A stretch of 64,000 nt of DNA from Pedobacter sp. N36a (GTDB lineage Bacteria > Bacteroidota > Bacteroidia > Sphingobacteriales > Sphingobacteriaceae): positions 1 through 64,000 of the forward strand of contig NZ_JACSZW010000006.1 of NCBI RefSeq assembly GCF_014472395.1. Reading direction: 5' to 3'. The notes under the pieces are model-generated. The model made no database searches. It was not told where the DNA came from and saw nothing but the letters and a program-made list of their open reading frames with translations. The translations under genes and the position numbers were made by a program. Below are positions 1-64,000 of the stretch, piece after piece. Every line of letters starts with the position of its first letter. Position 1 is the stretch's first letter.

Positions 1-135
1 ATCTGGGGCTATATTTTTCTCTTCAAGGTAGATGTTTAGCATCTTACCTTCTTTTTCTACCTGCGTTAATTCAAAATAATCCAGAATACCTTCCGGTAAT
101 AATAAACTGATCAGGGTTTGCTCGGCTCGACTCAA
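1..135 (-). CDS. ISAon1-type transposase, N-terminal part (runs off window)
   Basis: Only the first 45 or so codons are inside the window; the gene continues past base 1. The protein contains LLLPEGILDYFE and later YLEEKNIAP, which match the small N-region protein of ISAon1-type insertion sequences, usually the first of two transposase frames. The start is taken as TTG at 133-135: an in-frame TAA lies at 178-180 and no ATG occurs between them. The roughly 200 bases upstream, before the tRNA-His terminator, hold no convincing gene and are probably the IS end. I could not recognise the terminal inverted repeat. Family assignment is from memory of the motif and the fragment is short. Confidence 0.7.
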   Translation of the reverse strand, partial: MSRAEQTLISLLLPEGILDYFELTQVEKEGKMLNIYLEEKNIAPD

Positions 136-328
136 AATGAAAATTTTTGTTTGGTTTACGAATGCAAAAGAAAGAATTTATTTCCTTCCCCCCAAGAATT
201 CCGCTTGATCCTAAAGAAGTTCACTTTTGACTGAAGGACGCCTTTAAAATAGCGCATAAATGATACCGTAATGTGAGTTTGGGATTGATCCATTGATCCT
301 GAGTTTGCAGCATTGTGAAATTTTAGGC
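136..328. other. Non-coding stretch between transposase start and tRNA-His terminator
   Basis: No supported gene is seen here. The stretch probably contains the upstream end of the ISAon1-type element and its junction with the chromosome. The only open frame (minus strand) runs straight through the tRNA-His gene and has no family resemblance. Confidence 0.5.
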
Positions 329-358
329 AAAAAAAAAGCAGTCTTTTCAGACTGCTTT
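329..358 (-). terminator. Rho-independent terminator of tRNA-His
   Basis: A nine-base perfect stem (335-343 with 350-358) has a six-base loop and, read on the minus strand, is followed by a run of T. It begins seven bases past the encoded CCA of the tRNA. A near-identical copy lies at 5900-5941, far from any intact tRNA. Confidence 0.85.
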
Positions 359-364
359 CAAAAC

Positions 365-441
365 TGGGGTGGAATATGGGGCTCGAACCCACGACCCTCG
401 GTACCACAAACCGATGCTCTAACCAACTGAGCTAAAACCAC
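365..441 (-). tRNA. tRNA-His (GTG), left copy
   Basis: The strand reads as a full cloverleaf: D stem GCTC/GAGC, anticodon stem TCGGT/ACCGA with loop TTGTGGT (anticodon GTG), T stem GTGGG/CCCAT with loop TTCGAGC, and an encoded CCA. The base before position 1 is G and the discriminator is C, the G-1:C73 pair that marks tRNA-His. The acceptor stem carries two adjacent U-U oppositions (5:68 and 6:67). It is identical to the copy at 3671-3747, which has the opposite orientation. Confidence 0.95.
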
Positions 442-459
442 CATGTTTTTTCAACGTTA

Positions 460-467
460 CAAAAGTA
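460..467 (-). promoter_or_regulatory. -7 promoter box of left tRNA-His
   Basis: TACTTTTG on the minus strand fits the Bacteroidota -7 consensus TAnnTTTG. It sits 18 bases before tRNA position 1, exactly as in the other tRNA-His copy, and the leader TTGAAAAAACATG is also shared. Confidence 0.7.
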
Positions 468-617
468 CGATTAATATTATTTAATGCAAATATTTTTGAA
501 GTTTAACACGGCCTTTTCTTTTAACCAATTCAATTTCAGCATATTTAATTTTCATATTAATATTTATTAGGAATCATAAATTGCATTTAAAGCTTAAAAA
601 CATAGATTTGTCCAGAT

Positions 618-1091
618 ATGATTGAGATTTTTACAGACGGCGCAGCAAGTGGAAACCCCGGACCAGGTGGTTATGGAGTCATTTTACGCTCAGGAAAGCA
701 TTATAAGGAATTGAGTGGCGGATTTCGCATGACTACTAATAACCGGATGGAATTACTGGCTGTGATTGAAGGTTTAGAGGCTATTAAAACTCCTGGACAG
801 CAAGTAACTGTAGTCTCCGATTCTAAATATGTGGTAGATTCTGTAGAAAAGAAATGGGTATTTGGTTGGGTGAAGATAGGCTTCAAGGGTAAAAAGAATA
901 AAGACCTCTGGAAGCGCTTCCTGGATGTCTATAAATTGCATGATGTGAAATTCGTATGGATCAAAGGCCACAACGCCCATCCGGAGAATGAACGTTGTGA
1001 TCAATTGGCCGTGGCGGCAGGAAAAAACAAAGCTGCGCTGGCCATAGATGTAGAGTTTGAAAAAGAGAGAAATAAAGAAACGTTATTGTAA
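618..1091 (+). CDS. rnhA: Ribonuclease HI
   Basis: RNase HI cleaves the RNA strand of RNA-DNA hybrids, for example R-loops and lagging-strand primers. The 157-residue length is normal for the family. The N-terminus has TDGAASGNPGPGG, giving the first catalytic Asp (D7). The other acidic residues follow in order: E45 in NNRMELLA, D68 in VVSDSKYV and D128 after the KGHNAHPENERCD segment that contains the conserved His. The gene faces away from the left tRNA-His, converges with fbp, and ends in a short terminator that overlaps its stop codon. Nothing unusual was seen. Confidence 0.95.
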   Translation: MIEIFTDGAASGNPGPGGYGVILRSGKHYKELSGGFRMTTNNRMELLAVIEGLEAIKTPGQQVTVVSDSKYVVDSVEKKWVFGWVKIGFKGKKNKDLWKRFLDVYKLHDVKFVWIKGHNAHPENERCDQLAVAAGKNKAALAIDVEFEKERNKETLL

Positions 1092-1106
1092 CGTTCCTTT
1101 ATTTTT
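1079..1106 (+). terminator. Terminator of rnhA
   Basis: AACGTTA-TTG-TAACGTT forms a perfect seven-base stem at 1079-1095 that includes the rnhA stop codon. It is followed by a T-rich tract, and lies between two convergent genes. Confidence 0.6.
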
Positions 1107-1108
1107 TA

Positions 1109-2164
1109 TTAACCTACTTGTTTTAATTTTTGTGTAGCGGTGGCATTGACGTTCTTCTCCGCAGAAAATTCGGACATCATTCCTTCTGCCATATTGACCA
1201 TCTCCTTAGAGCCGATGAAAATAGAACTGCGCTGGTGTAATTCCGTAGGTTCGATATCAAGGATTCTGTTGAAGCCGTCGGAAGCCACACCGCCAGCCTG
1301 CTCAACGATGAAAGCCATCGGATTACATTCGTATAACAGTCTTAATTTTCCATTTGGTGAGCTTGCCGTAGTAGGGTAGATGTATATACCGCCTTTAATC
1401 AAGTTTCTATGAATATCACCAACCATGGAACCAATATATCTGGAGGTATAAGGTCTATTGGTTTCTTCATCGTGAACCTGTACATATTTCAGGTATTTTT
1501 TTACACCTTCAGGGAAGTGCACGTAGTTTCCTTCATTTAAAGAATAGATGTTTCCACCATCAGGAATGGTCATGTTAGGGTGAGATAAGCAGAATTCTCC
1601 AATTGAAGGATCGAGGGTGAAACCGTTTACGCCTTTCCCTGTGGTGTATACTAACATGGTAGAAGAGCCGTAAATTACGTATCCTGCAGCCACCTGCTGC
1701 GTACCTTTTTGTAATACATCTGCCAGGGTTGCTTCTCCTTCAACGGATTTTCGGCGATAAATGGAGAATATCGTTCCGACAGCTACATTACAATCAATAT
1801 TTGACGAGCCATCTAGAGGGTCAATACAGACAATGTATTTAGCGTTTTTAGAGACAGGCGAATCTATGCGTACAAATTCATCTTCCTCTTCGGTGGCTAC
1901 AATACAGCATTCTCCGCCACTGGTTAATGCGCTGATAAATTGAATGTTGGCAAAAACATCTAGTTTCTTTTGGCCTTCGCCCTGAATGTTGACTGTTCCG
2001 GCATCTCCTAGGATATCTACTAAACCAGCCTTGTTGACCTCCCTGTTCACAATTTTAGCTGCGATTCCTATATCCCGAAGCAATCTGGAGAGTTCTCCTT
2101 TTGCGTATGAAAAATCAGCTTGTTTTTCAATGATAAATTGGCCTAGTGTTTTGATGCCTGACAT
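1109..2164 (-). CDS. fbp: Fructose-1,6-bisphosphatase, class I
   Basis: This enzyme hydrolyses fructose-1,6-bisphosphate to fructose-6-phosphate, the committed step of gluconeogenesis. The 351-residue protein carries the class I metal-binding signature [10 protein letters not shown] at about 115-124 and the acidic TEEEDE segment at 91-96. Sugar-phosphate contacts such as [13 protein letters not shown] lie in the second half, and length is usual for class I. The next minus-strand gene upstream is the YfcE-like phosphodiesterase, 22 bases away, so the two could be co-transcribed. The protein product NagB makes (fructose-6-phosphate) is the same metabolite, but I see no regulatory link. Confidence 0.95.
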
Positions 2165-2186
2165 ATTACTTAGTGTATTTTATACG

Positions 2187-2678
2187 TTATCTATTTCCTA
2201 TTTCTATGGCCTCTAAGGTATGGATTTTTTCGTCTGAAATACAAAATCTGATTAATGTTTTAACCTTGTGCCAGCCTGAATTTCCTGCTGCACCGGGATT
2301 TATGTGGAGACAATTGATTTTTGGATCAAACATTACTTTCAGAATATGTGAGTGTCCAGTGATGAATAGCATAGGGGGCTTAGTGTATATTTCACGCTTT
2401 ATATTTGGGGCGTATTTTCCGGGATATCCACCGATATGGGTCATCCATACATCTACTTTTTCACAGTTAAATCTGAGGTGTTCCGGGTACTCTGCACGGA
2501 TTTCTTTGCCGTCAATATTTCCATAAACCCCTTTAAGTGGTTTAAATGCAGCAAGTCGCTCTGCTACGTCCGGACCAAAGTCGCCGGCATGCCAGATTTC
2601 ATCGCATTCGTCGAAGTGTTTGAAGACGGCATCGTCAAGAAAACCGTGTGTATCAGAAAGAAGTCCTATTTTTTTCAA
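2187..2678 (-). CDS. YfcE/MJ0936-type metallophosphodiesterase
   Basis: This is a small calcineurin-like phosphoesterase of the YfcE family. The visible metal ligands are D9 and H11 in LLSDTHG, the aspartate of WHAGDFG, the GNID motif (asparagine ligand), TH before IGG, and GHSH near residue 110. Family members act in the cytoplasm on phosphodiesters; the physiological substrate is generally unknown. The length of 163 residues is typical. It is followed on the same strand by fbp after 22 bases. The start ATG lies after a leader with no strong ribosome-binding site, which is common in this phylum. Confidence 0.88.
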   Translation of the reverse strand: MKKIGLLSDTHGFLDDAVFKHFDECDEIWHAGDFGPDVAERLAAFKPLKGVYGNIDGKEIRAEYPEHLRFNCEKVDVWMTHIGGYPGKYAPNIKREIYTKPPMLFITGHSHILKVMFDPKINCLHINPGAAGNSGWHKVKTLIRFCISDEKIHTLEAIEIGNR

Positions 2679-2819
2679 AGTATAGTTTTTGTTGTCTATA
2701 CAAAGCTATGTATATTGAAGAGGAGATCCATAAAAAACGGAGGAAAGAATCCAGGACGGGCTTGGAAAGAGAGGTTTTAAAGAACCCGAAAAAAACCCGT
2801 AAATAATTAAGTGTAATCC

Positions 2820-3527
2820 TTAAAAGGCCAGAAAAAAATCTTTTAACAATGTTTTATAAGCAGGAGTATGGACGCCTTTAGATTCGTAAATGTAAAAGGT
2901 TTCCGAAGTTGAAGGCGCTGTTTTTTGTTTTGATAAACAAATGATGTGACGAATTACTGGTCTGCTTTGATCAGAACAAACGGCTATGCGCCTTTGAAGT
3001 GATAATCCGTACGAAGCAGCGCTTTCTACAAGAAGTTCTGCCTGTTTTACCGGTAAGATCAGCCAGAAAGAGCCTTTGTCAGTCAATATTTCGTTTGCTT
3101 TTTGAACTAGGGATTCGAAGAACTCTTCATCTGCATGCCTGGCAATACCTTTTCTGGTCTCCGGATTTTTCAAATCATTAACGAAGAATGGAGGATTAGA
3201 TACTATCAAATCGTATTTTTTTGTCGTTTGATAGTCGGCGATTGGGCTAAGATGTGCTTTGTTGCGTGTGGCGAATTTTGAATTTGCAAAATTATTAATA
3301 GCAGCATTTGCTGCGGATTCATCAATTTCTACTGCATCAACCTGTGCTTCCGGGAAGCGCTGCGCCAACATCATGGCGATAACGCCTGTTCCAGTACCAA
3401 TATCTAGTATATATTCAGGACGTTCTTGAACCACCATGGCACCTAACAATACTCCGTCGGTGTTGATTTTCATGGCACAGCCGGACTGATTGACTTCAAA
3501 TTCCTTAAATTTAAAAATACTGCCCAT
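2820..3527 (-). CDS. tRNA1(Val) A37 N6-methyltransferase-like (TrmN6/YfiC)
   Basis: A class I SAM-dependent methyltransferase of 235 residues. Motif I is DIGTGTGVIAMML at about 41-53, the acidic end of strand 2 is VDAVEID, and the N6-adenine catalytic motif is NPPFF at about 110-114. Together with the N-terminal FKFKEFEVNQSGCAMKINTDGVLLGAM segment (split here as FKEFEVNQ and KINTDGVLLGA), this matches TrmN6, which methylates A37 of tRNA1(Val). It may have another tRNA or RNA substrate, since the family is broad. It sits next to the right tRNA-His gene but on the opposite strand, so proximity is probably incidental. Confidence 0.85.
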   Translation of the reverse strand: MGSIFKFKEFEVNQSGCAMKINTDGVLLGAMVVQERPEYILDIGTGTGVIAMMLAQRFPEAQVDAVEIDESAANAAINNFANSKFATRNKAHLSPIADYQTTKKYDLIVSNPPFFVNDLKNPETRKGIARHADEEFFESLVQKANEILTDKGSFWLILPVKQAELLVESAASYGLSLQRRIAVCSDQSRPVIRHIICLSKQKTAPSTSETFYIYESKGVHTPAYKTLLKDFFLAF

Positions 3528-3644
3528 GATGGTAATTGATTGATATAAAAGTAACTGTAAAACTGATTTGAGGGATTGGAAACGCGGTAAAGATAAAAAA
3601 ATACATTTATTTCATTGAAGTATTGGGAAATCAAATTTTAATGT

Positions 3645-3652
3645 TACTTTTG
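3645..3652 (+). promoter_or_regulatory. -7 promoter box of right tRNA-His
   Basis: TACTTTTG matches the TAnnTTTG -7 box, with a TTG about 19-20 bases upstream as a possible -33 element. The 18-base spacing to the tRNA equals that of the left copy. Confidence 0.7.
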
Positions 3653-3670
3653 TGGCCTTGAAAAAACATG

Positions 3671-3747
3671 GTGGTTTTAGCTCAGTTGGTTAGAGCATCG
3701 GTTTGTGGTACCGAGGGTCGTGGGTTCGAGCCCCATATTCCACCCCA
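3671..3747 (+). tRNA. tRNA-His (GTG), right copy
   Basis: It is identical to the left copy through the whole cloverleaf, including the G-1 base, encoded CCA and the two U-U oppositions in the acceptor stem. Identity continues upstream through the leader and -7 box but stops at the CCA end: downstream lies a different terminator and an integrase remnant, while the original-type terminator is found 2.15 kb away. This marks the 3' end as an integration site. Confidence 0.95.
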
Positions 3748-3790
3748 AATGGGACGGAGTCTTTAAAAGAGACTTTCGTCCCATTTTTTT
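3747..3790 (+). terminator. Terminator after right tRNA-His
   Basis: AAATGGGACG pairs perfectly with CGTCCCATTT around a short inner stem, followed by a run of T. It starts at the last base of the tRNA CCA and differs from the terminator of the other tRNA-His copy, so it was probably supplied by the inserted element. Confidence 0.85.
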
Positions 3791-4234
3791 TACCTGTAAC
3801 TCTTTGTTCTTCTGGTAGATGAGTTCGGCTGCTAAATTCATTGAGGGTGTTCGATACCTGCCTCCATCAAAGGTCAGTTTCTCTGGGTACAACATCCCTA
3901 CTAGGTATCTTTTACCCTCTACGTCAGCTTTTTCATAAAATTGGTCCAATAAGCGTCAGCTGTTCATTGCTTCTTCGGCTCTAGGCTTTATATCCAAAAT
4001 AGTGTGGTTTTCTGCGTCGAGATCACTTAATCTTGCTTCTAGTCTGGTTGTTTTCTCATTACATTGATCCTTTATTACTCTGTAATCAGTGGCTTCAATG
4101 TCGCTATTCAGCAAAAGTTCCCTTGCAGTGTCAATACGGTTAGTTTGAGCGTTAATGTCCCGAATGTAATCTTTACGTTCTTCACCTACTGATTTGGTGG
4201 ATATTCCGGAGCATACTGACCACCTCATTTTCAT
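3790..4234 (-). pseudogene. Serine recombinase remnant (C-terminal region, in-frame stop)
   Basis: Reading 4234 to 3790, the frame encodes a coiled-coil stretch (TARELLLNSDIEATDYRVIK, then TRLEARLSDLDAE), and then KRYLVGMLYPEKLTFDGGRY. This is the zinc-ribbon/coiled-coil and C-terminal tail typical of large serine recombinases in Bacteroidota. One TGA at 3956-3958 interrupts the frame without any shift. The catalytic resolvase domain and the recombinase domain are missing altogether, since a lipoprotein gene begins its 3' end only 30 bases upstream. The position, directly beside a tRNA 3' end, suggests the integrase of a decayed element. Confidence 0.8.
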
Positions 4235-4264
4235 TAACTATTAGAGTTACCCCAGAAAAATGAA

Positions 4265-4852
4265 TTAATATCTGACTTCAAAATCTCCATTTTTTATTGT
4301 GATTGAATCTCTAAGATCTTTTACGTTATACAAAACCCCACTCAATGTTCCTCGGACAACTGGAGTCAAACTTTCATTGGGGAAATCATACTTTGTTATT
4401 TTAATTTCGAAAGGTTTTTTAGCCTTATTAGCTGAGTATATGGTTTCATTATTGAAATCGTCATATTTTTTTAAATAAATATATGTACTTAAGCTTTTTT
4501 CAAAAAAATCAGCTTTATCGATATGATAGGTATTTTTTTTAATGTCAAAAATTTGAAAATTTAATTCTGCATTCACTTTCAGTGCTTCTTTAGGGAGAAT
4601 AGTTTTAATGGTGTACATTTCAATTTGATCCCAATTACTCATACCTACTCCTGTCCAGGAGCCCTTAAACAGGCTTCTGTCCTTGCTGAGGGAGTTTTGG
4701 ATGGTAATTGATTTGCTGCCAATTACCGCACTAAAATACTGAGTGTACTCTGTTTCTTCTTTTGTTTGCACTATTTCCTTTTTACAAGAATAGCATATTA
4801 ACAACACTGTAAAACATAATAGTAATTTTAAATGTGTATTTGTTGTTTTCAT
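4265..4852 (-). CDS. Hypothetical lipoprotein
   Basis: A 195-residue protein with a lipoprotein signal peptide: hydrophobic LLLCFTVLLICYSC ending in a cysteine at about residue 23, followed by KKE. The body contains mostly beta-strand-like alternation (FSAVIGSKSITIQNS, GTLSGVLYNVKDLRDSITIK) ending in a motif of the type GxLSGxLxN...ITIKNGxFEVRY seen in small Bacteroidota lipoproteins of unknown function. No enzyme motif is visible. It is AT-rich compared with the flanking housekeeping genes and lies inside the element scar, so it is probably cargo. I do not recognise the family with confidence. Confidence 0.65.
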   Translation of the reverse strand: MKTTNTHLKLLLCFTVLLICYSCKKEIVQTKEETEYTQYFSAVIGSKSITIQNSLSKDRSLFKGSWTGVGMSNWDQIEMYTIKTILPKEALKVNAELNFQIFDIKKNTYHIDKADFFEKSLSTYIYLKKYDDFNNETIYSANKAKKPFEIKITKYDFPNESLTPVVRGTLSGVLYNVKDLRDSITIKNGDFEVRY

Positions 4853-5891
4853 AGTGCAGTTGATTTAATTGTGAATGTACAGGGGATATTCAGTTTTTTT
4901 AAACATTTATCCCCAGTATTAAAATAATTATCTCATTTTGGGTTCAATAGCTAGATAAATTGTACCGCAACTTACTTCATTAATCGTGTATTTGGTGGTT
5001 TGAGTAGGAGTCTCTCCTGGTCTATATACCGGATTCTTAATAATTTCCTTTTTCAGTACCTCTTTTAATATTGTTTAACTATTTAGTTATCACCTTTCAA
5101 TAGGTTTTTTTATTATTTTAAGATTAACTTAAAACATTTGTAATAAAATTATGATATTAATTATATTAGTAGTGTATTTATTTTTAATAATCGTGCTTTA
5201 ATGCGATCCAAAGAATACAAAGCGGTGTGCTAAATTCAATTTTTTTATTAAAAGCTTTTTCAGTCGATTAGAAACATGAATGCGAACTAATTGATATACT
5301 ATTATAGGACCATTTAATGTTTTAAAACTGTCATAGATTTTCTTGTGTCTTAAAGGATGATTTAAAGAAGCTATCTGGTACAAGACAGGGATAAAGGCAG
5401 AGATGTTGTTGTGAGACTAAACCTTACTTGTTAAATGAATATCGAAAGGAATTAGTTTCCTCTAATCCCCAAGGAACCATAGAATCTTCCGAGTTTAATG
5501 GACAAATTTTCCACAGCCCAAGCACAATAAATTTCTTTACAAAAATTATCTAGTAAGTAAGGACGGACTACACCCTCATGGATATTTATTCATTTTCGAT
5601 AAATGATCCAATAAAGTTGCAATATGCAAATGGTGAAATCATCGGAAGAGAATATCATTTATTAATTCAAATAGGGAAGTTACAGATGAAAGAAGGTAAC
5701 TGATATGGTTGACACTCTAGTAGGCAATTTTTTGATTATAAAATTGATTGCAGTTATGCGCATGCGACTAAAACATACTAGGATGGCAAAAGCCGCTCCG
5801 AAATTCGTGGATCTATCTCCAATATTTTCCCCTTTAGGTTCGCTACACGCGTCAAATTGTACATAAAATCCGTCGACAAAAGAAAGGAGCT
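4853..5891. other. AT-rich gene debris inside element scar
   Basis: No intact gene is supported. On the minus strand 4928-5071 encodes a C-terminal scrap (about 48 residues, containing NPVYRPGETPTQ and ending EPKMR) with a stop just upstream. Short open frames at 5198-5383 (minus), 5578-5703 (plus) and 5680-5895 (minus) have no recognisable motif. Base composition and frequent stops fit a decaying mobile element. Confidence 0.6.
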
Positions 5892-5941
5892 CCAACCCTG
5901 TTTTGAAAGCAGTCTGAAAAGGCTGCTTTTTTTTGCCTAAA
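5892..5941 (+). repeat. Displaced copy of tRNA-His 3' flank and terminator (attR-like)
   Basis: From 5900 the sequence GTTTTGAAAGCAGTCTGAAA and its continuation match the 3' flank of the left tRNA-His (322-364, minus strand) over about 42 bases with one substitution and one T-run length change. Just before it, CCAACCCT resembles the tRNA end CCACCCCA. It still forms a perfectly usable terminator hairpin. It is best read as the original downstream flank of the right tRNA-His, pushed away by an insertion. Confidence 0.8.
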
Positions 5942-6234
5942 GTTTTCTTGGCAGAGTAAATAAAGTCAAAACTTATTTAGTGAAGTGCCAAAGGTCGAAT
6001 TGACTATCAGAAAAGCATGTCCATGCTTTAAATTGGTTATGAAATAATAACTTGTGGTTTTTTGATCCGAGACATGTTATTTATTGTCCGTAAACCTTTC
6101 TGATATTTGTGTATCTAAGGAAAAGATATAGGACAACATACAGATGAAATAGTAAAATAAATTAATAAAAAGTTATGTTTTTAGATTGTATGTATATTAT
6201 TTGCTGTAATTTCTACAGGAAAAGAGAAGCAGAT

Positions 6235-6597
6235 ATGTTTAAGATTAGTGGTTTGATTTTGTTAGTTGCAGTTTTTATGCTGAATTTCCTATTATTAGCT
6301 ATTCTTGGATCTGGTTTTAAATGGACAATTGATGATATTTATAATTATAGATTATATATTGTGACAGGCTTTGTGGCCCTTGTCGGATTTATTTTTTACA
6401 TAAGATATTTTCACATTACTAGTTATGATGAGGTAAATAATAAATTTTATAAATTAAATATTACAATAAGGAACAGGTATTATATTGCAGCATTATGCTA
6501 TATCATTCTATCAATTCTTTCCACAATTGGATATGCAATTTATCGTGGTGGAGCTATCAATGGATGGTGGTCAATGGGAATTAATCTGCACCATTAG
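6235..6597 (+). CDS. Hypothetical small membrane protein
   Basis: A 120-residue protein with three or four predicted membrane spans: LILLVAVFMLNFLLLAILGS, then IVTGFVALVGFIFYIRYF, then YIAALCYIILSILSTIGYAI. The chosen ATG at 6235 is preceded by AGGAAAAGAG, a better ribosome site than that of the upstream ATG at 6175, which would add a 20-residue cysteine-rich leader. No family is recognised. It is flanked downstream by a strong hairpin terminator, and it lies between the element scar and the glycan locus. Confidence 0.55.
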   Translation: MFKISGLILLVAVFMLNFLLLAILGSGFKWTIDDIYNYRLYIVTGFVALVGFIFYIRYFHITSYDEVNNKFYKLNITIRNRYYIAALCYIILSILSTIGYAIYRGGAINGWWSMGINLHH

Positions 6598-6610
6598 CAA
6601 TCCTAAGTTT

Positions 6611-6644
6611 AAAAAAAAGCGGTATTTTCAAACTGCTTTTTTTT
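6611..6644. terminator. Bidirectional terminator hairpin
   Basis: An A-run, then GCGGT/ACTGC stem (one G-T mismatch type pair) and a T-run form a hairpin usable on either strand. It follows the small membrane protein gene and precedes the LacI gene. Confidence 0.7.
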
Positions 6645-6760
6645 ATACTGTGATTTTTTCTACCACCAAAAATCTGAATGACTTTTCTTTAAATACCAAT
6701 ACTGAGCTATTTGAAATTTTGAGAATATAATCTGTTATCTTTAGATAATTTTTTAAGTAT

Positions 6761-7822
6761 ATGTCAGCAAAAGATATTGAATTAACAGGTGTAAAGGAAA
6801 TTGCAAGAAGGGCTAACGTTTCAATTGGAACCGTTGATCGTGTGATCCATGATCGTAAGGGGGTATCACAAAATACGAAGGATAAGGTTAATGCAATTAT
6901 TAAAGAGCTCGATTATCAGCCTAACATCCTGGCAAGAAGACTGGCTTCTAAAAAGCAGGTTATTTTCGCTGTCCTGATTCCAAAGGTTTCACAAGAAACA
7001 AATTACTGGGAGGCACCGCTTCTTGGTATTGACCAGGCAGGAGCGGAGATCAGTCCCTACGGCATTACCTTGCAGAAATATTTATTTGATGTGAATGATA
7101 AAAACTCTTTCCTGGAGCAGGTCAAACAGATCGATCTTTCCATGGTACAAGGAGTGCTTTTGGCACCAAGTTTTATTGAAGAGTCTGAACGTTTCGTGAA
7201 AAAGCTTGAAACAAGAAAAATACCATATGTATTTATCAACTCAGATATACAGGGACACGACAGCTTAAGTTATTTTGGCCCGGATCTTTACCAAAGTGGT
7301 TACTTATCTGCCCATCTGATGAAATACCTTGTTAAAAAGGAAGAGGAGATTTTAATCGTTAACATTTCACAGGAAATAGATAACCAGCATCACTTGTTGC
7401 GTAAAGAGCAAGGTTTTAGAAACTATTTTTCGGATAAAAAACTTGAAAATACAATCCTAAAAATTGATATCAAACAGACAGACTATACCTATATCAGCAA
7501 CTCAATGGAAGAGGTCTTAAAAAAACACAACATTGTTGCTATTTTCGTCACCAATTCAAGGGTTTCAACGGTAGCTAAATATTTGTCAACGACTGGAGAT
7601 CAGCATAGAATTTTAATAGGATTTGATTATACCAAAGAAAACCTGAATTTCCTTAAAGAAGGTGATATTGATTTTCTGATCTGTCAGAAGCCCAGGGAGC
7701 AGGGGTATAAAGGGCTAATGGCATTATACCAATTTGTAGTGCATGCTAAGATTGGAGAAAAAAATAACTTTATGCCAATCGATATCATTACAAACGAGAA
7801 CTGCGATTTCTACCTCAATTAA
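6761..7822 (+). CDS. LacI-family transcriptional regulator of the GlcNAc glycan locus
   Basis: A 353-residue repressor-type regulator. The N-terminal helix-turn-helix is GVKEIARRANVSIGTVDRVI at about 10-29, followed by the hinge helix region ILARRLASKKQ. The rest is a periplasmic-binding-protein-like sensor domain (AVLIPKVSQETNYWEAPLLG, then LIGFDYTKENL near the end). It is the first gene of the locus and is followed by the sugar transporter 116 bases downstream, in the same direction. Three related operator-like sites lie ahead of the transporter, GH16 and susC genes, and this protein is the natural candidate to bind them. The inducer is likely GlcNAc or a derivative, which is inference. Confidence 0.9.
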   Translation: MSAKDIELTGVKEIARRANVSIGTVDRVIHDRKGVSQNTKDKVNAIIKELDYQPNILARRLASKKQVIFAVLIPKVSQETNYWEAPLLGIDQAGAEISPYGITLQKYLFDVNDKNSFLEQVKQIDLSMVQGVLLAPSFIEESERFVKKLETRKIPYVFINSDIQGHDSLSYFGPDLYQSGYLSAHLMKYLVKKEEEILIVNISQEIDNQHHLLRKEQGFRNYFSDKKLENTILKIDIKQTDYTYISNSMEEVLKKHNIVAIFVTNSRVSTVAKYLSTTGDQHRILIGFDYTKENLNFLKEGDIDFLICQKPREQGYKGLMALYQFVVHAKIGEKNNFMPIDIITNENCDFYLN

Positions 7823-7905
7823 ACCGCTCATTTCATTCTTACTCGCTTCAAAAACAAAGTAAAATTCTTCAGCTAATTTGGAATTCACAATAATGTTTTG
7901 TTTAT

Positions 7906-7921
7906 TCGTGTACGTTAACGT
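7906..7921 (+). promoter_or_regulatory. LacI-type operator, site 1 (before MFS transporter)
   Basis: TCGTGTACGTTAACGT, containing the palindrome ACGTTAACGT; further on, CACGA at 7926-7930 mirrors the first TCGTG. It ends 17 bases before the transporter start codon. The first ten bases are shared exactly with sites 2 and 3. Confidence 0.7.
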
Positions 7922-7938
7922 TAAGCACGATAAACCAT

Positions 7939-9225
7939 ATGGACAAGAAGACTTATAATAAATCCTTATATATCATCGCGGTACTTTTTTTTGTTTTCGG
8001 TTTTGTGACCTGGATAAATGCAATGCTTATTCCATACTTCAAAATCTGCTGCGAGCTCAATAACCTCGAGTCTTATTTTGTAGCTTTTGCTTTTTATATT
8101 TCTTATTTATTCATCTCCTTTCCCGCTTCAATACTGCTCAAAAAATATGGTTTTAAGAATGGTATGATGATCGGTTTTTTTGTGATGGCTGTTGGGGCAT
8201 TTATGTTTGTGCCCGCTGCACTATTACGGAATTACCTATTGTTTTTGGTTGGTCTGTTTACGCTAGGGGCAGGCCTGGCAGTTTTGCAAACAGCGGCAAA
8301 TCCTTACGTCACTATATTAGGTCCGAAAAATAGTGCAGCAATGAGGTTTAGTATAATGGGAATCTGCAATAAGTTTGCAGGAATCCTTGCTCCATTACTT
8401 TTTGCCGCGGTGGTACTCCAATCTTCAGATCAGGTATTATTTGAACAAATAAAGTCCTTGGGAGCCGCAGAGCGGGCACCGATTCTAGATGAATTGATCA
8501 GGCGGGTTATTGTTCCTTATTTATGCGTTGGTGGAATCCTGGTTTTACTAGGTTTTCTGGTACGTTTTTCTTCTCTGCCGGAGATGAATACGGAGCAGGA
8601 AGATGAGCTGACCGCAGCAACGAATAAAGGGAAGCGCAACATCTTTCAATTTCCACACCTGGTTTTAGGTGCAATTGCCATATTTGTTCATGTAGGTTCG
8701 CAAGTAATTGCGGTGGATACCATCATCGGATATGCTCATTCCATGGATATTTCTCTTTTAGAAGCAAAGGTGTTTCCTTCCTACACACTTGCCGCAACCA
8801 TTGCGGGGTACCTTCTGGGAATTTCGCTGATTCCAAAATATCTTTCTCAGATTTTTGCCTTGCGTGCATGTATCATTTTCGGTGTCATATTTACTTTATG
8901 TATCGTTTTCTGCAATGGCAGCGTGACGATATTAGGCCATAAGGCGGATATATCTATATGGTTCATTGTATTACTCGGCTTTGCAAATTCAATGATATGG
9001 GCTGGAATCTGGCCATTGTCTATGGATCGATTGGGGCGTTTTATAAAAATCGGCGCTGCAATCCTGATCATGGGGCTTTCCGGAAATGCTGTTATGCCCC
9101 TATTATATGGTCACCTGGCCGATATCTATGGGTTGCAGAATGCCTATTTAGTGCTTTTGCCATGTTATGTCTACCTGCTATTTTATGCATACAAGGGTTA
9201 CAAACTCGAGCGCTGGGTTAGCTAA
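7939..9225 (+). CDS. nagP: FucP-family sugar:H+ symporter, probable GlcNAc transporter
   Basis: A 428-residue, twelve-span inner-membrane permease of the fucose/glucose-galactose branch of the major facilitator superfamily. Visible family features include the first span FVFGFVTWINAMLIPYF and the signature LQTAANPYVTILGP at about 115-128 followed by SAAMRFSIMGICNKFAGI. The context (two GH20 hexosaminidases, nagA, nagB) points to N-acetylglucosamine, as for NagP of other Gram-negative GlcNAc users. A GlcNAc kinase needed after import is not present in this window. Operator site 1 lies immediately upstream. Substrate is inference from neighbours; the fold assignment is firm. Confidence 0.82.
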   Translation: MDKKTYNKSLYIIAVLFFVFGFVTWINAMLIPYFKICCELNNLESYFVAFAFYISYLFISFPASILLKKYGFKNGMMIGFFVMAVGAFMFVPAALLRNYLLFLVGLFTLGAGLAVLQTAANPYVTILGPKNSAAMRFSIMGICNKFAGILAPLLFAAVVLQSSDQVLFEQIKSLGAAERAPILDELIRRVIVPYLCVGGILVLLGFLVRFSSLPEMNTEQEDELTAATNKGKRNIFQFPHLVLGAIAIFVHVGSQVIAVDTIIGYAHSMDISLLEAKVFPSYTLAATIAGYLLGISLIPKYLSQIFALRACIIFGVIFTLCIVFCNGSVTILGHKADISIWFIVLLGFANSMIWAGIWPLSMDRLGRFIKIGAAILIMGLSGNAVMPLLYGHLADIYGLQNAYLVLLPCYVYLLFYAYKGYKLERWVS

Positions 9226-9263
9226 TGTTAAATCACCTTTATTATTTGGTATAAAATTTCAAA

Positions 9264-9923
9264 ATGAACTTAAACATCTTTTATCTCCATGAAGATTCCA
9301 ATGCCTCTCCAGAACAGCTTTCAGAAAAATTAGCTGCCTTTCCCAGACAGCAATTAACCAATGACTCCTGGCCGGATATCGCTACAATTTGTACCGCCGA
9401 TTTTACAATTGCCTACAGGAAGCAAGAGATCCTGTTAAAATTCAGGATCTATAATGATTATTTCCGCTCGATAAAAAGACCGATTAATACTGAAGTGCAT
9501 TTCGATAACTGTGTAGAATTTTTTATTGCGTTTGACCAGTCTGATCAATATTATAATATCGAGTTTAATTGTCTTGGGATTGGAAAAATAGCTTATGGCA
9601 GCCAAAAGGATAAAAGAACCTTATTGCAGGAGTCTGCTGTGCAGAAAATTCATACCTGGGTTGAATCAGATGCTCAAGGAGCGGAGTTCAACTGGGAGAT
9701 GATGATGAGGATACCTGCAGAAGTCTTTGTATTCCATCAGATTCAAAGTTTTGAAGGCATTAGCGCAAAAGCTAATTTTTATAAATGCGGGGACGAATTG
9801 CCAAGTCCACATTTCTTGTGTTGGAATAAGATTGTCTCAGCAACCCCTGATTTTCATAGCCCGGACTATTTTGGAACCATTCAGTTTATGCCTTCGCAAA
9901 CAGAATTAGGTACTTTTAAATGA
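9264..9923 (+). CDS. CBM9-like carbohydrate-binding protein
   Basis: A 219-residue protein resembling the family-9 carbohydrate-binding-module-like proteins of Bacteroidota. Recognisable stretches are LLKFRIYNDYFRSI, HFDNCVEFFIAFD and YYNIEFNCLGIGKIAYG. It has no signal peptide, so it should be cytoplasmic, unlike most glycan-binding proteins of such loci. It begins 38 bases after the transporter and probably shares its transcript. Its role is not known; it might bind an imported sugar or oligosaccharide. No catalytic residues can be identified. Confidence 0.72.
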   Translation: MNLNIFYLHEDSNASPEQLSEKLAAFPRQQLTNDSWPDIATICTADFTIAYRKQEILLKFRIYNDYFRSIKRPINTEVHFDNCVEFFIAFDQSDQYYNIEFNCLGIGKIAYGSQKDKRTLLQESAVQKIHTWVESDAQGAEFNWEMMMRIPAEVFVFHQIQSFEGISAKANFYKCGDELPSPHFLCWNKIVSATPDFHSPDYFGTIQFMPSQTELGTFK

Positions 9924-9948
9924 TAAAGATGTTTTTTTTGAAATAAAT

Positions 9949-9964
9949 TCGTGTACGTACCCGT
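9949..9964 (+). promoter_or_regulatory. LacI-type operator, site 2 (before GH16 gene)
   Basis: TCGTGTACGTACCCGT, sharing TCGTGTACGT and a CGT four bases further on with sites 1 and 3. It lies 90 bases before the GH16 start codon. Confidence 0.7.
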
Positions 9965-10054
9965 ATATTTAATATATTAGCATTTAGATAGTTGTGATAC
10001 TTGTGCTACTGGGTTTCTATCTGTCATTTACTAACCAAAACTAACCAAAACAAG

Positions 10055-10834
10055 ATGAAGAAATTTTTACTTTTACTGCCATTGATATGGACTTGTAAGC
10101 AAGATGTGGCTGCTTTCAGAAAAGAGAAACTACCAGACAGTGCTGTGATATCGACATCAACACCGACTGCACCTACAACTTTAAAATTTGCCGGATATAC
10201 CTGGATCATTAAAAGTGGAACTGGATTGGGACCCGGACCTAATTCCTGGGGCGAACGCAATGCCTGGGTAGATGCAGCTGGATTACTTCACCTTAAACTT
10301 TCTTATGATGAGGCAACCTCGAAATGGTTATGTGCAGGGATTACCTCGAAGGAGAGTTTTGGACATGGTACTTACCAATGGCAGGTTCAAGGCCCAGCGA
10401 GTACACTAGATAAAAATGTAGTAGCAGGGCTTTTTCATTATTCTGGTCCTGATGGATTTAATGAACTGGACGTAGAATTTGCACGTTGGGGAGAGGCAGC
10501 TAAACCTAATGTAAATTATAGCGTTTACCCGGCAGCTGGAAGCAAAGGAAAGCAGCAGCGCATCACGACAGAATGGAAACAATCTGGTGGCACGGCGAGT
10601 ACACACCGCTATACCTGGACCGATCAATCTGTTGTAGTTAAAAGTATGAACGGTTTCTACAACGACGATACAAATATGTTTTTTACACATACTTTTCTGC
10701 CTCCTTCAGCAGTAATACCGACAGAAAAAATGCCAGTTAAAATGAATCTCTGGTGTTTCCGTGGGATGCCGCCAAGTGATGGAAAGGAAGTAGAGCTGGT
10801 CATTAGAAGTTTTAAATTTACACCAGCTCCCTAA
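10055..10834 (+). CDS. GH16-like endo-glycanase, probable lipoprotein
   Basis: A 259-residue secreted protein. The start at 10055 gives MKKFLLLLPLIWTCKQ, a short signal peptide with a cysteine at 14 that could be lipidated, although the lipobox is non-canonical. The GH16 active-site motif is NELDVEFARWG, with E137 and E141 as nucleophile and acid/base by family analogy. GITSKESFGHGTYQWQVQ is the usual GH16 strand before it. GH16 enzymes cut internal beta-linkages in glucans, galactans or poly-lactosamine; the substrate here is not readable. Its own operator and the GH20 neighbours favour a galactose/GlcNAc-containing chain, as inference. Confidence 0.82.
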   Translation: MKKFLLLLPLIWTCKQDVAAFRKEKLPDSAVISTSTPTAPTTLKFAGYTWIIKSGTGLGPGPNSWGERNAWVDAAGLLHLKLSYDEATSKWLCAGITSKESFGHGTYQWQVQGPASTLDKNVVAGLFHYSGPDGFNELDVEFARWGEAAKPNVNYSVYPAAGSKGKQQRITTEWKQSGGTASTHRYTWTDQSVVVKSMNGFYNDDTNMFFTHTFLPPSAVIPTEKMPVKMNLWCFRGMPPSDGKEVELVIRSFKFTPAP

Positions 10835-10855
10835 TAAAAATTTTTTGACTTTTAA

Positions 10856-10871
10856 TCGTGTACGTAAACGT
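10856..10871 (+). promoter_or_regulatory. LacI-type operator, site 3 (before susC)
   Basis: TCGTGTACGTAAACGT, about 100 bases before the susC start codon and sharing the ten-base core with sites 1 and 2. The leader between it and susC carries the inverted-repeat-like CGGTGATGCCG. Confidence 0.7.
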
Positions 10872-10971
10872 TTTATTGTCCTTAGTTTAGTAATTTACAA
10901 CACCTAAGTAGGAGAGGTCAGCGCCGTTATCGGTGATGCCGATCTAATATATCAACCAAATAAAACCGCTA

Positions 10972-13900
10972 ATGAAAAAGATATACTTAATGGCCATGAT
11001 GGTCGCATTTTCCATGCTCAGTACCTTTGCCCAGGTCAATCCTGATAAAGGGACCGGATTTACTTTAACCGGGCAGGTAACTGATGCAAAAACGAACGAG
11101 AGCCTAATAGGTGTTTCAATTCGTGTGCAGGGAACAGATAAAGGTACGGCAACAGATAAAAATGGCAAGTTTAGTCTGGGCGTAAATCCTGGAGCAGTCA
11201 TTTTGGTCAGCTATATTGGTTATCAGAATCAGACTGTCAATGTCGGAGATCGTAAAAACTTGGATATCAAACTTGCTGAAAGCGGCAAGCAACTTTCTGA
11301 AGTCACCATTAATGTGGGCTACGGTACTCAGAAGGTTAAAGAAGTAACTGGGGCTGTCGGTTCAATTTCAGCTAAGCAGATGGATAACCATGCGCTGGGG
11401 GATGTAAACTCGAGTCTTCAGGGAAAGATTGCCGGACTTCAGATTACCAGTAATTCCGGTGAACCAGGTGCTGGTGCCACAGTTAGAATTCGTGGAGCCT
11501 CTTCAGTAAATGGAAGCAGTCAGCCTCTATATATTGTAGATGGTGTGCCCATCAACGCCGATACTTATGGTGGTGGATTGGTAGATGATGCCTCTACTTT
11601 CAGTCCTTTGGCAGATTTGAACCCCCAAGATATAGAATCGGTAGAAGTATTGAAAGACGGAACAGCATCCATATATGGTTCCAGAGCATCTAACGGTGTA
11701 ATTATCATCACTACTAAAAGTGGAAAAAATTCTAAGAAGCCTGAGATACAGTTCTCCGCTAATGGAAGTATTGCTGATATCACCAGAAAAATTGGCGTGC
11801 TGAATGCGCCGCAATTCAGAAGTGCATTTATAGATGCGATCTATAATTTTACAGGAGCACAGACCACTAAAGTTTCTGTGATAGATTCCCTGCATCCGTA
11901 TTATAATAAGTCTAACAATTGGCAGGATCTGATGTATCGTACCGCGTATCAGTATAAAGCTGATGTGAGTGTCAAAGGCGCTTCTAAAGACAACAACATG
12001 AATTATTTTGTTAGCGCGGGCTATAAAGATATAGACCCTATCATCATCAATACTAAATTTAAGCAGGCTTACGGTTCTGCAAAGGTTTATTATACAGTCA
12101 ATAAAACCATTTCTGGAAATACGAACTTCAATGTATCCACTAATGATTACAATAGAATACTCAGCGGACTCAGTAACCAGAGTGCGATTTATCAGGCGCT
12201 AAGTACCATGCCTGTTTATTCCCCTTACGATCCGATCACCGGACAGCTGATCCCGCTTTTAGAAGGAAGTAAGCCCAATCCGATTGCCATCTCTGAGCTG
12301 GCAGCCAATAAAATAAATAGGTGGAGGATGTTTGGAAATCAGGATCTGAGGTTTAAAATTATGAAAGGTCTGGAATTCAAAACTACCTTAGGCTTTGATT
12401 ATTCGAATACCGAGGAAACAAATTTCACTCCCCAAACACTCTTGCCGCAGGGGCAGATCAGTTCCTCATACCTGACTACAGGGAAAAACTATTCCTTAAT
12501 TAATGAGAATACTTTAAACTACAGGACCACCCTGTCTAAAGATCATAACCTAACTTTTCTGCTTGGACAGTCTTATCAGAAATTCACAGACAATACGGTC
12601 AATGTGATCGGCAGGGGCCTGATTGATGCAACCATTACCTCTATAAATGGTACCTCAGTAGTTTCACTTTACAATCAGAACATCGAAGAACATAGCTTGC
12701 TTTCTTACTTTGCCAGGGCAAATTATGATTACAAAGGAAAGTACCTTTTCTCTGCGGTGATGAGAGCAGATGGTTCTTCAAGGTTTGGAGCGGATAATAG
12801 ATTTGGATATTTCCCTTCATTCTCGGCCGGATGGAGATTGTCGGAGGAAGATTGGTTTAAAAAAATCAGCTTTGTTTCAGATGCAAAAATCCGGGGAAGC
12901 TATGGTGTAACGGGTAACCAGTCTATTGGGAACTATGCCTGGCAGGGATCACTGACTAATGTAGGTACTTATTTAGGAAATGTAGCCATCGTTTCCAACG
13001 GAGTTCCAAACGCATCTTTAAAATGGGAAACGACGAAACAATCCAACTTAGGTGTTGATCTGTCCTTTCTGAATGATAGAATTCGCTTCACTGCGGATGC
13101 TTATCTGAAAAAGACAACAGGGCTGTTATTTGATGTTGCTGTTCCGGGAACCACAGGTTATTCGACTGTTCCTGCCAACTTCGGCAGTTTAGAAAATAAA
13201 GGACTTGAATTTACACTTTCCACAGTTAATATAGATAAGGAGTTCAAATGGAATTCTACGTTCACCTTCTCGTTAAACAGAAATAAGGTACTTTCTCTTC
13301 CTGGCAATCAGGATTATCGCCCAAACATTTATAATATGGCAAGGGTTGGTGAAGCTGCAGGAGTGTTTTATGGACTTAAAGCCATGGGTGTATACGCTTA
13401 TGATACAGATAATGTTTATAAGCGCGATGCTGGTGGGGCTGTGGTGCCTTATCGTCAGGGCTCTGCAAATGGATCGATCTATAAAGGTGGCGATGTCATC
13501 TGGGAGGATGTAAATGGTGATGGTATCATCAACGATTCCGATTTGCAGGTAATTGGAGATCCCAACCCTGATTTTACAGGAGGCTTCCAAAATGAATTCA
13601 GCTACAAAAACTTTACGCTTTCTACATTGATCACGTACAGTTTTGGTAACGACGTGTTTAATGAGGTGAAAAGAAATCTCGACGCGACACCTTATGATCA
13701 GAATTTTACCACAGATCAACTGAGGAGATGGAGAAAGCCAGGTGATGTAACTGATGTTCCAAGATTGGTGAAAACTGATCCGATGCTGAACAATGCCATC
13801 TCCAGTAGATTTGTAGAAGATGGCTCGTTTATCAGGATTCAAAATGTTGCGCTTAATTATAGAATTCCAGCAAAAACTTTAAGCAGGTTAAAAGTAAACA

Positions 13901-14064
13901 ATGCTACTGTAGGGTTCTCGGTAGTTAACCTGTTCACCTTTGGTTCCTACACAGGTTATGATCCCGAAGTCAGCTCCTCAACTAATGCACTTGCGGTGGG
14001 TGTAGACCGAGGATCTTTCCCAAGAACAAGAACATATAATTTGTCATTGAACTTTAGTCTTTAA
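10972..14064 (+). CDS. susC: SusC/RagA TonB-dependent outer-membrane glycan transporter
   Basis: A 1030-residue outer-membrane beta-barrel that imports oligosaccharides together with its SusD lid. After a signal peptide (MKKIYLMAMMVAFSMLSTFA) come a carboxypeptidase-regulatory-like domain (GQVTDAKTNESLIGVSIRVQ to about residue 95), the plug domain with GKIAGLQITSNSGEPG and LYIVDGVPIN, and a long barrel ending NLSLNFSL. There is no N-terminal signalling (STN) extension, so control by an anti-sigma factor is not expected, in keeping with the LacI-type operator upstream. susD starts four bases after its stop. Confidence 0.96.
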   Translation: MKKIYLMAMMVAFSMLSTFAQVNPDKGTGFTLTGQVTDAKTNESLIGVSIRVQGTDKGTATDKNGKFSLGVNPGAVILVSYIGYQNQTVNVGDRKNLDIKLAESGKQLSEVTINVGYGTQKVKEVTGAVGSISAKQMDNHALGDVNSSLQGKIAGLQITSNSGEPGAGATVRIRGASSVNGSSQPLYIVDGVPINADTYGGGLVDDASTFSPLADLNPQDIESVEVLKDGTASIYGSRASNGVIIITTKSGKNSKKPEIQFSANGSIADITRKIGVLNAPQFRSAFIDAIYNFTGAQTTKVSVIDSLHPYYNKSNNWQDLMYRTAYQYKADVSVKGASKDNNMNYFVSAGYKDIDPIIINTKFKQAYGSAKVYYTVNKTISGNTNFNVSTNDYNRILSGLSNQSAIYQALSTMPVYSPYDPITGQLIPLLEGSKPNPIAISELAANKINRWRMFGNQDLRFKIMKGLEFKTTLGFDYSNTEETNFTPQTLLPQGQISSSYLTTGKNYSLINENTLNYRTTLSKDHNLTFLLGQSYQKFTDNTVNVIGRGLIDATITSINGTSVVSLYNQNIEEHSLLSYFARANYDYKGKYLFSAVMRADGSSRFGADNRFGYFPSFSAGWRLSEEDWFKKISFVSDAKIRGSYGVTGNQSIGNYAWQGSLTNVGTYLGNVAIVSNGVPNASLKWETTKQSNLGVDLSFLNDRIRFTADAYLKKTTGLLFDVAVPGTTGYSTVPANFGSLENKGLEFTLSTVNIDKEFKWNSTFTFSLNRNKVLSLPGNQDYRPNIYNMARVGEAAGVFYGLKAMGVYAYDTDNVYKRDAGGAVVPYRQGSANGSIYKGGDVIWEDVNGDGIINDSDLQVIGDPNPDFTGGFQNEFSYKNFTLSTLITYSFGNDVFNEVKRNLDATPYDQNFTTDQLRRWRKPGDVTDVPRLVKTDPMLNNAISSRFVEDGSFIRIQNVALNYRIPAKTLSRLKVNNATVGFSVVNLFTFGSYTGYDPEVSSSTNALAVGVDRGSFPRTRTYNLSLNFSL

Positions 14065-14068
14065 TATT

Positions 14069-15526
14069 ATGAAACGAAAAGATTATAAAATATACAGCTT
14101 CATGCTGATCACATTGATTTTCTTATCCGGCTGTAAGAAGGCATTAGAAATCGATCCGACTACTTCTTATTCCAGTTCCAATTTTTGGACGGAAACCCCT
14201 CAGGCAACGGCAGCTTTGTATGGTGCATACAACCTTTTACAAGGAGCTATGGCTCCGGAATCTGTTTTATACGGAGAGGGAAGAGCTGATAATGTGGTGA
14301 TCAATCCATTGGCATTGAGCTCGCAAACTTTGAACCTGTTAACGAATAACCTAAACTCCAGTCTGCCGATTACAAATTGGAGTGGTATCTATCAAGTGGT
14401 GAATCAGAGTAATTTAATTCTAAAGAACACGCGGGAGATGAAGGCGAAAGGATTGTATCTGGGGAAAGATGCGGAATACAATAGTGTGAGAGGGCAGGCC
14501 TTCGCCATTCGTGCTTTCTGTTATTTTTACATGACCCGTATCTGGGGAAAATTGCCTGTGGTAACTGAGCCCTTTTTGGACGCAAAACAAAATGTAAGCA
14601 TTGCACGTTCCGATACTGCTGCGGTGTATGCACAAATCCAGTCAGATCTTGATTCTGCAGCATTAGCGCCAATTCCTGCATCGTATACCACAAGTTCAGC
14701 AACCAGAGCTCAATTTACAATGGGAGCAGTGAATGCTTTGTATACTGATTTTTATATGTGGCGTCATCAATATGAGAATGCATTGGTTGCTTCGCAGAAA
14801 ATCCTGACGAATGCTACTTATGCTCTAGCTTCTCTTTACAGTGCCTCATCAACTATTGATTATAATATAAATCCAGCATTAATTGACAACACTGCTTATG
14901 CGCAGATGTTTACTAAAGGGTTTTCTAATGAATCCATATTTGAAATCGATTATAACTTCGCGGAGCGGGCCACGCGGTCATTTTTAATTACAGTTTATGG
15001 TGACCTTGGCTTTCAGCCTTTTTTCAAAGCCAGTGGTTACCTGTCCAGTAAGTTCAGTTCAACGGATTTGCGCTCAAAGGTTAATTTCGATACCAATTCA
15101 GGTATTGTTAAATTCTTTGAGAAATCGGGTTTCGTTCGCGGTACGCAGGACGACAAGAACATTATCGTTTATCGTTTAGCCGATATCATGCTGTTACGTG
15201 CGGAAGCGTTGAATAAAACCGGCAATATTCCCGGAGCAATGGCACTCCTGAATCAAATCAGAGCCAGAGCTGGAGCAACCACTTACACAGAAGCTTCCTA
15301 CAATGGATTGACTACCGATCAAATAGAAGATCTGATCCTTGACGAACGTGCGAGAGAACTTTGTTACGAAGGAAAACGATGGTTTGACCTGGTACGTACA
15401 GGCAAAGCAATTAAAGTAATGGGGCCTATCAATGGATTGAGTCAGACCGAAAATTTCCTTTGGCCATTAAGCCTTACCGAAATCAGGTTAAACCCGCTAT
15501 TGGATCAAAATTCATATTATCAATAA
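14069..15526 (+). CDS. susD: SusD/RagB glycan-binding lipoprotein
   Basis: A 485-residue surface lipoprotein that caps the SusC barrel. The lipobox is IFLSGCKKALEIDP, with the cysteine near residue 22. The helical repeat region (RGQAFAIRAFCYFYMTRIWG) and the C-terminal stretch ILDERARELCYEGKRWFDLV followed by a terminal NPLLDQNSYYQ are diagnostic. Its pairing with susC four bases upstream and a third lipoprotein directly downstream is the standard order. Ligand specificity cannot be read from the sequence. Confidence 0.96.
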   Translation: MKRKDYKIYSFMLITLIFLSGCKKALEIDPTTSYSSSNFWTETPQATAALYGAYNLLQGAMAPESVLYGEGRADNVVINPLALSSQTLNLLTNNLNSSLPITNWSGIYQVVNQSNLILKNTREMKAKGLYLGKDAEYNSVRGQAFAIRAFCYFYMTRIWGKLPVVTEPFLDAKQNVSIARSDTAAVYAQIQSDLDSAALAPIPASYTTSSATRAQFTMGAVNALYTDFYMWRHQYENALVASQKILTNATYALASLYSASSTIDYNINPALIDNTAYAQMFTKGFSNESIFEIDYNFAERATRSFLITVYGDLGFQPFFKASGYLSSKFSSTDLRSKVNFDTNSGIVKFFEKSGFVRGTQDDKNIIVYRLADIMLLRAEALNKTGNIPGAMALLNQIRARAGATTYTEASYNGLTTDQIEDLILDERARELCYEGKRWFDLVRTGKAIKVMGPINGLSQTENFLWPLSLTEIRLNPLLDQNSYYQ

Positions 15527-15538
15527 AAATATTTAAAG

Positions 15539-17047
15539 ATGAAAAAACTAAATCTTTACCCAAAAGTCCTTTTTCTCTGTATGTGTATGCTCACAATTAT
15601 AGGTTGTGGCAAACTTGAACTATTGAAAAATGAAGATAGTGACGGGGCCGATGCAGGGGCTAACCTCAAGGCTCAAACCATACAGCAGTTTTTACTGGAA
15701 GACCACAGCTCAGATTTAACAGAACTGGATCTCTTTGCCTCGGCAGTGAAACGAGCAGGGCTGATGGATATGCTGGGGAAAACGGATGAGCATACCGTGG
15801 TCTTCTTAACCAATCCAGGAGTTAAACAACTTTTGGCAACGATAGGTTATTCCAGTGTGAACGATGTACCTCCCGTAATTCTTAAAAACCTGTTGGGTGA
15901 TCTGATCACCAAAGGCAAATTAAAGTCCATGGATCTTAATATTGATGAGACCAGGAAAATAGAAACCATTAATGGTAACTATATTTATTACTCCAGAAAG
16001 TCAAATGCATCCGATCAATATGTGCTGACAATTAACCAGAATCCAACGCTGGGCTCAACAGCAGCCCTGGTAAGGTCGCAGGATCTGGAATTTAACAACG
16101 GGGTGGCTCAAGTTACCGCACAGTTTACTTTCTACAGATTGTTAGACGATAAACCAGATCAGGCAGATCCAGGAGGCAATGTGATGACACAAAAAATCAA
16201 TGTCACTAAAGACGTTTACATTCGTGGTGGTTCTGGCAATTCGAATGCGAATTTCAACGATTTAGCAACCATAGATTTAAAAGCGGTGAGTAATGCTGAT
16301 GCTACTGTTGGTCGGATTGGCGTCATGCAGTTCCCATTAGAAAAACCAAGCTTTGGCGACAAAATTGGTGCCGCAAAAATGTATGTCTATGTTTACAATA
16401 CAGGGTTGACACCTACAACCACCTTCTCATTTTCTGCACATTTAGGAGAAAATAAAGATTGGGCGGAAACTGCCATCACCTGGAACAATGCGCCGACTTA
16501 TAATTCTGTTCCAATTTCCACCTTACCTGTTCCTGGAGGAACTACTGGATGGGTTTCTTTTGATGTGACCTCCGCAGTGAGTCAGCTTTACGCAAATAAT
16601 CAAACCTTTATCAATGTATTCCTAAAACACAACGTTGATAATTTTATTAAGCTTCGCCCTAGAGAATTTTCTGCAGGAGCTTTCAGTTCCTACCTCAGCA
16701 TCAGCTCTCCACCACAGACACTGTTGAAGCTCGGCCTGGTAAATGTGCTGAATGTTTCGGCCCTTGACCAGATTGCGCCCTTAACACTGGCTAACCTGAA
16801 AATGGAAGGAACAATCGACAATAACATTACTTACACGGTAAAACAGGTTCCAACAGCTGGTTTCTTAGTTAAATATGGGATTCCGCTTGCTGCAAATGCT
16901 TCTTTTTCGCAAGCTGATATCGCAAAGGGAGCAATCAAATACCTATACGGAGGATCAGGCAGTACAGATAAAATCGTTTTTGAAGCCAGAGACCATAACG
17001 GCGGATACTTTGAATCAGAACTGAGCCTGGAGGTTGCAATTAAATAA
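15539..17047 (+). CDS. Fasciclin / DNRLRE / CSPG-repeat surface lipoprotein, likely glycan-binding
   Basis: A 502-residue lipoprotein (lipobox TIIGCGK). Three modules can be seen. Residues of about 45-200 resemble a fasciclin domain (LDLFASAVKRAGLMDML, HTVVFLTNPGVKQL). About 220-385 matches the DNRLRE/CBM96-type beta-sandwich (TKDVYIRGGSGN, GVMQFPLE, ENKDWAETAITWNNAP, WVSFDVTSAVSQLYAN). The C-terminal 90 residues look like one CSPG/cadherin-like repeat (FSQADIAKGAIKYLYGG, DKIVFEARDHNGG). Position directly behind susD is that of a surface glycan-binding protein. The domain combination is unusual to me; function is inference from context. Confidence 0.75.
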   Translation: MKKLNLYPKVLFLCMCMLTIIGCGKLELLKNEDSDGADAGANLKAQTIQQFLLEDHSSDLTELDLFASAVKRAGLMDMLGKTDEHTVVFLTNPGVKQLLATIGYSSVNDVPPVILKNLLGDLITKGKLKSMDLNIDETRKIETINGNYIYYSRKSNASDQYVLTINQNPTLGSTAALVRSQDLEFNNGVAQVTAQFTFYRLLDDKPDQADPGGNVMTQKINVTKDVYIRGGSGNSNANFNDLATIDLKAVSNADATVGRIGVMQFPLEKPSFGDKIGAAKMYVYVYNTGLTPTTTFSFSAHLGENKDWAETAITWNNAPTYNSVPISTLPVPGGTTGWVSFDVTSAVSQLYANNQTFINVFLKHNVDNFIKLRPREFSAGAFSSYLSISSPPQTLLKLGLVNVLNVSALDQIAPLTLANLKMEGTIDNNITYTVKQVPTAGFLVKYGIPLAANASFSQADIAKGAIKYLYGGSGSTDKIVFEARDHNGGYFESELSLEVAIK

Positions 17048-17097
17048 ACCCTGTCTGGTATTTGCTTAAACCAATATTTGGAATAAAAATAAAAATT

Positions 17098-18645
17098 ATG
17101 AAAAAAACAGTATTTCTTGTGATGCTCTTAACTTCAATATTTGGTTATACAAAAGCATTTCAAAATGAGCTAAACGATCCGGTTTCCCCATTTCCAGTAA
17201 GGGGATTTCATCTCGATCTGCGTATTCAGGCCATTCCTATGCCGGCACTTAAAAAACTTGCCTCGCAATTGGTGGAGGGCGGTATCAATACGTTAGTGAT
17301 GGAATGGGAGGCCACCTATCCTTTTCAGGAAGAACCTTTGATCCCCAATCGTTTTGCTTATACAAGAGAAGAAGTAAAGGCTTTTATGGCCTACTGTAAT
17401 TCCATAAAATTGGAGGTGATTCCACTTCAGCAAAGCTTCGGACATGTGGAGTACATTCTGAGAAATCCTAAATACAAAGACCTGAGAGAAGATCAGAAAG
17501 ACTACTCCCAGATTAATCCAATTCGCGAAGCCGAAGCTAAAAAGCTTTTTACTACGCTTTACAAGGATCTGATTGCTACCCATAATTCTCCCTATATCCA
17601 TATTGGTGGTGATGAAACGTATCTTTTAGGACATTCAGAAGAATCTAAAAAGAAAATTAAAGCAGTTGGTATCGGAAGACTATACGGGGATTACATCAAA
17701 ATGCTTTGTGATGTGGTAGTGGGATTGGGTAAAAGGCCGGTTCTTTGGGCAGATATTGCCTTGAAATATCCAGAAGCATTGAAGGGTTTACCAAAAGAAA
17801 CCGTTTTTATCGATTGGAATTACGGATGGGACATCAATATGTTTGGCGACCATGAGCAGTTGATGAAGAGTGGGTTTGAGGTATGGGGAGCACCCGCAAT
17901 CAGGAGTCATCCTGATAATTATTTCCTGACTCAATGGGAAAAACACTTTAAGAATATTACTGATTTTGTGCCATTGGCAAAGAAACTAGGTTATAAAGGC
18001 ATCATTATGACTTCCTGGTCGACTTCTGGATTGTATTCGCCTGTGTTCGAAACCACCAGAGATATCGTAGATCTTTATGCAATCCGACGTGTTTATCCCA
18101 TTAGTGGATTTAACATGCTGATTGCAGCCTTTCTCGAATCTATAAAGTCCGGGGAAGCACTGGACGCTAAAAATTTCATTTACGGTTATGCCAAGACACA
18201 ATATGGTCTTGATGAAAATGAGGCTAAAGTATTTTGGAAAGCGGTTTCAGCTGTTCCCTTCGAGATTACACAGGGAAAACCTATAAATACAGATTTAAGC
18301 ATTGATCAAATGCTGGATAGCACCAAAAATGCTGCTGTTGTACTTGGCAAACTGAAGCCGGTTAAAAATGCAAAAGAGTTTGAGCATTACCGATTAATGG
18401 CCGCTATTCGGGTACAATACCTGAGTTATCAGTCGATAGAATCCAGGGCAAATGCATCCGGGATGAATGCCGAGAAACTTAGACCATTGATTACGGAATT
18501 AGAAGCATTACGTACCAAGGAATTGGATAAGAGATTTATAGCACTCAATTCGGACGTCATGTATCCTTCAGAGATGGCACAGGAAAATGAGTTGAGGAGT
18601 GCAAAAATCCAGGTATTGCTGGACAGGCTGAAAAGAGTTAAATAA
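17098..18645 (+). CDS. GH20-like beta-N-acetylhexosaminidase (short form)
   Basis: A 515-residue exported protein; the ATG at 17098 is chosen because it opens a clean signal peptide (MKKTVFLVMLLTSIFGYTKA). The catalytic Asp-Glu pair of GH20 is present in YIHIGGDETYLLG (D172, E173). The N-terminal non-catalytic GH20b domain is absent: the TIM barrel begins almost at once with FPVRGFHLDLRIQAIPMP. The region after residue 400 is helical and of unknown role. Short GH20 enzymes of this kind remove terminal GlcNAc or GalNAc from glycan ends. It is 50 bases after the lipoprotein gene and 31 before the second GH20. Confidence 0.85.
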   Translation: MKKTVFLVMLLTSIFGYTKAFQNELNDPVSPFPVRGFHLDLRIQAIPMPALKKLASQLVEGGINTLVMEWEATYPFQEEPLIPNRFAYTREEVKAFMAYCNSIKLEVIPLQQSFGHVEYILRNPKYKDLREDQKDYSQINPIREAEAKKLFTTLYKDLIATHNSPYIHIGGDETYLLGHSEESKKKIKAVGIGRLYGDYIKMLCDVVVGLGKRPVLWADIALKYPEALKGLPKETVFIDWNYGWDINMFGDHEQLMKSGFEVWGAPAIRSHPDNYFLTQWEKHFKNITDFVPLAKKLGYKGIIMTSWSTSGLYSPVFETTRDIVDLYAIRRVYPISGFNMLIAAFLESIKSGEALDAKNFIYGYAKTQYGLDENEAKVFWKAVSAVPFEITQGKPINTDLSIDQMLDSTKNAAVVLGKLKPVKNAKEFEHYRLMAAIRVQYLSYQSIESRANASGMNAEKLRPLITELEALRTKELDKRFIALNSDVMYPSEMAQENELRSAKIQVLLDRLKRVK

Positions 18646-18676
18646 TTCCATTTATCTATTATTAAATAAAAGAAAA

Positions 18677-21265
18677 TTGTATAAAATATTTTATAGCTAC
18701 CTATTGCTGATGCTGTTTTTTGGAACAGCCAGCCATGCCGCTAAGCAGCAGTATCCTACACCAGATCAGCTGGAAGTTTATTGGCATGTTTATGAAAATC
18801 ATTACCTGGGTAAAGATCAGACACTTTTTTCAATTGGCATTAGAAACCATGGCAAGCAACCCTTTCCAAAAACGGGCTGGAAAATTTATTTTAACCTCGG
18901 AAAAAGAGTAAGCACTGTATCCGGAACGGAAAAGTTAAAAGTAAATCATGTAAATGGTGGCCTTTACTACATTTCTCCAGGCAAGGACCTTAATGCTGTT
19001 GGTTCTGGAGAAAGCCTGGAACAACAGTTTATTTCCAATTCATGGGTAGTAAATAGCAGTGATGCGCCTGAAGGGTTTTACTTAGTATGGGACAATGCCT
19101 CGGGTGTTGGTATTCCTTTAAACGATGTTAAAATATCCAGTCCGAAGGATCAGCGTAAAATGGACAGGTTTGCTGGAGATAAGGAGTTAAGCCAGGGGCA
19201 GCATTACCTATTGAACGAACGTGGGAAAACTGAAAACAGCAGTCCGCCAAAAATATTTCCAGCGCCGCTTTCTTACACAGAAACACCAGGCCATTTTAAA
19301 TTGGACCATACCGTTACTTTGGTGTCGGATCCTGAGTTCAACAATGAAGCTCAATTGTTTGCTGATGAGTTGAAATTGCTAACTGGAAAAAGACCTTTCA
19401 TCTCTAATCATCCTAAAAAAACAGGAACAATTACACTTAAAAGAGATGCTTCGATCAAAAGAGATGGATATACTTTAAAAGTAACTCCATCTGGCATTGT
19501 CATTTCTGCTAAAGGCCCCAGGGAAATCCATTATGGTATTCAATCATTAAAAGTGATGCTGGATCCTTCAGCTTATGCTGGTCGGGGGAAAAACAAGGCA
19601 TTACTGGTAAAATGTGTGGCAGTAGAGGATCGTCCTGCATTTGGATTTAGGGCAATTATGCTGGATGTAGCGAGAAATTTTCAGGCTAAAGAAGAAGTGA
19701 TGAAGTTGATTGATTTGCTGTCTTTATATAAATTCACTACGCTTCACCTCCATCTGAATGACGATGAAGGCTGGAGATTACAGATTAATGCTTTGCCCGA
19801 ACTGACCAGCGTGGGTGCGAACCGTGGACATGGATTAAATGAACAGGAAAGTTTAATGCCTGCCTATGGATCGGGTCCAATTGCCGGGCAATCCTCAGGA
19901 AGCGGCTATTATTCAAGGGCAGACTTTATGGAGATTCTAAAATATGCAGCAAGAAGACACATCAATATCATCCCGGAAATTGAAACACCTGGTCATGCCC
20001 GTGCGGCGATCGTTTCCATGCAGGCCAGATACAATAAAATTGTAAAATCGGGTGATACCCTAAAGGCAAAACAATATCTGCTTAGAGATATGGCGGATTC
20101 TTCTGTTTATCGTTCGGTACAGCAATGGAATGACCATGTGATGGATGTATCTATGCCCTCGGTATACAATTTCCTGGAAACTGTTACTGATGAAATAATT
20201 GAGATGTATAAACTGGCCGGCGCGCCATTGCAGACTATACATTATGGTGGCGATGAAGTGCCTGCAGGGGTGTGGACCGCATCTCCTTCTGTGGATGCAT
20301 TCAAAGCAAAGCATTCGGAAGTAAAAAATGCTGCTGATCTCTGGGATTATTTTTTCGGTCGCCTTGCAGATATGCTGGATAAAAGAAAACTATACCTTTC
20401 TGGATGGGAGGAAACCGCATTAAGGAAGTCAACCCTTCCAGGAGGAAAAAAATGGCAGCCCAATCCTTTATTCCTCGACAGAAACTTTCATGTGAATGTA
20501 TGGAATAACATGTCGGGCAATGAAGATCTGGCTTACAGACTGGCAAATTCAGGATATAAGGTGATCCTCTCATTTGTAACCAATTTCTATTTTGACATGG
20601 CCTATGTCCGCGAGTTTGAGGAACCAGGATTCAATTGGGGCGGCTTTATCAATTTGGAACAAGCTTATAAATTTATCCCTTTTGATTATCTGAAAAATCA
20701 GCATACGGATTACGTGAATAGGCCATTGCCTAAATCCATGCTCCAACAATTTGAGCCATTAACGGAAGTTGGTCAGCAGAATATATATGGTATTCAAGGA
20801 CTTTTATGGACAGAAACCGTAAAAACAGCAGAGCGATTAGAATACATGTATTTGCCAAGGCTTCTTGCTTTGTCTGAAAGAGCATGGGCTTCCACACCAG
20901 CTTGGGCAACGATGCAAGATACTTTAAAAGCGAAGCAGTTGTATGAGCGCGACTGGTATAAGTTCAGTTCATCTGTTAGACGGGAGCTGAACCGCCTGGA
21001 TCATTATGCCGGAGGCTTTGAATACAGGATACCTACGCCAGCAATTATGCTGCGGGATGGAATGGTTTCTGCCAATACCGATGTTCCCGGATTTAAAATT
21101 TACTATACTACAGACGGATCCACTCCAACTGTAAAAAGTAAACGCTATCAACAACCAGTTCCCCACTTAAAAGGACTTCGCTTCCGCGCATTCAATGAGA
21201 TCGGAAGAGGAGGGGAAGTTGCGAAAAATGACACAGAAGAAAATGGAAAAGATCAAGATATATAA
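18677..21265 (+). CDS. GH20 beta-N-acetylhexosaminidase, multidomain
   Basis: An 862-residue secreted enzyme releasing terminal beta-linked GlcNAc/GalNAc. The start is TTG at 18677, the only choice that keeps the signal peptide (YSYLLLMLFFGTASHAA). Domains in order: a CHB_HEX-type N-terminal module (about 25-165, YWHVYENHYLGKDQTLFSIG), a GH20b domain (about 190-310), the catalytic barrel with HYGGDEVPAGVW (H522, catalytic D526-E527) and HLHLNDDEGWR, and a C-terminal CHB_HEX_C-like module (about 775-845, YYTTDGSTPTV). The end overlaps nagA by 38 bases, suggesting translational coupling. A cytoplasmic-periplasmic pathway from polymer to GlcNAc is implied. Confidence 0.93.
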   Translation: MYKIFYSYLLLMLFFGTASHAAKQQYPTPDQLEVYWHVYENHYLGKDQTLFSIGIRNHGKQPFPKTGWKIYFNLGKRVSTVSGTEKLKVNHVNGGLYYISPGKDLNAVGSGESLEQQFISNSWVVNSSDAPEGFYLVWDNASGVGIPLNDVKISSPKDQRKMDRFAGDKELSQGQHYLLNERGKTENSSPPKIFPAPLSYTETPGHFKLDHTVTLVSDPEFNNEAQLFADELKLLTGKRPFISNHPKKTGTITLKRDASIKRDGYTLKVTPSGIVISAKGPREIHYGIQSLKVMLDPSAYAGRGKNKALLVKCVAVEDRPAFGFRAIMLDVARNFQAKEEVMKLIDLLSLYKFTTLHLHLNDDEGWRLQINALPELTSVGANRGHGLNEQESLMPAYGSGPIAGQSSGSGYYSRADFMEILKYAARRHINIIPEIETPGHARAAIVSMQARYNKIVKSGDTLKAKQYLLRDMADSSVYRSVQQWNDHVMDVSMPSVYNFLETVTDEIIEMYKLAGAPLQTIHYGGDEVPAGVWTASPSVDAFKAKHSEVKNAADLWDYFFGRLADMLDKRKLYLSGWEETALRKSTLPGGKKWQPNPLFLDRNFHVNVWNNMSGNEDLAYRLANSGYKVILSFVTNFYFDMAYVREFEEPGFNWGGFINLEQAYKFIPFDYLKNQHTDYVNRPLPKSMLQQFEPLTEVGQQNIYGIQGLLWTETVKTAERLEYMYLPRLLALSERAWASTPAWATMQDTLKAKQLYERDWYKFSSSVRRELNRLDHYAGGFEYRIPTPAIMLRDGMVSANTDVPGFKIYYTTDGSTPTVKSKRYQQPVPHLKGLRFRAFNEIGRGGEVAKNDTEENGKDQDI

Positions 21266-22430
21266 TGGTAAAATAATTACTCCCCATCGTACGATTAATG
21301 GGGGGTGTATCATTATCGAAGGAGGAAAGATATTGGAAGTAAGCACTGCTGATGTTCCTGTTGAAAATGCACTGGAAATAAATGCAATGGGCAATTATAT
21401 TGCACCTGGATTTATTGATTTGCATGTTCATGGTGGGGGAGGTCACGATTTTATGGATAACGAGCCTGAGGGCTATTTAGCCATTGCAGCACTACACGCC
21501 AAACACGGTACAACAGCTCTCATGCCAACCACTTTAAGTAGTGAGCATCAGGATTTAATGGATACTTTAAGTGTATATGAAACTGCCAATGCCAGAAATG
21601 TTAAGGGTGCAGAGTTTATAGGGATACACATTGAGGGACCGTATTTCTCCATGGAACAGCGAGGAGCACAAGACCCAAGATATATTAGAGCGCCGGTTCC
21701 GGCAGAATATCAGGAGATCATTGCCAGTTCCAAGTCTATTAAACGCTGGAGCGCTGCACCGGAGCTTACAGGGGCGCTGGAATTTGCGCAATACCTTACC
21801 GAAAGAGGTATTTTACCATCCATTGCACACACCAATGCGATTTATGAAGAAGTATTGCCAGCATTTGAAAAAGGTTTTAGTCATGCTACACACTTTTATT
21901 CCTGTATGTCGGGGGTCTCGAGGCGAAATGCCTACCGTTATGCAGGAGTAATTGAAAGTGCCTATCTGCTGGATGCGATGACAGTCGAAATCATTGCAGA
22001 TGGGATTCATCTTCCTCCGCCATTACTCAAGCTGGTACTCAAAATAAAAGGGGCAGACCGAACTGCGTTGGTTACTGATGCGATGCGCGCATCGGGGATG
22101 CCGCCAGGGCCAAGTATTCTTGGTAGCCGACGCGATGGTCTGGAGGTGATTGTAGAGGATAACGTGGCTAAACTAAAAGACAGGACTGCCTTTGCAGGTA
22201 GTGTGGCTACGATGGATAGGTTGGTGAGAAATATGGTGACTATGGCTGATGCAACTTTGGAAGATGCAGTTAAAATGGCTTCCCTTACGCCTGCAAATAT
22301 CATCGGGATAGGCGATCGAAAAGGATCACTGGTGGCAGGAAAGGATGCGGATATCGTTATTTTCGATGAGGAGGTAAATATTTTGCGAACGATGGTGGCT
22401 GGAAAAAGTATATATGAAAAATTAATTTAA
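21228..22430 (+). CDS. nagA: N-acetylglucosamine-6-phosphate deacetylase
   Basis: Removes acetate from GlcNAc-6-phosphate in the cytoplasm. Metal-binding and substrate motifs are visible: DLHVHGGGGHDFMD, HIEGPYFSMEQRGAQDP, ATHFYSCMSG, and the catalytic Asp region LVTDAMRASGMPPG. The length from ATG 21228 is 400 residues, normal for NagA; ATG 21243 (MEKIKIYNGK) is an equally plausible start. An AGGAGGGGAAG sequence at 21208-21218, inside the end of the GH20 gene, can serve as ribosome-binding site. nagB begins five bases after the stop codon. Confidence 0.95.
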   Translation: MTQKKMEKIKIYNGKIITPHRTINGGCIIIEGGKILEVSTADVPVENALEINAMGNYIAPGFIDLHVHGGGGHDFMDNEPEGYLAIAALHAKHGTTALMPTTLSSEHQDLMDTLSVYETANARNVKGAEFIGIHIEGPYFSMEQRGAQDPRYIRAPVPAEYQEIIASSKSIKRWSAAPELTGALEFAQYLTERGILPSIAHTNAIYEEVLPAFEKGFSHATHFYSCMSGVSRRNAYRYAGVIESAYLLDAMTVEIIADGIHLPPPLLKLVLKIKGADRTALVTDAMRASGMPPGPSILGSRRDGLEVIVEDNVAKLKDRTAFAGSVATMDRLVRNMVTMADATLEDAVKMASLTPANIIGIGDRKGSLVAGKDADIVIFDEEVNILRTMVAGKSIYEKLI

Positions 22431-22435
22431 AGCGA

Positions 22436-23197
22436 ATGGTGTTAGAAAAAGATTTAAGTGGCCCTAAAGTTAGGATTTACGAGTCAAGGAAATTAATGGG
22501 GGATGCAGCAGCCAGCAGACTGGCCAAAGAGATTGATGCTGTTTTGAAAAATAAGGGGGAGGTTAATATCGTATTCGCGGCAGCTCCATCACAAAATGAA
22601 TTTTTGGCTGCTCTTTTTTATGAGCCGATCAAATGGGAGCAGGTAAATGCTTTTCACATGGACGAATACATCAGCCTGAATGAAAATGCGCCTCAAAGAT
22701 TTGGGAATTTTTTAAAAAAACGCCTATTTGATCAGTTCAATTTTAAATCTGTTCACTATCTGGATGGGAATGTTGCGGATATTCAGTCAGAATGTAAACG
22801 TTATTCCACCTTACTTGAAAATCATCCGATTGATATCGTTTGTATGGGGATAGGTGAAAATGGACATCTGGCTTTTAATGATCCTCCTGTTGCCAATTTT
22901 AGTGATCCGGAAGTAGTAAAGGTGGTGACACTGGATTTGCCCTGCAGACAGCAGCAAGTAAATGACGGTTGTTTCGCGAGTTTGGAAGAAGTGCCTACTC
23001 AGGCATTAACGCTAACAATTCCTACGCTAATCAGTGCAAAAGTGATCAATTGTGTGGTGCCAGGATCTGCAAAAGCAACCGCTGTGCTCAATACTTTAAC
23101 CAAGCCAATTTCCAGCAATTTTCCATCTACAGCATTACGAAATCATCCTGAAGCAGTACTTTTTCTGGATCTGGACAGCAGCAGATATATACGATAG
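22436..23197 (+). CDS. nagB: Glucosamine-6-phosphate deaminase
   Basis: Converts glucosamine-6-phosphate to fructose-6-phosphate and ammonia. The 253-residue protein has the family landmarks VFAAAPSQNEFL, FHMDEYISL (catalytic Asp) and CMGIGENGHLAFNDPP near residue 140-155. It is a little shorter than E. coli NagB and belongs to the variant common in Bacteroidota, where the allosteric loop is not evident. It is the last gene of the glycan locus and feeds GlcNAc nitrogen and carbon into glycolysis. No clear terminator follows before the AraC-type gene. Confidence 0.92.
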   Translation: MVLEKDLSGPKVRIYESRKLMGDAAASRLAKEIDAVLKNKGEVNIVFAAAPSQNEFLAALFYEPIKWEQVNAFHMDEYISLNENAPQRFGNFLKKRLFDQFNFKSVHYLDGNVADIQSECKRYSTLLENHPIDIVCMGIGENGHLAFNDPPVANFSDPEVVKVVTLDLPCRQQQVNDGCFASLEEVPTQALTLTIPTLISAKVINCVVPGSAKATAVLNTLTKPISSNFPSTALRNHPEAVLFLDLDSSRYIR

Positions 23198-23331
23198 TAG
23201 CCATGTAAATAAAGTTTAACTCCGGAGTATAAAAATGATGCGTTCGCATTAATACCAAAATTTGATTCTTGCAGGCTTTCAGAAAATGTTTTATTCATTT
23301 AAAATAAAACATCTATCTTGCAGGATCAAAT

Positions 23332-24525
23332 ATGGGGGTTTTGAGCTTTTTTTCAAGTATAAGTTGTTTTTTCCTGCTCTTACTTTCATTACACCTGTTT
23401 TTCGCAAAACGGGGAGTAAAAGTGTTGAATCGTTTACTCTCAGTTATTTTTATTTCGAGGTTCGGTCAGGTGCTGATCTTTTTGCTTGTTAATTCTGGTG
23501 ATGGTGCTATTTTCCCCTATTTCTACCAGCTGTTTACGCCAATTTATTATGCTGCTCCAGCCTGTTTCTATTTGTATGTAACCACTTTCATCAGTGGTCG
23601 CAACCGACTTCGTAAATTTGAATGGCTTTACTTTGTTCCTGCTCTTTTAGCCTTCATACATGTGCTGCCTTTACCTGTTTCTTCGGTGGTCAGGTGGGAG
23701 TCTATCGCCAATGAGATTGACCAGAACAAACAGCTTTTTGTGACTGAACGAAGTGGTTTATTTCCAGGCTGGTTTTATTACCTGGGGAGGCCATTCTTAT
23801 TGCTAACCTATCTGACTGCCACTTGGATTACCGTATTTAGATCAAAAGTGCGGATTGAAAAAATGGATACTGGTGCGAGAAACTGGATTTTCTTTTTTCT
23901 GAGGGTAGCTACTTTCTTCCAGCTGATCAGCTTTATACCTTTGCTAACATTGGACTTAGAAGCCCCTTTATTTAAGGCCTCTTTTATTTTGATCAATTGT
24001 ACGGTGCTTTTGATGATTATTATATTTATCCTGCACCAGCCTAAATTATTTTACGGATACCTTTTTGTGGCGGTAGACCTGGATCATGATAAAGATAATA
24101 CAGATGATAAAGTGAGTATAAATGATCCTGAGCTGCCTAAAAGTACAGCAGTACCAAAAAAAACAACGATTTTACCCGATCAGTTAATCAGCTATGTCGA
24201 TTCAATGAAATCTTTTATGGAAAGCAAAAGACCCTATCTCCAGTCCGACTTCCAAATAGTTGATTTAGCCAATGAACTCAATATTCCAGTGCACCACTGT
24301 TCCTATGTAATTAATAGCTCTTTCGATAAAAATTTCCGCGACTGGATTAATGGCTATCGGATTACTTTTTTTATCAGGCAATATCCTCTTAAATCGGATA
24401 GGATGACCATTGAGGCAATAGCTTACGAATCGGGATTTAAGAGTCTGACGACTTTCTATAATGCCTTTAAAAAAGAGACAGGCTTGATGCCTAAAGCCTT
24501 CTTTTCGCAGCAGCTCGTATCATAA
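23332..24525 (+). CDS. Membrane-anchored AraC-family regulator
   Basis: A 397-residue protein with about seven transmembrane segments in the first 245 residues (FFSSISCFFLLLLSLHLFF, VLIFLLVNSG, FEWLYFVPALLAFIHVL, FLLLTYLTATWITVF and others) followed by a cytoplasmic linker and a C-terminal AraC-type DNA-binding domain (FQIVDLANELNIPVHHCSYV, RMTIEAIAYESGFKSLTTFY). This seven-span-plus-HTH design is frequent in Bacteroidota; ligands are unknown. A TATCTTG -7-like box lies 12 bases before the ATG. It might sense something related to the GlcNAc locus upstream, but gene order is the only evidence. Confidence 0.85.
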   Translation: MGVLSFFSSISCFFLLLLSLHLFFAKRGVKVLNRLLSVIFISRFGQVLIFLLVNSGDGAIFPYFYQLFTPIYYAAPACFYLYVTTFISGRNRLRKFEWLYFVPALLAFIHVLPLPVSSVVRWESIANEIDQNKQLFVTERSGLFPGWFYYLGRPFLLLTYLTATWITVFRSKVRIEKMDTGARNWIFFFLRVATFFQLISFIPLLTLDLEAPLFKASFILINCTVLLMIIIFILHQPKLFYGYLFVAVDLDHDKDNTDDKVSINDPELPKSTAVPKKTTILPDQLISYVDSMKSFMESKRPYLQSDFQIVDLANELNIPVHHCSYVINSSFDKNFRDWINGYRITFFIRQYPLKSDRMTIEAIAYESGFKSLTTFYNAFKKETGLMPKAFFSQQLVS

Positions 24526-24972
24526 AACCCCTTATTTTTCTATAACTATTGAATGGTTGCAGGAAGATTCGGGTATTTTTAGGGCGTTCATAATGATCTG
24601 AGCGTACATTTGTCAATAATAGGAGTATTCATTTTTCCTTTATTCTAAATTAATCAGCTCTATATGAAAAGTACGTTACTCTTTTGCATCTCCTTATCGC
24701 TATTTTTCTTGAATGCAAAACCTCAGGTTATATAAAATACACAGTGTCGCAATGCCCGTATAAATTGCCTGTTATCCCGATTTGTTCAATGGTGATAATA
24801 GGCGAATCTAACGACTTCCGCAAGCTTTAGAACAACAGCAAACGCTGACTCTCAGGTAGCAGGTAGCCCTTACGCGATTAGGGCTACTGCTGCTAATACT
24901 TTAATAATTGTGATCTTGGCATAGGTGATGAAGCATCAAATTACCTATCAGGATACATCCGCTATTCTACAC
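24526..24972 (+). other. Intergenic stretch with decayed secreted-protein gene
   Basis: At 24664-24735 an ATG opens a typical signal peptide (MKSTLLFCISLSLFFLNA) that is cut off by TAA after 23 codons. About 100 bases later, other frames read TANADSQVAGSPYAI and GIGDEASNYLSGYIRYST, which look like pieces of an extracellular repeat protein. Several stops separate the pieces, so this is probably the rubble of one secreted or adhesin-like gene. The hairpin-forming GTAGCCCTTACGCGATTAGGGCTAC core lies at 24864-24888. Confidence 0.45.
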
Positions 24973-26274
24973 TTAATGCCATATCGTAAAGAATAAAGCG
25001 ACTGCTGCGGCACCCATGATGAAAAAAGTGGCCCAAAGCAATGTTTTCGACAACCACCCGCTTTTGTATTCTCCCATAATCTCCTCACTTGCCGCAATTT
25101 TCACAATCAGATACAGTAGGGGTACAGCTGCTATACCATTAATTACAGCCGTATACACCAAGGCTTTTACCGGATCTATTCCTATGAAATTGATGAATAA
25201 ACCAATGAATGTGGAGATAATGATCACACCGTAAAAGCCATGTGCTTTTTTGAGTTTAAGATTAAGACTGGCATTCCAGTCGAACGCTTCGGCAACGGCA
25301 TAAGCTGCGGATCCTGAGAGCACAGGGACTGCTAATAATCCAAGTCCAATGATACCTATGGAGAAGATTAATTTGGCCAGATAACCGGAATTTGGAAAAG
25401 AGTGTACTAAGGGTTCGAGTGCTTTGGCTGCATCCGCTGCATTTTTCACGTCGGTGATCCCGCTGCCATGTAATACAGTAGCGCCTACTAATAGGATACA
25501 CCAGGTGGTAAATTCCGAGATCACCATACCTACATTATTATCTTTACGCATGGCATGAATGTTTGGCCAGCCAATTCTCGGTTTTCCAGCTCTGAAAAGT
25601 CCTTTGGCTTTTTCTTCTTCGACTTCCTGCGAAGCTTGCCAGAAAAACATATAAGGGGTAATGGTGGTTCCAAACACGCCCGTGATGATAAACAGGAAAT
25701 CAAATGAAAATTCAAAATGTGGAATCACAGTCGCTTTTAACACAGTTCCCCATGGCTGATCAATCATGAATGCAGTGATCGGATAGGCGAGTAAGGCGAG
25801 TGCCAGCCATTTTAAGATCTTCGAGTAAGCCTTGTAGCTGGTGAAAATTTCAAGGATCAGAATGGTCGCCGTAAAAAAGAAGGTCAGCACCACAAAATCT
25901 ACAGGAACTAACAGTTGTGCTGCCGCGGCCATCGCACCAATATCTGCACCAATATTAATGGTATTGGCCACTACAACTAGTCCAACTACCGAATAGAGCA
26001 CTTTGCGGCTATAATGTTCTTTAATGACGGCAGCAATGCCTTTTCCGGTCACCAATCCTATTCTGGCACAGGCCTCCTGAACAGCGGTCATGAATGGGAG
26101 CATATACAATGCAGTCCACAGTTGCGCGTATCCAAATTGTGCCCCGGTTTGGGAATAGGTAGCGATACCTGATGGGTCATCATCCGCAGCGCCTGTAGTG
26201 AGTCCTGGCCCTAAAAGGCTAAAGAATTTTTTGATTTTTCTGATACGGAACTTTGCACTGTGTTTTAAGGCCAT
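24973..26274 (-). CDS. NRAMP-related divalent metal transporter (NRMT-like)
   Basis: A 433-residue inner-membrane protein of about eleven spans in the NRAMP/SLC11 superfamily. The unwound first helix that normally carries DPGN reads DDDPSGIATY (DPSG at 33-36), and the sixth helix, normally with an Ala-Met-Pro-His motif, reads GTTITPYMFFWQ (202-213). Loss of the soft-ligand methionine is, from memory, the pattern of the SLC11-related magnesium transporters rather than manganese transporters. It is monocistronic as far as can be seen, facing away from purL. The exact metal is uncertain; superfamily membership is firm. Confidence 0.85.
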   Translation of the reverse strand: MALKHSAKFRIRKIKKFFSLLGPGLTTGAADDDPSGIATYSQTGAQFGYAQLWTALYMLPFMTAVQEACARIGLVTGKGIAAVIKEHYSRKVLYSVVGLVVVANTINIGADIGAMAAAAQLLVPVDFVVLTFFFTATILILEIFTSYKAYSKILKWLALALLAYPITAFMIDQPWGTVLKATVIPHFEFSFDFLFIITGVFGTTITPYMFFWQASQEVEEEKAKGLFRAGKPRIGWPNIHAMRKDNNVGMVISEFTTWCILLVGATVLHGSGITDVKNAADAAKALEPLVHSFPNSGYLAKLIFSIGIIGLGLLAVPVLSGSAAYAVAEAFDWNASLNLKLKKAHGFYGVIIISTFIGLFINFIGIDPVKALVYTAVINGIAAVPLLYLIVKIAASEEIMGEYKSGWLSKTLLWATFFIMGAAAVALFFTIWH

Positions 26275-26646
26275 TTTAGAAAAAAGTTAATCTGATATAA
26301 CTAACTAAATATACTAGCTAATTTATTAATATCCGAGCTTTCTATGCAGCTGTTCTTTTATATTGATGTGGATGATGTGATCCTATGAACTTAGGTTTTG
26401 GAACAGGACTTCTGCTCCCTTGAATAAGGTTTAGAAGGGTTTTGGGCCCTACAAGGCCCTACCAGCCCCCTACTACCGCTCAGCTAAAGCTTCACAACCA
26501 TAAAGCACATTCTTTGCTGAAACTCATACTGCTCAACTGAACATTTGGATATTTTATCGGTCATCACTCAGGCAATCTGCCTGTTTTTGTCCGATGTTTG
26601 TTGTTATTTTAGTCATTTTCAATTGCATCATTATTACTTTTTAAAG
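26275..26646. other. Intergenic region between NRAMP-like gene and purL
   Basis: No gene is seen. It holds divergent upstream regions for the minus-strand transporter and plus-strand purL, plus a terminator-like hairpin at 26569-26588. No recognisable purine riboswitch was found. Confidence 0.5.
26569..26588 (+). terminator. Orphan terminator-like hairpin upstream of purL
   Basis: CAGGCA-ATC-TGCCTG is a perfect six-base stem with a three-base loop and is followed by TTTTT. It is oriented as a plus-strand terminator, yet no plus-strand gene ends before it. Confidence 0.45.
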
Positions 26647-26654
26647 TATCTTTG
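26647..26654 (+). promoter_or_regulatory. -7 promoter box of purL
   Basis: TATCTTTG matches TAnnTTTG exactly. With the usual start about seven bases downstream, the mRNA would begin only a few bases before the purL ATGs at 26664 and 26670, implying a very short or absent leader. Confidence 0.6.
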
Positions 26655-26669
26655 CAGCACTTTATGAAT

Positions 26670-29600
26670 ATGATCTTTTTCTTCGAAACCCCATCTGCCA
26701 AGATTTATGTCTTGCAAGTAAACCGGAGCCTGACACCAGCTGATATTTCAAAATTAAGTTGGCTGTTTGGAGGCGCGAAAGTTAAAACTGAAACTTCCTT
26801 AAATGGTTTCTTTGTTGGCCCAAGGGCAGCAATGGTAACCCCATGGAGCACAAACGCGGTAGAGATTACCCAAAATATGGACCTTCATGGGATCGTTCGT
26901 ATTGAGGAATTCGAAACGGTAACTGCTGATGCTTCGGATTATGATCACATGTTGTTTCAAAAATATGAAGGACTAGGTCAGGATGTATTTACGACTAATG
27001 TTCAGCCAGAAGCGATTCTGGAAATCTCCGATATTGCTGCTTACAACAAGCAGGAAGGATTGTCATTGAGCGAGGAAGAAGTAAATTACTTAAACCAATT
27101 GGCTGAAAATCTAGGTCGTAAGTTAACAGATTCAGAAGTATTCGGTTTCTCTCAAGTAAACTCTGAGCACTGTCGCCATAAAATCTTCAACGGAAGATTT
27201 GTAATCGACGGAGAAGAAAAACCTTATTCTCTATTCAAAATGATTCGCCATACTTCAGAAGCACACCCTAACGGAATTGTTTCTGCGTATAAAGATAACG
27301 TTGCCTTCGTAAAAGGTCCGGTAGTACAGCAATTCGCTCCAAAAAGAGCAGATGTACCTGATTATTACCAGGTAAAAGATTTCGAATCCGTAATTTCAAT
27401 CAAAGCGGAAACACATAACTTCCCAACTACTGTAGAACCATTTAATGGTGCTGCAACTGGTGCTGGTGGAGAAATCAGAGACAGACTGGCTGGTGGACAA
27501 GGATCATTGCCGCTTGCAGGTACTGCAGTATACATGACTGCCTTGTCGAGATTAGAAGAAAATCGCCCATGGGAAGCTGGTGTTGAGGAAAGAAAATGGT
27601 TATACCAAACACCAATGGACATTCTGATCAAAGCTTCTAACGGAGCTTCTGACTTTGGTAATAAATTCGGACAGCCACTGATCACCGGTTCTGTGCTTAC
27701 TTTCGAGCATGAAGAAGAAGGCAGAAGATTAGGTTATGATAAAGTGATCATGCTTGCAGGTGGCGTAGGCTACGGCAAAGCCGATCAGGCATTAAAACAT
27801 AAACCAGCTACAGGTGATAAAATTGTCATCTTAGGTGGCGAAAACTACCGCATTGGTATGGGGGGTGCTGCCGTTTCTTCTGCAGATACTGGCGCATTAG
27901 GTTCCAGCATTGAATTAAATGCAATTCAGCGCTCTAACCCAGAAATGCAGAAAAGAGCAGCCAATACCGTTCGTGGTATGGTAGAAAGCGACGTAAACGC
28001 AATCGTTTCTATCCATGATCATGGTGCTGGTGGACACTTAAACTGTCTGTCTGAACTAGTTGAAGAAACAGGTGGATTGATCGACCTGGATCAGCTTCCA
28101 GTTGGAGATCCTACACTTTCTGCGAAAGAAATCATTGGAAACGAATCTCAGGAACGTATGGGATTGGTGATTGGTGCAGAAAGCATCGATATTCTACATA
28201 AAATTGCAGATCGTGAACGCAGCCCAATGTATACTGTTGGTGAAGTAACCGGCGATCACCGCTTTACTTTCGCTTCTAAAACTACTGGCCTAAAACCAAT
28301 GGATTTAGCGCTAAAAGATATGTTTGGCAGCTCGCCAAAGGTGGTGATGGAAGATACGACTATCGACAGGAAATATGAGCCTGTTACTTATGATATCAAT
28401 CAATTGGATACCTACCTTGAGCAGGTATTGCAATTGGAAGCAGTAGCCTCGAAAGATTGGTTAACAAATAAAGTTGACCGTTGCGTAGGTGGTAAAGTGG
28501 CTAAACAGCAATGTGCTGGTCCGTTACAATTGCCCTTAAATAACTGTGGTGTAATGGCATTGGATTATCAGGGGAAAGACGGTATCGCGACTTCAATTGG
28601 TCACGCACCAATCTCTGCTTTGATTGATCCTGCTGCAGGTAGCCGCAATGCGATTGCCGAATCTCTTTCTAACATCGTTTGGGCACCATTAAAAGATGGA
28701 TTGGATAGCGTTTCGCTTTCTGCCAACTGGATGTGGGCTTGTAAAAACGAAGGTGAAGATGCACGTCTATATGACGCGGTGAAAGCATGTTCGGAATTTG
28801 CAATCGAATTAGGTATTAACATTCCTACAGGTAAGGATTCCTTATCGATGAAACAGAAATATCCAGACGGAGAAGTCATCGCTCCAGGTACGGTGATCAT
28901 TTCTGCAGGTGGTCATTGTGATGACATTACCGCAGTAGTAGAGCCTGTTCTTCAGAAAGATGGTGGTTCTATCTACTACATCAACCTTTCAAATGATACG
29001 TATAAATTAGGGGGATCTTCTTTCGCACAGATCATGAACAAAATTGGTCATGAAACTCCGGATGTAACAGATGCTGCTCAGTTTAAAAATACATTCAATA
29101 CAGTTCAGGAATTGATCAAAACTGGTAAAATCCAGGCTGGTCATGACATCGGCAGCGGTGGTTTAATCACGACCCTTTTAGAACTTTGCTTTGCAGACAG
29201 AGACCTTGGTGCAGCCATCGACCTTTCTGAATTGAGCAATGATGACCTGATTAAAGTGCTGTTCGCAGAAAATATTGGTATCGTATTCCAGGCTGATCCA
29301 TCCGTAGAAGGATTATTAGCAGAAGCAGGTGTGGCTTACCATAAAATTGGTATCGTGAAATCTGAGCCGGTATTAACGGTGAAGAATGGAGCAGGCAGCC
29401 ATAGCTTTGATATCGATCACCTTCGTGATGTATGGTTCAAAACTTCTTACCTGTTAGATCAAAAACAAGCAGGTGCTGTTAAAGCAAAAGAACGTTTTGA
29501 TCACTACAAAAACCACGTATTAAACTATACTTTCCCATTACAGTTTGACGGTAAAAAACCTTCTTTTGATGCGAGCAAACCAAGACCAAAAGCGGCGGTA

Positions 29601-30335
29601 TTGAGGGAAAAAGGAAGTAACTCTGAGCGTGAATTGGCAAATGCCATGTACCTTGCAGGTTTCGACGTGAAAGATGTACACATGACAGATTTAATCTCTG
29701 GCCGTGAGACTTTAGAAGACATCCAGTTTATCGGTGCAGTTGGAGGTTTCTCTAACTCAGACGTATTGGGTTCTGCAAAAGGCTGGGCTGGTGCATTCTT
29801 ATACAATGAGAAAGCAAGAGTAGCTTTAGAAAACTTCTTTAAACGTGAGGATACACTTTCAGTAGGTATCTGTAACGGTTGTCAGCTGTTTGTGGAATTA
29901 GGATTGATCAATAAAGATCATGAAGAAAAACCTAAAATGCTGCACAATGACAGTCAGAAGCATGAAAGTATCTTTACTTCATTAACCATACAAGAAAACA
30001 ATTCTGTGATGTTATCCAGCCTTGCCGGAAGTACATTAGGCGTTTGGGTTTCACATGGTGAAGGTAAATTCCAATTGCCGTATGCAGAAGATCAGTATGG
30101 TATCGTAGCGAAATATGCTTACGAAAGCTATCCTGCCAATCCAAACGGTTCTGATTACAACACTGCAATGATGTGTGACAAATCTGGAAGGCACCTGGTG
30201 ATGATGCCGCATATTGAACGTTCATTGTTCCAATGGCATTGGGCTAACTATCCGAAAGGACGTAAAGACGAAGTAACGCCATGGATGGAAGCTTTTGTAA
30301 ACGCCAGACTATGGCTGGAAAGCAAATCTAAATAA
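26670..30335 (+). CDS. purL: Phosphoribosylformylglycinamidine synthase, large single-chain form
   Basis: Fourth step of purine synthesis: FGAR plus glutamine and ATP gives FGAM. The 1221-residue single chain joins the N-terminal PurS-like region, two ATPase-type halves and a C-terminal glutamine amidotransferase. Landmarks are FGFSQVNSEHCRHKIFNG, KAETHNFPTTVEPFNGAATG, HDHGAGGHLNCLSELVEE and the glutaminase nucleophile in VGICNGCQLF (C1068), with SHGEGKF near the catalytic His. I start it at ATG 26670 (MIFFFETPSAKIY), the form usual in this phylum; ATG 26664 is also possible. It is followed by a strong terminator and appears monocistronic. Confidence 0.97.
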   Translation: MIFFFETPSAKIYVLQVNRSLTPADISKLSWLFGGAKVKTETSLNGFFVGPRAAMVTPWSTNAVEITQNMDLHGIVRIEEFETVTADASDYDHMLFQKYEGLGQDVFTTNVQPEAILEISDIAAYNKQEGLSLSEEEVNYLNQLAENLGRKLTDSEVFGFSQVNSEHCRHKIFNGRFVIDGEEKPYSLFKMIRHTSEAHPNGIVSAYKDNVAFVKGPVVQQFAPKRADVPDYYQVKDFESVISIKAETHNFPTTVEPFNGAATGAGGEIRDRLAGGQGSLPLAGTAVYMTALSRLEENRPWEAGVEERKWLYQTPMDILIKASNGASDFGNKFGQPLITGSVLTFEHEEEGRRLGYDKVIMLAGGVGYGKADQALKHKPATGDKIVILGGENYRIGMGGAAVSSADTGALGSSIELNAIQRSNPEMQKRAANTVRGMVESDVNAIVSIHDHGAGGHLNCLSELVEETGGLIDLDQLPVGDPTLSAKEIIGNESQERMGLVIGAESIDILHKIADRERSPMYTVGEVTGDHRFTFASKTTGLKPMDLALKDMFGSSPKVVMEDTTIDRKYEPVTYDINQLDTYLEQVLQLEAVASKDWLTNKVDRCVGGKVAKQQCAGPLQLPLNNCGVMALDYQGKDGIATSIGHAPISALIDPAAGSRNAIAESLSNIVWAPLKDGLDSVSLSANWMWACKNEGEDARLYDAVKACSEFAIELGINIPTGKDSLSMKQKYPDGEVIAPGTVIISAGGHCDDITAVVEPVLQKDGGSIYYINLSNDTYKLGGSSFAQIMNKIGHETPDVTDAAQFKNTFNTVQELIKTGKIQAGHDIGSGGLITTLLELCFADRDLGAAIDLSELSNDDLIKVLFAENIGIVFQADPSVEGLLAEAGVAYHKIGIVKSEPVLTVKNGAGSHSFDIDHLRDVWFKTSYLLDQKQAGAVKAKERFDHYKNHVLNYTFPLQFDGKKPSFDASKPRPKAAVLREKGSNSERELANAMYLAGFDVKDVHMTDLISGRETLEDIQFIGAVGGFSNSDVLGSAKGWAGAFLYNEKARVALENFFKREDTLSVGICNGCQLFVELGLINKDHEEKPKMLHNDSQKHESIFTSLTIQENNSVMLSSLAGSTLGVWVSHGEGKFQLPYAEDQYGIVAKYAYESYPANPNGSDYNTAMMCDKSGRHLVMMPHIERSLFQWHWANYPKGRKDEVTPWMEAFVNARLWLESKSK

Positions 30336-30345
30336 GCAAATTTTT

Positions 30346-30381
30346 AAAACGCCTCCCGATTCAAATTGGGAGGCGTTTTTT
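30346..30381 (+). terminator. Terminator of purL
   Basis: AAAACGCCTCCC pairs with GGGAGGCGTTTT over a twelve-base stem and a run of T follows. It isolates purL from the pepE-pxp operon. Confidence 0.92.
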
Positions 30382-30436
30382 CGTTTATACGAAAGCAGAT
30401 TCCTACTTTAGCAATGCTTAAAAAAAAAACATGGTT

Positions 30437-31138
30437 ATGAAAAATGTCCTGCTGGCGAGTACCTCTACCTTGTATGGAGAGGAATATCTTGCTTATCTAT
30501 TGCCGGAATTGTCGGCATTTTTTGCCGGTGTTTCCGAGATCATATTTATTCCTTTTGCCCGTCCGGGAGGTATCAGTCATGACGACTATACCGAAAAGGT
30601 AAGGGAAACTTTTGCCACTATCGGGATTAACGTTCGTGGATTACATACTTTTCCTGAGCCGGATGTCGCAATCGCGGAGGCAGAAGGCTTTTTTACAGGC
30701 GGTGGAAATACCTTTTTACTTGTACAGCAGCTGCACAATTTAAACCTGATGGAAGTACTAAAGCAAAAGGTAGAAACTGGGATTCCTTACTTAGGAACCA
30801 GTGCAGGTAGTAATATCGGAGGTGTCAATATGAAAAACACCAATGATATGCCCATTGTTTATCCTTCGGATTTTACAACGATGGGCCTGATTCCTTTTAA
30901 CATCAATGCCCATTATCTGGATCCTGACCCAACAAGTACGCACAATGGCGAAACCAGGGAAATGAGAATCAAAGAATTTCATGTATGCAATGATACGCCT
31001 GTAGTTGGACTTCGTGAGGGGAGTTGGATTCGTGTAAAAGGAGAGACGATCACCACAGCAGGCAGTAAAAACTCCAGAATTTTTCTAGCCGGTACAGCGC
31101 CTTATGAATTACCGTCTGGATCGCCATTGAAATTCTGA
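30437..31138 (+). CDS. pepE: Dipeptidase E (alpha-aspartyl dipeptidase, peptidase S51)
   Basis: Cytoplasmic serine peptidase that hydrolyses dipeptides with N-terminal aspartate. The nucleophile sits in YLGTSAGSNIGG, preceded by the FFTGGGNTFLL element, both diagnostic of S51. Length (233 residues) agrees with PepE. ATG 30437 gives the usual N-terminus MKNVLLASTSTLYG; ATG 30431 would add two residues. It is 13 bases ahead of pxpB, so it is probably the first gene of a five-gene operon for salvage of small acidic peptides and 5-oxoproline. Confidence 0.92.
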   Translation: MKNVLLASTSTLYGEEYLAYLLPELSAFFAGVSEIIFIPFARPGGISHDDYTEKVRETFATIGINVRGLHTFPEPDVAIAEAEGFFTGGGNTFLLVQQLHNLNLMEVLKQKVETGIPYLGTSAGSNIGGVNMKNTNDMPIVYPSDFTTMGLIPFNINAHYLDPDPTSTHNGETREMRIKEFHVCNDTPVVGLREGSWIRVKGETITTAGSKNSRIFLAGTAPYELPSGSPLKF

Positions 31139-31151
31139 TAAAATTAAAATT

Positions 31152-31838
31152 ATGGAAAAAGCAGTCTTTTATCCGCTAGGTGATTCCGCTATTGTGATCC
31201 AGTTTGACGAGGTAATCAGCCCGGAAATTCATCAGCAGGTAAGGGCGGTTGCAACTCATTTGGATGAATATGCTTTTGATGGATTCCTAGAATATACGCC
31301 CGCGTTTACTTCGGTAACGGTCTATTATCAGCCATGGGTAATCGATTATTTGACCATAAAGTCGCTGTTAGAAGAGATGCTGGAGGATTTAATGGAAGCA
31401 GTAGAAATGCCGGATTCGACCATCATTGAAATACCAGTAGTTTACGGAGGAGATCGCGGCCCTGATCTGGATTTTGTAGCCCGACAGCATCAATTGAGTA
31501 CCACAGAGGTCATCGCCCTTCATTCTGCCGCGGAGTATGTGGTGTATATGATTGGCTTTGCACCCGGTTTTCCTTATCTCGGTGGGATGAGCGAAAAGAT
31601 CACAGCCCCTAGAAAGGAAAAGCCCAGAGCAGTAATTCCTGCAGGATCTGTGGGAATTGCAGGTCTTCAAACAGGAATTTATCCTATAGAAACCCCTGGG
31701 GGTTGGCAGATCATCGGACAAACCCCGCTGCAATTATTTAAGGTCAACAGAGAAACCCCAGCATTGTTAAAGGCAGGAGACCGACTTCGTTTTGTGGCGA
31801 TCACTGAAACTGAGTTTAAGAAAATAAAAAAGAAATAG
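31152..31838 (+). CDS. pxpB: 5-oxoprolinase subunit B (KipI family)
   Basis: With PxpA and PxpC it forms the prokaryotic ATP-dependent 5-oxoprolinase that opens pyroglutamate to glutamate. The 228 residues match the AHS1/KipI family: FYPLGDSAIVIQF at the start, FTSVTVYY, YMIGFAPGFPYLGGM at about 130-145 and PAGSVGIAGLQTGIYPIETPGG, split here as SVGIAGLQTGIYPIETPGGW. The homologue in Bacillus (KipI) also inhibits the sporulation kinase KinA, not relevant here. Its TAG stop is immediately followed by the pxpC ATG with no gap. Confidence 0.93.
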   Translation: MEKAVFYPLGDSAIVIQFDEVISPEIHQQVRAVATHLDEYAFDGFLEYTPAFTSVTVYYQPWVIDYLTIKSLLEEMLEDLMEAVEMPDSTIIEIPVVYGGDRGPDLDFVARQHQLSTTEVIALHSAAEYVVYMIGFAPGFPYLGGMSEKITAPRKEKPRAVIPAGSVGIAGLQTGIYPIETPGGWQIIGQTPLQLFKVNRETPALLKAGDRLRFVAITETEFKKIKKK

Positions 31839-32804
31839 ATGGGAATTAAGGTCATAAAAGCGGGAATGCTCACTACGGTACAGGATCTTGGCAGAATTGG
31901 ATACCGTAAAGATGGGGTCATTGAAAGCGGAGCAATGGACAAAGATGCAGTCCTAATGGGTAATTTATTACTTGGAAATCAGGAAACTGAAGCTGCACTG
32001 GAATTTACCTTATCAGGACCATCACTTCTTTTCGAAGATGAGGCATTGGTGGCAATTACAGGTGCTGATTTATCGGCGGAGATTGATGGTAATGCGGTAG
32101 AAATGTGGCGCCCAATAGTAGTGCACAAGGGTGCTGTACTTTCTTTTGGCGAGGCTCTATCCGGTTGCTTTGCTTATTTAACCGTTCAGGGAGGTTTTGA
32201 TATCCCCCAGGTTTTGGGTAGTTATTCCACTTATCTTCGGGCAGGTTTTGGCGGTTTCGAAGGTCGTGCTTTAAAAAAAGGAGACCGGATTGCTTTTAAT
32301 CAGGACATTCCGGTTTTACCAGAACGATTGAACTGGAGCTTAAGCCGGAGCAGGGATACGCCATTAAATCCACTGGTAATTCGTGTGATTAAAGGCCCGG
32401 AATTTGAATTTTTCCAGGAGAAAAGTATTGCCGATTTATTGACTAAAGAGTTTAGTATCAGTAATGCTGCTGATCGGATGGGCTATCAATTGGAAGGTCC
32501 GCTTTTACAATTGAAAACAAATAAAGAAATGTTATCCTCCGCTGTTGCTTTTGGAACAGTGCAGGTCACCGCTGAGGGAAGTCCAGTTGTTTTAATGGCA
32601 GATCATCAGACCACCGGTGGCTATCCACGCATCTTACAGGTGCTCAGCGTTGATCTTGGGAAATTGGCCCAGCTGCGTCCAGGCGAGATAATTCAATTTG
32701 AAATCCTGACTTTAAACCAGGCACAAAAGCTGTTAGTAGCGAGAACTGAAGAAATAAATCAGCTGAAGCAAAGCTTAACTTTTAAATATAAAAACCATGG
32801 CTAA
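31839..32804 (+). CDS. pxpC: 5-oxoprolinase subunit C (KipA family)
   Basis: The biotin-dependent-carboxylase-like (AHS2) subunit of 5-oxoprolinase, 321 residues. Visible family features: [19 protein letters not shown] at the N-terminus, [41 protein letters not shown] and the C-terminal [20 protein letters not shown]. It overlaps the start of pxpA by eight bases, an arrangement expected for translationally coupled subunits of one enzyme. Confidence 0.93.
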
Positions 32805-33567
32805 AACTGTTAGGGTAGATCTGAATTGTGATATGGGCGAAGGCTTTGGCGCTTTTGACATCGGCAATGATGCCGCAATTATGCCTTTTGTTTCTTCCGT
32901 GAATATTGCCTGCGGATGGCATGCAGGAGATCCAGCGGTGATGAAAAGGACGGTCCGATTGGCCATCAGCCATGGAGTAGCGATTGGTGCACATCCTGGG
33001 CTTCCGGATCTTCAGGGATTTGGCAGAAGAGAAATGGCAATTACTCCCGAGGAAGCTCAGGATATGGTGATTTATCAGGTTGGTGCCCTTGATGCTTTTG
33101 TGAAAACCGAGGGTGGAAAGCTCCATCATGTGAAACCGCATGGTGCCTTATATAATATGGCAGCAAAAGATAAAGCGTTTGCTGAAGCTATCGCTATTGC
33201 AATTTATAAGATAGATCCAGGTTTGATTTTATATGGTCTTTCGGGTTCTGAGCTGGTTCTTGCTGGTGAACGCACAGGACTAAAAGTGGCCAATGAGGTA
33301 TTCGCAGACCGCACTTATCAGCCGGATGGAAGCTTAACCTCAAGAAAGCAGCCGGACGCCTTGATTACCGATCATTTTTTAGCCGTCGCTCAAGTGGTAC
33401 AGATGGTAAAAGCAGGGACTGTACTTTCTGCGCAGGGGACTTTAGTTCCTATCCAGGCAGATACGATTTGTATCCATGGGGATGGAAATTCTGCACTTAC
33501 CTTTGCTGAACAGCTTCAAAAGAGGTTGCTTAAAGAAGGATTGAAGATCAATGCTATCGGCAAATGA
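32797..33567 (+). CDS. pxpA: 5-oxoprolinase subunit A (LamB/YcsF family)
   Basis: The 256-residue LamB/YcsF subunit of 5-oxoprolinase. Family motifs: [19 protein letters not shown] at the start, [42 protein letters not shown] and [17 protein letters not shown]. The ATG overlaps the last codons of pxpC, and its own stop overlaps the ATG of the following transporter gene (ATGA). The order B-C-A-transporter differs from the E. coli ybgJKL-nei arrangement but resembles the Bacillus ycsF-ycsG-kip cluster. Confidence 0.94.
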
Positions 33568-34745
33568 AAGTTATAAAAAATAAAAGCGTCCTGATTGGGG
33601 CCGCATTTCTGATGGCTACCTCTGCGGTTGGCCCGGGATTTTTAACACAAACAACTTTTTTTACCCAGTCGCTGGGCGCTAGTTTTGGCTTTGTGATTCT
33701 GGTTTCTATCATTATAGATATTGGTGTGCAACTCAATATATGGCGCGTGATTGCGGTATCTGAGAAAAGAGCACAGGATATTGCCAATATGCTGCTGCCA
33801 GGATTAGGTGGCTTCATCTCTTTTTTAATTGTTTTAGGCGGGTTGGCCTTTAATATTGGAAATATCGCCGGTGCTGGTCTCGGCTTGCAAGCCTTACTGG
33901 GGGTTTCTGTGATTAACGGGGCGATCATTTCAGCTGCTTTGGCCGTCGCTATTTTTATGGTTCGCGAAGCAGGAAAGGCAATGGATCGCTTTGCGCAGTT
34001 CATGGGTTTTGTGATGATTATCGTGATCATCTATATCGCAATTACTTCCGCTCCTCCAATAGGAGAGGCTGCAATCAGAACGGTTTTACCCTTAAAAATA
34101 GACTTTGTAAGTATCGTCACCTTGGTTGGTGGCACGGTAGGGGGCTATATTACTTTTGCGGGAGGCCACCGGTTATTGGATGCTGGAATTAAAGGAAAAG
34201 AGGCTTTACCTTCCGTAAATACAAGTGCAGTGATGGGAATCTCAGTGGCTTCTCTAGTGCGTATATTTCTTTTTTTGGCTTCTCTAGGTGTGATTAGTCA
34301 GGGCTTAACGATAGATTCAGCGAACCCTACGGCCTCAGTATTTCAGCTGGCAGCAGGAAATCTGGGCTACCGTTTATTTGGATTGGTGATGTTTTCGGCT
34401 GCGGTAACCTCCGTAATTGGCTCTGCTTATACTTCGGTTTCTTTTGTCAAATCTTTTAGTCCTAAAATCAGAGACCATGAGCGGATGGTGATCATCGCTT
34501 TCATTGTGATCTCTACGTTGATATTTGTTGGGATAGGGAAACCTGTCAAATTGTTGATTCTGGCAGGTGTATTGAATGGATTTATCTTGCCAGTTACGCT
34601 GGCAACCATCTTATTTGCAGCTTATAAAAAGAAAATTGTAGGAGATTATAAACACCCTGCATGGCTCACTGTTTTTGGCGGATTAGTGGTGCTGATTGTG
34701 GGATTTATGAGCGTAAAAGTGCTTTATGATATGATTTTTGGGTAA
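33564..34745 (+). CDS. YcsG-like NRAMP-superfamily transporter of the 5-oxoproline operon
   Basis: A 393-residue membrane protein with about eleven spans and an NRAMP-like core, comparable with Bacillus YcsG, which also neighbours 5-oxoprolinase genes. The first helix reads [11 protein letters not shown], so the metal-binding aspartate and asparagine of DPGN are missing; the sixth-helix region reads [16 protein letters not shown] with no Met-Pro-His. It is therefore unlikely to move divalent metals by the usual mechanism. The four-base overlap with pxpA suggests it imports 5-oxoproline or a related compound. Substrate is inference only. Confidence 0.8.
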
Positions 34746-34746
34746 A

Positions 34747-34770
34747 GGTGGCGGCTTATTTAGCCGCCGC
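34747..34770. terminator. Hairpin between convergent transporter and marR genes
   Basis: GGCGGCT pairs with AGCCGCC across a five-base loop, overlapping the stop codon of the minus-strand marR gene. There is no long T-run, so termination may be weak. Confidence 0.45.
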
Positions 34771-35232
34771 CTGCAAGGCTCTTTGTATAAAGCTTTGCTG
34801 TTTTAATTTGTCCTCCGCCTCCGTAATGGCTTTCAGCAGGTTGTGCTCTGTGTCGGTCACTTCCGATAGGATACGGGTCATGAGCTGCCATACCGGCTGC
34901 ATTTTCTCAATCAGTTCTGCTCCATTTGCGGTCAGCTGGATCAGTCGTTTCCGCTCATCTTTTTTGTCTTTTTTAGAACGGATCAGCTTTTGTTTTTCCA
35001 GTTCTTTCAGTAAACTGATGGTGGAAGGATGGGTATAACCGATTTCCGTGGCCAGTTCTACAACGCCCAATGGCTGCTTGTGATGAAGCGTATAAATCAC
35101 AGGAAACCACTTCGGTTCGAAATCAATTTCATAGGTTTTGTAGAGTAGGGCACCGTCTTTCCGGAGCTGCTCACTCAAACGCTGTAAACGTGTAGAAAGG
35201 GCCAGGATCCCAAGTTCGTCTATGACGTTCAT
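34756..35232 (-). CDS. MarR-family transcriptional regulator
   Basis: A 158-residue winged-helix regulator. The DNA-binding core is GVVELATEIGYTHPSTISLL followed by the wing LIRSKKDKKDERKRLIQLT, typical of MarR. It overlaps the upstream acetyltransferase gene by four bases (ATGA), so the pair is one operon. A near-perfect palindrome (35750-35767) ahead of that operon is a strong candidate for its own operator. MarR proteins of this type often answer to small phenolic or toxic compounds; the ligand here is unknown. Confidence 0.9.
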   Translation of the reverse strand: MNVIDELGILALSTRLQRLSEQLRKDGALLYKTYEIDFEPKWFPVIYTLHHKQPLGVVELATEIGYTHPSTISLLKELEKQKLIRSKKDKKDERKRLIQLTANGAELIEKMQPVWQLMTRILSEVTDTEHNLLKAITEAEDKLKQQSFIQRALQAAAK

Positions 35233-35720
35233 AAGGATAGGTCTAATTGATAAAACACGGAATCTCCACCCATCAATGGGAATTGTACGGGCAAGGCTGA
35301 TTTTTCTATTTTCTGAAATTCATTTCTTTCATAAAAACGAAGCGCCGCCTGCAGTACTGGAACTGTTCCCAGGTAAAGATGGTCAATTCCATGATTCTTA
35401 CAATGATTGATCAGGTTTTCTAACAAACGCTGCGCAATACCGAGTTCTTTTCCGCGAAATTCCTTTTTAATAAACATTTTTCTGATGGCAGCCTCATGAT
35501 CGTTGAATTTAATCATGGCAATTGTGCCTACCAGTTTTCCATCAATTGTTGCCCCCCAAAAGGCACCGCCCTTTTGGTAGTAAACCTCTTCTATAGCTAA
35601 TAAATCCGGTTGGTCGCTTAAAGTAATGGCGACCTTAAATTCGATTTGCTGGATCGGTAATACCAGGTCAATAATTGCTGCTGCGGATTCATTTTTTATT
35701 TGTGCGATCTGTACTTCCAT
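35229..35720 (-). CDS. GNAT-family N-acetyltransferase
   Basis: A 163-residue acetyltransferase. The start ATG at 35718-35720 (MEVQIAQIKNES) is favoured over a longer form because an AAAGAG site precedes it and the extra residues would overlap the operator. The acetyl-CoA binding motif is IRKMFIKKEFRGKELGIAQR, with the loop R-x-x-x-L-G in place of the more usual RGKGIG. AALRFYERNEFQKI is the conserved C-terminal tyrosine element. It is co-transcribed with the downstream marR, a combination often seen when MarR controls a detoxifying acetyltransferase; the substrate is unknown. Confidence 0.85.
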   Translation of the reverse strand: MEVQIAQIKNESAAAIIDLVLPIQQIEFKVAITLSDQPDLLAIEEVYYQKGGAFWGATIDGKLVGTIAMIKFNDHEAAIRKMFIKKEFRGKELGIAQRLLENLINHCKNHGIDHLYLGTVPVLQAALRFYERNEFQKIEKSALPVQFPLMGGDSVFYQLDLSL

Positions 35721-35749
35721 TGCTCTTTTTTTATTGTACGGAGCAAAAC

Positions 35750-35767
35750 TACGTAGTTGACTACATA
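35750..35767. promoter_or_regulatory. MarR-type palindromic operator
   Basis: TACGTAGTTGACTACATA is an 18-base inverted repeat with a TG/CA-type centre: the half-sites TA-C-GTAGT and ACTAC-A-TA differ at one position. It lies between the acetyltransferase-marR operon (30 bases upstream of its start) and the divergent gene at 35821, just upstream of that gene's TATCTTTG box, so it could control both directions. Confidence 0.7.
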
Positions 35768-35794
35768 AATACAAGCGGTTTATTATATTTTTAA

Positions 35795-35802
35795 TATCTT
35801 TG
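35795..35802 (+). promoter_or_regulatory. -7 promoter box of the RluA-N-domain gene
   Basis: TATCTTTG fits TAnnTTTG exactly and ends 18 bases before the ATG at 35821. The MarR-type palindrome lies about 28 bases upstream, near where the -33 element would be. Confidence 0.6.
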
Positions 35803-35820
35803 TGCCTTTGTCAAAATTAT

Positions 35821-36567
35821 ATGTCCTGTTTTGGTTATTGCAATGATTGTGGGGAAATTCACGAGTTGCCATCAGCGCTTGCTATCCCTCATTGTCATGA
35901 CCTTATGGCCCAGCTTTCTGCGCATAAAAGAATAGATTTTGATGTTCCTTTGGCACTGGCTGATCCACGATTGTCTACCCATATTTTATACTCAAATATG
36001 CGGGGACGTATGTTCGGGATTTTGGTTTGCGAGGATGTATCAGGCAATGAAGTCATTCTTCGTGCCTTTTCCTCCAGACATAATGGGGTATGGAATGTAA
36101 AAGGATGGGTGCCACCCCTCGTGGATGAACATGCTTTTGTAGCAGAAGTGGAACGAGGCAATCTGGACATTCATCCCTTAACGGATTTAATTGCTACGCT
36201 GCCTAAAGAATCGAAAGAATGGTATTCGAAACTGGCTGAAAGGCGGCTGGTTTCGCATGGTATACTGGCAAAACTGAACGCCCTTTACACCTTTCATAAT
36301 TTCAAGGAGGAAAGCCGGAGCCTGGAAGAAGCTTTTCAATTGAAAAAGGGAATTCCGGTAGGAACCGGAGATTGCTGTGCGCCGAAATTGCTGAATTATG
36401 CCGCAAAAAATCACCTGAAACCTTTAAGTATTGCCGAATTTTTTTGGGGAAAGGAAACGGCTTCCGGCCACCGGACCGAGGGTAGTTTTTACGCTTCCTG
36501 TGAAGAAAAATGCCAGCCTATCCTTGGTTTTATGCTCTGCGGGGTAAACAAGTTGTTACACTCTTAA
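35821..36567 (+). CDS. Free-standing N-terminal domain of RluA-type pseudouridine synthases
   Basis: A 248-residue soluble protein. Its second half, GTGDCCAPKLLNYAAKNHLK (181-200), AEFFWG, FYASCEEKCQPILGFMLCG, and the earlier GRMFGILVCED and VPPLVDEHAF match the N-terminal extension found before the catalytic domain in long RluA-family pseudouridine synthases. The catalytic domain itself (with its HRLD motif) is absent. The N-terminus has three cysteines in ten residues (C3, C7, C10), and C185, C186, C227 and C231 add more, which could bind metal. The start is ATG 35821, behind a good -7 box. The function of the isolated domain is unknown. Confidence 0.75.
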   Translation: MSCFGYCNDCGEIHELPSALAIPHCHDLMAQLSAHKRIDFDVPLALADPRLSTHILYSNMRGRMFGILVCEDVSGNEVILRAFSSRHNGVWNVKGWVPPLVDEHAFVAEVERGNLDIHPLTDLIATLPKESKEWYSKLAERRLVSHGILAKLNALYTFHNFKEESRSLEEAFQLKKGIPVGTGDCCAPKLLNYAAKNHLKPLSIAEFFWGKETASGHRTEGSFYASCEEKCQPILGFMLCGVNKLLHS

Positions 36568-36682
36568 TTACCCTGTTCATAATTATTCGCTTGTTTTAGC
36601 GTTCTTATAAATTATGTTTAACTTTGAATAGTAGATTAAATCGGCTAACCGATAGAAATTTATATTGATCCTTTTTTTATCA

Positions 36683-38818
36683 ATGAAAAACAAACAACGC
36701 TCTTTCCTTCTCATCTCTGCAGTCATTATATTGTTTATCGGATTTTTATTTCGGAATTCGGTGGTACAGCGTGCAGAACAATCTATGCTTGTTTCTAGTC
36801 TTAAGGAGTTAGAAATTAATAACTTAAGGATTTCTAGACTCGATACAATTACCCTGAGTATACAAATGGCAGAAAATAATTTCAGAATGTATACTACGCT
36901 CTGGGATATGGTTTATTTTAATAAATATGTGAAGGATATCAGGTTGATTTCCAGTTTGCTAACAGGCCTTTCTTCAGGTGATAGCAGTGATATTTCAGAT
37001 GTTATTGTAGGTGACCTTAGGAATAAAAGCGGTCAGATGGCCATATATAGTGAGCTTAAAAGGCTCACCGATTCTTTAAATAACATCAATGTAAAGATGG
37101 AATTGTTAAAGATTACAGGGACTGCACCAGAACTGAAGACCTATCCTAAAACGATGCTGAAAAGGGTAACTCAGGTGGAAGAAACCGCTTCAGCACCCGC
37201 GGCACCGAAGCAAAAACTATTCAAAAGACTAAAAAATGCCATTCTGAATAAAGGAGAGCAAAAGGATTCTACGAAAAAGGTAAAAACAGAAGTGACCTAC
37301 GAACAAACCGCTACTGACATAGAGGCCTACAATAAGAAAAATCTGGCAAATGTAGAACAGTTTTACGCCCTTCTTTTCCAGGATCTAAAGCGCGGCCGTA
37401 ATATTCTAACCAAAAAGGAAGAAACAATTCTGAAGCTAAATGAAAGTATCTTTCAGAATATTAAACGCCTGTTTCAGGAGTATAGAAATAAAGAAAATAT
37501 CAGTTCCGAACTGAAAAAAGCGATATTAAAGAGCAGAGCAGATCAGTCTCTCGCTGCAATTGGAAGATCCAGACAGATCAATTTTGGAATCAGCGTGCTA
37601 TCTTATCTGGCGATTATCCTGCTGATGTGGAAGTTGTATCGTGCTTACGATAAAACGTTAAGGGCAAATCAGCTGGCAGCAGAGCAGGTCATCATTAAAT
37701 CCAGGTTCTTTACCAGCATTAGTCACGAAATGAGAACGCCGTTAAATGCTATTATAGGGGTTTCTGAGCAACTCAAATCTACTACTTTGACTCAGGACCA
37801 GCAACAGATGTCTAAGCTGCTCGACAATTCTTCTTCGATGTTGTTATCGGCAGTAAATGAAGTACTGGATTTCTCCAGACTGGAAACAGGAAAGCTGGCA
37901 TTGGCAAAAACGCCTTTCCGTTATCAACGGATCCTCTCTGATATAGCGGCTACCGCCAGGATTCTGGCTGATCAGAAGGACCTGACTTTAGAACTGGTCC
38001 TTGGTGATTCACCGGACTTACTATTGGATGGCGATCCTTATCGCTTGAAACAGATGGTGATGAACCTGATTGCGAATGCAATTAAGTTTACAGATAAGGG
38101 AAAAGTAAGCATTCATGTGGGCTTAAAGAAGATAGATGAAAAACATATTGTCTTATTGATTAAGGTGAAAGATACCGGTATTGGTATTTCTGCGGAAAAC
38201 CAGGCGTTGATTTTTAATGAATTTTCTCAAGTCATCAACTCTAACCGAAGCGACTGGCAAAAGGGTTCTGGGCTAGGCTTGGCTATCAGTAAGAAATTGG
38301 TAGAAATGCATAAAGGTAAAATCTCTGTGGAGAGTACCTTGGGTAAAGGCTCCACTTTCTCGCTGGAAATCCCTTATGTGGTAGCCGAAAATGACAGTGA
38401 AGAACTGGATGAACAAAAGTCGCTGGTGATCAATAGCGATCATTTTAAAAACCTTCATTTGCTGGTGGTTGATGATTCTGAAATGAACTTGCTGGTGATC
38501 AAAATGATCTTTAAGAAAATTGGAATCAGCTTTGATACAGCAACAAATGGGCAGGAAGCCTTGACTTTTCTGGAGTCAAAGCGTTATGATATGGTGCTCA
38601 CCGATATTCAGATGCCTGAAATGGATGGAATAGAGCTGACAAAGAGAATTCGTGCGCTGGCGGATAAACAAAAATCTCATTTGCCTGTCATTGCCATCAC
38701 CGGACAAATCAGTAGTGAATCCCATGAAAGGTACCTTTCTGCCGGCTTAAATGATTACATCATTAAGCCATTTACGGAGTCTGAACTGATGGAAAAAATC
38801 CTGGATTACCTTAAATAG
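36683..38818 (+). CDS. Hybrid sensor histidine kinase / response regulator
   Basis: A 711-residue membrane kinase. One span lies near the N-terminus (FLLISAVIILFIGFLF), then a roughly 270-residue sensor region rich in coiled coil and lysine, a second span (SVLSYLAIILLMWKLY), a HisKA domain with the phospho-acceptor in FTSISHEMRTPLNAIIG (H348), an HATPase domain with NLIANAIKF and GSGLGLAISKKLVEMH, and a C-terminal receiver with the acceptor D641 in LTDIQMPEMDG. The ATG at 36683 is chosen over the upstream TTG. There is no HPt or DNA-binding output, so phosphate presumably goes to a separate partner. No such partner is adjacent. Confidence 0.93.
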   Translation: MKNKQRSFLLISAVIILFIGFLFRNSVVQRAEQSMLVSSLKELEINNLRISRLDTITLSIQMAENNFRMYTTLWDMVYFNKYVKDIRLISSLLTGLSSGDSSDISDVIVGDLRNKSGQMAIYSELKRLTDSLNNINVKMELLKITGTAPELKTYPKTMLKRVTQVEETASAPAAPKQKLFKRLKNAILNKGEQKDSTKKVKTEVTYEQTATDIEAYNKKNLANVEQFYALLFQDLKRGRNILTKKEETILKLNESIFQNIKRLFQEYRNKENISSELKKAILKSRADQSLAAIGRSRQINFGISVLSYLAIILLMWKLYRAYDKTLRANQLAAEQVIIKSRFFTSISHEMRTPLNAIIGVSEQLKSTTLTQDQQQMSKLLDNSSSMLLSAVNEVLDFSRLETGKLALAKTPFRYQRILSDIAATARILADQKDLTLELVLGDSPDLLLDGDPYRLKQMVMNLIANAIKFTDKGKVSIHVGLKKIDEKHIVLLIKVKDTGIGISAENQALIFNEFSQVINSNRSDWQKGSGLGLAISKKLVEMHKGKISVESTLGKGSTFSLEIPYVVAENDSEELDEQKSLVINSDHFKNLHLLVVDDSEMNLLVIKMIFKKIGISFDTATNGQEALTFLESKRYDMVLTDIQMPEMDGIELTKRIRALADKQKSHLPVIAITGQISSESHERYLSAGLNDYIIKPFTESELMEKILDYLK

Positions 38819-38820
38819 TC

Positions 38821-38848
38821 AGCAAATTGGCTGCCTGGCAGATTTGCT
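38821..38848. terminator. Hairpin after hybrid kinase gene
   Basis: AGCAAAT and ATTTGCT pair around an inner GCTGCCTGGC that can fold further. It starts two bases after the stop codon. The T-run is absent, so it may protect mRNA ends rather than terminate. Confidence 0.4.
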
Positions 38849-38851
38849 TAG

Positions 38852-39049
38852 TCGATAGCAGTATATAAAAACGGGATAAAAATCACGGAAGATGTACACG
38901 ATGGTTTCACAGGAACTGAGGCAAATAACAACAGGTATAGTTTCCTGATTGACAACTATGAAACTGGCGCTGTATTTACGATAAAAGCAAAGGTACGCGG
39001 TGAGGTGAATGACAGTACGAATGGGGTAGTGATGATCAAAAAGATTTAA
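38852..39049 (+). pseudogene. C-terminal fragment of an extracellular-type protein
   Basis: After a TAG at 38849-38851 an open frame without start codon runs to TAA at 39049 and reads NGIKITEDVHDGFTGTEA, NRYSFLIDNYETGAVFTI and KAKVRGEVNDST. Composition and the beta-strand pattern resemble the end of a secreted repeat or Ig-like domain. No upstream part of the gene remains, since the kinase gene occupies that space, so this looks like a leftover of a deletion. The parent family is not recognised. Confidence 0.5.
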
Positions 39050-39127
39050 TAGCACTCGATAGGAAGCACGGTAAGTTTTTAAAATTATAACAAGGCCTTT
39101 AAATTATGAGGAGGGAATAAGCCCTCC

Positions 39128-40171
39128 TTATAGTTTTACTTGCCGGATGATGTTTTTTACATTCAATTCAATGATATCTGTCATCGTTTCACATTCCAGA
39201 TAATGCTCATCCTTAAAATGTGCAGCCATCCCTAGTTTTAACTGATTGGTGTTTTCAACGGTGGTCAATACATCTTCATTGGACACATCTCTTAAATCTG
39301 CCAAACGGTGACGTTCACTTCGCACCCGATGGAGTATAGATGATTTTTCCTCCTGTTGGTATTGCAGAAAAGTTTTATCTGTCAATTGTTCCGTGCATAA
39401 TTTCACATAAGGGAAGTTCTCTTTAAAGAACTGCGGTAGGTATACCTTTAGATTTCCCTCATAGAATTGCTGGTCAAAATCTATGGCTCTGATTCTAAAT
39501 TGGATATCGTCAAAATCTGGCGTAATCTGTACCACAAAATTATAGGCACGCATATCTCCCAGCAACATCACCAGACACCGTTCGTTAAATTTCACGAACT
39601 CCTTTGCAATCCTGGTCTGGTTGTATTCCGGCTGGTGTAAATAGTTTTTTGCAAATACATCACCAGGGATTCCGGCAATATGTTCTTCCACCAGTGTTTC
39701 GCGATCTACCAGGTAATTCACTTGATTGGGCGATAGAATTTCTTCTAATTCCAGCCCATAAATTCGCGAAGCATCTGCCTTTTTTACATAGAAATAATCG
39801 TATACATCATTTAGTCGGTTCACAATCCGAATCCGGAAGGGGTGGGTATTACCAAAGGTGCAGTATTCAATTTTATCAATGTATTTGTGCTGCACAATGC
39901 GCAGATTTCCGGATGCTTTTAAGTTGGCATAAATCACTTTTAAGCCATTATGGAGATTTTCGATCCGCTCAGAAGAATAAATCGGTCCTTCCCATAAAGT
40001 GTCTTTACCGAATTTGTCCATGAGCGGAAAAGATTCATCGAACATCATCAGATCATTATAACTGATCGGGAGCCTGGATTCCCGCTGGTAACTTCTCAGG
40101 TATTTCTGTAGGGCAGGGGAAACCGGAAAAGTCGGTTTCTTACGTGATATTTTTACATCATTATCTTCCAT
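39128..40171 (-). CDS. Predicted protein-kinase-like fold protein
   Basis: A 347-residue cytoplasmic protein with no family name I recall, but with kinase-type landmarks in the right order. YDYFYVKKADAS has a beta3-type lysine (130/131). GLELEEIL has a helix-C-type glutamate. VEEHIAGIPGDVF (161-173) looks like a hinge. LLGDMRAYNFVV has the catalytic D206 and, five residues on, N211, the same spacing as HxDxxxxN of protein kinases and aminoglycoside phosphotransferases. AIDFDQQ (D231-D233) stands for DFG. A glycine-rich loop is not obvious. It is a lone minus-strand gene beside a sensor kinase. Fold call is inference from motif order. Confidence 0.6.
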   Translation of the reverse strand: MEDNDVKISRKKPTFPVSPALQKYLRSYQRESRLPISYNDLMMFDESFPLMDKFGKDTLWEGPIYSSERIENLHNGLKVIYANLKASGNLRIVQHKYIDKIEYCTFGNTHPFRIRIVNRLNDVYDYFYVKKADASRIYGLELEEILSPNQVNYLVDRETLVEEHIAGIPGDVFAKNYLHQPEYNQTRIAKEFVKFNERCLVMLLGDMRAYNFVVQITPDFDDIQFRIRAIDFDQQFYEGNLKVYLPQFFKENFPYVKLCTEQLTDKTFLQYQQEEKSSILHRVRSERHRLADLRDVSNEDVLTTVENTNQLKLGMAAHFKDEHYLECETMTDIIELNVKNIIRQVKL

Positions 40172-40324
40172 GAATTCGTATTTACGCTCAATTTAGTGTT
40201 TTCTACAAGGAATTAAGCTATCCTGACAATATTTGAATCGGTCTTATTTTAATAGTTTTTTGTCCGAATGTACCATTCTCTGGAATCTGTGCCCCATACT
40301 TTTGAAGTGTAAATCAACAATAGC

Positions 40325-40567
40325 ATGGCATCATTAAGAAAATACATCATCGTAAAAGGAAGCCCAATTTTATTTCCCTCAGATCTAGTTCATGCAGAAG
40401 TGGCCGGGCAGGATAATGTGGTGGAGAGTGCAGGGTTTTTCGTAATTGTAAAGGATAAAAAGGGCAAACGTGTGGTTTGCATTGGGGAAAGCAGCTCTTT
40501 ATCTATCGCTAGTAAACCAGAAAGAGACCAAAAACTAATTGCACGTTACCTGGGAATTGACAATTAA
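40325..40567 (+). CDS. Hypothetical small protein
   Basis: An 80-residue soluble protein (MASLRKYIIVKGSPILFPSD...) with alternating beta-strand pattern: YIIVKGSPILF, AGFFVIVKDKKGKRVVCIGE, and a short C-terminal helix DQKLIARYLGI. No known motif was recognised. It looks genuine because codon use is normal, it starts with a clean ATG, and no overlapping gene competes. It lies between two minus-strand genes, in the opposite direction, and ends before a region of debris. Confidence 0.6.
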   Translation: MASLRKYIIVKGSPILFPSDLVHAEVAGQDNVVESAGFFVIVKDKKGKRVVCIGESSSLSIASKPERDQKLIARYLGIDN

Positions 40568-40856
40568 TCGATCATTAGAACCAGAACGGGATGTGCTGTT
40601 CTCGATAAAGCAGTGTGCTGGTATGCTGTTAATTACGAATCCTAAGGCATTAGGATAACAACTATAATTCATCATATAAAACAACAAGATAAAAAACAAA
40701 TTTTAGCCGTATTACTAGTGATCGCAGCCGTCGGAGAAAAATTTGAAGTAAAAGCGGGAACTTCAATTTTACCTATAAAAAACGAGGGTTACCTGGATTT
40801 TAGTAGGCAAGAGTAGTTTAATAAAGAGCTAGGGATTCTTTTTATAATTACTGCAG
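40568..40856 (+). other. Intergenic stretch with possible gene remnant
   Basis: No intact gene. The plus frame around 40719-40815 reads AVGEKFEVKAGTSILPIKNEGYLDF before a TAG, with stops just upstream and no start codon, so it may be a short decayed open frame. Confidence 0.35.
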
Positions 40857-40890
40857 ACAGCAGGCCTTAAGGCTTGCTGTTTTGTTTTTC
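40857..40890 (+). terminator. Terminator hairpin overlapping the AraC stop codon
   Basis: ACAGCAGGCCTT pairs with AAGGCTTGCTGT (one mismatch) and is followed on the plus strand by TTTTGTTTTT. It serves plus-strand transcripts and may also end the convergent araC operon. Confidence 0.65.
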
Positions 40891-41877
40891 CAAAATATCT
40901 CCAGGCAATACCTGGAACATATTCTTATAAACTTTGGTAAAATAATTAGGACTGCTATAGCCCAATTCATAAGCCACTTCCTGAACACTTGAAAAATTTC
41001 CACTGCTTAAAAGCTGTTGTGCCAGTAATAGTTTTTCATTTAGAAAAAACTGATTTGGACTGTCTTTTAGTATCTTTTTGAAAAGAATTTTATACTTTGA
41101 AACGGACATTTCAGCCATATCGGCCATCTTTTGTAAACCTGGAAATTCGGAGAGCAGGTTTTCCATTAGGTATTCAGAAGTTAGAAATATACGTTCTATA
41201 TCCTGATTAGATAGCTTATTGATGATCGGTTCAAACCTGCTGGCCCGTTCCATCAGATAGCCCAATAAGTACGAAGCCGTGCTCTTTAGCTTTAACTCAA
41301 AAGAAGGACTGGTAAAATCATTTTCCTTTAGCTGGCTCAGCAGTATTTTGCTTCTGCTGTCGATGTGGCTATAGAACAATAGGGTGTTCTTAGACTCATC
41401 AAAAAGCAGGTTATTTGTTTCCAGATCTCTGGTAGATGCGGCCAGTTCTTTTAGGTAGCCTTTTTGGATTAATAGCCTCAAGCTATAAGAGCGCTTGCCA
41501 ATTGGCGGCATGATGACGCCTTGCATACTGCAGTCCATAAATCCCATTCCCAGTTTGGCATGGTACCCGGCTTTATGAACAGTATTGCCAATAATATGGG
41601 TCGTGATCTCATCACCTATGTCAAAATAAACCATGTAATAATTATGGTCTGTAGGGATTCGCGTGATGGCTACAGGAACCTTAAAGGTCATGTCCAGCAG
41701 CAGGACCGATAATCCAGGATTGACTTCCAGAAATATGGAGCCTCCATCAGCAATGTTTCCGGGCATGGTTAAAATCTTATTGTCTTTTAACGTTGCGCCA
41801 ATGCCAGCCACAATTTGCTGCTGCCATTCCGGGCCAAGGGTATAATGGTAGCAAAATTCAATCCTTTCCTCGGTCAT
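40867..41877 (-). CDS. AraC-family regulator, second of a tandem pair
   Basis: A 336-residue cytoplasmic regulator. The N-terminal 230 residues form an unknown sensor domain; the C-terminal AraC domain contains LQKMADMAEMSVSKYKILF and a second helix-turn-helix SSVQEVAYELGYSSPNYFTK, ending in the typical VYKNMFQVLPGD. It follows its paralogue after two bases and shares with it the layout HYTLGPEWQQQIVAGIGATL / QYGVELDWVAGLAAGIGGYV at the N-terminus, so the pair arose by duplication. No target can be named; both may act together. Confidence 0.88.
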   Translation of the reverse strand: MTEERIEFCYHYTLGPEWQQQIVAGIGATLKDNKILTMPGNIADGGSIFLEVNPGLSVLLLDMTFKVPVAITRIPTDHNYYMVYFDIGDEITTHIIGNTVHKAGYHAKLGMGFMDCSMQGVIMPPIGKRSYSLRLLIQKGYLKELAASTRDLETNNLLFDESKNTLLFYSHIDSRSKILLSQLKENDFTSPSFELKLKSTASYLLGYLMERASRFEPIINKLSNQDIERIFLTSEYLMENLLSEFPGLQKMADMAEMSVSKYKILFKKILKDSPNQFFLNEKLLLAQQLLSSGNFSSVQEVAYELGYSSPNYFTKVYKNMFQVLPGDILEKQNSKP

Positions 41878-41879
41878 AT

Positions 41880-42860
41880 TTAAAGTTGGCTCAAGTATTC
41901 TTTGGGTGGAACACCATAGGTGTTTTTAAATTGTTCAATTAGGTGTGTAGAGTCAAAGAAGCCGAATTTGTCGGCTATTTCTCCAATGGTAAATTGCCCT
42001 GTTTCCAGCATTTCTTTTGCATAAGAAAGCTTATTACTTTGGAAAAATCCGTGAGGAGTAATGCCGTTGATTTTTTTGAAAAGCTTTTTATACTTGGTTT
42101 CGGACATATTGGCTTCCCCGGCAAGGAAATGAATCCCTGGAAACGCATTTTCAATATGCGCACTCAGGTAAGCCTGAGAACTGATAATATGGCCTACATC
42201 TTCAGGGAATACCTGTTCTATGATGATTTCCTGATTGATGATTTGGTCCAGATAATCAGCGATGAGGCCATATACGGTGCCCGTAATATAAACGTCGTAT
42301 AAAGGCCCGGAAGGAGGTGCTTTTCTGAGCTCATTCATCAGCCACCAGGCATGATTGCTCATCCGATCAAATCTTACAATGGTATTGAGCTCGGAATTAA
42401 AGACAGATTCTACAATTTGATGGTGCTCCGGGATTTTTAATAAATATTGTTTCAATGCGCTTTTCTTAATGAAAATAGCAATCATATAGGTCGTTGATCC
42501 GGATTTTACCTGGAAATCACCGTTTAAACTTGCATCAAATATGCCCAGATTATATCCCCATTTTCCGAAAGATCTGGTTACCTCATTTAAAATGTGAATA
42601 GAATCACCCTCGCTGAGGTTAAAATAGAGTCCTACAAAGTCATTGCGTGTATTTCTTAATTTGTAGACTACATCTTGCCGATAGGTAACATCGATGATAA
42701 AAGCAGTTAGTTGATCATTAATCTGGAGGACATACCGATTGCCTTGCTGTGCCTCATCTGCAATGCGGATGTAGTTCCCCTCCACATAGCCGCCTATCCC
42801 TGCGGCGAGTCCTGCTACCCAATCTAACTCTACACCATATTGGTGGATTACTTCCTTCAT
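41880..42860 (-). CDS. AraC-family regulator, first of a tandem pair
   Basis: A 326-residue paralogue of the next gene. Its AraC domain is visible as FLAGEANMSETKYKKLFKKI and TIGEIADKFGFFDSTHLIEQ, with the closing FKNTYGVPPKEYL. The sensor half has no cupin signature that I can point to. The gene is first in a two-gene operon. Upstream (42991-43058) lie two to three degenerate direct repeats of about 20 bases, a layout used by AraC-type operators, so autoregulation is possible. Confidence 0.88.
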   Translation of the reverse strand: MKEVIHQYGVELDWVAGLAAGIGGYVEGNYIRIADEAQQGNRYVLQINDQLTAFIIDVTYRQDVVYKLRNTRNDFVGLYFNLSEGDSIHILNEVTRSFGKWGYNLGIFDASLNGDFQVKSGSTTYMIAIFIKKSALKQYLLKIPEHHQIVESVFNSELNTIVRFDRMSNHAWWLMNELRKAPPSGPLYDVYITGTVYGLIADYLDQIINQEIIIEQVFPEDVGHIISSQAYLSAHIENAFPGIHFLAGEANMSETKYKKLFKKINGITPHGFFQSNKLSYAKEMLETGQFTIGEIADKFGFFDSTHLIEQFKNTYGVPPKEYLSQL

Positions 42861-42990
42861 TTAAGATGCTCTTTAAGTTTTTACACAACCAAATCAATCC
42901 TCACTCAAATATAGTTTTTCCATTTTATATCTTTTTAAAATATAACATCCGGTTGTTTTGCCAGTTTTTCTGGCAATTTACTCCTGTGTT

Positions 42991-43058
42991 TGTCGATTTC
43001 CTGATATTTCTGTTGATTTGCTCTTATTTCTGTCATTCTGTTGATCTCCTGTGGTTTG
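42991..43058. repeat. Degenerate 20-base direct repeats upstream of the araC pair
   Basis: TGTCGATTTCCTGATATTTC (42991-43010) and TGTTGATTTGCTCTTATTTC (43011-43030) agree at 16 of 20 positions, head to tail. A weaker third copy begins at 43039 (TGTTGATCTCCTG). Two helical turns per unit would place both copies on one face of DNA. Confidence 0.5.
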
Positions 43059-43156
43059 AGCTGAACCAGAAAGGCGGATTACATTTTTCATTCCTAAAAA
43101 TAATACGTAATTTTCTACTTTATAAATTAGCGGCAGATGCTCCATCTTCACATCTC

Positions 43157-43522
43157 ATGAAAAAAATAATGCGTTATCGGTCCTCCCTTATTTTTCGTTT
43201 TAAAGAATGGCTAAGATCTATGGTCATTCGCTGGAAAAAAAGAGAAGAAGTAACCTCTAACCTGGAGAAGTTTCCTTTGATGGAATTTAAAGAAGTCGCA
43301 TTGGTTAGGGCCGAAATTAATACAGGGATTGTTTTGGATGAAGCCTGTAATTATGCCGTGTATCCAGACCAAAAGGTGTATACCGTTTTTGAGAATTTTG
43401 AAAAAGGTTTAAAATATGCCAGGCAAATCATCTCAGAGCGAAGAAATATTGAATGTATACTTTATGGGATAGACCAGCGGATAATACATTGCGTGAATAG
43501 CGATAATTTTGAAGCGTATTAA
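43157..43522 (+). CDS. Hypothetical protein
   Basis: A 121-residue protein with a basic N-terminus (MKKIMRYRSSLIFRFKEWLR) and an acidic-to-neutral core FKEVALVRAEINTGIVLDEA, VYTVFENFEKGLKYARQIIS. The reading frame stays open far upstream, but the ATG at 43157 is the first after the promoter-like AT-rich leader and before which codons look non-coding (many Leu/Phe/Ser). The core is reminiscent of small Bacteroidota proteins of unknown function; no motif is assigned. It converges with the next gene, eight bases away. Confidence 0.55.
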   Translation: MKKIMRYRSSLIFRFKEWLRSMVIRWKKREEVTSNLEKFPLMEFKEVALVRAEINTGIVLDEACNYAVYPDQKVYTVFENFEKGLKYARQIISERRNIECILYGIDQRIIHCVNSDNFEAY

Positions 43523-43530
43523 GCACACCC

Positions 43531-44133
43531 TTATTCCCTTTTTCTCATTTTTGTTTTCAATGTTTCCATGAAGTCACTGCATTTATAAGTGTATTGTTCT
43601 ACCTCCTGGTCACTGAAATCTTCCAAAGCAGTAACAGGGAGTACCCAGCTCTTTTTGATGACTGGCATTTTAATCAATTTTTCTTTTTCCTCATTATAAT
43701 AATTCCAGTTTCCGATGTATTGATGAGTGACCAGGTTGATGGAAGAGTTTCCACTACCATCATTTGCAGCATTTCCAAATTCGTATCTGCTCATGCTGGC
43801 CAATCTGATTTTTTTGCTGTTTTTATCGTATCGGAAAAAACAAGTATATCCGGCTCTCATCCAGTTATTGAAAAATTCAAAGCCATTTTCTAAGGCTCTG
43901 ATACCAGTCATCACCAAATCAATGTTTTCAATTTCTTTGCTTTTGATTTCCTGGAAACCCTGACTAGATAATTTACAAATGATCCTCGCTGATGCTTTGT
44001 CAAAGAAAATACTGTCAGGATGCTGATCTGCATCCAGGTCTTTGAGCAGTGTATCTGGTTTGAGCTCCTGTCCACAGCAAAAAGATGCCAGAACAACTGT
44101 AAATAAGATGCTGAGTAAGCTATGTTTTCTCAT
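43531..44133 (-). CDS. Hypothetical exported protein
   Basis: A 200-residue protein starting at ATG 44131-44133 (MRKHSLLSILFTVVLASFCC), a classical signal peptide; a start six codons earlier (44151) is possible. Cleavage near CCGQ may give a lipoprotein or a soluble periplasmic form. DLDADQHPDSIFFD just after it resembles a calcium-binding FG-GAP/EF-like loop (Asp at alternate positions), common in secreted VCBS-type repeats. The rest (FFNNWMRAGYTCFFRYDKNS, ALEDFSDQEVEQYTYKC) is not recognised. It lies opposite to the UbiA-like gene, so is transcribed alone. Confidence 0.6.
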   Translation of the reverse strand: MRKHSLLSILFTVVLASFCCGQELKPDTLLKDLDADQHPDSIFFDKASARIICKLSSQGFQEIKSKEIENIDLVMTGIRALENGFEFFNNWMRAGYTCFFRYDKNSKKIRLASMSRYEFGNAANDGSGNSSINLVTHQYIGNWNYYNEEKEKLIKMPVIKKSWVLPVTALEDFSDQEVEQYTYKCSDFMETLKTKMRKRE

Positions 44134-44228
44134 TTGATTCAGGTAGGCCATAAAAATAGGGTGTTTATGCTGAAATATTCTTTTTATATCCGAAATTGGC
44201 CCCATAGATCTTTCTGATCTTTTATTTG

Positions 44229-45146
44229 ATGGGCAATAAAATTATTCGGTTTATTTTTTTTGGGAATTACTTTGTAGGCATACTGGCTGTTGCATTAACG
44301 CTGGAGGCCACTATGCAACTTAAATTACCGTACAATTCCATCAATTATTATTTATTACTGTTTTTAGCGCCTACGATTTATTATACTTACGCTTACCATA
44401 AAATGTCTGCGCAGCCCGTGGCCAATAATCCACGGAGTCTATGGTACTTTCGGCATAAAACTTTCATCAAATGGAGTCAGATATTTCTGTTTACAGTGTG
44501 TTTGGGGCTGGCAATAACTGTGCTGTATCAGAATTATCAGCATATTCTGAGCCTACCACTCAATTATTGGCTCGCCATTGGCGTCATTATTTTTGCCGGA
44601 GCTTTTTATTATGGCTTGCTGCCCAAATCTTTCCGGCATCTCAACCTGAGGAATACCGGTTGGCTGAAGGCATTTGTGATCGGTTTTGTCTGGGCTTGCT
44701 GTGCCAATGTCATGCCTTTGATCATGCTGAAAATAGAAACAGGTGTTGATGATCATGACCCGCTGCTCTGGACCTGGTTATTTATTAAAAACTGGATGTT
44801 CTGTACGGTGAATGCTATTATTTTCGACATCAAGGATTATCCTACAGATTCGAATAAACAACTGAAAACTTTTGTAGTTCAGTACGGCTTAAGAAAAACC
44901 ATTTTCTACATCTTAATCCCGCTGCTCATCGTAGGGATCATCGCCCTATCCATCTTTGTCAGTTATAAAGGATTCGGGCCCCTCCCATTTTTACTGAATT
45001 TATTGCCATTCCTGCTGACAATTTATATTGCTTACACGATGAGGCGTAGGAAAAATATCTTATATTATCTGATGGTGATTGATGGATTGATTTTGTTCAA
45101 AGCCATTTGTGGGATGCTGGCCATGCAGTTTATGCCGCTGCCTTAG
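44229..45146 (+). CDS. UbiA-like prenyltransferase family membrane protein
   Basis: A 305-residue protein with eight or nine predicted spans. The second aspartate-rich motif of UbiA enzymes is clear: NAIIFDIKDYPTDSN (DxxDxxxD at 200-207). The first motif (NDxxDxxxD), expected in the loop after span two, is not there; that region reads YYTYAYHKMSAQPVAN. UbiA enzymes attach polyprenyl chains to aromatic rings; loss of the first Mg-binding motif makes ordinary catalysis doubtful. ATG 44229 replaces the upstream TTG. The methyltransferase 31 bases downstream could modify the same product. Confidence 0.68.
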   Translation: MGNKIIRFIFFGNYFVGILAVALTLEATMQLKLPYNSINYYLLLFLAPTIYYTYAYHKMSAQPVANNPRSLWYFRHKTFIKWSQIFLFTVCLGLAITVLYQNYQHILSLPLNYWLAIGVIIFAGAFYYGLLPKSFRHLNLRNTGWLKAFVIGFVWACCANVMPLIMLKIETGVDDHDPLLWTWLFIKNWMFCTVNAIIFDIKDYPTDSNKQLKTFVVQYGLRKTIFYILIPLLIVGIIALSIFVSYKGFGPLPFLLNLLPFLLTIYIAYTMRRRKNILYYLMVIDGLILFKAICGMLAMQFMPLP

Positions 45147-45177
45147 TTTTATAGCATTATCTTACACACTCGGATTG

Positions 45178-45870
45178 ATGAAGAACAACTACGATAAAAT
45201 AGCAGGTTATTATGATCAACTGAGTCGCCTGGTTTTCTTTAAATCACAGGTGAACGCACAGATTCATCAGCTTGGCTATCTTCCTAAAACAGGAAGGATC
45301 TTAATTGTGGGGGGAGGTACGGGCTGGATTCTGGAGGAAATAGCAAAAGTTGTTCCCGAAGGTTTACATCTGGTCTATGTAGAGATTTCAGCGAAAATGA
45401 TGGAAATATCAAAGGAAAGAGCGGTTGCCGGAAATATCGTTGATTTTGTAAACCTTGGGGTAGAAGATTTTTCTACTGATCGGCCTTTTGATCTGATCTG
45501 TACCCCTTTTTTATTCGATAATTTTGCAGAGGAAAGGGCAGCAATGGTTTTTCATCATCTGGATACAATGCTTAGAAAAGGCGGACTATGGTTTCATACG
45601 GATTTCGATCTAACAGTAAATATGGGGAAAACTGATGGCCGAAAGCACGATAATGGAACTTGGTGGAAAACAGTTTTCTTAGTGCTGATGTATCGCTTTT
45701 TTAAATTAATAGCGAATGTAGAAGCCTCAAAATTGATCAACATGAAGCCTTATTTTGACGCTGCAGGATATCAGGTGCTGGAGCAAAAATACTATTACAG
45801 AAAATTTATTCAGAGTGTAGTGCTGGAAAAAACAGATCAAAAAACATGGGTTAAAAGTGCTGGAAGATAA
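45178..45870 (+). CDS. Class I SAM-dependent methyltransferase
   Basis: A 230-residue methyltransferase starting at ATG 45178 (MKNNYDKIAGYYDQLSRLVF). Motif I is RILIVGGGTGWILEEIAK at about 40-57, followed by the acidic residue in LVYVEISAKMMEI, and motif IV FDLICTPFLFDNF. The N-terminus NNYDKIAGYYDQLSRLVF is like UbiE/COQ5-type quinone methyltransferases, as far as a short stretch allows. Placement directly after a UbiA-like gene suggests a shared small-molecule pathway, but neither substrate is known. A small-molecule acceptor is more likely than protein or RNA. Confidence 0.8.
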   Translation: MKNNYDKIAGYYDQLSRLVFFKSQVNAQIHQLGYLPKTGRILIVGGGTGWILEEIAKVVPEGLHLVYVEISAKMMEISKERAVAGNIVDFVNLGVEDFSTDRPFDLICTPFLFDNFAEERAAMVFHHLDTMLRKGGLWFHTDFDLTVNMGKTDGRKHDNGTWWKTVFLVLMYRFFKLIANVEASKLINMKPYFDAAGYQVLEQKYYYRKFIQSVVLEKTDQKTWVKSAGR

Positions 45871-45935
45871 ATAGGAATTTAAATATAATTGTATATTTAA
45901 CTTTATACCAACGTAGCTATTAGGGGGAAATAATT

Positions 45936-46622
45936 ATGAAAACTTCTACAAATGATCCGTTTGAATTAGACACCTGTATTAGAGGCTTGAGTATATTAAT
46001 GGCCTCTGTTCATTCAGATTTTTATGAATTTGTTTATTACCTCACCTTTAAAAAAGCTTTCAGACAATACTACAGCGAATTTAATGATCCCTGGGAGCTG
46101 CCAATTGAAGATGGTCATTTCTTCGATGAAGTGGATGATCCATTTGTTCAAAACTGTTTAAAAGCCTTTACAAAGATTGGTGATACCAAAGCCGAATTAA
46201 ATGCTTGGTTCGGAATTGATGAGTATGAAGAGGGTCAAACTGCGAAATATGCTTTAGAAGGGATGCGCTTTAAACCTTATCAGTCGTTCTATAAACGGGC
46301 TAAAAGCTACAAAAAGCTTAAATTATGTTATGAACGTTCTCTGGCAGAGTTTATTCACAGCTTATTTTTGTATGCCTGTGCATTAACCGCGCAGAGCAAC
46401 AAAGTTCCACTGCTGCTAAAAAGGCAGTTTAACTTAACCAATGATGAGTCTTTTAGACTGCTCAATCGGGATGATGACCAGGTAGCTTTATTAATTGGCT
46501 TGATGAAGGAATTGAAAAAAATGCTGAATGAGCTTCGCTTGCTCATTTATACCCCGAACATAGCGGTTAAAATGAAGACAGGTAGATCCAGTGCAGATTC
46601 AAAAGGGGCAGATAAGAAATAA
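45936..46622 (+). CDS. Hypothetical protein
   Basis: A 228-residue soluble, mostly alpha-helical protein with clear Shine-Dalgarno-like AGGGGG before the ATG. Segments such as SILMASVHSDFYEFVYYLTF, KKLKLCYERSLAEFIHSLFL and LLIGLMKELKKMLNELRLLI suggest a helical bundle; the C-terminus is lysine- and serine-rich. No domain was recognised. A short 8-base-rich GC island separates it from the next kinase gene, which has its own leader, so they are probably not co-transcribed. Confidence 0.6.
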   Translation: MKTSTNDPFELDTCIRGLSILMASVHSDFYEFVYYLTFKKAFRQYYSEFNDPWELPIEDGHFFDEVDDPFVQNCLKAFTKIGDTKAELNAWFGIDEYEEGQTAKYALEGMRFKPYQSFYKRAKSYKKLKLCYERSLAEFIHSLFLYACALTAQSNKVPLLLKRQFNLTNDESFRLLNRDDDQVALLIGLMKELKKMLNELRLLIYTPNIAVKMKTGRSSADSKGADKK

Positions 46623-46887
46623 AGCTTGGCATTGCGATAGATCAACCCTTTTTGAAATTCCCACAAACAATGTGTATGTTAATTTGGTTGTATTGACAAA
46701 TTCAAATGCAGCAGGTAAGTTTATGGTATGAGTTATTCGATTCTTACCTTATTTAAATAAGTTTTAATGGATTTTAATCTGTTTACTTGCCTGTATTTGA
46801 AGCTTGTAAAATAAGAAGGTTTTCAAAAGAAAATATCTTCATGATAGGGCAGCAAGTAGGTTACAGGATTGATTAAGACAAATCAAG

Positions 46888-48690
46888 ATGAAAAGGGTTA
46901 AGGCTCCACATTCAGACGTCACTTTTGAAAAGCAACTCAAAGCCTATCAGAAAAGAATTTTCAACATCCTGGAAAGCTTTACAGATGCGTTTTTTGAAGT
47001 AGACAGCAATTGGATCGTGACCTACTGGAATAAAGAAGCGGAGCGTATACTGATGATGTCTAGAAAAGACATTATTGGGAAAAATCTATGGGAAGTATAC
47101 AGTCATGCCATTCCACTTAAATTTTACAAAGAATACCATCGTGCAGTAGCAGAGAATACAGCGGTACGTTTCCAGGAATATTTTGAACCACATCAATTGT
47201 GGTTCGAGGTTGCTGCTTTTCCGTCTGGAGAGGGCTTATCTGTTTATTTCAAAGACATTACTGCCCATAAAAATGCCACCGAGCAACTGGAAAAGGAAAA
47301 ACAAAGGTATATCGACTTATTTAACCTGAGCCCGCTTCCTCAATGGGTATATGACCAGGAAACGCTGGCTTTTTTGGATGTGAATGAAGCTGCATTAAAA
47401 TTTTATGGCTATACGCGTCAGCAGTTTTTAAAAATGAAGATGGAGGATGTCCGTCCAATAGAAGATTGGGATATTCAGGAGAAGGACGTCATCAAAGCAC
47501 TCAATATAGGAGACATTGATCAGTCCATCACCCGGCATTGTAAAAAAAATGGAGATTTAGTCTATGTAACTGTAGAAAGCAATGTGCTGCAGTTTAATGA
47601 CGTTTCCGCTTGTTTTTCATTAGTGATCGATCGTACGGAACAAATTATGGCAGAATATGCTTTGTCCAGAAGTGAACAAAGGTTTAAAGCAATGGTACAG
47701 AATGGATCGGACCTCATTACAATCGTAGATGCAAAAGGAGTTTATAAATATGTAAGTCCGGCCGCTATGGCTATTTTAGGTGTTGATCCAGAACAGCTCC
47801 TGGGGAAACGTTTTTTTGATTTTATTCATCCAGAAGACCTTAAGGAAACACAGCACAGCTTTGGCCGGATAAAAAAACACAAACAGTTACACTTACGTTC
47901 ATTTCGCTTTAAAAATAAACAAGGGAATTACCGCTGGATAGAAACCATTATTACGAATATGATGGATGACCCGGCAGTGCAGGGGCTCGTCTGCAATTCA
48001 AGGGATATTACAGAGGATATAGAAAACAAAAGGAAAATTGCAGAGAGTATCGGGCGTTACAATATTGTCTCTGAAGCGACCAGTGATGTGATTTGGGATT
48101 GGAATATGCAAACCGAAAATATCCTTTGGAATAAAGGTTTAAAAGAGGTTTTTGGCTATGATGAAACCGAAAATAGCCGGGCATGGCTTCTGGAACACGT
48201 CCATCCGGAAGATGTCGCGATGGTACTGGAGGAGTTTAATTTGCGCACGAACAATAAAAAGACCACTTTAAAGCTAGAATACCGTTTCCGCTGTGCAGAT
48301 GGAATCTATAAATCGGTATTAGACCGATCTTTTGTCGTGTTTGATGCCAAAGGAAAACCCACCCGTATGATTGGTTCCATGCAGGATATTACAGAAAGAA
48401 TCAACCATACCAAAGCAATAGAGGCACAGAATAGTCAGTTAAGAAAAATTGCCTGGATACAGGCTCATGAAATCAGATCGCCCTTGGCCCGGATCATGGG
48501 CTTGGTAGAACTGCTGCAGACGTATTCTTCAGATCAGGTTTTAAAAGAATATATCGACCATTTAAAATCATCTTCTGATGAATTAGATAAGGTGATCAGA
48601 TCGATTATGAAAAATGCTGACCATCAACCTCTGGATGGAACTGAGAACAATACTTCTTATCCTACATCAATGCACAACCGCGAAAGCTAG
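46888..48690 (+). CDS. Multi-PAS sensor protein ending at HisKA (no ATPase domain)
   Basis: A 600-residue cytoplasmic sensor with four PAS units: about 15-125 (FFEVDSNWIVTYWNKEAERI), 145-255 (YDQETLAFLDVNEAALKFYG), 265-375 (SDLITIVDAKGVYKYVSPAA with PEDLKE) and 390-510 (SDVIWDWNMQTENILWN). It then shows a HisKA-like helix pair, WIQAHEIRSPLARIMGLVEL (phospho-acceptor H527), and stops 73 residues later. There is no N, G1 or G2 box, so it lacks the ATP-binding domain. It may be a phosphorylated partner or scaffold of another kinase. The next gene, pirin, has its own promoter. Confidence 0.85.
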   Translation: MKRVKAPHSDVTFEKQLKAYQKRIFNILESFTDAFFEVDSNWIVTYWNKEAERILMMSRKDIIGKNLWEVYSHAIPLKFYKEYHRAVAENTAVRFQEYFEPHQLWFEVAAFPSGEGLSVYFKDITAHKNATEQLEKEKQRYIDLFNLSPLPQWVYDQETLAFLDVNEAALKFYGYTRQQFLKMKMEDVRPIEDWDIQEKDVIKALNIGDIDQSITRHCKKNGDLVYVTVESNVLQFNDVSACFSLVIDRTEQIMAEYALSRSEQRFKAMVQNGSDLITIVDAKGVYKYVSPAAMAILGVDPEQLLGKRFFDFIHPEDLKETQHSFGRIKKHKQLHLRSFRFKNKQGNYRWIETIITNMMDDPAVQGLVCNSRDITEDIENKRKIAESIGRYNIVSEATSDVIWDWNMQTENILWNKGLKEVFGYDETENSRAWLLEHVHPEDVAMVLEEFNLRTNNKKTTLKLEYRFRCADGIYKSVLDRSFVVFDAKGKPTRMIGSMQDITERINHTKAIEAQNSQLRKIAWIQAHEIRSPLARIMGLVELLQTYSSDQVLKEYIDHLKSSSDELDKVIRSIMKNADHQPLDGTENNTSYPTSMHNRES

Positions 48691-48692
48691 GG

Positions 48693-48700
48693 TATCTTTG
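48693..48700 (+). promoter_or_regulatory. -7 promoter box of pirin gene
   Basis: TATCTTTG matches the TAnnTTTG consensus. It begins two bases after the stop codon of the preceding kinase gene and 70 bases before the pirin ATG, leaving room for the long inverted repeat at 48704-48748 in the leader. Confidence 0.6.
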
Positions 48701-48703
48701 TAT

Positions 48704-48748
48704 ATCATTATTATCCGCCTAACTGAAATTTGGCGGGCGAATAATGAT
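48704..48748 (+). promoter_or_regulatory. Long inverted repeat in the pirin leader
   Basis: ATCATTATT and AATAATGAT (nine of nine) enclose a second pair, CCGCC and GGCGG, around a 12-base loop. The arms are separated by two and three bases, giving an interrupted hairpin in the 5' untranslated RNA or a protein-binding palindrome. No T-run follows, so it is not a terminator. Confidence 0.6.
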
Positions 48749-48769
48749 GATGTAAAAAGGGAGAACATC

Positions 48770-49642
48770 ATGAAAAAGGTAATTGAAAAAATCGTGACAA
48801 ATTCTGGCAGACCACACATGGTTGGTGATGGGTTTAGGGTATTTAACTATATCCCGGGAGCAGGTATCCCTCAGGAGAGAATCAGCCCGTTTTTACTCCT
48901 GGATTTTAATCCTGAATATGATTTTGGACCTTCCAGCCACGTGAGAGGTGTTGGCGTCCATCCACATAAAGGTTTTGAAACGGTAACGATTGCTTATAAA
49001 GGCACAGTAGCGCATCACGACAGTACAGGTAGTTATGGCGTGATCAATTCTGGTGATGTGCAATGGATGACTGCAGGAAATGGTATTTTACATAAAGAGT
49101 ATCATGAAGAAACATTTTCTAAAAAAGGTGGGCCTTTTGAAATGGTGCAGTTATGGGTAAACCTTCCTAAAAAGGATAAATCCGTAGCTCCGCATTACCA
49201 GGAGTTAACTGCTGCGGGAATGGGGAAACTGGAATTGCCGGATGGCACAGGCGTAGTCAATGTGATCGCCGGAAATTTTAATGGAACCACAGGTCTTGCT
49301 CAAACTTATAGCCCGGTAAATCTGTTTGATATTAAACTCAAAGGAGGTGGAACGGTAAGTACCCAGGTTTCCGCTGCCCATAATACCGCTTTATTAGTGG
49401 TGAATGGTAGTGTTGAAGTCAACGGAGAACGCGTTGGAGAACATCATTTTGTGTTGTTTGGAAATGAAGGAGAAGAAATTCAGCTGAAAGCCAATCAAGA
49501 CAGCGTGATCTTATTGATGAGTGGAGCACCTTTGAACGAACCAATCGTGAGCTATGGCCCATTTGTAATGAATACAGATGAAGAAATCAGTCAGGCGATT
49601 GTGGATTTCAATATGGGCAAATTCGGAGAATTGGCTGATTAA
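48770..49642 (+). CDS. Pirin family protein
   Basis: A 290-residue bicupin protein. The metal-binding motif GVHPHKGFETVTI and the second set in VAHHDSTG ... GILHKEYHEE fit pirins, which bind iron and in some bacteria act as quercetinases or redox-sensitive regulators. The chosen ATG at 48770 has GGGAGA ahead of it; the frame stays open further upstream but those codons lie in the leader hairpin. A small acetyltransferase gene follows after 17 bases, likely in the same operon. Which pirin activity applies cannot be told from sequence. Confidence 0.9.
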   Translation: MKKVIEKIVTNSGRPHMVGDGFRVFNYIPGAGIPQERISPFLLLDFNPEYDFGPSSHVRGVGVHPHKGFETVTIAYKGTVAHHDSTGSYGVINSGDVQWMTAGNGILHKEYHEETFSKKGGPFEMVQLWVNLPKKDKSVAPHYQELTAAGMGKLELPDGTGVVNVIAGNFNGTTGLAQTYSPVNLFDIKLKGGGTVSTQVSAAHNTALLVVNGSVEVNGERVGEHHFVLFGNEGEEIQLKANQDSVILLMSGAPLNEPIVSYGPFVMNTDEEISQAIVDFNMGKFGELAD

Positions 49643-49659
49643 TCAAGATATTTAAAGTT

Positions 49660-49950
49660 ATGAACGAGGAATATGTGAGCCTTCCCTTGGTTAAAAACTC
49701 GGAAGCAAATCATTTTGAACTTAAAGTAGGAGAATATACTGCATTTATCGAGTATAAAGAACGCGATAAAAAGATCTGGTTAATCCATACAGAATCCCCG
49801 GAAGAGCTGCAAGGTAAAGGTGCTGCTACAGCTGTGATCGAAAAGACTTTGGCTTATATAGAAGACCATGGTTATAAATTGATCCCGCTGTGTCCGCTGG
49901 TTGCCGCTTATCTGAAAAGGCATCCAGACTGGAATAGGGTAGTTGCTTAA
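49660..49950 (+). CDS. Short GNAT-type N-acetyltransferase (COG2388-like)
   Basis: A 96-residue protein of the very small GNAT group (YjdJ type). The signature is TESPEELQGKGAATAVIEKT, in which QGKGAA is the acetyl-CoA loop, followed by LIPLCPLVAAYLKRHPDW with the conserved CP and Tyr. FELKVGEYTAFIEYKERDKK forms the N-terminal strands. These proteins act on unknown cytoplasmic substrates. It starts 17 bases after pirin and ends before a strong terminator, so the two genes form a unit. Confidence 0.85.
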   Translation: MNEEYVSLPLVKNSEANHFELKVGEYTAFIEYKERDKKIWLIHTESPEELQGKGAATAVIEKTLAYIEDHGYKLIPLCPLVAAYLKRHPDWNRVVA

Positions 49951-49975
49951 TATATTCCAAAATATGACTTCATGA

Positions 49976-50014
49976 AGCAGCCCGGCAGTTGTGATTTCCG
50001 GGCTGCTTTTTTTG
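49976..50014 (+). terminator. Terminator of the pirin-GNAT operon
   Basis: AGCAGCCCGG pairs with CCGGGCTGCT over ten bases around a twelve-base loop, followed by seven T. Confidence 0.92.
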
Positions 50015-50047
50015 CCTAAAAATAGCCAGAGATGAATTATTTCTCGC

Positions 50048-50392
50048 TTATTGGCTTAACCAATCGGCTTTGCTGATTTCAAACCAATCGCACACTATCC
50101 CTTCGTGATCGAAATGACCGGTGATTTTTAGTCCTGATTTCTGTAAAGCATGGCGAGAACCTACAAATTCATTATTTTCCTTGTCTATCACTGCCCATCG
50201 GCCAATGCCATTGGATACATATTGATCTCTGATGAAACGAATATTATCTTCGGACTCGCTGATGTTTTTAAAAGGTTTATTGCCCAGGTACTTGTGAACC
50301 TCAGGATCGGAATCCATCTTGAACATCAAGGGCGCGTCTGCAAGGATAATTTCTCTTAAAATAATGCGGTCTGTTTCTACAAAAATCTTCAT
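50048..50392 (-). pseudogene. RimJ-type GNAT acetyltransferase with internal deletion
   Basis: The 114-residue frame starts like a normal RimJ/RimL acetyltransferase (VETDRIILREI, IGRWAVIDKENNEFVG) and ends like one (ALQKSGLKITGHFDHEGIVC, WFEI). The 50 or so residues between, including the strand carrying the acetyl-CoA loop (Q/RxxGxG/A), are gone: FVG at 76-78 joins directly to SRHALQKSG. The reading frame is kept across the junction. Without the cofactor loop it should be inactive, so I class it as a pseudogene. A functional relative (50546-51085) lies next to it. Confidence 0.8.
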
Positions 50393-50545
50393 GTTGATAT
50401 AAAATAATATTGTTGCTTAAAGCATGGAAATCAATATCCACAAAATTGCTCAAAACTTTAGAATGATTCATCCTTTGAGTTTATTCATAAATAATTGTCA
50501 GGAGTATAGTTTAAAGACCAAAATATTCTTATTATTGATCTTTGT

Positions 50546-51085
50546 ATGACCATGAAATCAAAAAAGATAACTACGCAACGTCTTTATTTACTTCCGTTTA
50601 CACTTCTGATGGCCAGAGAGATCATGGATAGCCAATTTACTTCTTTAACGGCAGTCGGCGTAAAACCTGGAACAGGCTGGCCGGATGAAGAGCTGATGGA
50701 ATGTTTGCCGAGAATCATTAAAAATCTGGAAAAAGTACCGGAACCTTCTGGTTTTGAATCCTGGATGATTATTGATAAGGACCGTAAATCAGTGATTGGT
50801 GATGCCGGATTTAAAGGACTTCCCAATGCGGAAGGAATCGTAGACCTTGGGTACGCGATTGTAGCTGCCGAAAGGCGTAAAGGTTATGCTGCAGAAGCTG
50901 CTGAAGGACTGATCAAATGGGCTTTTAAACAACCTGAAGTAAAAATGATTACTGCGCTATGTCAACATGTCAATGTAGGCTCCACAAAAACACTGACCAA
51001 TTTGGGCTTCTACCAGAAATTTGTCAAAGAGGAGTTGATTCATTGGTTTTTACTTCGGGAACCTAGTGGAAAAGTATTACTGTAA
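50546..51085 (+). CDS. GNAT-family N-acetyltransferase
   Basis: A 179-residue RimJ/RimL-like acetyltransferase, full length. It shows TTQRLYLLPFT at the start, DLGYAIVAAERRKGYAAEAA (the acetyl-CoA loop, residues RRKGYA), and KTLTNLGFYQKFVKEE near the end. An alternative ATG two codons downstream (50552) would be equally fine. The divergent, deleted relative at 50048-50392 suggests a local pair of acetyltransferases, of which only this one keeps the active core. The substrate is unknown; targets may include ribosomal protein N-termini or an antibiotic. Confidence 0.88.
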   Translation: MTMKSKKITTQRLYLLPFTLLMAREIMDSQFTSLTAVGVKPGTGWPDEELMECLPRIIKNLEKVPEPSGFESWMIIDKDRKSVIGDAGFKGLPNAEGIVDLGYAIVAAERRKGYAAEAAEGLIKWAFKQPEVKMITALCQHVNVGSTKTLTNLGFYQKFVKEELIHWFLLREPSGKVLL

Positions 51086-51142
51086 AAAAAAACGGGATAG
51101 TGATCTGCAAAATCATCAACTACCCCGCCGAGAATTAGAAAA

Positions 51143-52669
51143 TTATAAAGTTTTAGGAGAATATACTTTGATTTGTCCATCGCCTTCACTGCTCACCAGC
51201 AGCAGGCTTTTTTTTGTCGGACTATTTTTCGCTGCAATGAAAAGCACGCCTTCAGGTGCGTCTCCGGTTTTTAGCAATTGAAGATAGATCGGTTTTGAAG
51301 GATTGCTCACATCATATACCGCCACTGCATCGGCTCTTTCCATGCCTACAAAAGCGATTTTTTTGCTGCCCACACTGCCAATTGCAATCCCTTCGGGCTC
51401 CACGCTTTTATCATCACTTCTGGTCTCGTCATAAAAACCTGCTGCGATGGTTTTTACGTCCAGTTCATTTTTACTGTCATACACCTGCACTCCACTGTTG
51501 CCATTCCATGCGCTGAAAGAACGGGCGCCAAAAGAATACAGCTCGTCGTAATCGCCATCTCCATCGGTATCCCCTAAGGTAGTGGTGATATTTAACCTGC
51601 CCAGCTGCTCCTCTTTTTTCAGTAAACTTGCATTAGGAAAGACGTTTGGATCTAAAACAACGCTTTTGTCTTTAACCCGCTGGAGCTCAGAAAAACCGCC
51701 ATATTCTCTGGCATCTCCTTCATTGGCAGTGAATAAATAAGGTATCCCTCCTGATTCTACCAAGCCGATGGCATCAGGAAGGTACATTCCTTTCACTTTC
51801 CACTTTCCTAAAACGGTAGCATTGTCTTTATCGCTGGGATCAATTTCATTGCCATCCAGGTTGTAATCTTTAAAACCTAAGGGGAAAACATCAGTAATCG
51901 TCTTGCTGTCAATATTGATTTTTGCAATGGCATTATTTTCCTGTAAGGTCACCCAGGCTGTTTTTGAATCCTCAGAAACCGTGATGTATTCCGGTTCAAT
52001 CCCTTTGAGGAAATCATTTCCAGGTCCAAATACGCGGAAACCTTTACTCATCAATGCGGCCTTCTGACCGGTAAAAGCTGCAAAGTCAATGGTGCTTACC
52101 GCATAATTATTCGCCACCGAGATTATAGAAACTGTACCGGCAGGGTCAACGGTATACGCATCATTAGGCTCTCCTTCATTGGCCGATAAAATGTATTTGC
52201 CATCGGGCGTAAACGTGACCATATCTGGTAAAGCACCAACGCTGACCACTTTAATCTCAGAATAGTCGCTGGTTTTAAAAACCACTACTTTTCCATTTTC
52301 CTGTTTATTGGTAGATTCTATGGCAGCAGCAAGCTTTCCATCGTGCACACTCACACTATTTACCAAGCCGCCATAAGGTTCCACAGGGATGCTGCCAATA
52401 GTTTTCATCGCAGCAGGATCCTTAAAATCGATCACTTCAATTCTATTGTTGCCTTCGGTATTGTTCACTATAAACAAGCGATTGGTGCTGGGATCGAACG
52501 CTGTAATTTCTGCAGCTCCTGCTCCTCCGACAGTATAACTGCCGATTTCAGCAAAAGTACCGGCATCTTCATTGACGATCACCTCGGGGATTTCCTCCAT
52601 TGAGGTACCCGCTTTTTTACAGCCCAAGGCTGCAATTAATAACAAACCAAGTAGTAAATTTTTATTCAT
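51143..52669 (-). CDS. Choice-of-anchor I domain lipoprotein
   Basis: A 508-residue surface or periplasmic lipoprotein (MNKNLLLGLLLIAALGCKKAG, cysteine 17). The body is a beta-propeller-like array as in choice-of-anchor I proteins, with DRVEVIDF-type strands (NNRIEVIDFKDPAAMKTIG), ILSANEGEPNDAY, the DYNLDGNEIDPSDKDN loop, PYLFTANEGDAREYGGF, DTDGDGDYDELYSFGARSF and VEPEGIAIGSVGSKKIAFVG. These proteins are often found fused to or near phosphatase domains, but none is present here. The calcium-binding loops suggest secretion. The gene stands alone, in opposite orientation to its neighbours; function unknown. Confidence 0.85.
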   Translation of the reverse strand: MNKNLLLGLLLIAALGCKKAGTSMEEIPEVIVNEDAGTFAEIGSYTVGGAGAAEITAFDPSTNRLFIVNNTEGNNRIEVIDFKDPAAMKTIGSIPVEPYGGLVNSVSVHDGKLAAAIESTNKQENGKVVVFKTSDYSEIKVVSVGALPDMVTFTPDGKYILSANEGEPNDAYTVDPAGTVSIISVANNYAVSTIDFAAFTGQKAALMSKGFRVFGPGNDFLKGIEPEYITVSEDSKTAWVTLQENNAIAKINIDSKTITDVFPLGFKDYNLDGNEIDPSDKDNATVLGKWKVKGMYLPDAIGLVESGGIPYLFTANEGDAREYGGFSELQRVKDKSVVLDPNVFPNASLLKKEEQLGRLNITTTLGDTDGDGDYDELYSFGARSFSAWNGNSGVQVYDSKNELDVKTIAAGFYDETRSDDKSVEPEGIAIGSVGSKKIAFVGMERADAVAVYDVSNPSKPIYLQLLKTGDAPEGVLFIAAKNSPTKKSLLLVSSEGDGQIKVYSPKTL

Positions 52670-52886
52670 ATCAAAGCATTAGTTGGTAAAGGGTTTTCTT
52701 AAAGATATCGGCGGGATGTAAGCAGGCTTTATGTTTAACGTTATGATATTGTTAACCATTTTATCTCTTAATACTCTGTTTTTGAGTGGAAATTTTAAAA
52801 CTTAATCTCCCGTTTTTGCGTTATCAAAATAATTTAAAAGCTTTCTGTTCATTTAATGGTAAATCCTTGACTAAATTTTGATATAT

Positions 52887-54821
52887 ATGAACAATACGCT
52901 TTCTAATGATCCTGGCGATTGTTTCTACACTGGGGCAGATTTTCAAAACTTCTTTAAAGTATCAGGGCAGTCGGTGGTTTTCAAAGCAAATGCTCCCGAT
53001 TTCACCATCCTGGCCGTAAGCGATCAATTTGTAGACATCGTTTTAAAACCTCGAAAAGCCTTGTTAGGTCAGAAATTCTTTGATGTTTTTCCGGCGAAGA
53101 CAAAAAATAATTATAGCAGAGAAATGGCGTTTAAAGCATTGGAGGAGATGCTGCAGACGAAGAAAAAAGTAGACCTTCCGGTTTATATATATGATGTTTA
53201 TTCCAGCGAAACCGGTAAAATGGAGCCCTTATACTGGTCTAATTCTAATCAGCCAGTGCTGGATGTAAATGGTAATGTGGCTTACATCATTAACACTACG
53301 GCCAATGTGACGGCACAGGTGATACTGAAAGAAATGGCAACCAGCTCCGCAGAAAACCTGCTGGTAGAACAGCAGCAGCGTTTACATAAGATGTTTATGA
53401 AGGCGCCGATTGGAATGGCACTTTATACGAAAGATAATTTTATTATAGAATATGCCAATGAGGCGATTTGTAAGACCTGGGGGAAAGGAGGACCTTTAGA
53501 GGTCATGGGGCAATCTATTTTTGAGCTGCTGCCTTCTATGCTGGATTTCGGTTACCAGGAGATTTTTGAACAGGTAATTTCCAGTGCGGAGTCTTATCAG
53601 GGCAGAGAATCACCCGTCAAATTTGAGCGCGATGGGGTATTGGAGACCTTCTATTTTGACCTGAATCTGGAGCCGATTTTTGGTAAAGGCAATGAGGTCA
53701 CGGGCTTGCTGTCTGTGGTCAATAATGTAACAGGAAGGGTACTCGCCAGGAAAACAATTGAAAACGCAGAAGAGCGTCTGCGCCTGGCTTCAGAAGCCAC
53801 AGGGATTGCGAACTGGGATCTGGATCTCCAAACCAAACAAATCATCTATTCTCCTAGTCTGGCAGATTTATTTGGTATGCCCTGGAAAACCGATCTTACC
53901 TTTGCTGAGCTTCGTGCGGTGATTCATCCTGAGGATAAAATAATCGTGGAACAGGCTTTTGAAAACGCATTGCTTTCCGGAAAATATAATTATCAGGCCA
54001 GAATAGTCAGACCAGATCACATTATTTATTGGATCAAAGTAATTGGTAAGGTGATTTTTAATGCCCAAGGTATGCCGGTTAGGATGCTAGGAACGGTGAT
54101 GGACATCACAGAAAGCAAACAGGAAGAATTGCAGAAAAATGATTTTATTGCCATTGCCAGCCATGAGCTTAAAACACCTTTAACCTCCTTAAAAGCCTAT
54201 GCACAATTGCTGAAATCCAGTAAGGCTGCTACCGACCCTGGATTTATAAAAAGCGTGGGGGCGAGGATCGAAGGGCAGATCAATAAAATGACCAAACTGG
54301 TTTATAGCTTCCTGGACTTATCAAAAATTGAAACCAATAAGACGGAATTGACGAAAGAACTGTTCGATGTCAATGAATTGATTATAGAAGTCATCAATGA
54401 CTACCTGTTCCAGGAGAAGAACCATCCGATTCTATTTGAGGCGGTGGAATTACCGATGATTTATGCCGATAAACATAAAATAACTCAGGTGGTTGATAAC
54501 CTGGTGAGCAATGCCATCAAATACTCGCCAAAAGGAGGAGAAATTATCGTGAAGGCTGTATTACAGAATGAAGAGGCGCTGATTTCTGTGGAAGACCGTG
54601 GGATTGGAATCGACAATAATCACCTGCATAAAATTTTTGACAGGTACTACAGGATTGATGATTTGCAAGTGAAAAATGCCTCAGGTTTTGGCATCGGGCT
54701 GTACCTATGTGCCGATATTATAGCGCGCCATCATGGAGAAATCGGATTGGAAAGTGAGCCTGGCAAAGGAAGTAGGTTCTTTTTCACATTGCCAGTTGAT
54801 GCTCCTTCAAAAATCCAATAG
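52887..54821 (+). CDS. PAS-domain sensor histidine kinase (soluble)
   Basis: A 644-residue cytoplasmic kinase. It shows three PAS-like regions: about 20-150 (FKANAPDFTILAVSDQFVDI), 160-285 (APIGMALYTKDNFIIEYANE) and 295-410 (ATGIANWDLDLQTKQIIY and HPEDKIIVEQAFENALL). A HisKA follows with H426 in IAIASHELKTPLTSLKAYAQ, and a complete HATPase domain (NLVSNAIKYSPKGGEI, VEDRGIGIDNNHLHKIFDRY, ASGFGIGLYLCADI). No membrane span is seen. ATG 52887 is used instead of the TTG three codons earlier. The cognate regulator is not in the window. It converges with lutC, seven bases away. Confidence 0.93.
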   Translation: MNNTLSNDPGDCFYTGADFQNFFKVSGQSVVFKANAPDFTILAVSDQFVDIVLKPRKALLGQKFFDVFPAKTKNNYSREMAFKALEEMLQTKKKVDLPVYIYDVYSSETGKMEPLYWSNSNQPVLDVNGNVAYIINTTANVTAQVILKEMATSSAENLLVEQQQRLHKMFMKAPIGMALYTKDNFIIEYANEAICKTWGKGGPLEVMGQSIFELLPSMLDFGYQEIFEQVISSAESYQGRESPVKFERDGVLETFYFDLNLEPIFGKGNEVTGLLSVVNNVTGRVLARKTIENAEERLRLASEATGIANWDLDLQTKQIIYSPSLADLFGMPWKTDLTFAELRAVIHPEDKIIVEQAFENALLSGKYNYQARIVRPDHIIYWIKVIGKVIFNAQGMPVRMLGTVMDITESKQEELQKNDFIAIASHELKTPLTSLKAYAQLLKSSKAATDPGFIKSVGARIEGQINKMTKLVYSFLDLSKIETNKTELTKELFDVNELIIEVINDYLFQEKNHPILFEAVELPMIYADKHKITQVVDNLVSNAIKYSPKGGEIIVKAVLQNEEALISVEDRGIGIDNNHLHKIFDRYYRIDDLQVKNASGFGIGLYLCADIIARHHGEIGLESEPGKGSRFFFTLPVDAPSKIQ

Positions 54822-54828
54822 GGATAGG

Positions 54829-55413
54829 TTATGCCAATACAAATACCGTCATATTTTTTGGACCATGGGCACCAAGTACCAATGATTGCTCAATATCAGC
54901 CGTTTTTGAAGGACCGGCGATGAAAGTACCAAAACCATAATGTGCATTTGAAATTTGCTGATAAGCTTCCTGCATATTGGATAAAATATCTTTTTTGTGA
55001 ACCACTATCACCAACTGCTGACAAATAAAAGGGATCACTCGCTGGCCCATTAGCGACTCCGTTACCCAGAGTGCTGCATTTTCTGCCACACCAAAATGTG
55101 CTTTAATGATGGCCACATCTACATCCTCATAGCTGTGAGGGGGCAAGTCCTGCCAGTCTTTTTCAGTGAGCTCCTCTAACTCAGGAATCGTGGATATGAT
55201 CCTTTCGAGGCCGGCAAACTGTGTTTTAACCAAGCTGATCAGCTCTTCATAGTCTTTGACCCGATACATCATTCCGCCGATTCCATCCAGTACGCTGCCG
55301 AACATGGCCACTGGATCAGGATACTGAACCATACCGGTTAAATCAGCGGGTAAATTGGTTAAAGTAGGCTGGTTTTCTTTAACGCGTGCAAGGATCTGTG
55401 CTCTGCTACTCAT
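54829..55413 (-). CDS. lutC: Lactate utilization protein C (LUD domain)
   Basis: A 194-residue LUD-domain protein, the third subunit of the iron-sulfur L-lactate oxidase LutABC. The start at 55411-55413 (MSSRAQILARVKENQPTL) is chosen because it matches LutC N-termini and overlaps lutB by only eight bases. VDVAIIKAHFGVAENAALWV, IPFICQQLVIVVHKKDIL, FIAGPSKTADIEQSLVLGAH and GPKNMTVFVL are conserved in the family. The last gene of the operon; the kinase gene converges with it at the 3' end. Confidence 0.92.
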   Translation of the reverse strand: MSSRAQILARVKENQPTLTNLPADLTGMVQYPDPVAMFGSVLDGIGGMMYRVKDYEELISLVKTQFAGLERIISTIPELEELTEKDWQDLPPHSYEDVDVAIIKAHFGVAENAALWVTESLMGQRVIPFICQQLVIVVHKKDILSNMQEAYQQISNAHYGFGTFIAGPSKTADIEQSLVLGAHGPKNMTVFVLA

Positions 55414-56782
55414 TGTTGTTCTTTTTATACCATTCACTAAAAGACTGTTGGGGTACTGCTGGCATATCTCGCTGCGTATACCAGGCATTTAACTTGTTAT
55501 TTACCAAAAAAGGCATGTTTTTCATCAGCCAGCGCCCTGTTTTTCCAGCATTCCTATAAACGGAAGGATGGGAGAGGGTAAATTCCATTGCCTTCATGGC
55601 CATGGTTTTTTTAGGATCTGCATAACCTTCTTTCACGATCACTTGCCTCCATTTGTAAAGCTGTTCGTGAATGTTGATTTTCACCGGACATACATTGGTG
55701 CAGGAACCGCATAAGGTAGAGGCAAAAGGTAAATCTGCATATTGTTTCATGTTCAGATTCGGCGCTAAAATCGCACCTATAGGGCCAGCAATAGCGGTAT
55801 GGTAACTGTGCCCGCCACTTCTGCGGTACACTGGACAGGTATTCATACAGGCGCCGCAGCGGATACATTTTAGAGAATTCCGGAAATCTGCTCTTCCCAG
55901 CTGCTGGGTACGCCCATTATCTACCAGAATCAGGTGCATTTCCTGGCCTTTTCTCGGCGTTCGGAAATGACTGGAATAGGTGGTAATCGGTTGTCCGGTA
56001 GCACTTCTGGCTAAAAGTCTTAAAAAAACGCTCAGATTTGCCCTTTTTGGGATGATCTTTTCAATCCCCATACAGGCAATATGGACTTCAGATAAGTGTG
56101 CACCCATATCGGCATTGCCCTCATTGGTGCAGACTACAAATTCGCCGGTTTCCGCAATGGCGAAATTGACGCCGGTGATGGCTGCTCTTCTGGTCAGGAA
56201 CTTCTCACGAAGGTGTATCCTGGCCGCTGCGGTGAGCAATTTCGGGTCGGAAGCGCCCTTCGGCGTCCCTAAATGTTCATGGAACAATTCGCCGATTTCT
56301 TCTTTTTTCTTGTGGATACAAGGCAGTACAATATGACTTGGCGGTTCTTCTGCCAGCTGGACAATTCGCTCGCCAAGGTCGGTATCAATGACCTCAACCC
56401 CGTTTTGGTGTAAATATTCGTTCAGATGGCATTCTTCAGTCAGCATAGACTTACTTTTTACCATTTTACTGATTTCTTTTGCTTTTAATATAGAAAGGAC
56501 AATTTGATTGTGCGCTGCAGCATCGGCAGCCCAATGAACGATCAGGCCGTTCTTCTGTGCATTGCTTTCAAATTCTGAAAGGTAATCGTGGAGATTGGAC
56601 AATACATTGTCCTTAATTTGAGCGGCATTTTCTCTCAGCGCTTCCCATTCAGAAAGGGTATTTGCGGCTTTATCTCGCTTCGCACGTACAAACCATAAGG
56701 TCTCATCATGCCAGTCTACACGGGCTTCATCCTGATTGAAAATATCAGCTAATGCGGCGTGGTCCTTATTTCCTTTAATCAT
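55406..56782 (-). CDS. lutB: Lactate utilization iron-sulfur protein B
   Basis: A 458-residue protein with an N-terminal LUD-like domain and two [4Fe-4S] ferredoxin-type motifs, CIRCGACMNTCPVYR and CGSCTNVCPVKI, near residues 300-370. It transfers electrons from lactate within the LutABC complex. GVNFAIAETGEFVVCTNEGN is typical of this family. It starts 29 bases after lutA and overlaps lutC by eight bases, so the three genes form one translationally linked operon. Confidence 0.94.
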   Translation of the reverse strand: MIKGNKDHAALADIFNQDEARVDWHDETLWFVRAKRDKAANTLSEWEALRENAAQIKDNVLSNLHDYLSEFESNAQKNGLIVHWAADAAAHNQIVLSILKAKEISKMVKSKSMLTEECHLNEYLHQNGVEVIDTDLGERIVQLAEEPPSHIVLPCIHKKKEEIGELFHEHLGTPKGASDPKLLTAAARIHLREKFLTRRAAITGVNFAIAETGEFVVCTNEGNADMGAHLSEVHIACMGIEKIIPKRANLSVFLRLLARSATGQPITTYSSHFRTPRKGQEMHLILVDNGRTQQLGRADFRNSLKCIRCGACMNTCPVYRRSGGHSYHTAIAGPIGAILAPNLNMKQYADLPFASTLCGSCTNVCPVKINIHEQLYKWRQVIVKEGYADPKKTMAMKAMEFTLSHPSVYRNAGKTGRWLMKNMPFLVNNKLNAWYTQRDMPAVPQQSFSEWYKKNNNE

Positions 56783-56811
56783 TTCTTAAATCTGCGTTAA
56801 AATTTACCGGA

Positions 56812-57552
56812 TTATACTTCTTCTGCATTTAGGATTTCTGCAATGTGCAGCACTTTTACCTGGCTGTTCTGGCGGCGTAAAAGGCCTTCCATGTGCATCA
56901 AACACGACATGTCTGCTGCCGTGATGTACTGTGCGCCATGGTGGAGGTGGTCGGCCACACGGTCCTTTCCCATTTTGACAGATACCGCTTCTTCTGCCAC
57001 GCAGAAAGTTCCGCCAAATCCGCAGCATTCATCAGGCCGGCTCAATTCTACCAGCTCCAGGTCTTTCACCATATTCAGCAATTGTCGCGGTTTCGAAAAT
57101 GGAGGCGCTACCAATTCCGTCATTTGTGACATCATCAGGCCCCTTTGTCCATGGCAGCTTTGGTGCATGCCTACTTTGTGCGGAAAACGGGCAGTTAGCT
57201 TTTCTACCTTTAAAATGTCGGTCAGGAATTCTGTTAATTCGTATACCTTTTTACGAATACAGCTGGCCTTTTCTGCCTGTCCATCGCTATGTAAATGGTC
57301 TTTTATATGTAAAACGCAGCTCCCGGAAGGAGAAACGATATAGTCGAATGCTGCAAAATTATCAATGAAAAGCTCATTGCAGCCGGTGGTCAGGTGTTCA
57401 AATCCCGAATTTGCCATCGGTTGTCCGCAGCAGGTTTGCTGTAAAGGATAACTGACTTTAACGCCTAGTTTTTGAAGGAGTTTTAAGGTGGCAATTGCTG
57501 CATTTGGATAAAACTGGTCAATGTAGCAAGGGATGAAAAGGCCAACGGTCAT
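56812..57552 (-). CDS. lutA: Lactate utilization protein A (cysteine-rich CCG subunit)
   Basis: A 246-residue subunit with two CCG-type cluster-binding motifs, QTCCGQPMANSG (about 40-51) and DECCGFGGTFCV (about 175-186), as in GlpC and heterodisulfide-reductase-like proteins. It is the first gene of lutABC, transcribed away from the LacI-type regulator at 57749. The 196-base gap between the two holds a 16-base perfect palindrome that may bind that regulator, so lactate use could be tied to the sugar locus. That link is inference. Confidence 0.94.
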   Translation of the reverse strand: MTVGLFIPCYIDQFYPNAAIATLKLLQKLGVKVSYPLQQTCCGQPMANSGFEHLTTGCNELFIDNFAAFDYIVSPSGSCVLHIKDHLHSDGQAEKASCIRKKVYELTEFLTDILKVEKLTARFPHKVGMHQSCHGQRGLMMSQMTELVAPPFSKPRQLLNMVKDLELVELSRPDECCGFGGTFCVAEEAVSVKMGKDRVADHLHHGAQYITAADMSCLMHMEGLLRRQNSQVKVLHIAEILNAEEV

Positions 57553-57673
57553 AACAGAGGATTTAAACTAAGAAAGCTGGAAGTTATCACTTTTGGTGGA
57601 ATTTAGCAGGCTATCGGTAATTACGCTTAATATATTGCCAAAATAACGGAGGAGCAGCGCTTGCTGTAATTTT

Positions 57674-57689
57674 ATGAAAACGTTTTCAT
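57674..57689. promoter_or_regulatory. LacI-type palindromic operator
   Basis: ATGAAAACGTTTTCAT is a perfect 16-base palindrome with the central CG characteristic of LacI/CcpA-type sites. It lies 60 bases before the lacI-type gene at 57749 and about 122 bases upstream of lutA on the other strand, so it could control either. Confidence 0.75.
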
Positions 57690-57748
57690 TTTATGTAAAA
57701 AATGACTAGCTTGCCTAAGTTTAATTTACTGAAAATTCAGTTTTATAG

Positions 57749-58783
57749 ATGAATAAGGATAAAAAACCACAGCAAAATACCATTCTTGACATCGCGGAAG
57801 CGTTGAAACTTTCTCCGGCAACGATTTCAAGGGCGCTGAACAATCATCCCCATGTAAAGGAGAAAACAAAAAGCGACGTATTGAAAATGGCCGCCCAGCT
57901 GGGCTATAGAAGAAACCAGATGGCTTCCGGATTAAGGAGCAATAAGACGCATACTGTCGGACTCATCGTTCCTCGGATTTCTATGTTTTTTCATGCAGAA
58001 GTGATTACTACCATTCAGAACGCTTTACATAAACACGGATATAACCTGATCATTTGCCAGTCTAACGACCTGCTGAGCATGGAAGAAGAACTCGCAGATA
58101 TCCTATATGCCTCCAGAGTGGATGCAATGATCGTTGCCTGTACATTACAAGCGACAGATTTTACGCATTTTGATAAATTGGTGAACAGCGGGATTCCCGT
58201 GATTTTTTACGACCGGGTGCCCCTGAATTCCTATCCGGCAACCTATATTAAAGGAGATGATTTTCGCGGCGGATACCTGGCGACTTGCCATTTGATTGAA
58301 ACCGGGAGTGAGCGTATTGCCCATATTTCCGGAAAATTAATGTCTAATCTTTACCAGGATCGTACGGCAGGTTTCCGCAAAGCGATGGAACAGCATCAGC
58401 TGCCAGTGCGTGAAGAATGGGTTTTTCATCAGGAACTTACCCATGAGAACGCAAAAGAAGCGATGGCGAAACTATTTTCAGCAGCGGTAGTTCCAGATGC
58501 TTTATTTACTGCAAATGACGTGACAGCGATTGCAGCCTTGGAATATGCGAAGGAAAATGGAATCCGGGTACCCCAGGACTTAAAAATTATCGGGTATTCA
58601 AATGATCCGAGAACTTCAATCATTACTCCGGCCTTATCTACGATAGAACAATATCCCGCCAAGGTTGGACAAAAAATAGTAGAAGTGTTGATCGACCAAT
58701 TGAAAAATGGAGATCAGCGCTTAGAGCTGGAGAAAAAGCCTTATGTGATTCCCGTGGACCTCATCAGAAGGATGTCTTCTTAA
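57749..58783 (+). CDS. LacI-family transcriptional regulator of the uronate locus
   Basis: A 344-residue LacI regulator. The helix-turn-helix is TILDIAEALKLSPATISRAL (11-30), followed by NNHPHVKEKTKSDVLKMAAQ and the hinge ASGLRSNKTHTVG. The sensor domain resembles periplasmic sugar-binding proteins (VIFYDRVPLNSYPATYIKGD, ALFTANDVTAIAALEYAKEN). It is followed by GH88, kduI and kduD, pointing to an uronate-derived effector such as KDG. A perfect palindrome 60 bases upstream is a probable autoregulatory site. The 115-base gap to GH88 shows no obvious second copy of it. Confidence 0.92.
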   Translation: MNKDKKPQQNTILDIAEALKLSPATISRALNNHPHVKEKTKSDVLKMAAQLGYRRNQMASGLRSNKTHTVGLIVPRISMFFHAEVITTIQNALHKHGYNLIICQSNDLLSMEEELADILYASRVDAMIVACTLQATDFTHFDKLVNSGIPVIFYDRVPLNSYPATYIKGDDFRGGYLATCHLIETGSERIAHISGKLMSNLYQDRTAGFRKAMEQHQLPVREEWVFHQELTHENAKEAMAKLFSAAVVPDALFTANDVTAIAALEYAKENGIRVPQDLKIIGYSNDPRTSIITPALSTIEQYPAKVGQKIVEVLIDQLKNGDQRLELEKKPYVIPVDLIRRMSS

Positions 58784-58898
58784 ATAATAGACAGATTTGA
58801 TCAAGTATCATTGGGAAATGATCGATAAATGAACCATAATACCCCAATAAAAGCAACCTAATATATTAAATATAAATTTTGAACTAAACCAGTAGATT

Positions 58899-60095
58899 AT
58901 GCGGAAGCTCGTAGTTTTTTTAAGTCTTTTAATGATGAACAGTGTGGCGCTGATCGCTCAGAATGCTCCGGCAAAAGAGGGAATGCGCCAGTTAATTGAT
59001 GATCAGTTTAAATTTGCAGATCAGCAGTATAAGGTGCTCAGCAAGAATGTTCCGGCAGATGTCATGCCTCAAACTTACCATGCAGAAAAAAACAAGGTAC
59101 AAACCAGTAATACCAAATGGTGGTGCAGCGGTTTTTATCCTGGTACCTTATTTTATATCTATGAGTATACCAAAGATCCTGAAATCCTGGCTGAAGCAAC
59201 TGCCAGACTGGGTATCCTCGAAAAAGAAAAACACTATACCGGAAATCATGACCTTGGTTTTATGATGTATTGCAGCTTTGGTAATGCTTACCGCATCACT
59301 AAAAATCCTAGTTACAAAGCAACGATAGACACTTCAGCGGCTTCCCTGACTACGAGATATCACCCTGGGGCAAAAGTAATTCAGTCCTGGAATTCCAGCA
59401 AAAAATGGGCAGGACCAGTAATTATAGACAATATGATGAACCTGGAGTTGTTGAGCTGGGTATCAGACCATGGTGGTGATAAAAAATTCAAAGAAGTGGC
59501 GATTGCACATGCCAATACCACTTTGGAAAACCATTTCCGTCCGGATTTCAGCTCTTACCATGTGATAGATTACGACATGAAAACAGGGAAAGTGCTGCAC
59601 AAGCAAACCGCCCAAGGTGCCGCCGACTCTTCTGCATGGAGCAGAGGCCAGAGCTGGGGCTTGTACGGATACACCATGATGTACCGCTTTACTAAAGATA
59701 AACGCTACCTGGAGCAAGCTAGAAACATCGCTAAGTTTACCCTAAACCACCCTAATATGCCGAAAGACCTGGTTCCTTACTGGGATTTTGATGCACCGGG
59801 TATCCCAAATACTTATCGCGATGCTTCGGCGGCGGCCGTAAATGCTTCGGCATTATTGGAACTGGCACAATATGTAAATAAAAAAGAACGCAAAACTTAT
59901 GTGGATGCCGCAGAAAAAATGATCCGTTCCCTGGCTTCTGATACGTATCGCGCGAAATTAGGAGAGAATGGCGGTTTTCTTTTGATGCACAGCGTAGGTT
60001 CTATTCCGCATAAAACGGAAATTGATGTGCCTTTGACGTATGCAGATTATTACTTCCTGGAAGCTTTGCACCGTTATAAAAACTGGTACTTATAA
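58899..60095 (+). CDS. GH88 unsaturated glucuronyl hydrolase
   Basis: A 398-residue exported enzyme (signal peptide MRKLVVFLSLLMMNSVALIAQ) that removes unsaturated uronic acid from the ends of lyase-generated oligosaccharides, normally of glycosaminoglycans. The catalytic aspartates lie in TGNHDLGFMMY (D118) and VIIDNMMNLELLSW (D177). GAADSSAWSRGQSWGLYGYT is the well-conserved central region. Its neighbours kduI, kduD and a sulfatase fit a sulfated uronate-containing substrate such as chondroitin sulfate or heparin/heparan. No polysaccharide lyase is in view, but the locus continues past base 64000. Confidence 0.93.
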   Translation: MRKLVVFLSLLMMNSVALIAQNAPAKEGMRQLIDDQFKFADQQYKVLSKNVPADVMPQTYHAEKNKVQTSNTKWWCSGFYPGTLFYIYEYTKDPEILAEATARLGILEKEKHYTGNHDLGFMMYCSFGNAYRITKNPSYKATIDTSAASLTTRYHPGAKVIQSWNSSKKWAGPVIIDNMMNLELLSWVSDHGGDKKFKEVAIAHANTTLENHFRPDFSSYHVIDYDMKTGKVLHKQTAQGAADSSAWSRGQSWGLYGYTMMYRFTKDKRYLEQARNIAKFTLNHPNMPKDLVPYWDFDAPGIPNTYRDASAAAVNASALLELAQYVNKKERKTYVDAAEKMIRSLASDTYRAKLGENGGFLLMHSVGSIPHKTEIDVPLTYADYYFLEALHRYKNWYL

Positions 60096-60185
60096 GCGAT
60101 CAGCCGATTTAAATTAAAGAAATGACCATAAAGCCCGTCTGAAATTGAAACAGGCAACCTCAAATTGATTAATAAAAAGAATACA

Positions 60186-61028
60186 ATGAAAACATATTTT
60201 GACAGCAGGTTCGCACTGAGCCCCAATGAAGGAAAACAATTAGATACTCAAGGATTACGTGATCAGTTCCTAATGGAAACGCTTTTCGAAGCAGATGCCA
60301 TTCATTTGACCTTATCGCATTTTGATAGGTACATTGCCGGTGGTGTGATGCCCGTTAAAGAAACGGTGCTTTTGTCTAACCCCGAAAATTTAAAAGCCAA
60401 TTATTTCCTGGAAAGAAGAGAATTGGGGATCATCAACGTGGGTGCTAAAGGCAGCATCATTGCCGATGGCACTACTTATGAATTGGACTATAAAGAAGCT
60501 TTATACTTGGGTAAAGGTACAAAAGAAGTGAGTTTTTCTTCTGCAGATGCAAATACACCAGCTAAATTTTACATCAATTCTGCGCCTGCACACCATACTT
60601 ACCCTTCAAAGAAGGTTTCCAAAGCGGAAGCAGAAGTGGTAGAATTGGGTTCAGCAGCAACGGCCAACCACAGAGTGATCAATAAGCTGATTGTAAACAG
60701 CGTATTGCCTACTTGTCAGCTGCAAATGGGAATGACAGAATTGAAAAGCGGCAGCGTTTGGAATACCATGCCAGCACATACCCACGACCGTAGAATGGAA
60801 GTTTACTTCTATTTTGAAGTACCTGAAGGACAAAGTGTGTGTCATTTTATGGGACAGCCTCAGGAAACCAGACATCTATGGATGCAAAATGAGCAGGCCG
60901 TTATCTCACCAAACTGGTCGGTACATTCCGGAGCAGGAACCAGCAATTATACCTTCATCTGGGGAATGGCCGGTGAAAATCTGGATTATGGCGATATGGA
61001 CCATTGCGCCATTACTGAATTGAGATAA
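60186..61028 (+). CDS. kduI: 5-keto-4-deoxyuronate isomerase
   Basis: Converts 4-deoxy-L-threo-5-hexosulose uronate (DKI) to DKII in the cytoplasm. The 280-residue length and [39 protein letters not shown] and [20 protein letters not shown] (with metal-binding histidines) agree with KduI. The ATG at 60186 is chosen over one seven codons upstream, because KduI proteins begin close to this point. The gene starts 90 bases after GH88. A perfect 12-base-stem hairpin separates it from the DUF4861 gene. Confidence 0.95.
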
Positions 61029-61043
61029 AAGAAAAACCAAATG

Positions 61044-61075
61044 AACAGGCGGTGCTTAAATCCACCGCCTGTTCC
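61044..61075 (+). other. Perfect 12-base hairpin between kduI and the DUF4861 gene
   Basis: GAACAGGCGGTG and CACCGCCTGTTC pair without mismatch around an eight-base loop. No T-run follows, so it may stabilise or partly terminate the transcript rather than end it. Confidence 0.65.
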
Positions 61076-61092
61076 TATAAACTGTATGAAAC

Positions 61093-62232
61093 ATGAAAAA
61101 GATTCTCCTGGTTTTATGGGTATGCGCGAGCTTGCCTGCTGCGCTTAACGCACAAACTAAGCATGTGAAAGCTACCATCAGCATTCAGAACACTTCAAAG
61201 CAGAAAAGAACCGCTGTAGTAGCCGCTATACCCTGGCAAAATGTGCTTTCCAAATTTCCAGCAATAGATACAGCAAATTTTAAAGTGCTCAATGCAGCAC
61301 AAAAAGAAGTGCCGTTTCAATTGGAGTTTAAAGGACAAACCAGTCCCCAGAACCTGTTGGTGCAATTAGATGTGCCGGCAAATGGAACAGTAAAACTGAG
61401 CATTGTTCCTGGAAAAGCACAGCAACCAGTGCAAAAGACTTTCGGCAGGTACATTCCTGAGCGTAAAGATGATTTTGCCTGGGAAAATGATAAAGTAGCT
61501 TTCCGTATGTACGGAAAGGCTCTGGAAAGTACCCCAAAGGAAAATGCATATGGTATTGACGTATGGGGAAAAAGAGTCACCAGAATGGTGTTGAACGAAC
61601 GCTATAAAAGAGGTCGATACCATGAAGATCTTGGTGATGGAAACGATTATTACCATGTAGGCCTGACTTTAGGCGGCGGTGATATTGCTCCGATCTCTGG
61701 TGATAAAATCTATTATCCTCTAAATTACCGTACCTGGAAAATATTGGATCAAGGCGCATTGCGTTTCACTTTTCAATTGAGTTATGAAAACTGGGATGTA
61801 GCCGGGAAATTAGTGAAAGTGGCGAAAACGATCTCTCTGGATGCGGGTGCTCATTTGAATAGGGTAGAGGCGAATTACGAATATCCTGGCGGTGGCGATT
61901 TGCCAGTGGTGGTAGGAATCATCAAAAGAACAGCGCCAGGTGCTTTATTACTAAACGAGCGAAATGGCGTAATGGGCTATTGGGAGCCTAAACATGGCGA
62001 AGATGGGACCATGGGAATCGGTGTCATCTTATCAGATCCAAAACTGCAGATGAGGGTGACGAAAGAACAATTACTGGCAGAAACCACTGCTAAAAATGCC
62101 GAACCGGTAGTATACTACAATGGCGCAGCATGGGATAAAGCGGGAGAAATTACCACTGCTGAAGCCTGGTTTGCCTACCTGAACAATTTTAAACAAACAT
62201 TAGAACAGCCTTTAAAGGTAACTGTTCAATAA
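61093..62232 (+). CDS. DUF4861-type exported protein
   Basis: A 379-residue exported protein with signal peptide MKKILLVLWVCASLPAALNA. It matches the DUF4861 family by such stretches as ERKDDFAWENDKVAFRMYGK, GIDVWGKRVTRMVLNERY, YHEDLGDGNDYYHVGLTLGG and VGIIKRTAPGALLLNERNG. Members occur in uronate-related glycan loci in this phylum. I recall no solid biochemical assignment beyond that. The position within the kdu operon supports a role in handling uronate-containing oligosaccharides in the periplasm. Confidence 0.8.
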   Translation: MKKILLVLWVCASLPAALNAQTKHVKATISIQNTSKQKRTAVVAAIPWQNVLSKFPAIDTANFKVLNAAQKEVPFQLEFKGQTSPQNLLVQLDVPANGTVKLSIVPGKAQQPVQKTFGRYIPERKDDFAWENDKVAFRMYGKALESTPKENAYGIDVWGKRVTRMVLNERYKRGRYHEDLGDGNDYYHVGLTLGGGDIAPISGDKIYYPLNYRTWKILDQGALRFTFQLSYENWDVAGKLVKVAKTISLDAGAHLNRVEANYEYPGGGDLPVVVGIIKRTAPGALLLNERNGVMGYWEPKHGEDGTMGIGVILSDPKLQMRVTKEQLLAETTAKNAEPVVYYNGAAWDKAGEITTAEAWFAYLNNFKQTLEQPLKVTVQ

Positions 62233-62258
62233 GTCTTATTTTATAAAAACATCGTCAA

Positions 62259-63029
62259 ATGTCGGTACTGAATTTATTTAATTTAAAAGGTAAAACAGCC
62301 CTGGTTACAGGTTGTAAACGTGGAATTGGAAAAGCAATGGCAGAAGCATTAGCGGAAGCAGGAGCAGATATCATTGGCGTATCCGCCAGTTTGGAGTTGG
62401 AAAACTCTGCAGTGGAGCAATCCGTAAAAGCAGTGGGACGTAATTTCAGCGCCTACCAATGTGATTTTAATGACCGCAGTTCTTTGAAAGCATTCATTGA
62501 AAACGTAAAAACAGCACATCCTGTCATTGATATTCTAGTGAATAATGCAGGAACAATTTTGAGAAAACCAATCGCCGAACATCCAGATGAATACTGGGAT
62601 GAGGTGATCGCGGTGAATCAAACGGCACCATTTATACTGACCCGTGAGATCGGAAAAGAAATGATTTTGAGAGGATCAGGAAAAGTAATCTTCACGGCTT
62701 CTTTGCTGACTTTCCAGGGCGGGATTACAGTTCCTGGTTATGCAGCTAGTAAAGGTGCTGTAGGCCAGTTAACCAAAGCTTTTGCGAACGAATGGGCCAG
62801 CAAAGGGGTCAATGTAAATGCGATTGCACCAGGCTATATTTCTACAGACAATACCACTGCTTTAAGGGCAGATGAAGATAGAAGTCGTTCGATTATGGAA
62901 CGTATTCCTGCAGGAAGATGGGGAGAAGCGGCAGACTTTAAAGGACCAACCGTATTCCTGGCTTCTGAAGCTTCAAACTATATGCATGGGACAGTGATGA
63001 CGGTTGATGGTGGATGGATGGGGAGGTAA
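62259..63029 (+). CDS. kduD: SDR-family 2-deoxy-D-gluconate/KDG dehydrogenase (KduD-like)
   Basis: A 256-residue short-chain dehydrogenase. The cofactor-binding motif is TGCKRGIGKAMAEALAEAGA (18-37), then LVNNAG, and the catalytic YxxxK in PGYAASKGA. The C-terminus WMGR is usual for KduD. After KduI it would reduce DKII to 2-keto-3-deoxygluconate using NAD(P)H. It starts 26 bases after the DUF4861 gene and its stop codon is one base before the sulfatase ATG. Confidence 0.9.
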   Translation: MSVLNLFNLKGKTALVTGCKRGIGKAMAEALAEAGADIIGVSASLELENSAVEQSVKAVGRNFSAYQCDFNDRSSLKAFIENVKTAHPVIDILVNNAGTILRKPIAEHPDEYWDEVIAVNQTAPFILTREIGKEMILRGSGKVIFTASLLTFQGGITVPGYAASKGAVGQLTKAFANEWASKGVNVNAIAPGYISTDNTTALRADEDRSRSIMERIPAGRWGEAADFKGPTVFLASEASNYMHGTVMTVDGGWMGR

Positions 63030-63030
63030 A

Positions 63031-64000
63031 ATGAAAGAATATAATCTATTCCGGCTGCTCTTCCTATGGGGCAGCCCATTTTTATGTATTTCGCTGAATG
63101 CGAATGCCCAGCAAAAGAAAAATGACCGCCCAAATGTGATCATCATCAACATGGATGATATGGGCTATGGAGACACGGAACCTTATGGGATGACCGGTAT
63201 TCCAACGCCAAACTTTAATAAGGCAGCCTCCGAAGGGATGCGCCTCACACATTTCAATGCCGCACAGGCAGTCTGCAGTCCATCCCGGGCAGCACTGCTC
63301 ACCGGATGTTACCCAAACAGGTTAAGCCTGGCCCATGCTTTAAGTCCGGAAGCAAAAACTGCATTAAACACTTCTGAAGAAACCATTGCCTCCATCCTGA
63401 AAAAAGCAGGATACAAGACTGCTATGCTCGGAAAATGGCACCTGGGTTCAAAAGCACCATTTCTGCCCACCTATTTTGGCTTTGATCGCTTTTATGGGAT
63501 CCCTTATTCCCATGACATGTGGCCCGTTGGTTACGACGGGAAACCATTGGATTCTTCGACTTACAGAGGAAGATACCCGAGATTGCCTATCCTAAGCGGG
63601 GAAAAGGTGGTTGCTTATAATGACAACCTGGAAGATCAGGGGAAATTAACTGGCACTTTCACTAAGAAAGCAGTAGCGTTTATTACGGATCATCAGAAAG
63701 ATCCTTTCTTTTTATACCTGGCACAGCCCATGCCTCATGTGCCTTTGGCAGCTTCAAAAGCTTTCAAAGGAAAGAGTGAACTGGGCGTTTTTGGTGATGT
63801 GATCATGGAATTAGACTGGTCAATTGGAGAAATTATGAAAACGCTGGACCAGTATAAATTATCGGAAAACACGATTTTGATCATTACCAGCGACAATGGG
63901 CCATGGCTCAATTTTGGCGACAATGCAGGTTCTTCCGGAGGTTTTCGTGAGGGAAAAGGAACGGCATGGGATGGAGGAACACGTGTTCCTTGTCTGATCA
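63031..64000 (+). CDS. Type I sulfatase (partial, runs off window)
   Basis: The first 323 codons are visible; the frame stays open to the window edge. A signal peptide (FRLLFLWGSPFLCISLNANA) is followed by the sulfatase fold beginning RPNVIIINMDDMGYGD (metal-binding Asp pair). The formylglycine site is CSPSRAALLTG (C82), preceded by TPNFNKAASEG. KWHLG and SDNGPW are further family motifs. It is exported and should remove sulfate from the glycan handled by this locus. Maturation needs a formylglycine-generating (anSME-type) enzyme that is not seen here. The ATG is one base after the kduD stop. Confidence 0.93.
   Translation, partial: MKEYNLFRLLFLWGSPFLCISLNANAQQKKNDRPNVIIINMDDMGYGDTEPYGMTGIPTPNFNKAASEGMRLTHFNAAQAVCSPSRAALLTGCYPNRLSLAHALSPEAKTALNTSEETIASILKKAGYKTAMLGKWHLGSKAPFLPTYFGFDRFYGIPYSHDMWPVGYDGKPLDSSTYRGRYPRLPILSGEKVVAYNDNLEDQGKLTGTFTKKAVAFITDHQKDPFFLYLAQPMPHVPLAASKAFKGKSELGVFGDVIMELDWSIGEIMKTLDQYKLSENTILIITSDNGPWLNFGDNAGSSGGFREGKGTAWDGGTRVPCLI

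Follow-up and report, generated by a model that had tools for sequence, protein, structure and literature searches.

The window, i.e., the whole stretch of 64,000 nucleotides of Pedobacter sp. N36a that was analyzed, harbors an open reading frame that runs from ATG to stop on the minus strand and encodes a protein of 347 amino acids (Table 1). Translation of the plus strand over the same interval is interrupted by many stops. The original prediction had delimited this interval exactly but left the strand unstated. The closest named homologue, from P. gandavensis, is 93% identical. Since the differences between both genes at the three codon positions amount to 28/13/123 and dN/dS is 0.042 (dN 0.038, dS 0.908), the gene is under strong purifying selection, far beyond what chance would give. 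The open reading frame is a genuine gene. It stands alone at its locus and is divergent from its upstream neighbor. Neither a signal peptide nor a membrane helix was seen by eye in the 347-aa sequence.

Table 1. Features of the gene for the predicted kinase-fold protein (positions in the window; residues of the protein)
Feature	Residues	Positions	Strand	Basis
Whole gene, PI3K-like protein of predicted kinase fold, 347 aa (P0001)		39128..40171	-	ORF, conserved homologues, dN/dS 0.042
Predicted N-lobe beta1-beta2, phosphate-binding-loop-like Y-C-x-F-G-N-x-x-P-F-R	96-113	39833..39886	-	model strands and conservation
Putative beta3 lysine K130 and helix C, K-x-x-D-x-x-R-x-x-G-L-E-L-E	130-144	39740..39784	-	model and conservation
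Hinge-like EEHIAGIPG	162-170	39662..39688	-	model and conservation
Putative catalytic loop G205-D206-M207-R208-x-x-N211	205-211	39539..39559	-	conservation in 47 homologues
Putative metal motif D231-F-D-Q and activation/substrate loop to P246-Q-x-F-K-x-N252	231-252	39416..39481	-	conservation
Predicted all-helical C-terminal lobe	254-347	39131..39412	-	secondary structure of both models

Within 3 kb of the gene, a hybrid histidine kinase is encoded along with two regulators of the AraC type, and the original prediction had linked the protein to these neighbors. Their proximity would fit a signaling protein kinase acting with them. However, such neighbors are generally absent beside the gene in other genomes, the gene belongs to no operon with them, and loci from class Bacteroidia display no conserved neighbor, even among close relatives. 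The sensor kinase and regulators therefore look incidental, and a role of the protein in their signaling is highly improbable. The two AraC-type regulators are themselves in tandem (40867-42860, minus strand) and have related N-terminal regions. A related pair is found near the homologous gene of P. gandavensis (L001), and the tandem genes thus appear to stem from a duplication that close relatives have retained. The window also carries, on the plus strand at 31152-34745, a 5-oxoprolinase operon (homologues of PxpB, PxpC and PxpA) followed by an NRAMP-like transporter gene, as recognized by eye.

The low overall similarity to known families that had been announced for the protein was borne out by all sequence searches. 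Neither the protein alone nor an alignment of 30 family members gave a match of meaningful score, the protein having been compared with Pfam, NCBIfam, PADLOC, PHROGs and PDB sequences; in particular, no PADLOC model of anti-phage defence was matched. The PF00069 profile gave no Pfam match, and the GxGxxG, HRD and APE motifs are absent from the protein. For PF00454, hmmscan detected no match to the protein at an E-value of 10, and none was found at E 1 at the loci of the family in a sample of 99 genomes. Judged by the curated cut-offs (27.1 bits for PF00454, 172.4 bits for TIGR03843), the protein is not a member of PF00454, and TIGR03843 has no match in the Pedobacter sp. N36a genome at E 1. 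Furthermore, a profile of 47 family sequences was compared with single sequences of Vps34, mTOR, PKA, UbiB and a HipA-like protein, a comparison that is weak because the templates are single sequences. All scores fell within the null distribution given by 417 unrelated proteins, including those of Vps34 and mTOR, which align in register with the profile at the catalytic loop. Since these three tests are negative, the link to PI3K enzymes rests on the fold and the motifs. Weak PF00454 matches in two related genomes correspond by eye to UbiB-like and HipA-like open reading frames and not to the kinase-fold family. Likewise, a weakly matching protein (L170, 22-25% identity to the query) looks like a different, lipoprotein-like protein and not a paralogue. 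The literature search found no paper on the present family.

The original prediction had proposed structure prediction with Foldseek comparison and was to be given up if the predicted structure lacked a two-lobed kinase fold. Two independent AlphaFold models, one of the window protein (from 30 sequences; mean pLDDT 83.6, pTM 0.82) and one of a Thermonema homologue with 57% identity (pLDDT 82.9, pTM 0.82), are both two-lobed, display the same kinase order of strands and helices and match kinases. Confidence is lowest in the active-site loops (pLDDT about 60 at residues 201-210 and below 50 at 233-240). In Foldseek searches against the PDB, the best matches of the window-protein model are PI3K-delta, PI3K-gamma and Vps34 (E 1.1e-4 to 4.4e-4), followed by Ser/Thr kinases, and Vps34 ranks first for the Thermonema model (E 1.8e-3); the TM-scores are low, at most 0.40. 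The top 1000 Foldseek chains were then re-aligned with VIA-align, whose best Z is usually 7-8 for models without a clear match. For the window protein, Z reached 12.6 for Tel1 (rmsd 4.6 over 279 residues), 12.4 for Vps34 and 12.0 for PI4KIIIbeta, and the best 50 entries are all PI3K, PI4K, Vps34 or PIKK (Tel1/ATM/SMG1) enzymes. The Thermonema model reached Z 11.0, again with the PI3K/PI4K/PIKK group only among the entries listed. The PI3K-type alignment spans residues 19-347 of the model. Because the Z-scores of 12.6 and 11.0 exceed the usual 7-8 and the same group was retrieved by both models, we regard the predicted two-lobed kinase fold as well supported and the PI3K group as the best structural neighbor of the modeled family. 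The nearest solved fold is thus the PI3K/PI4K/PIKK catalytic domain for both models, among the best 50 of the top 1000 Foldseek chains. Hence, the expectation of a protein kinase-like enzyme held for the predicted fold but not for the nearest group, which is not that of ordinary Ser/Thr protein kinases. The latter (MARK, DCLK, etc.) have the overall fold in common with the family (Foldseek E about 1e-3) but are outside the best 50 re-aligned entries, and their characteristic motifs mentioned above are missing from the family. Against viral proteins, Foldseek retrieved mainly giant-virus protein kinases, with low TM-scores.

The landmarks proposed from the sequence, i.e., D206-N211, the DFD at 231-233 and EEHIAGIPG, are in place and conserved in 47 homologues, the most distant of which are about 40% identical. 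K130, D206, N211, D231, F232, D233, E162, H164, G167 and P169 are invariant in these sequences, and E141 and E143 are nearly so (97% or more). The lysine had been proposed as K130 or K131; K130 is invariant, whereas position 131 is K, R, Q, V, T or I, which makes K130 the candidate ATP lysine. The conserved set can be written C104-x-x-G-N-x-x-P-x-R, K130-x-x-D-x-x-R-x-x-G-L-E-L-E, E162-x-H-x-x-G-x-P, L-G-D206-M-x-x-x-N211 and D231-F-D-Q. In the AlphaFold model, the beta1-beta2 segment is formed by strands 96-104 and 112-118, with C104, N108, P111 and R113 invariant, and the next segment by strand 124-131 and helix 134-146, with K130, D133, R136, G139, L140 and L142 invariant. The hinge-like motif is located between strand 159-163 and helix 170-176. 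Within class Bacteroidia, the catalytic loop usually reads GDMR[AS]YN (except in L174, GDMHSSN); those homologues that were read from outside this class have GDMH[SAT]GN instead. The key kinase residues are therefore all present: beta3 Lys, helix-C Glu (E141/E143), catalytic Asp, Asn five residues further and metal-binding Asp.

These residues suggest a mechanism. The phosphates of ATP would be held by the N-lobe loop YC-x-FGN-xx-PFR and by K130, which would pair with a glutamate of helix C (E141 or E143), and residues 162-169 may form the hinge for adenine. D206 would be the catalytic aspartate, helped by R208, which is a His in homologues read outside class Bacteroidia, as in the DRH of PI3K. 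N211 and D231 would bind Mg, and the segment 231-252 together with the helical C-lobe would bind the substrate. From all this, we infer catalysis, a cytosolic location, since no signal peptide or membrane helix was seen by eye, and a single conserved substrate, since segment 231-252 hardly varies across the phylum. This substrate is more likely a metabolite or one protein than a membrane phosphoinositide.

Vps34 and TOR chains of the PDB carry K-x-G-D-D-L-R-Q-D or K-G-H-E-D-L-R-Q-D, G-D-R-H-x-x-N and I-D-F-G. The family has in common with PI3K/PI4K/PIKK enzymes the proline of the phosphate loop, K-x-x-D-x-x-R at beta3, GD-x-[RH]-x-x-N and IDF, with the same K-to-R and D-to-N spacings as in the Vps34 and TOR chains, and its GDM[R/H]xxN corresponds to GDRHxxN of PI3K. 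The signature of PF00454 is thus partly kept (K-x-x-D-x-x-R, D-M-[RH]-x-x-N ... D-F-D versus K-x-[GH]-[DE]-D-L-R-Q-D, D-R-H-x-x-N ... D-F-G). However, the family differs from the PI3K group by DFD in place of DFG and by a Tyr in place of the acid of RQD (K+8). Moreover, its members are bacterial stand-alone proteins (347 aa here) that lack C2, helical, FAT or FATC regions. PF00454 kinases (Vps34, p110, PI4KIIIbeta, Tel1/ATM, TOR) have the two-lobed fold in common with the modeled protein, with no significant sequence similarity, and the protein probably functions in a similar way.

Alternatively, the match to PI3K could be convergent or incidental, and the protein could represent a stand-alone family of small-molecule or protein kinases of the APH, HipA, Bud32 or CotH sort. 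The negative PF00454, TIGR03843 and profile-sequence tests agree with this view, ordinary kinases and Bud32 rank shortly behind in Foldseek, and the GDMHSGN form found outside the class also resembles the HGDxHPGN loop of APH-type enzymes. Nevertheless, the best 50 re-aligned entries point to PI3K/PI4K/PIKK for both models, and the beta3 spacing K-x-x-D-x-x-R is similar to the signature of the PI3K group, so that we consider this alternative rather unlikely. APH, HipA and CotH are absent among the structure matches listed, but these lists are limited and exclude none of them. HipA-like and UbiB/ABC1 kinases belong to the same superfamily as the family but have no profile similarity to it, and their motifs and gene settings differ.

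Some kinase-fold proteins use ATP for other chemistry, as SelO does for AMP transfer. With such precedents, and with an invariant DFD that replaces DFG, the protein might transfer AMP, carry out a different nucleotidyl or ligase reaction, or be a regulatory pseudokinase. A pseudokinase is poorly suited to the conservation of K130, D206, N211 and D231 in 47/47 sequences, and we regard this whole group of explanations as improbable. The reading that we favor, and hold to be fairly likely from models and motifs, is that the protein is soluble, consists of a single domain and acts as an ATP- and Mg-dependent phosphotransferase; it would belong to the protein-kinase-like superfamily and be closest in fold to PI3K/PI4K/PIKK. 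The gene product is thus probably a real, uncharacterized bacterial kinase.

Homologues were found in 102 of 145 Pedobacter genomes (43 have none), in 184/301 genomes of the family-level sample and in 99/395 genomes of the phylum-wide Bacteroidota sample, nearly always as one copy per genome. Named carriers include Pedobacter, Sphingobacterium, Parapedobacter, Dyadobacter, Chitinophaga, Pontibacter, Hymenobacter, Rufibacter and Thermonema, and the phylum sample revealed a further group of homologues outside class Bacteroidia. The phages, plasmids and viral contigs that were searched contain no relatives. In the tree, Dyadobacter and Siphonobacter, both members of other families, are nested among Sphingobacteriaceae. 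A distant clade, in turn, is formed by further genera from the family of the window (g14, g18 and g21), and this arrangement suggests horizontal transfer of the gene. Two genomes carry broken copies with in-frame stops (G239:C15:75052-76085 and G543:C1:3158145-3158413), indicating that some lineages are losing the gene. Together with the 43 Pedobacter genomes devoid of the gene, they indicate that it is selected for but dispensable. Second, divergent copies are found in G179 (G179:C46:316012-317013, 522 bits, beside the main copy) and in G389 (L169, G389:C3, 40% identity), both possibly acquired from other clades.

The novel kinase-like family that had been postulated is therefore a family of its own: by its predicted fold, it is a new, broadly distributed member of the kinase-like superfamily whose closest fold is that of PI3K-type enzymes. 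The PI3K family has been classed as eukaryote-specific and, key motifs apart, as dissimilar in sequence to other kinases (PMC1821047). Hence, a conserved single-domain bacterial family with a predicted PI3K fold and a GD-x-H-x-x-N loop would offer a minimal reference for tracing how PI3K/TOR-type kinases arose. Many environmental Bacteroidota have a set of genes that are uncharacterized but under strong selection; the family contributes a probable enzyme to this set, and carrier genera such as Pedobacter are culturable and open to study.

The sole genomic hint to function is provided by the homologues outside class Bacteroidia. In 9 of the 11 homologous loci from there (L158, L159, L161, L162, L164, L165, L166, L167 and L168), spread over families f14, f26, f30, f40, f42, f44 and f54, the gene is directly downstream of bshA, a gene of bacillithiol synthesis, and on the same strand, bshA being identified by eye from the sequence and not by a profile; bshA was found in 0/80 loci of class Bacteroidia. 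This adjacency parallels that of the actinobacterial SCO1664 gene, which is invariably closely linked to mshC, involved in mycothiol synthesis (PMC4255298). By analogy, the family could be an old and widespread lineage of Bacteroidota that is akin to the PI3K/PIKK catalytic domain and serves low-molecular-weight thiol (bacillithiol) metabolism, a proposal that we regard as improbable. In several outside-class loci, the gene is also accompanied by genes that by eye encode Era and a PdxB-like dehydrogenase, and part of the adjacency to bshA is therefore general synteny. Since BshC is encoded by 384/395 genomes of the phylum sample, co-occurrence has no power as a test of the bacillithiol link. 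The TIGR03843/SCO1664 family of Actinobacteria (about 265 aa) is bacterial like the present one, and we take it to be distantly PI3K-like, the sole support being that PF00454 gives a weak signal in C. glutamicum. In L160, the second gene downstream of the homologue encodes a 477-aa protein with metallo-beta-lactamase and rhodanese-like parts that resembles a persulfide dioxygenase by eye.
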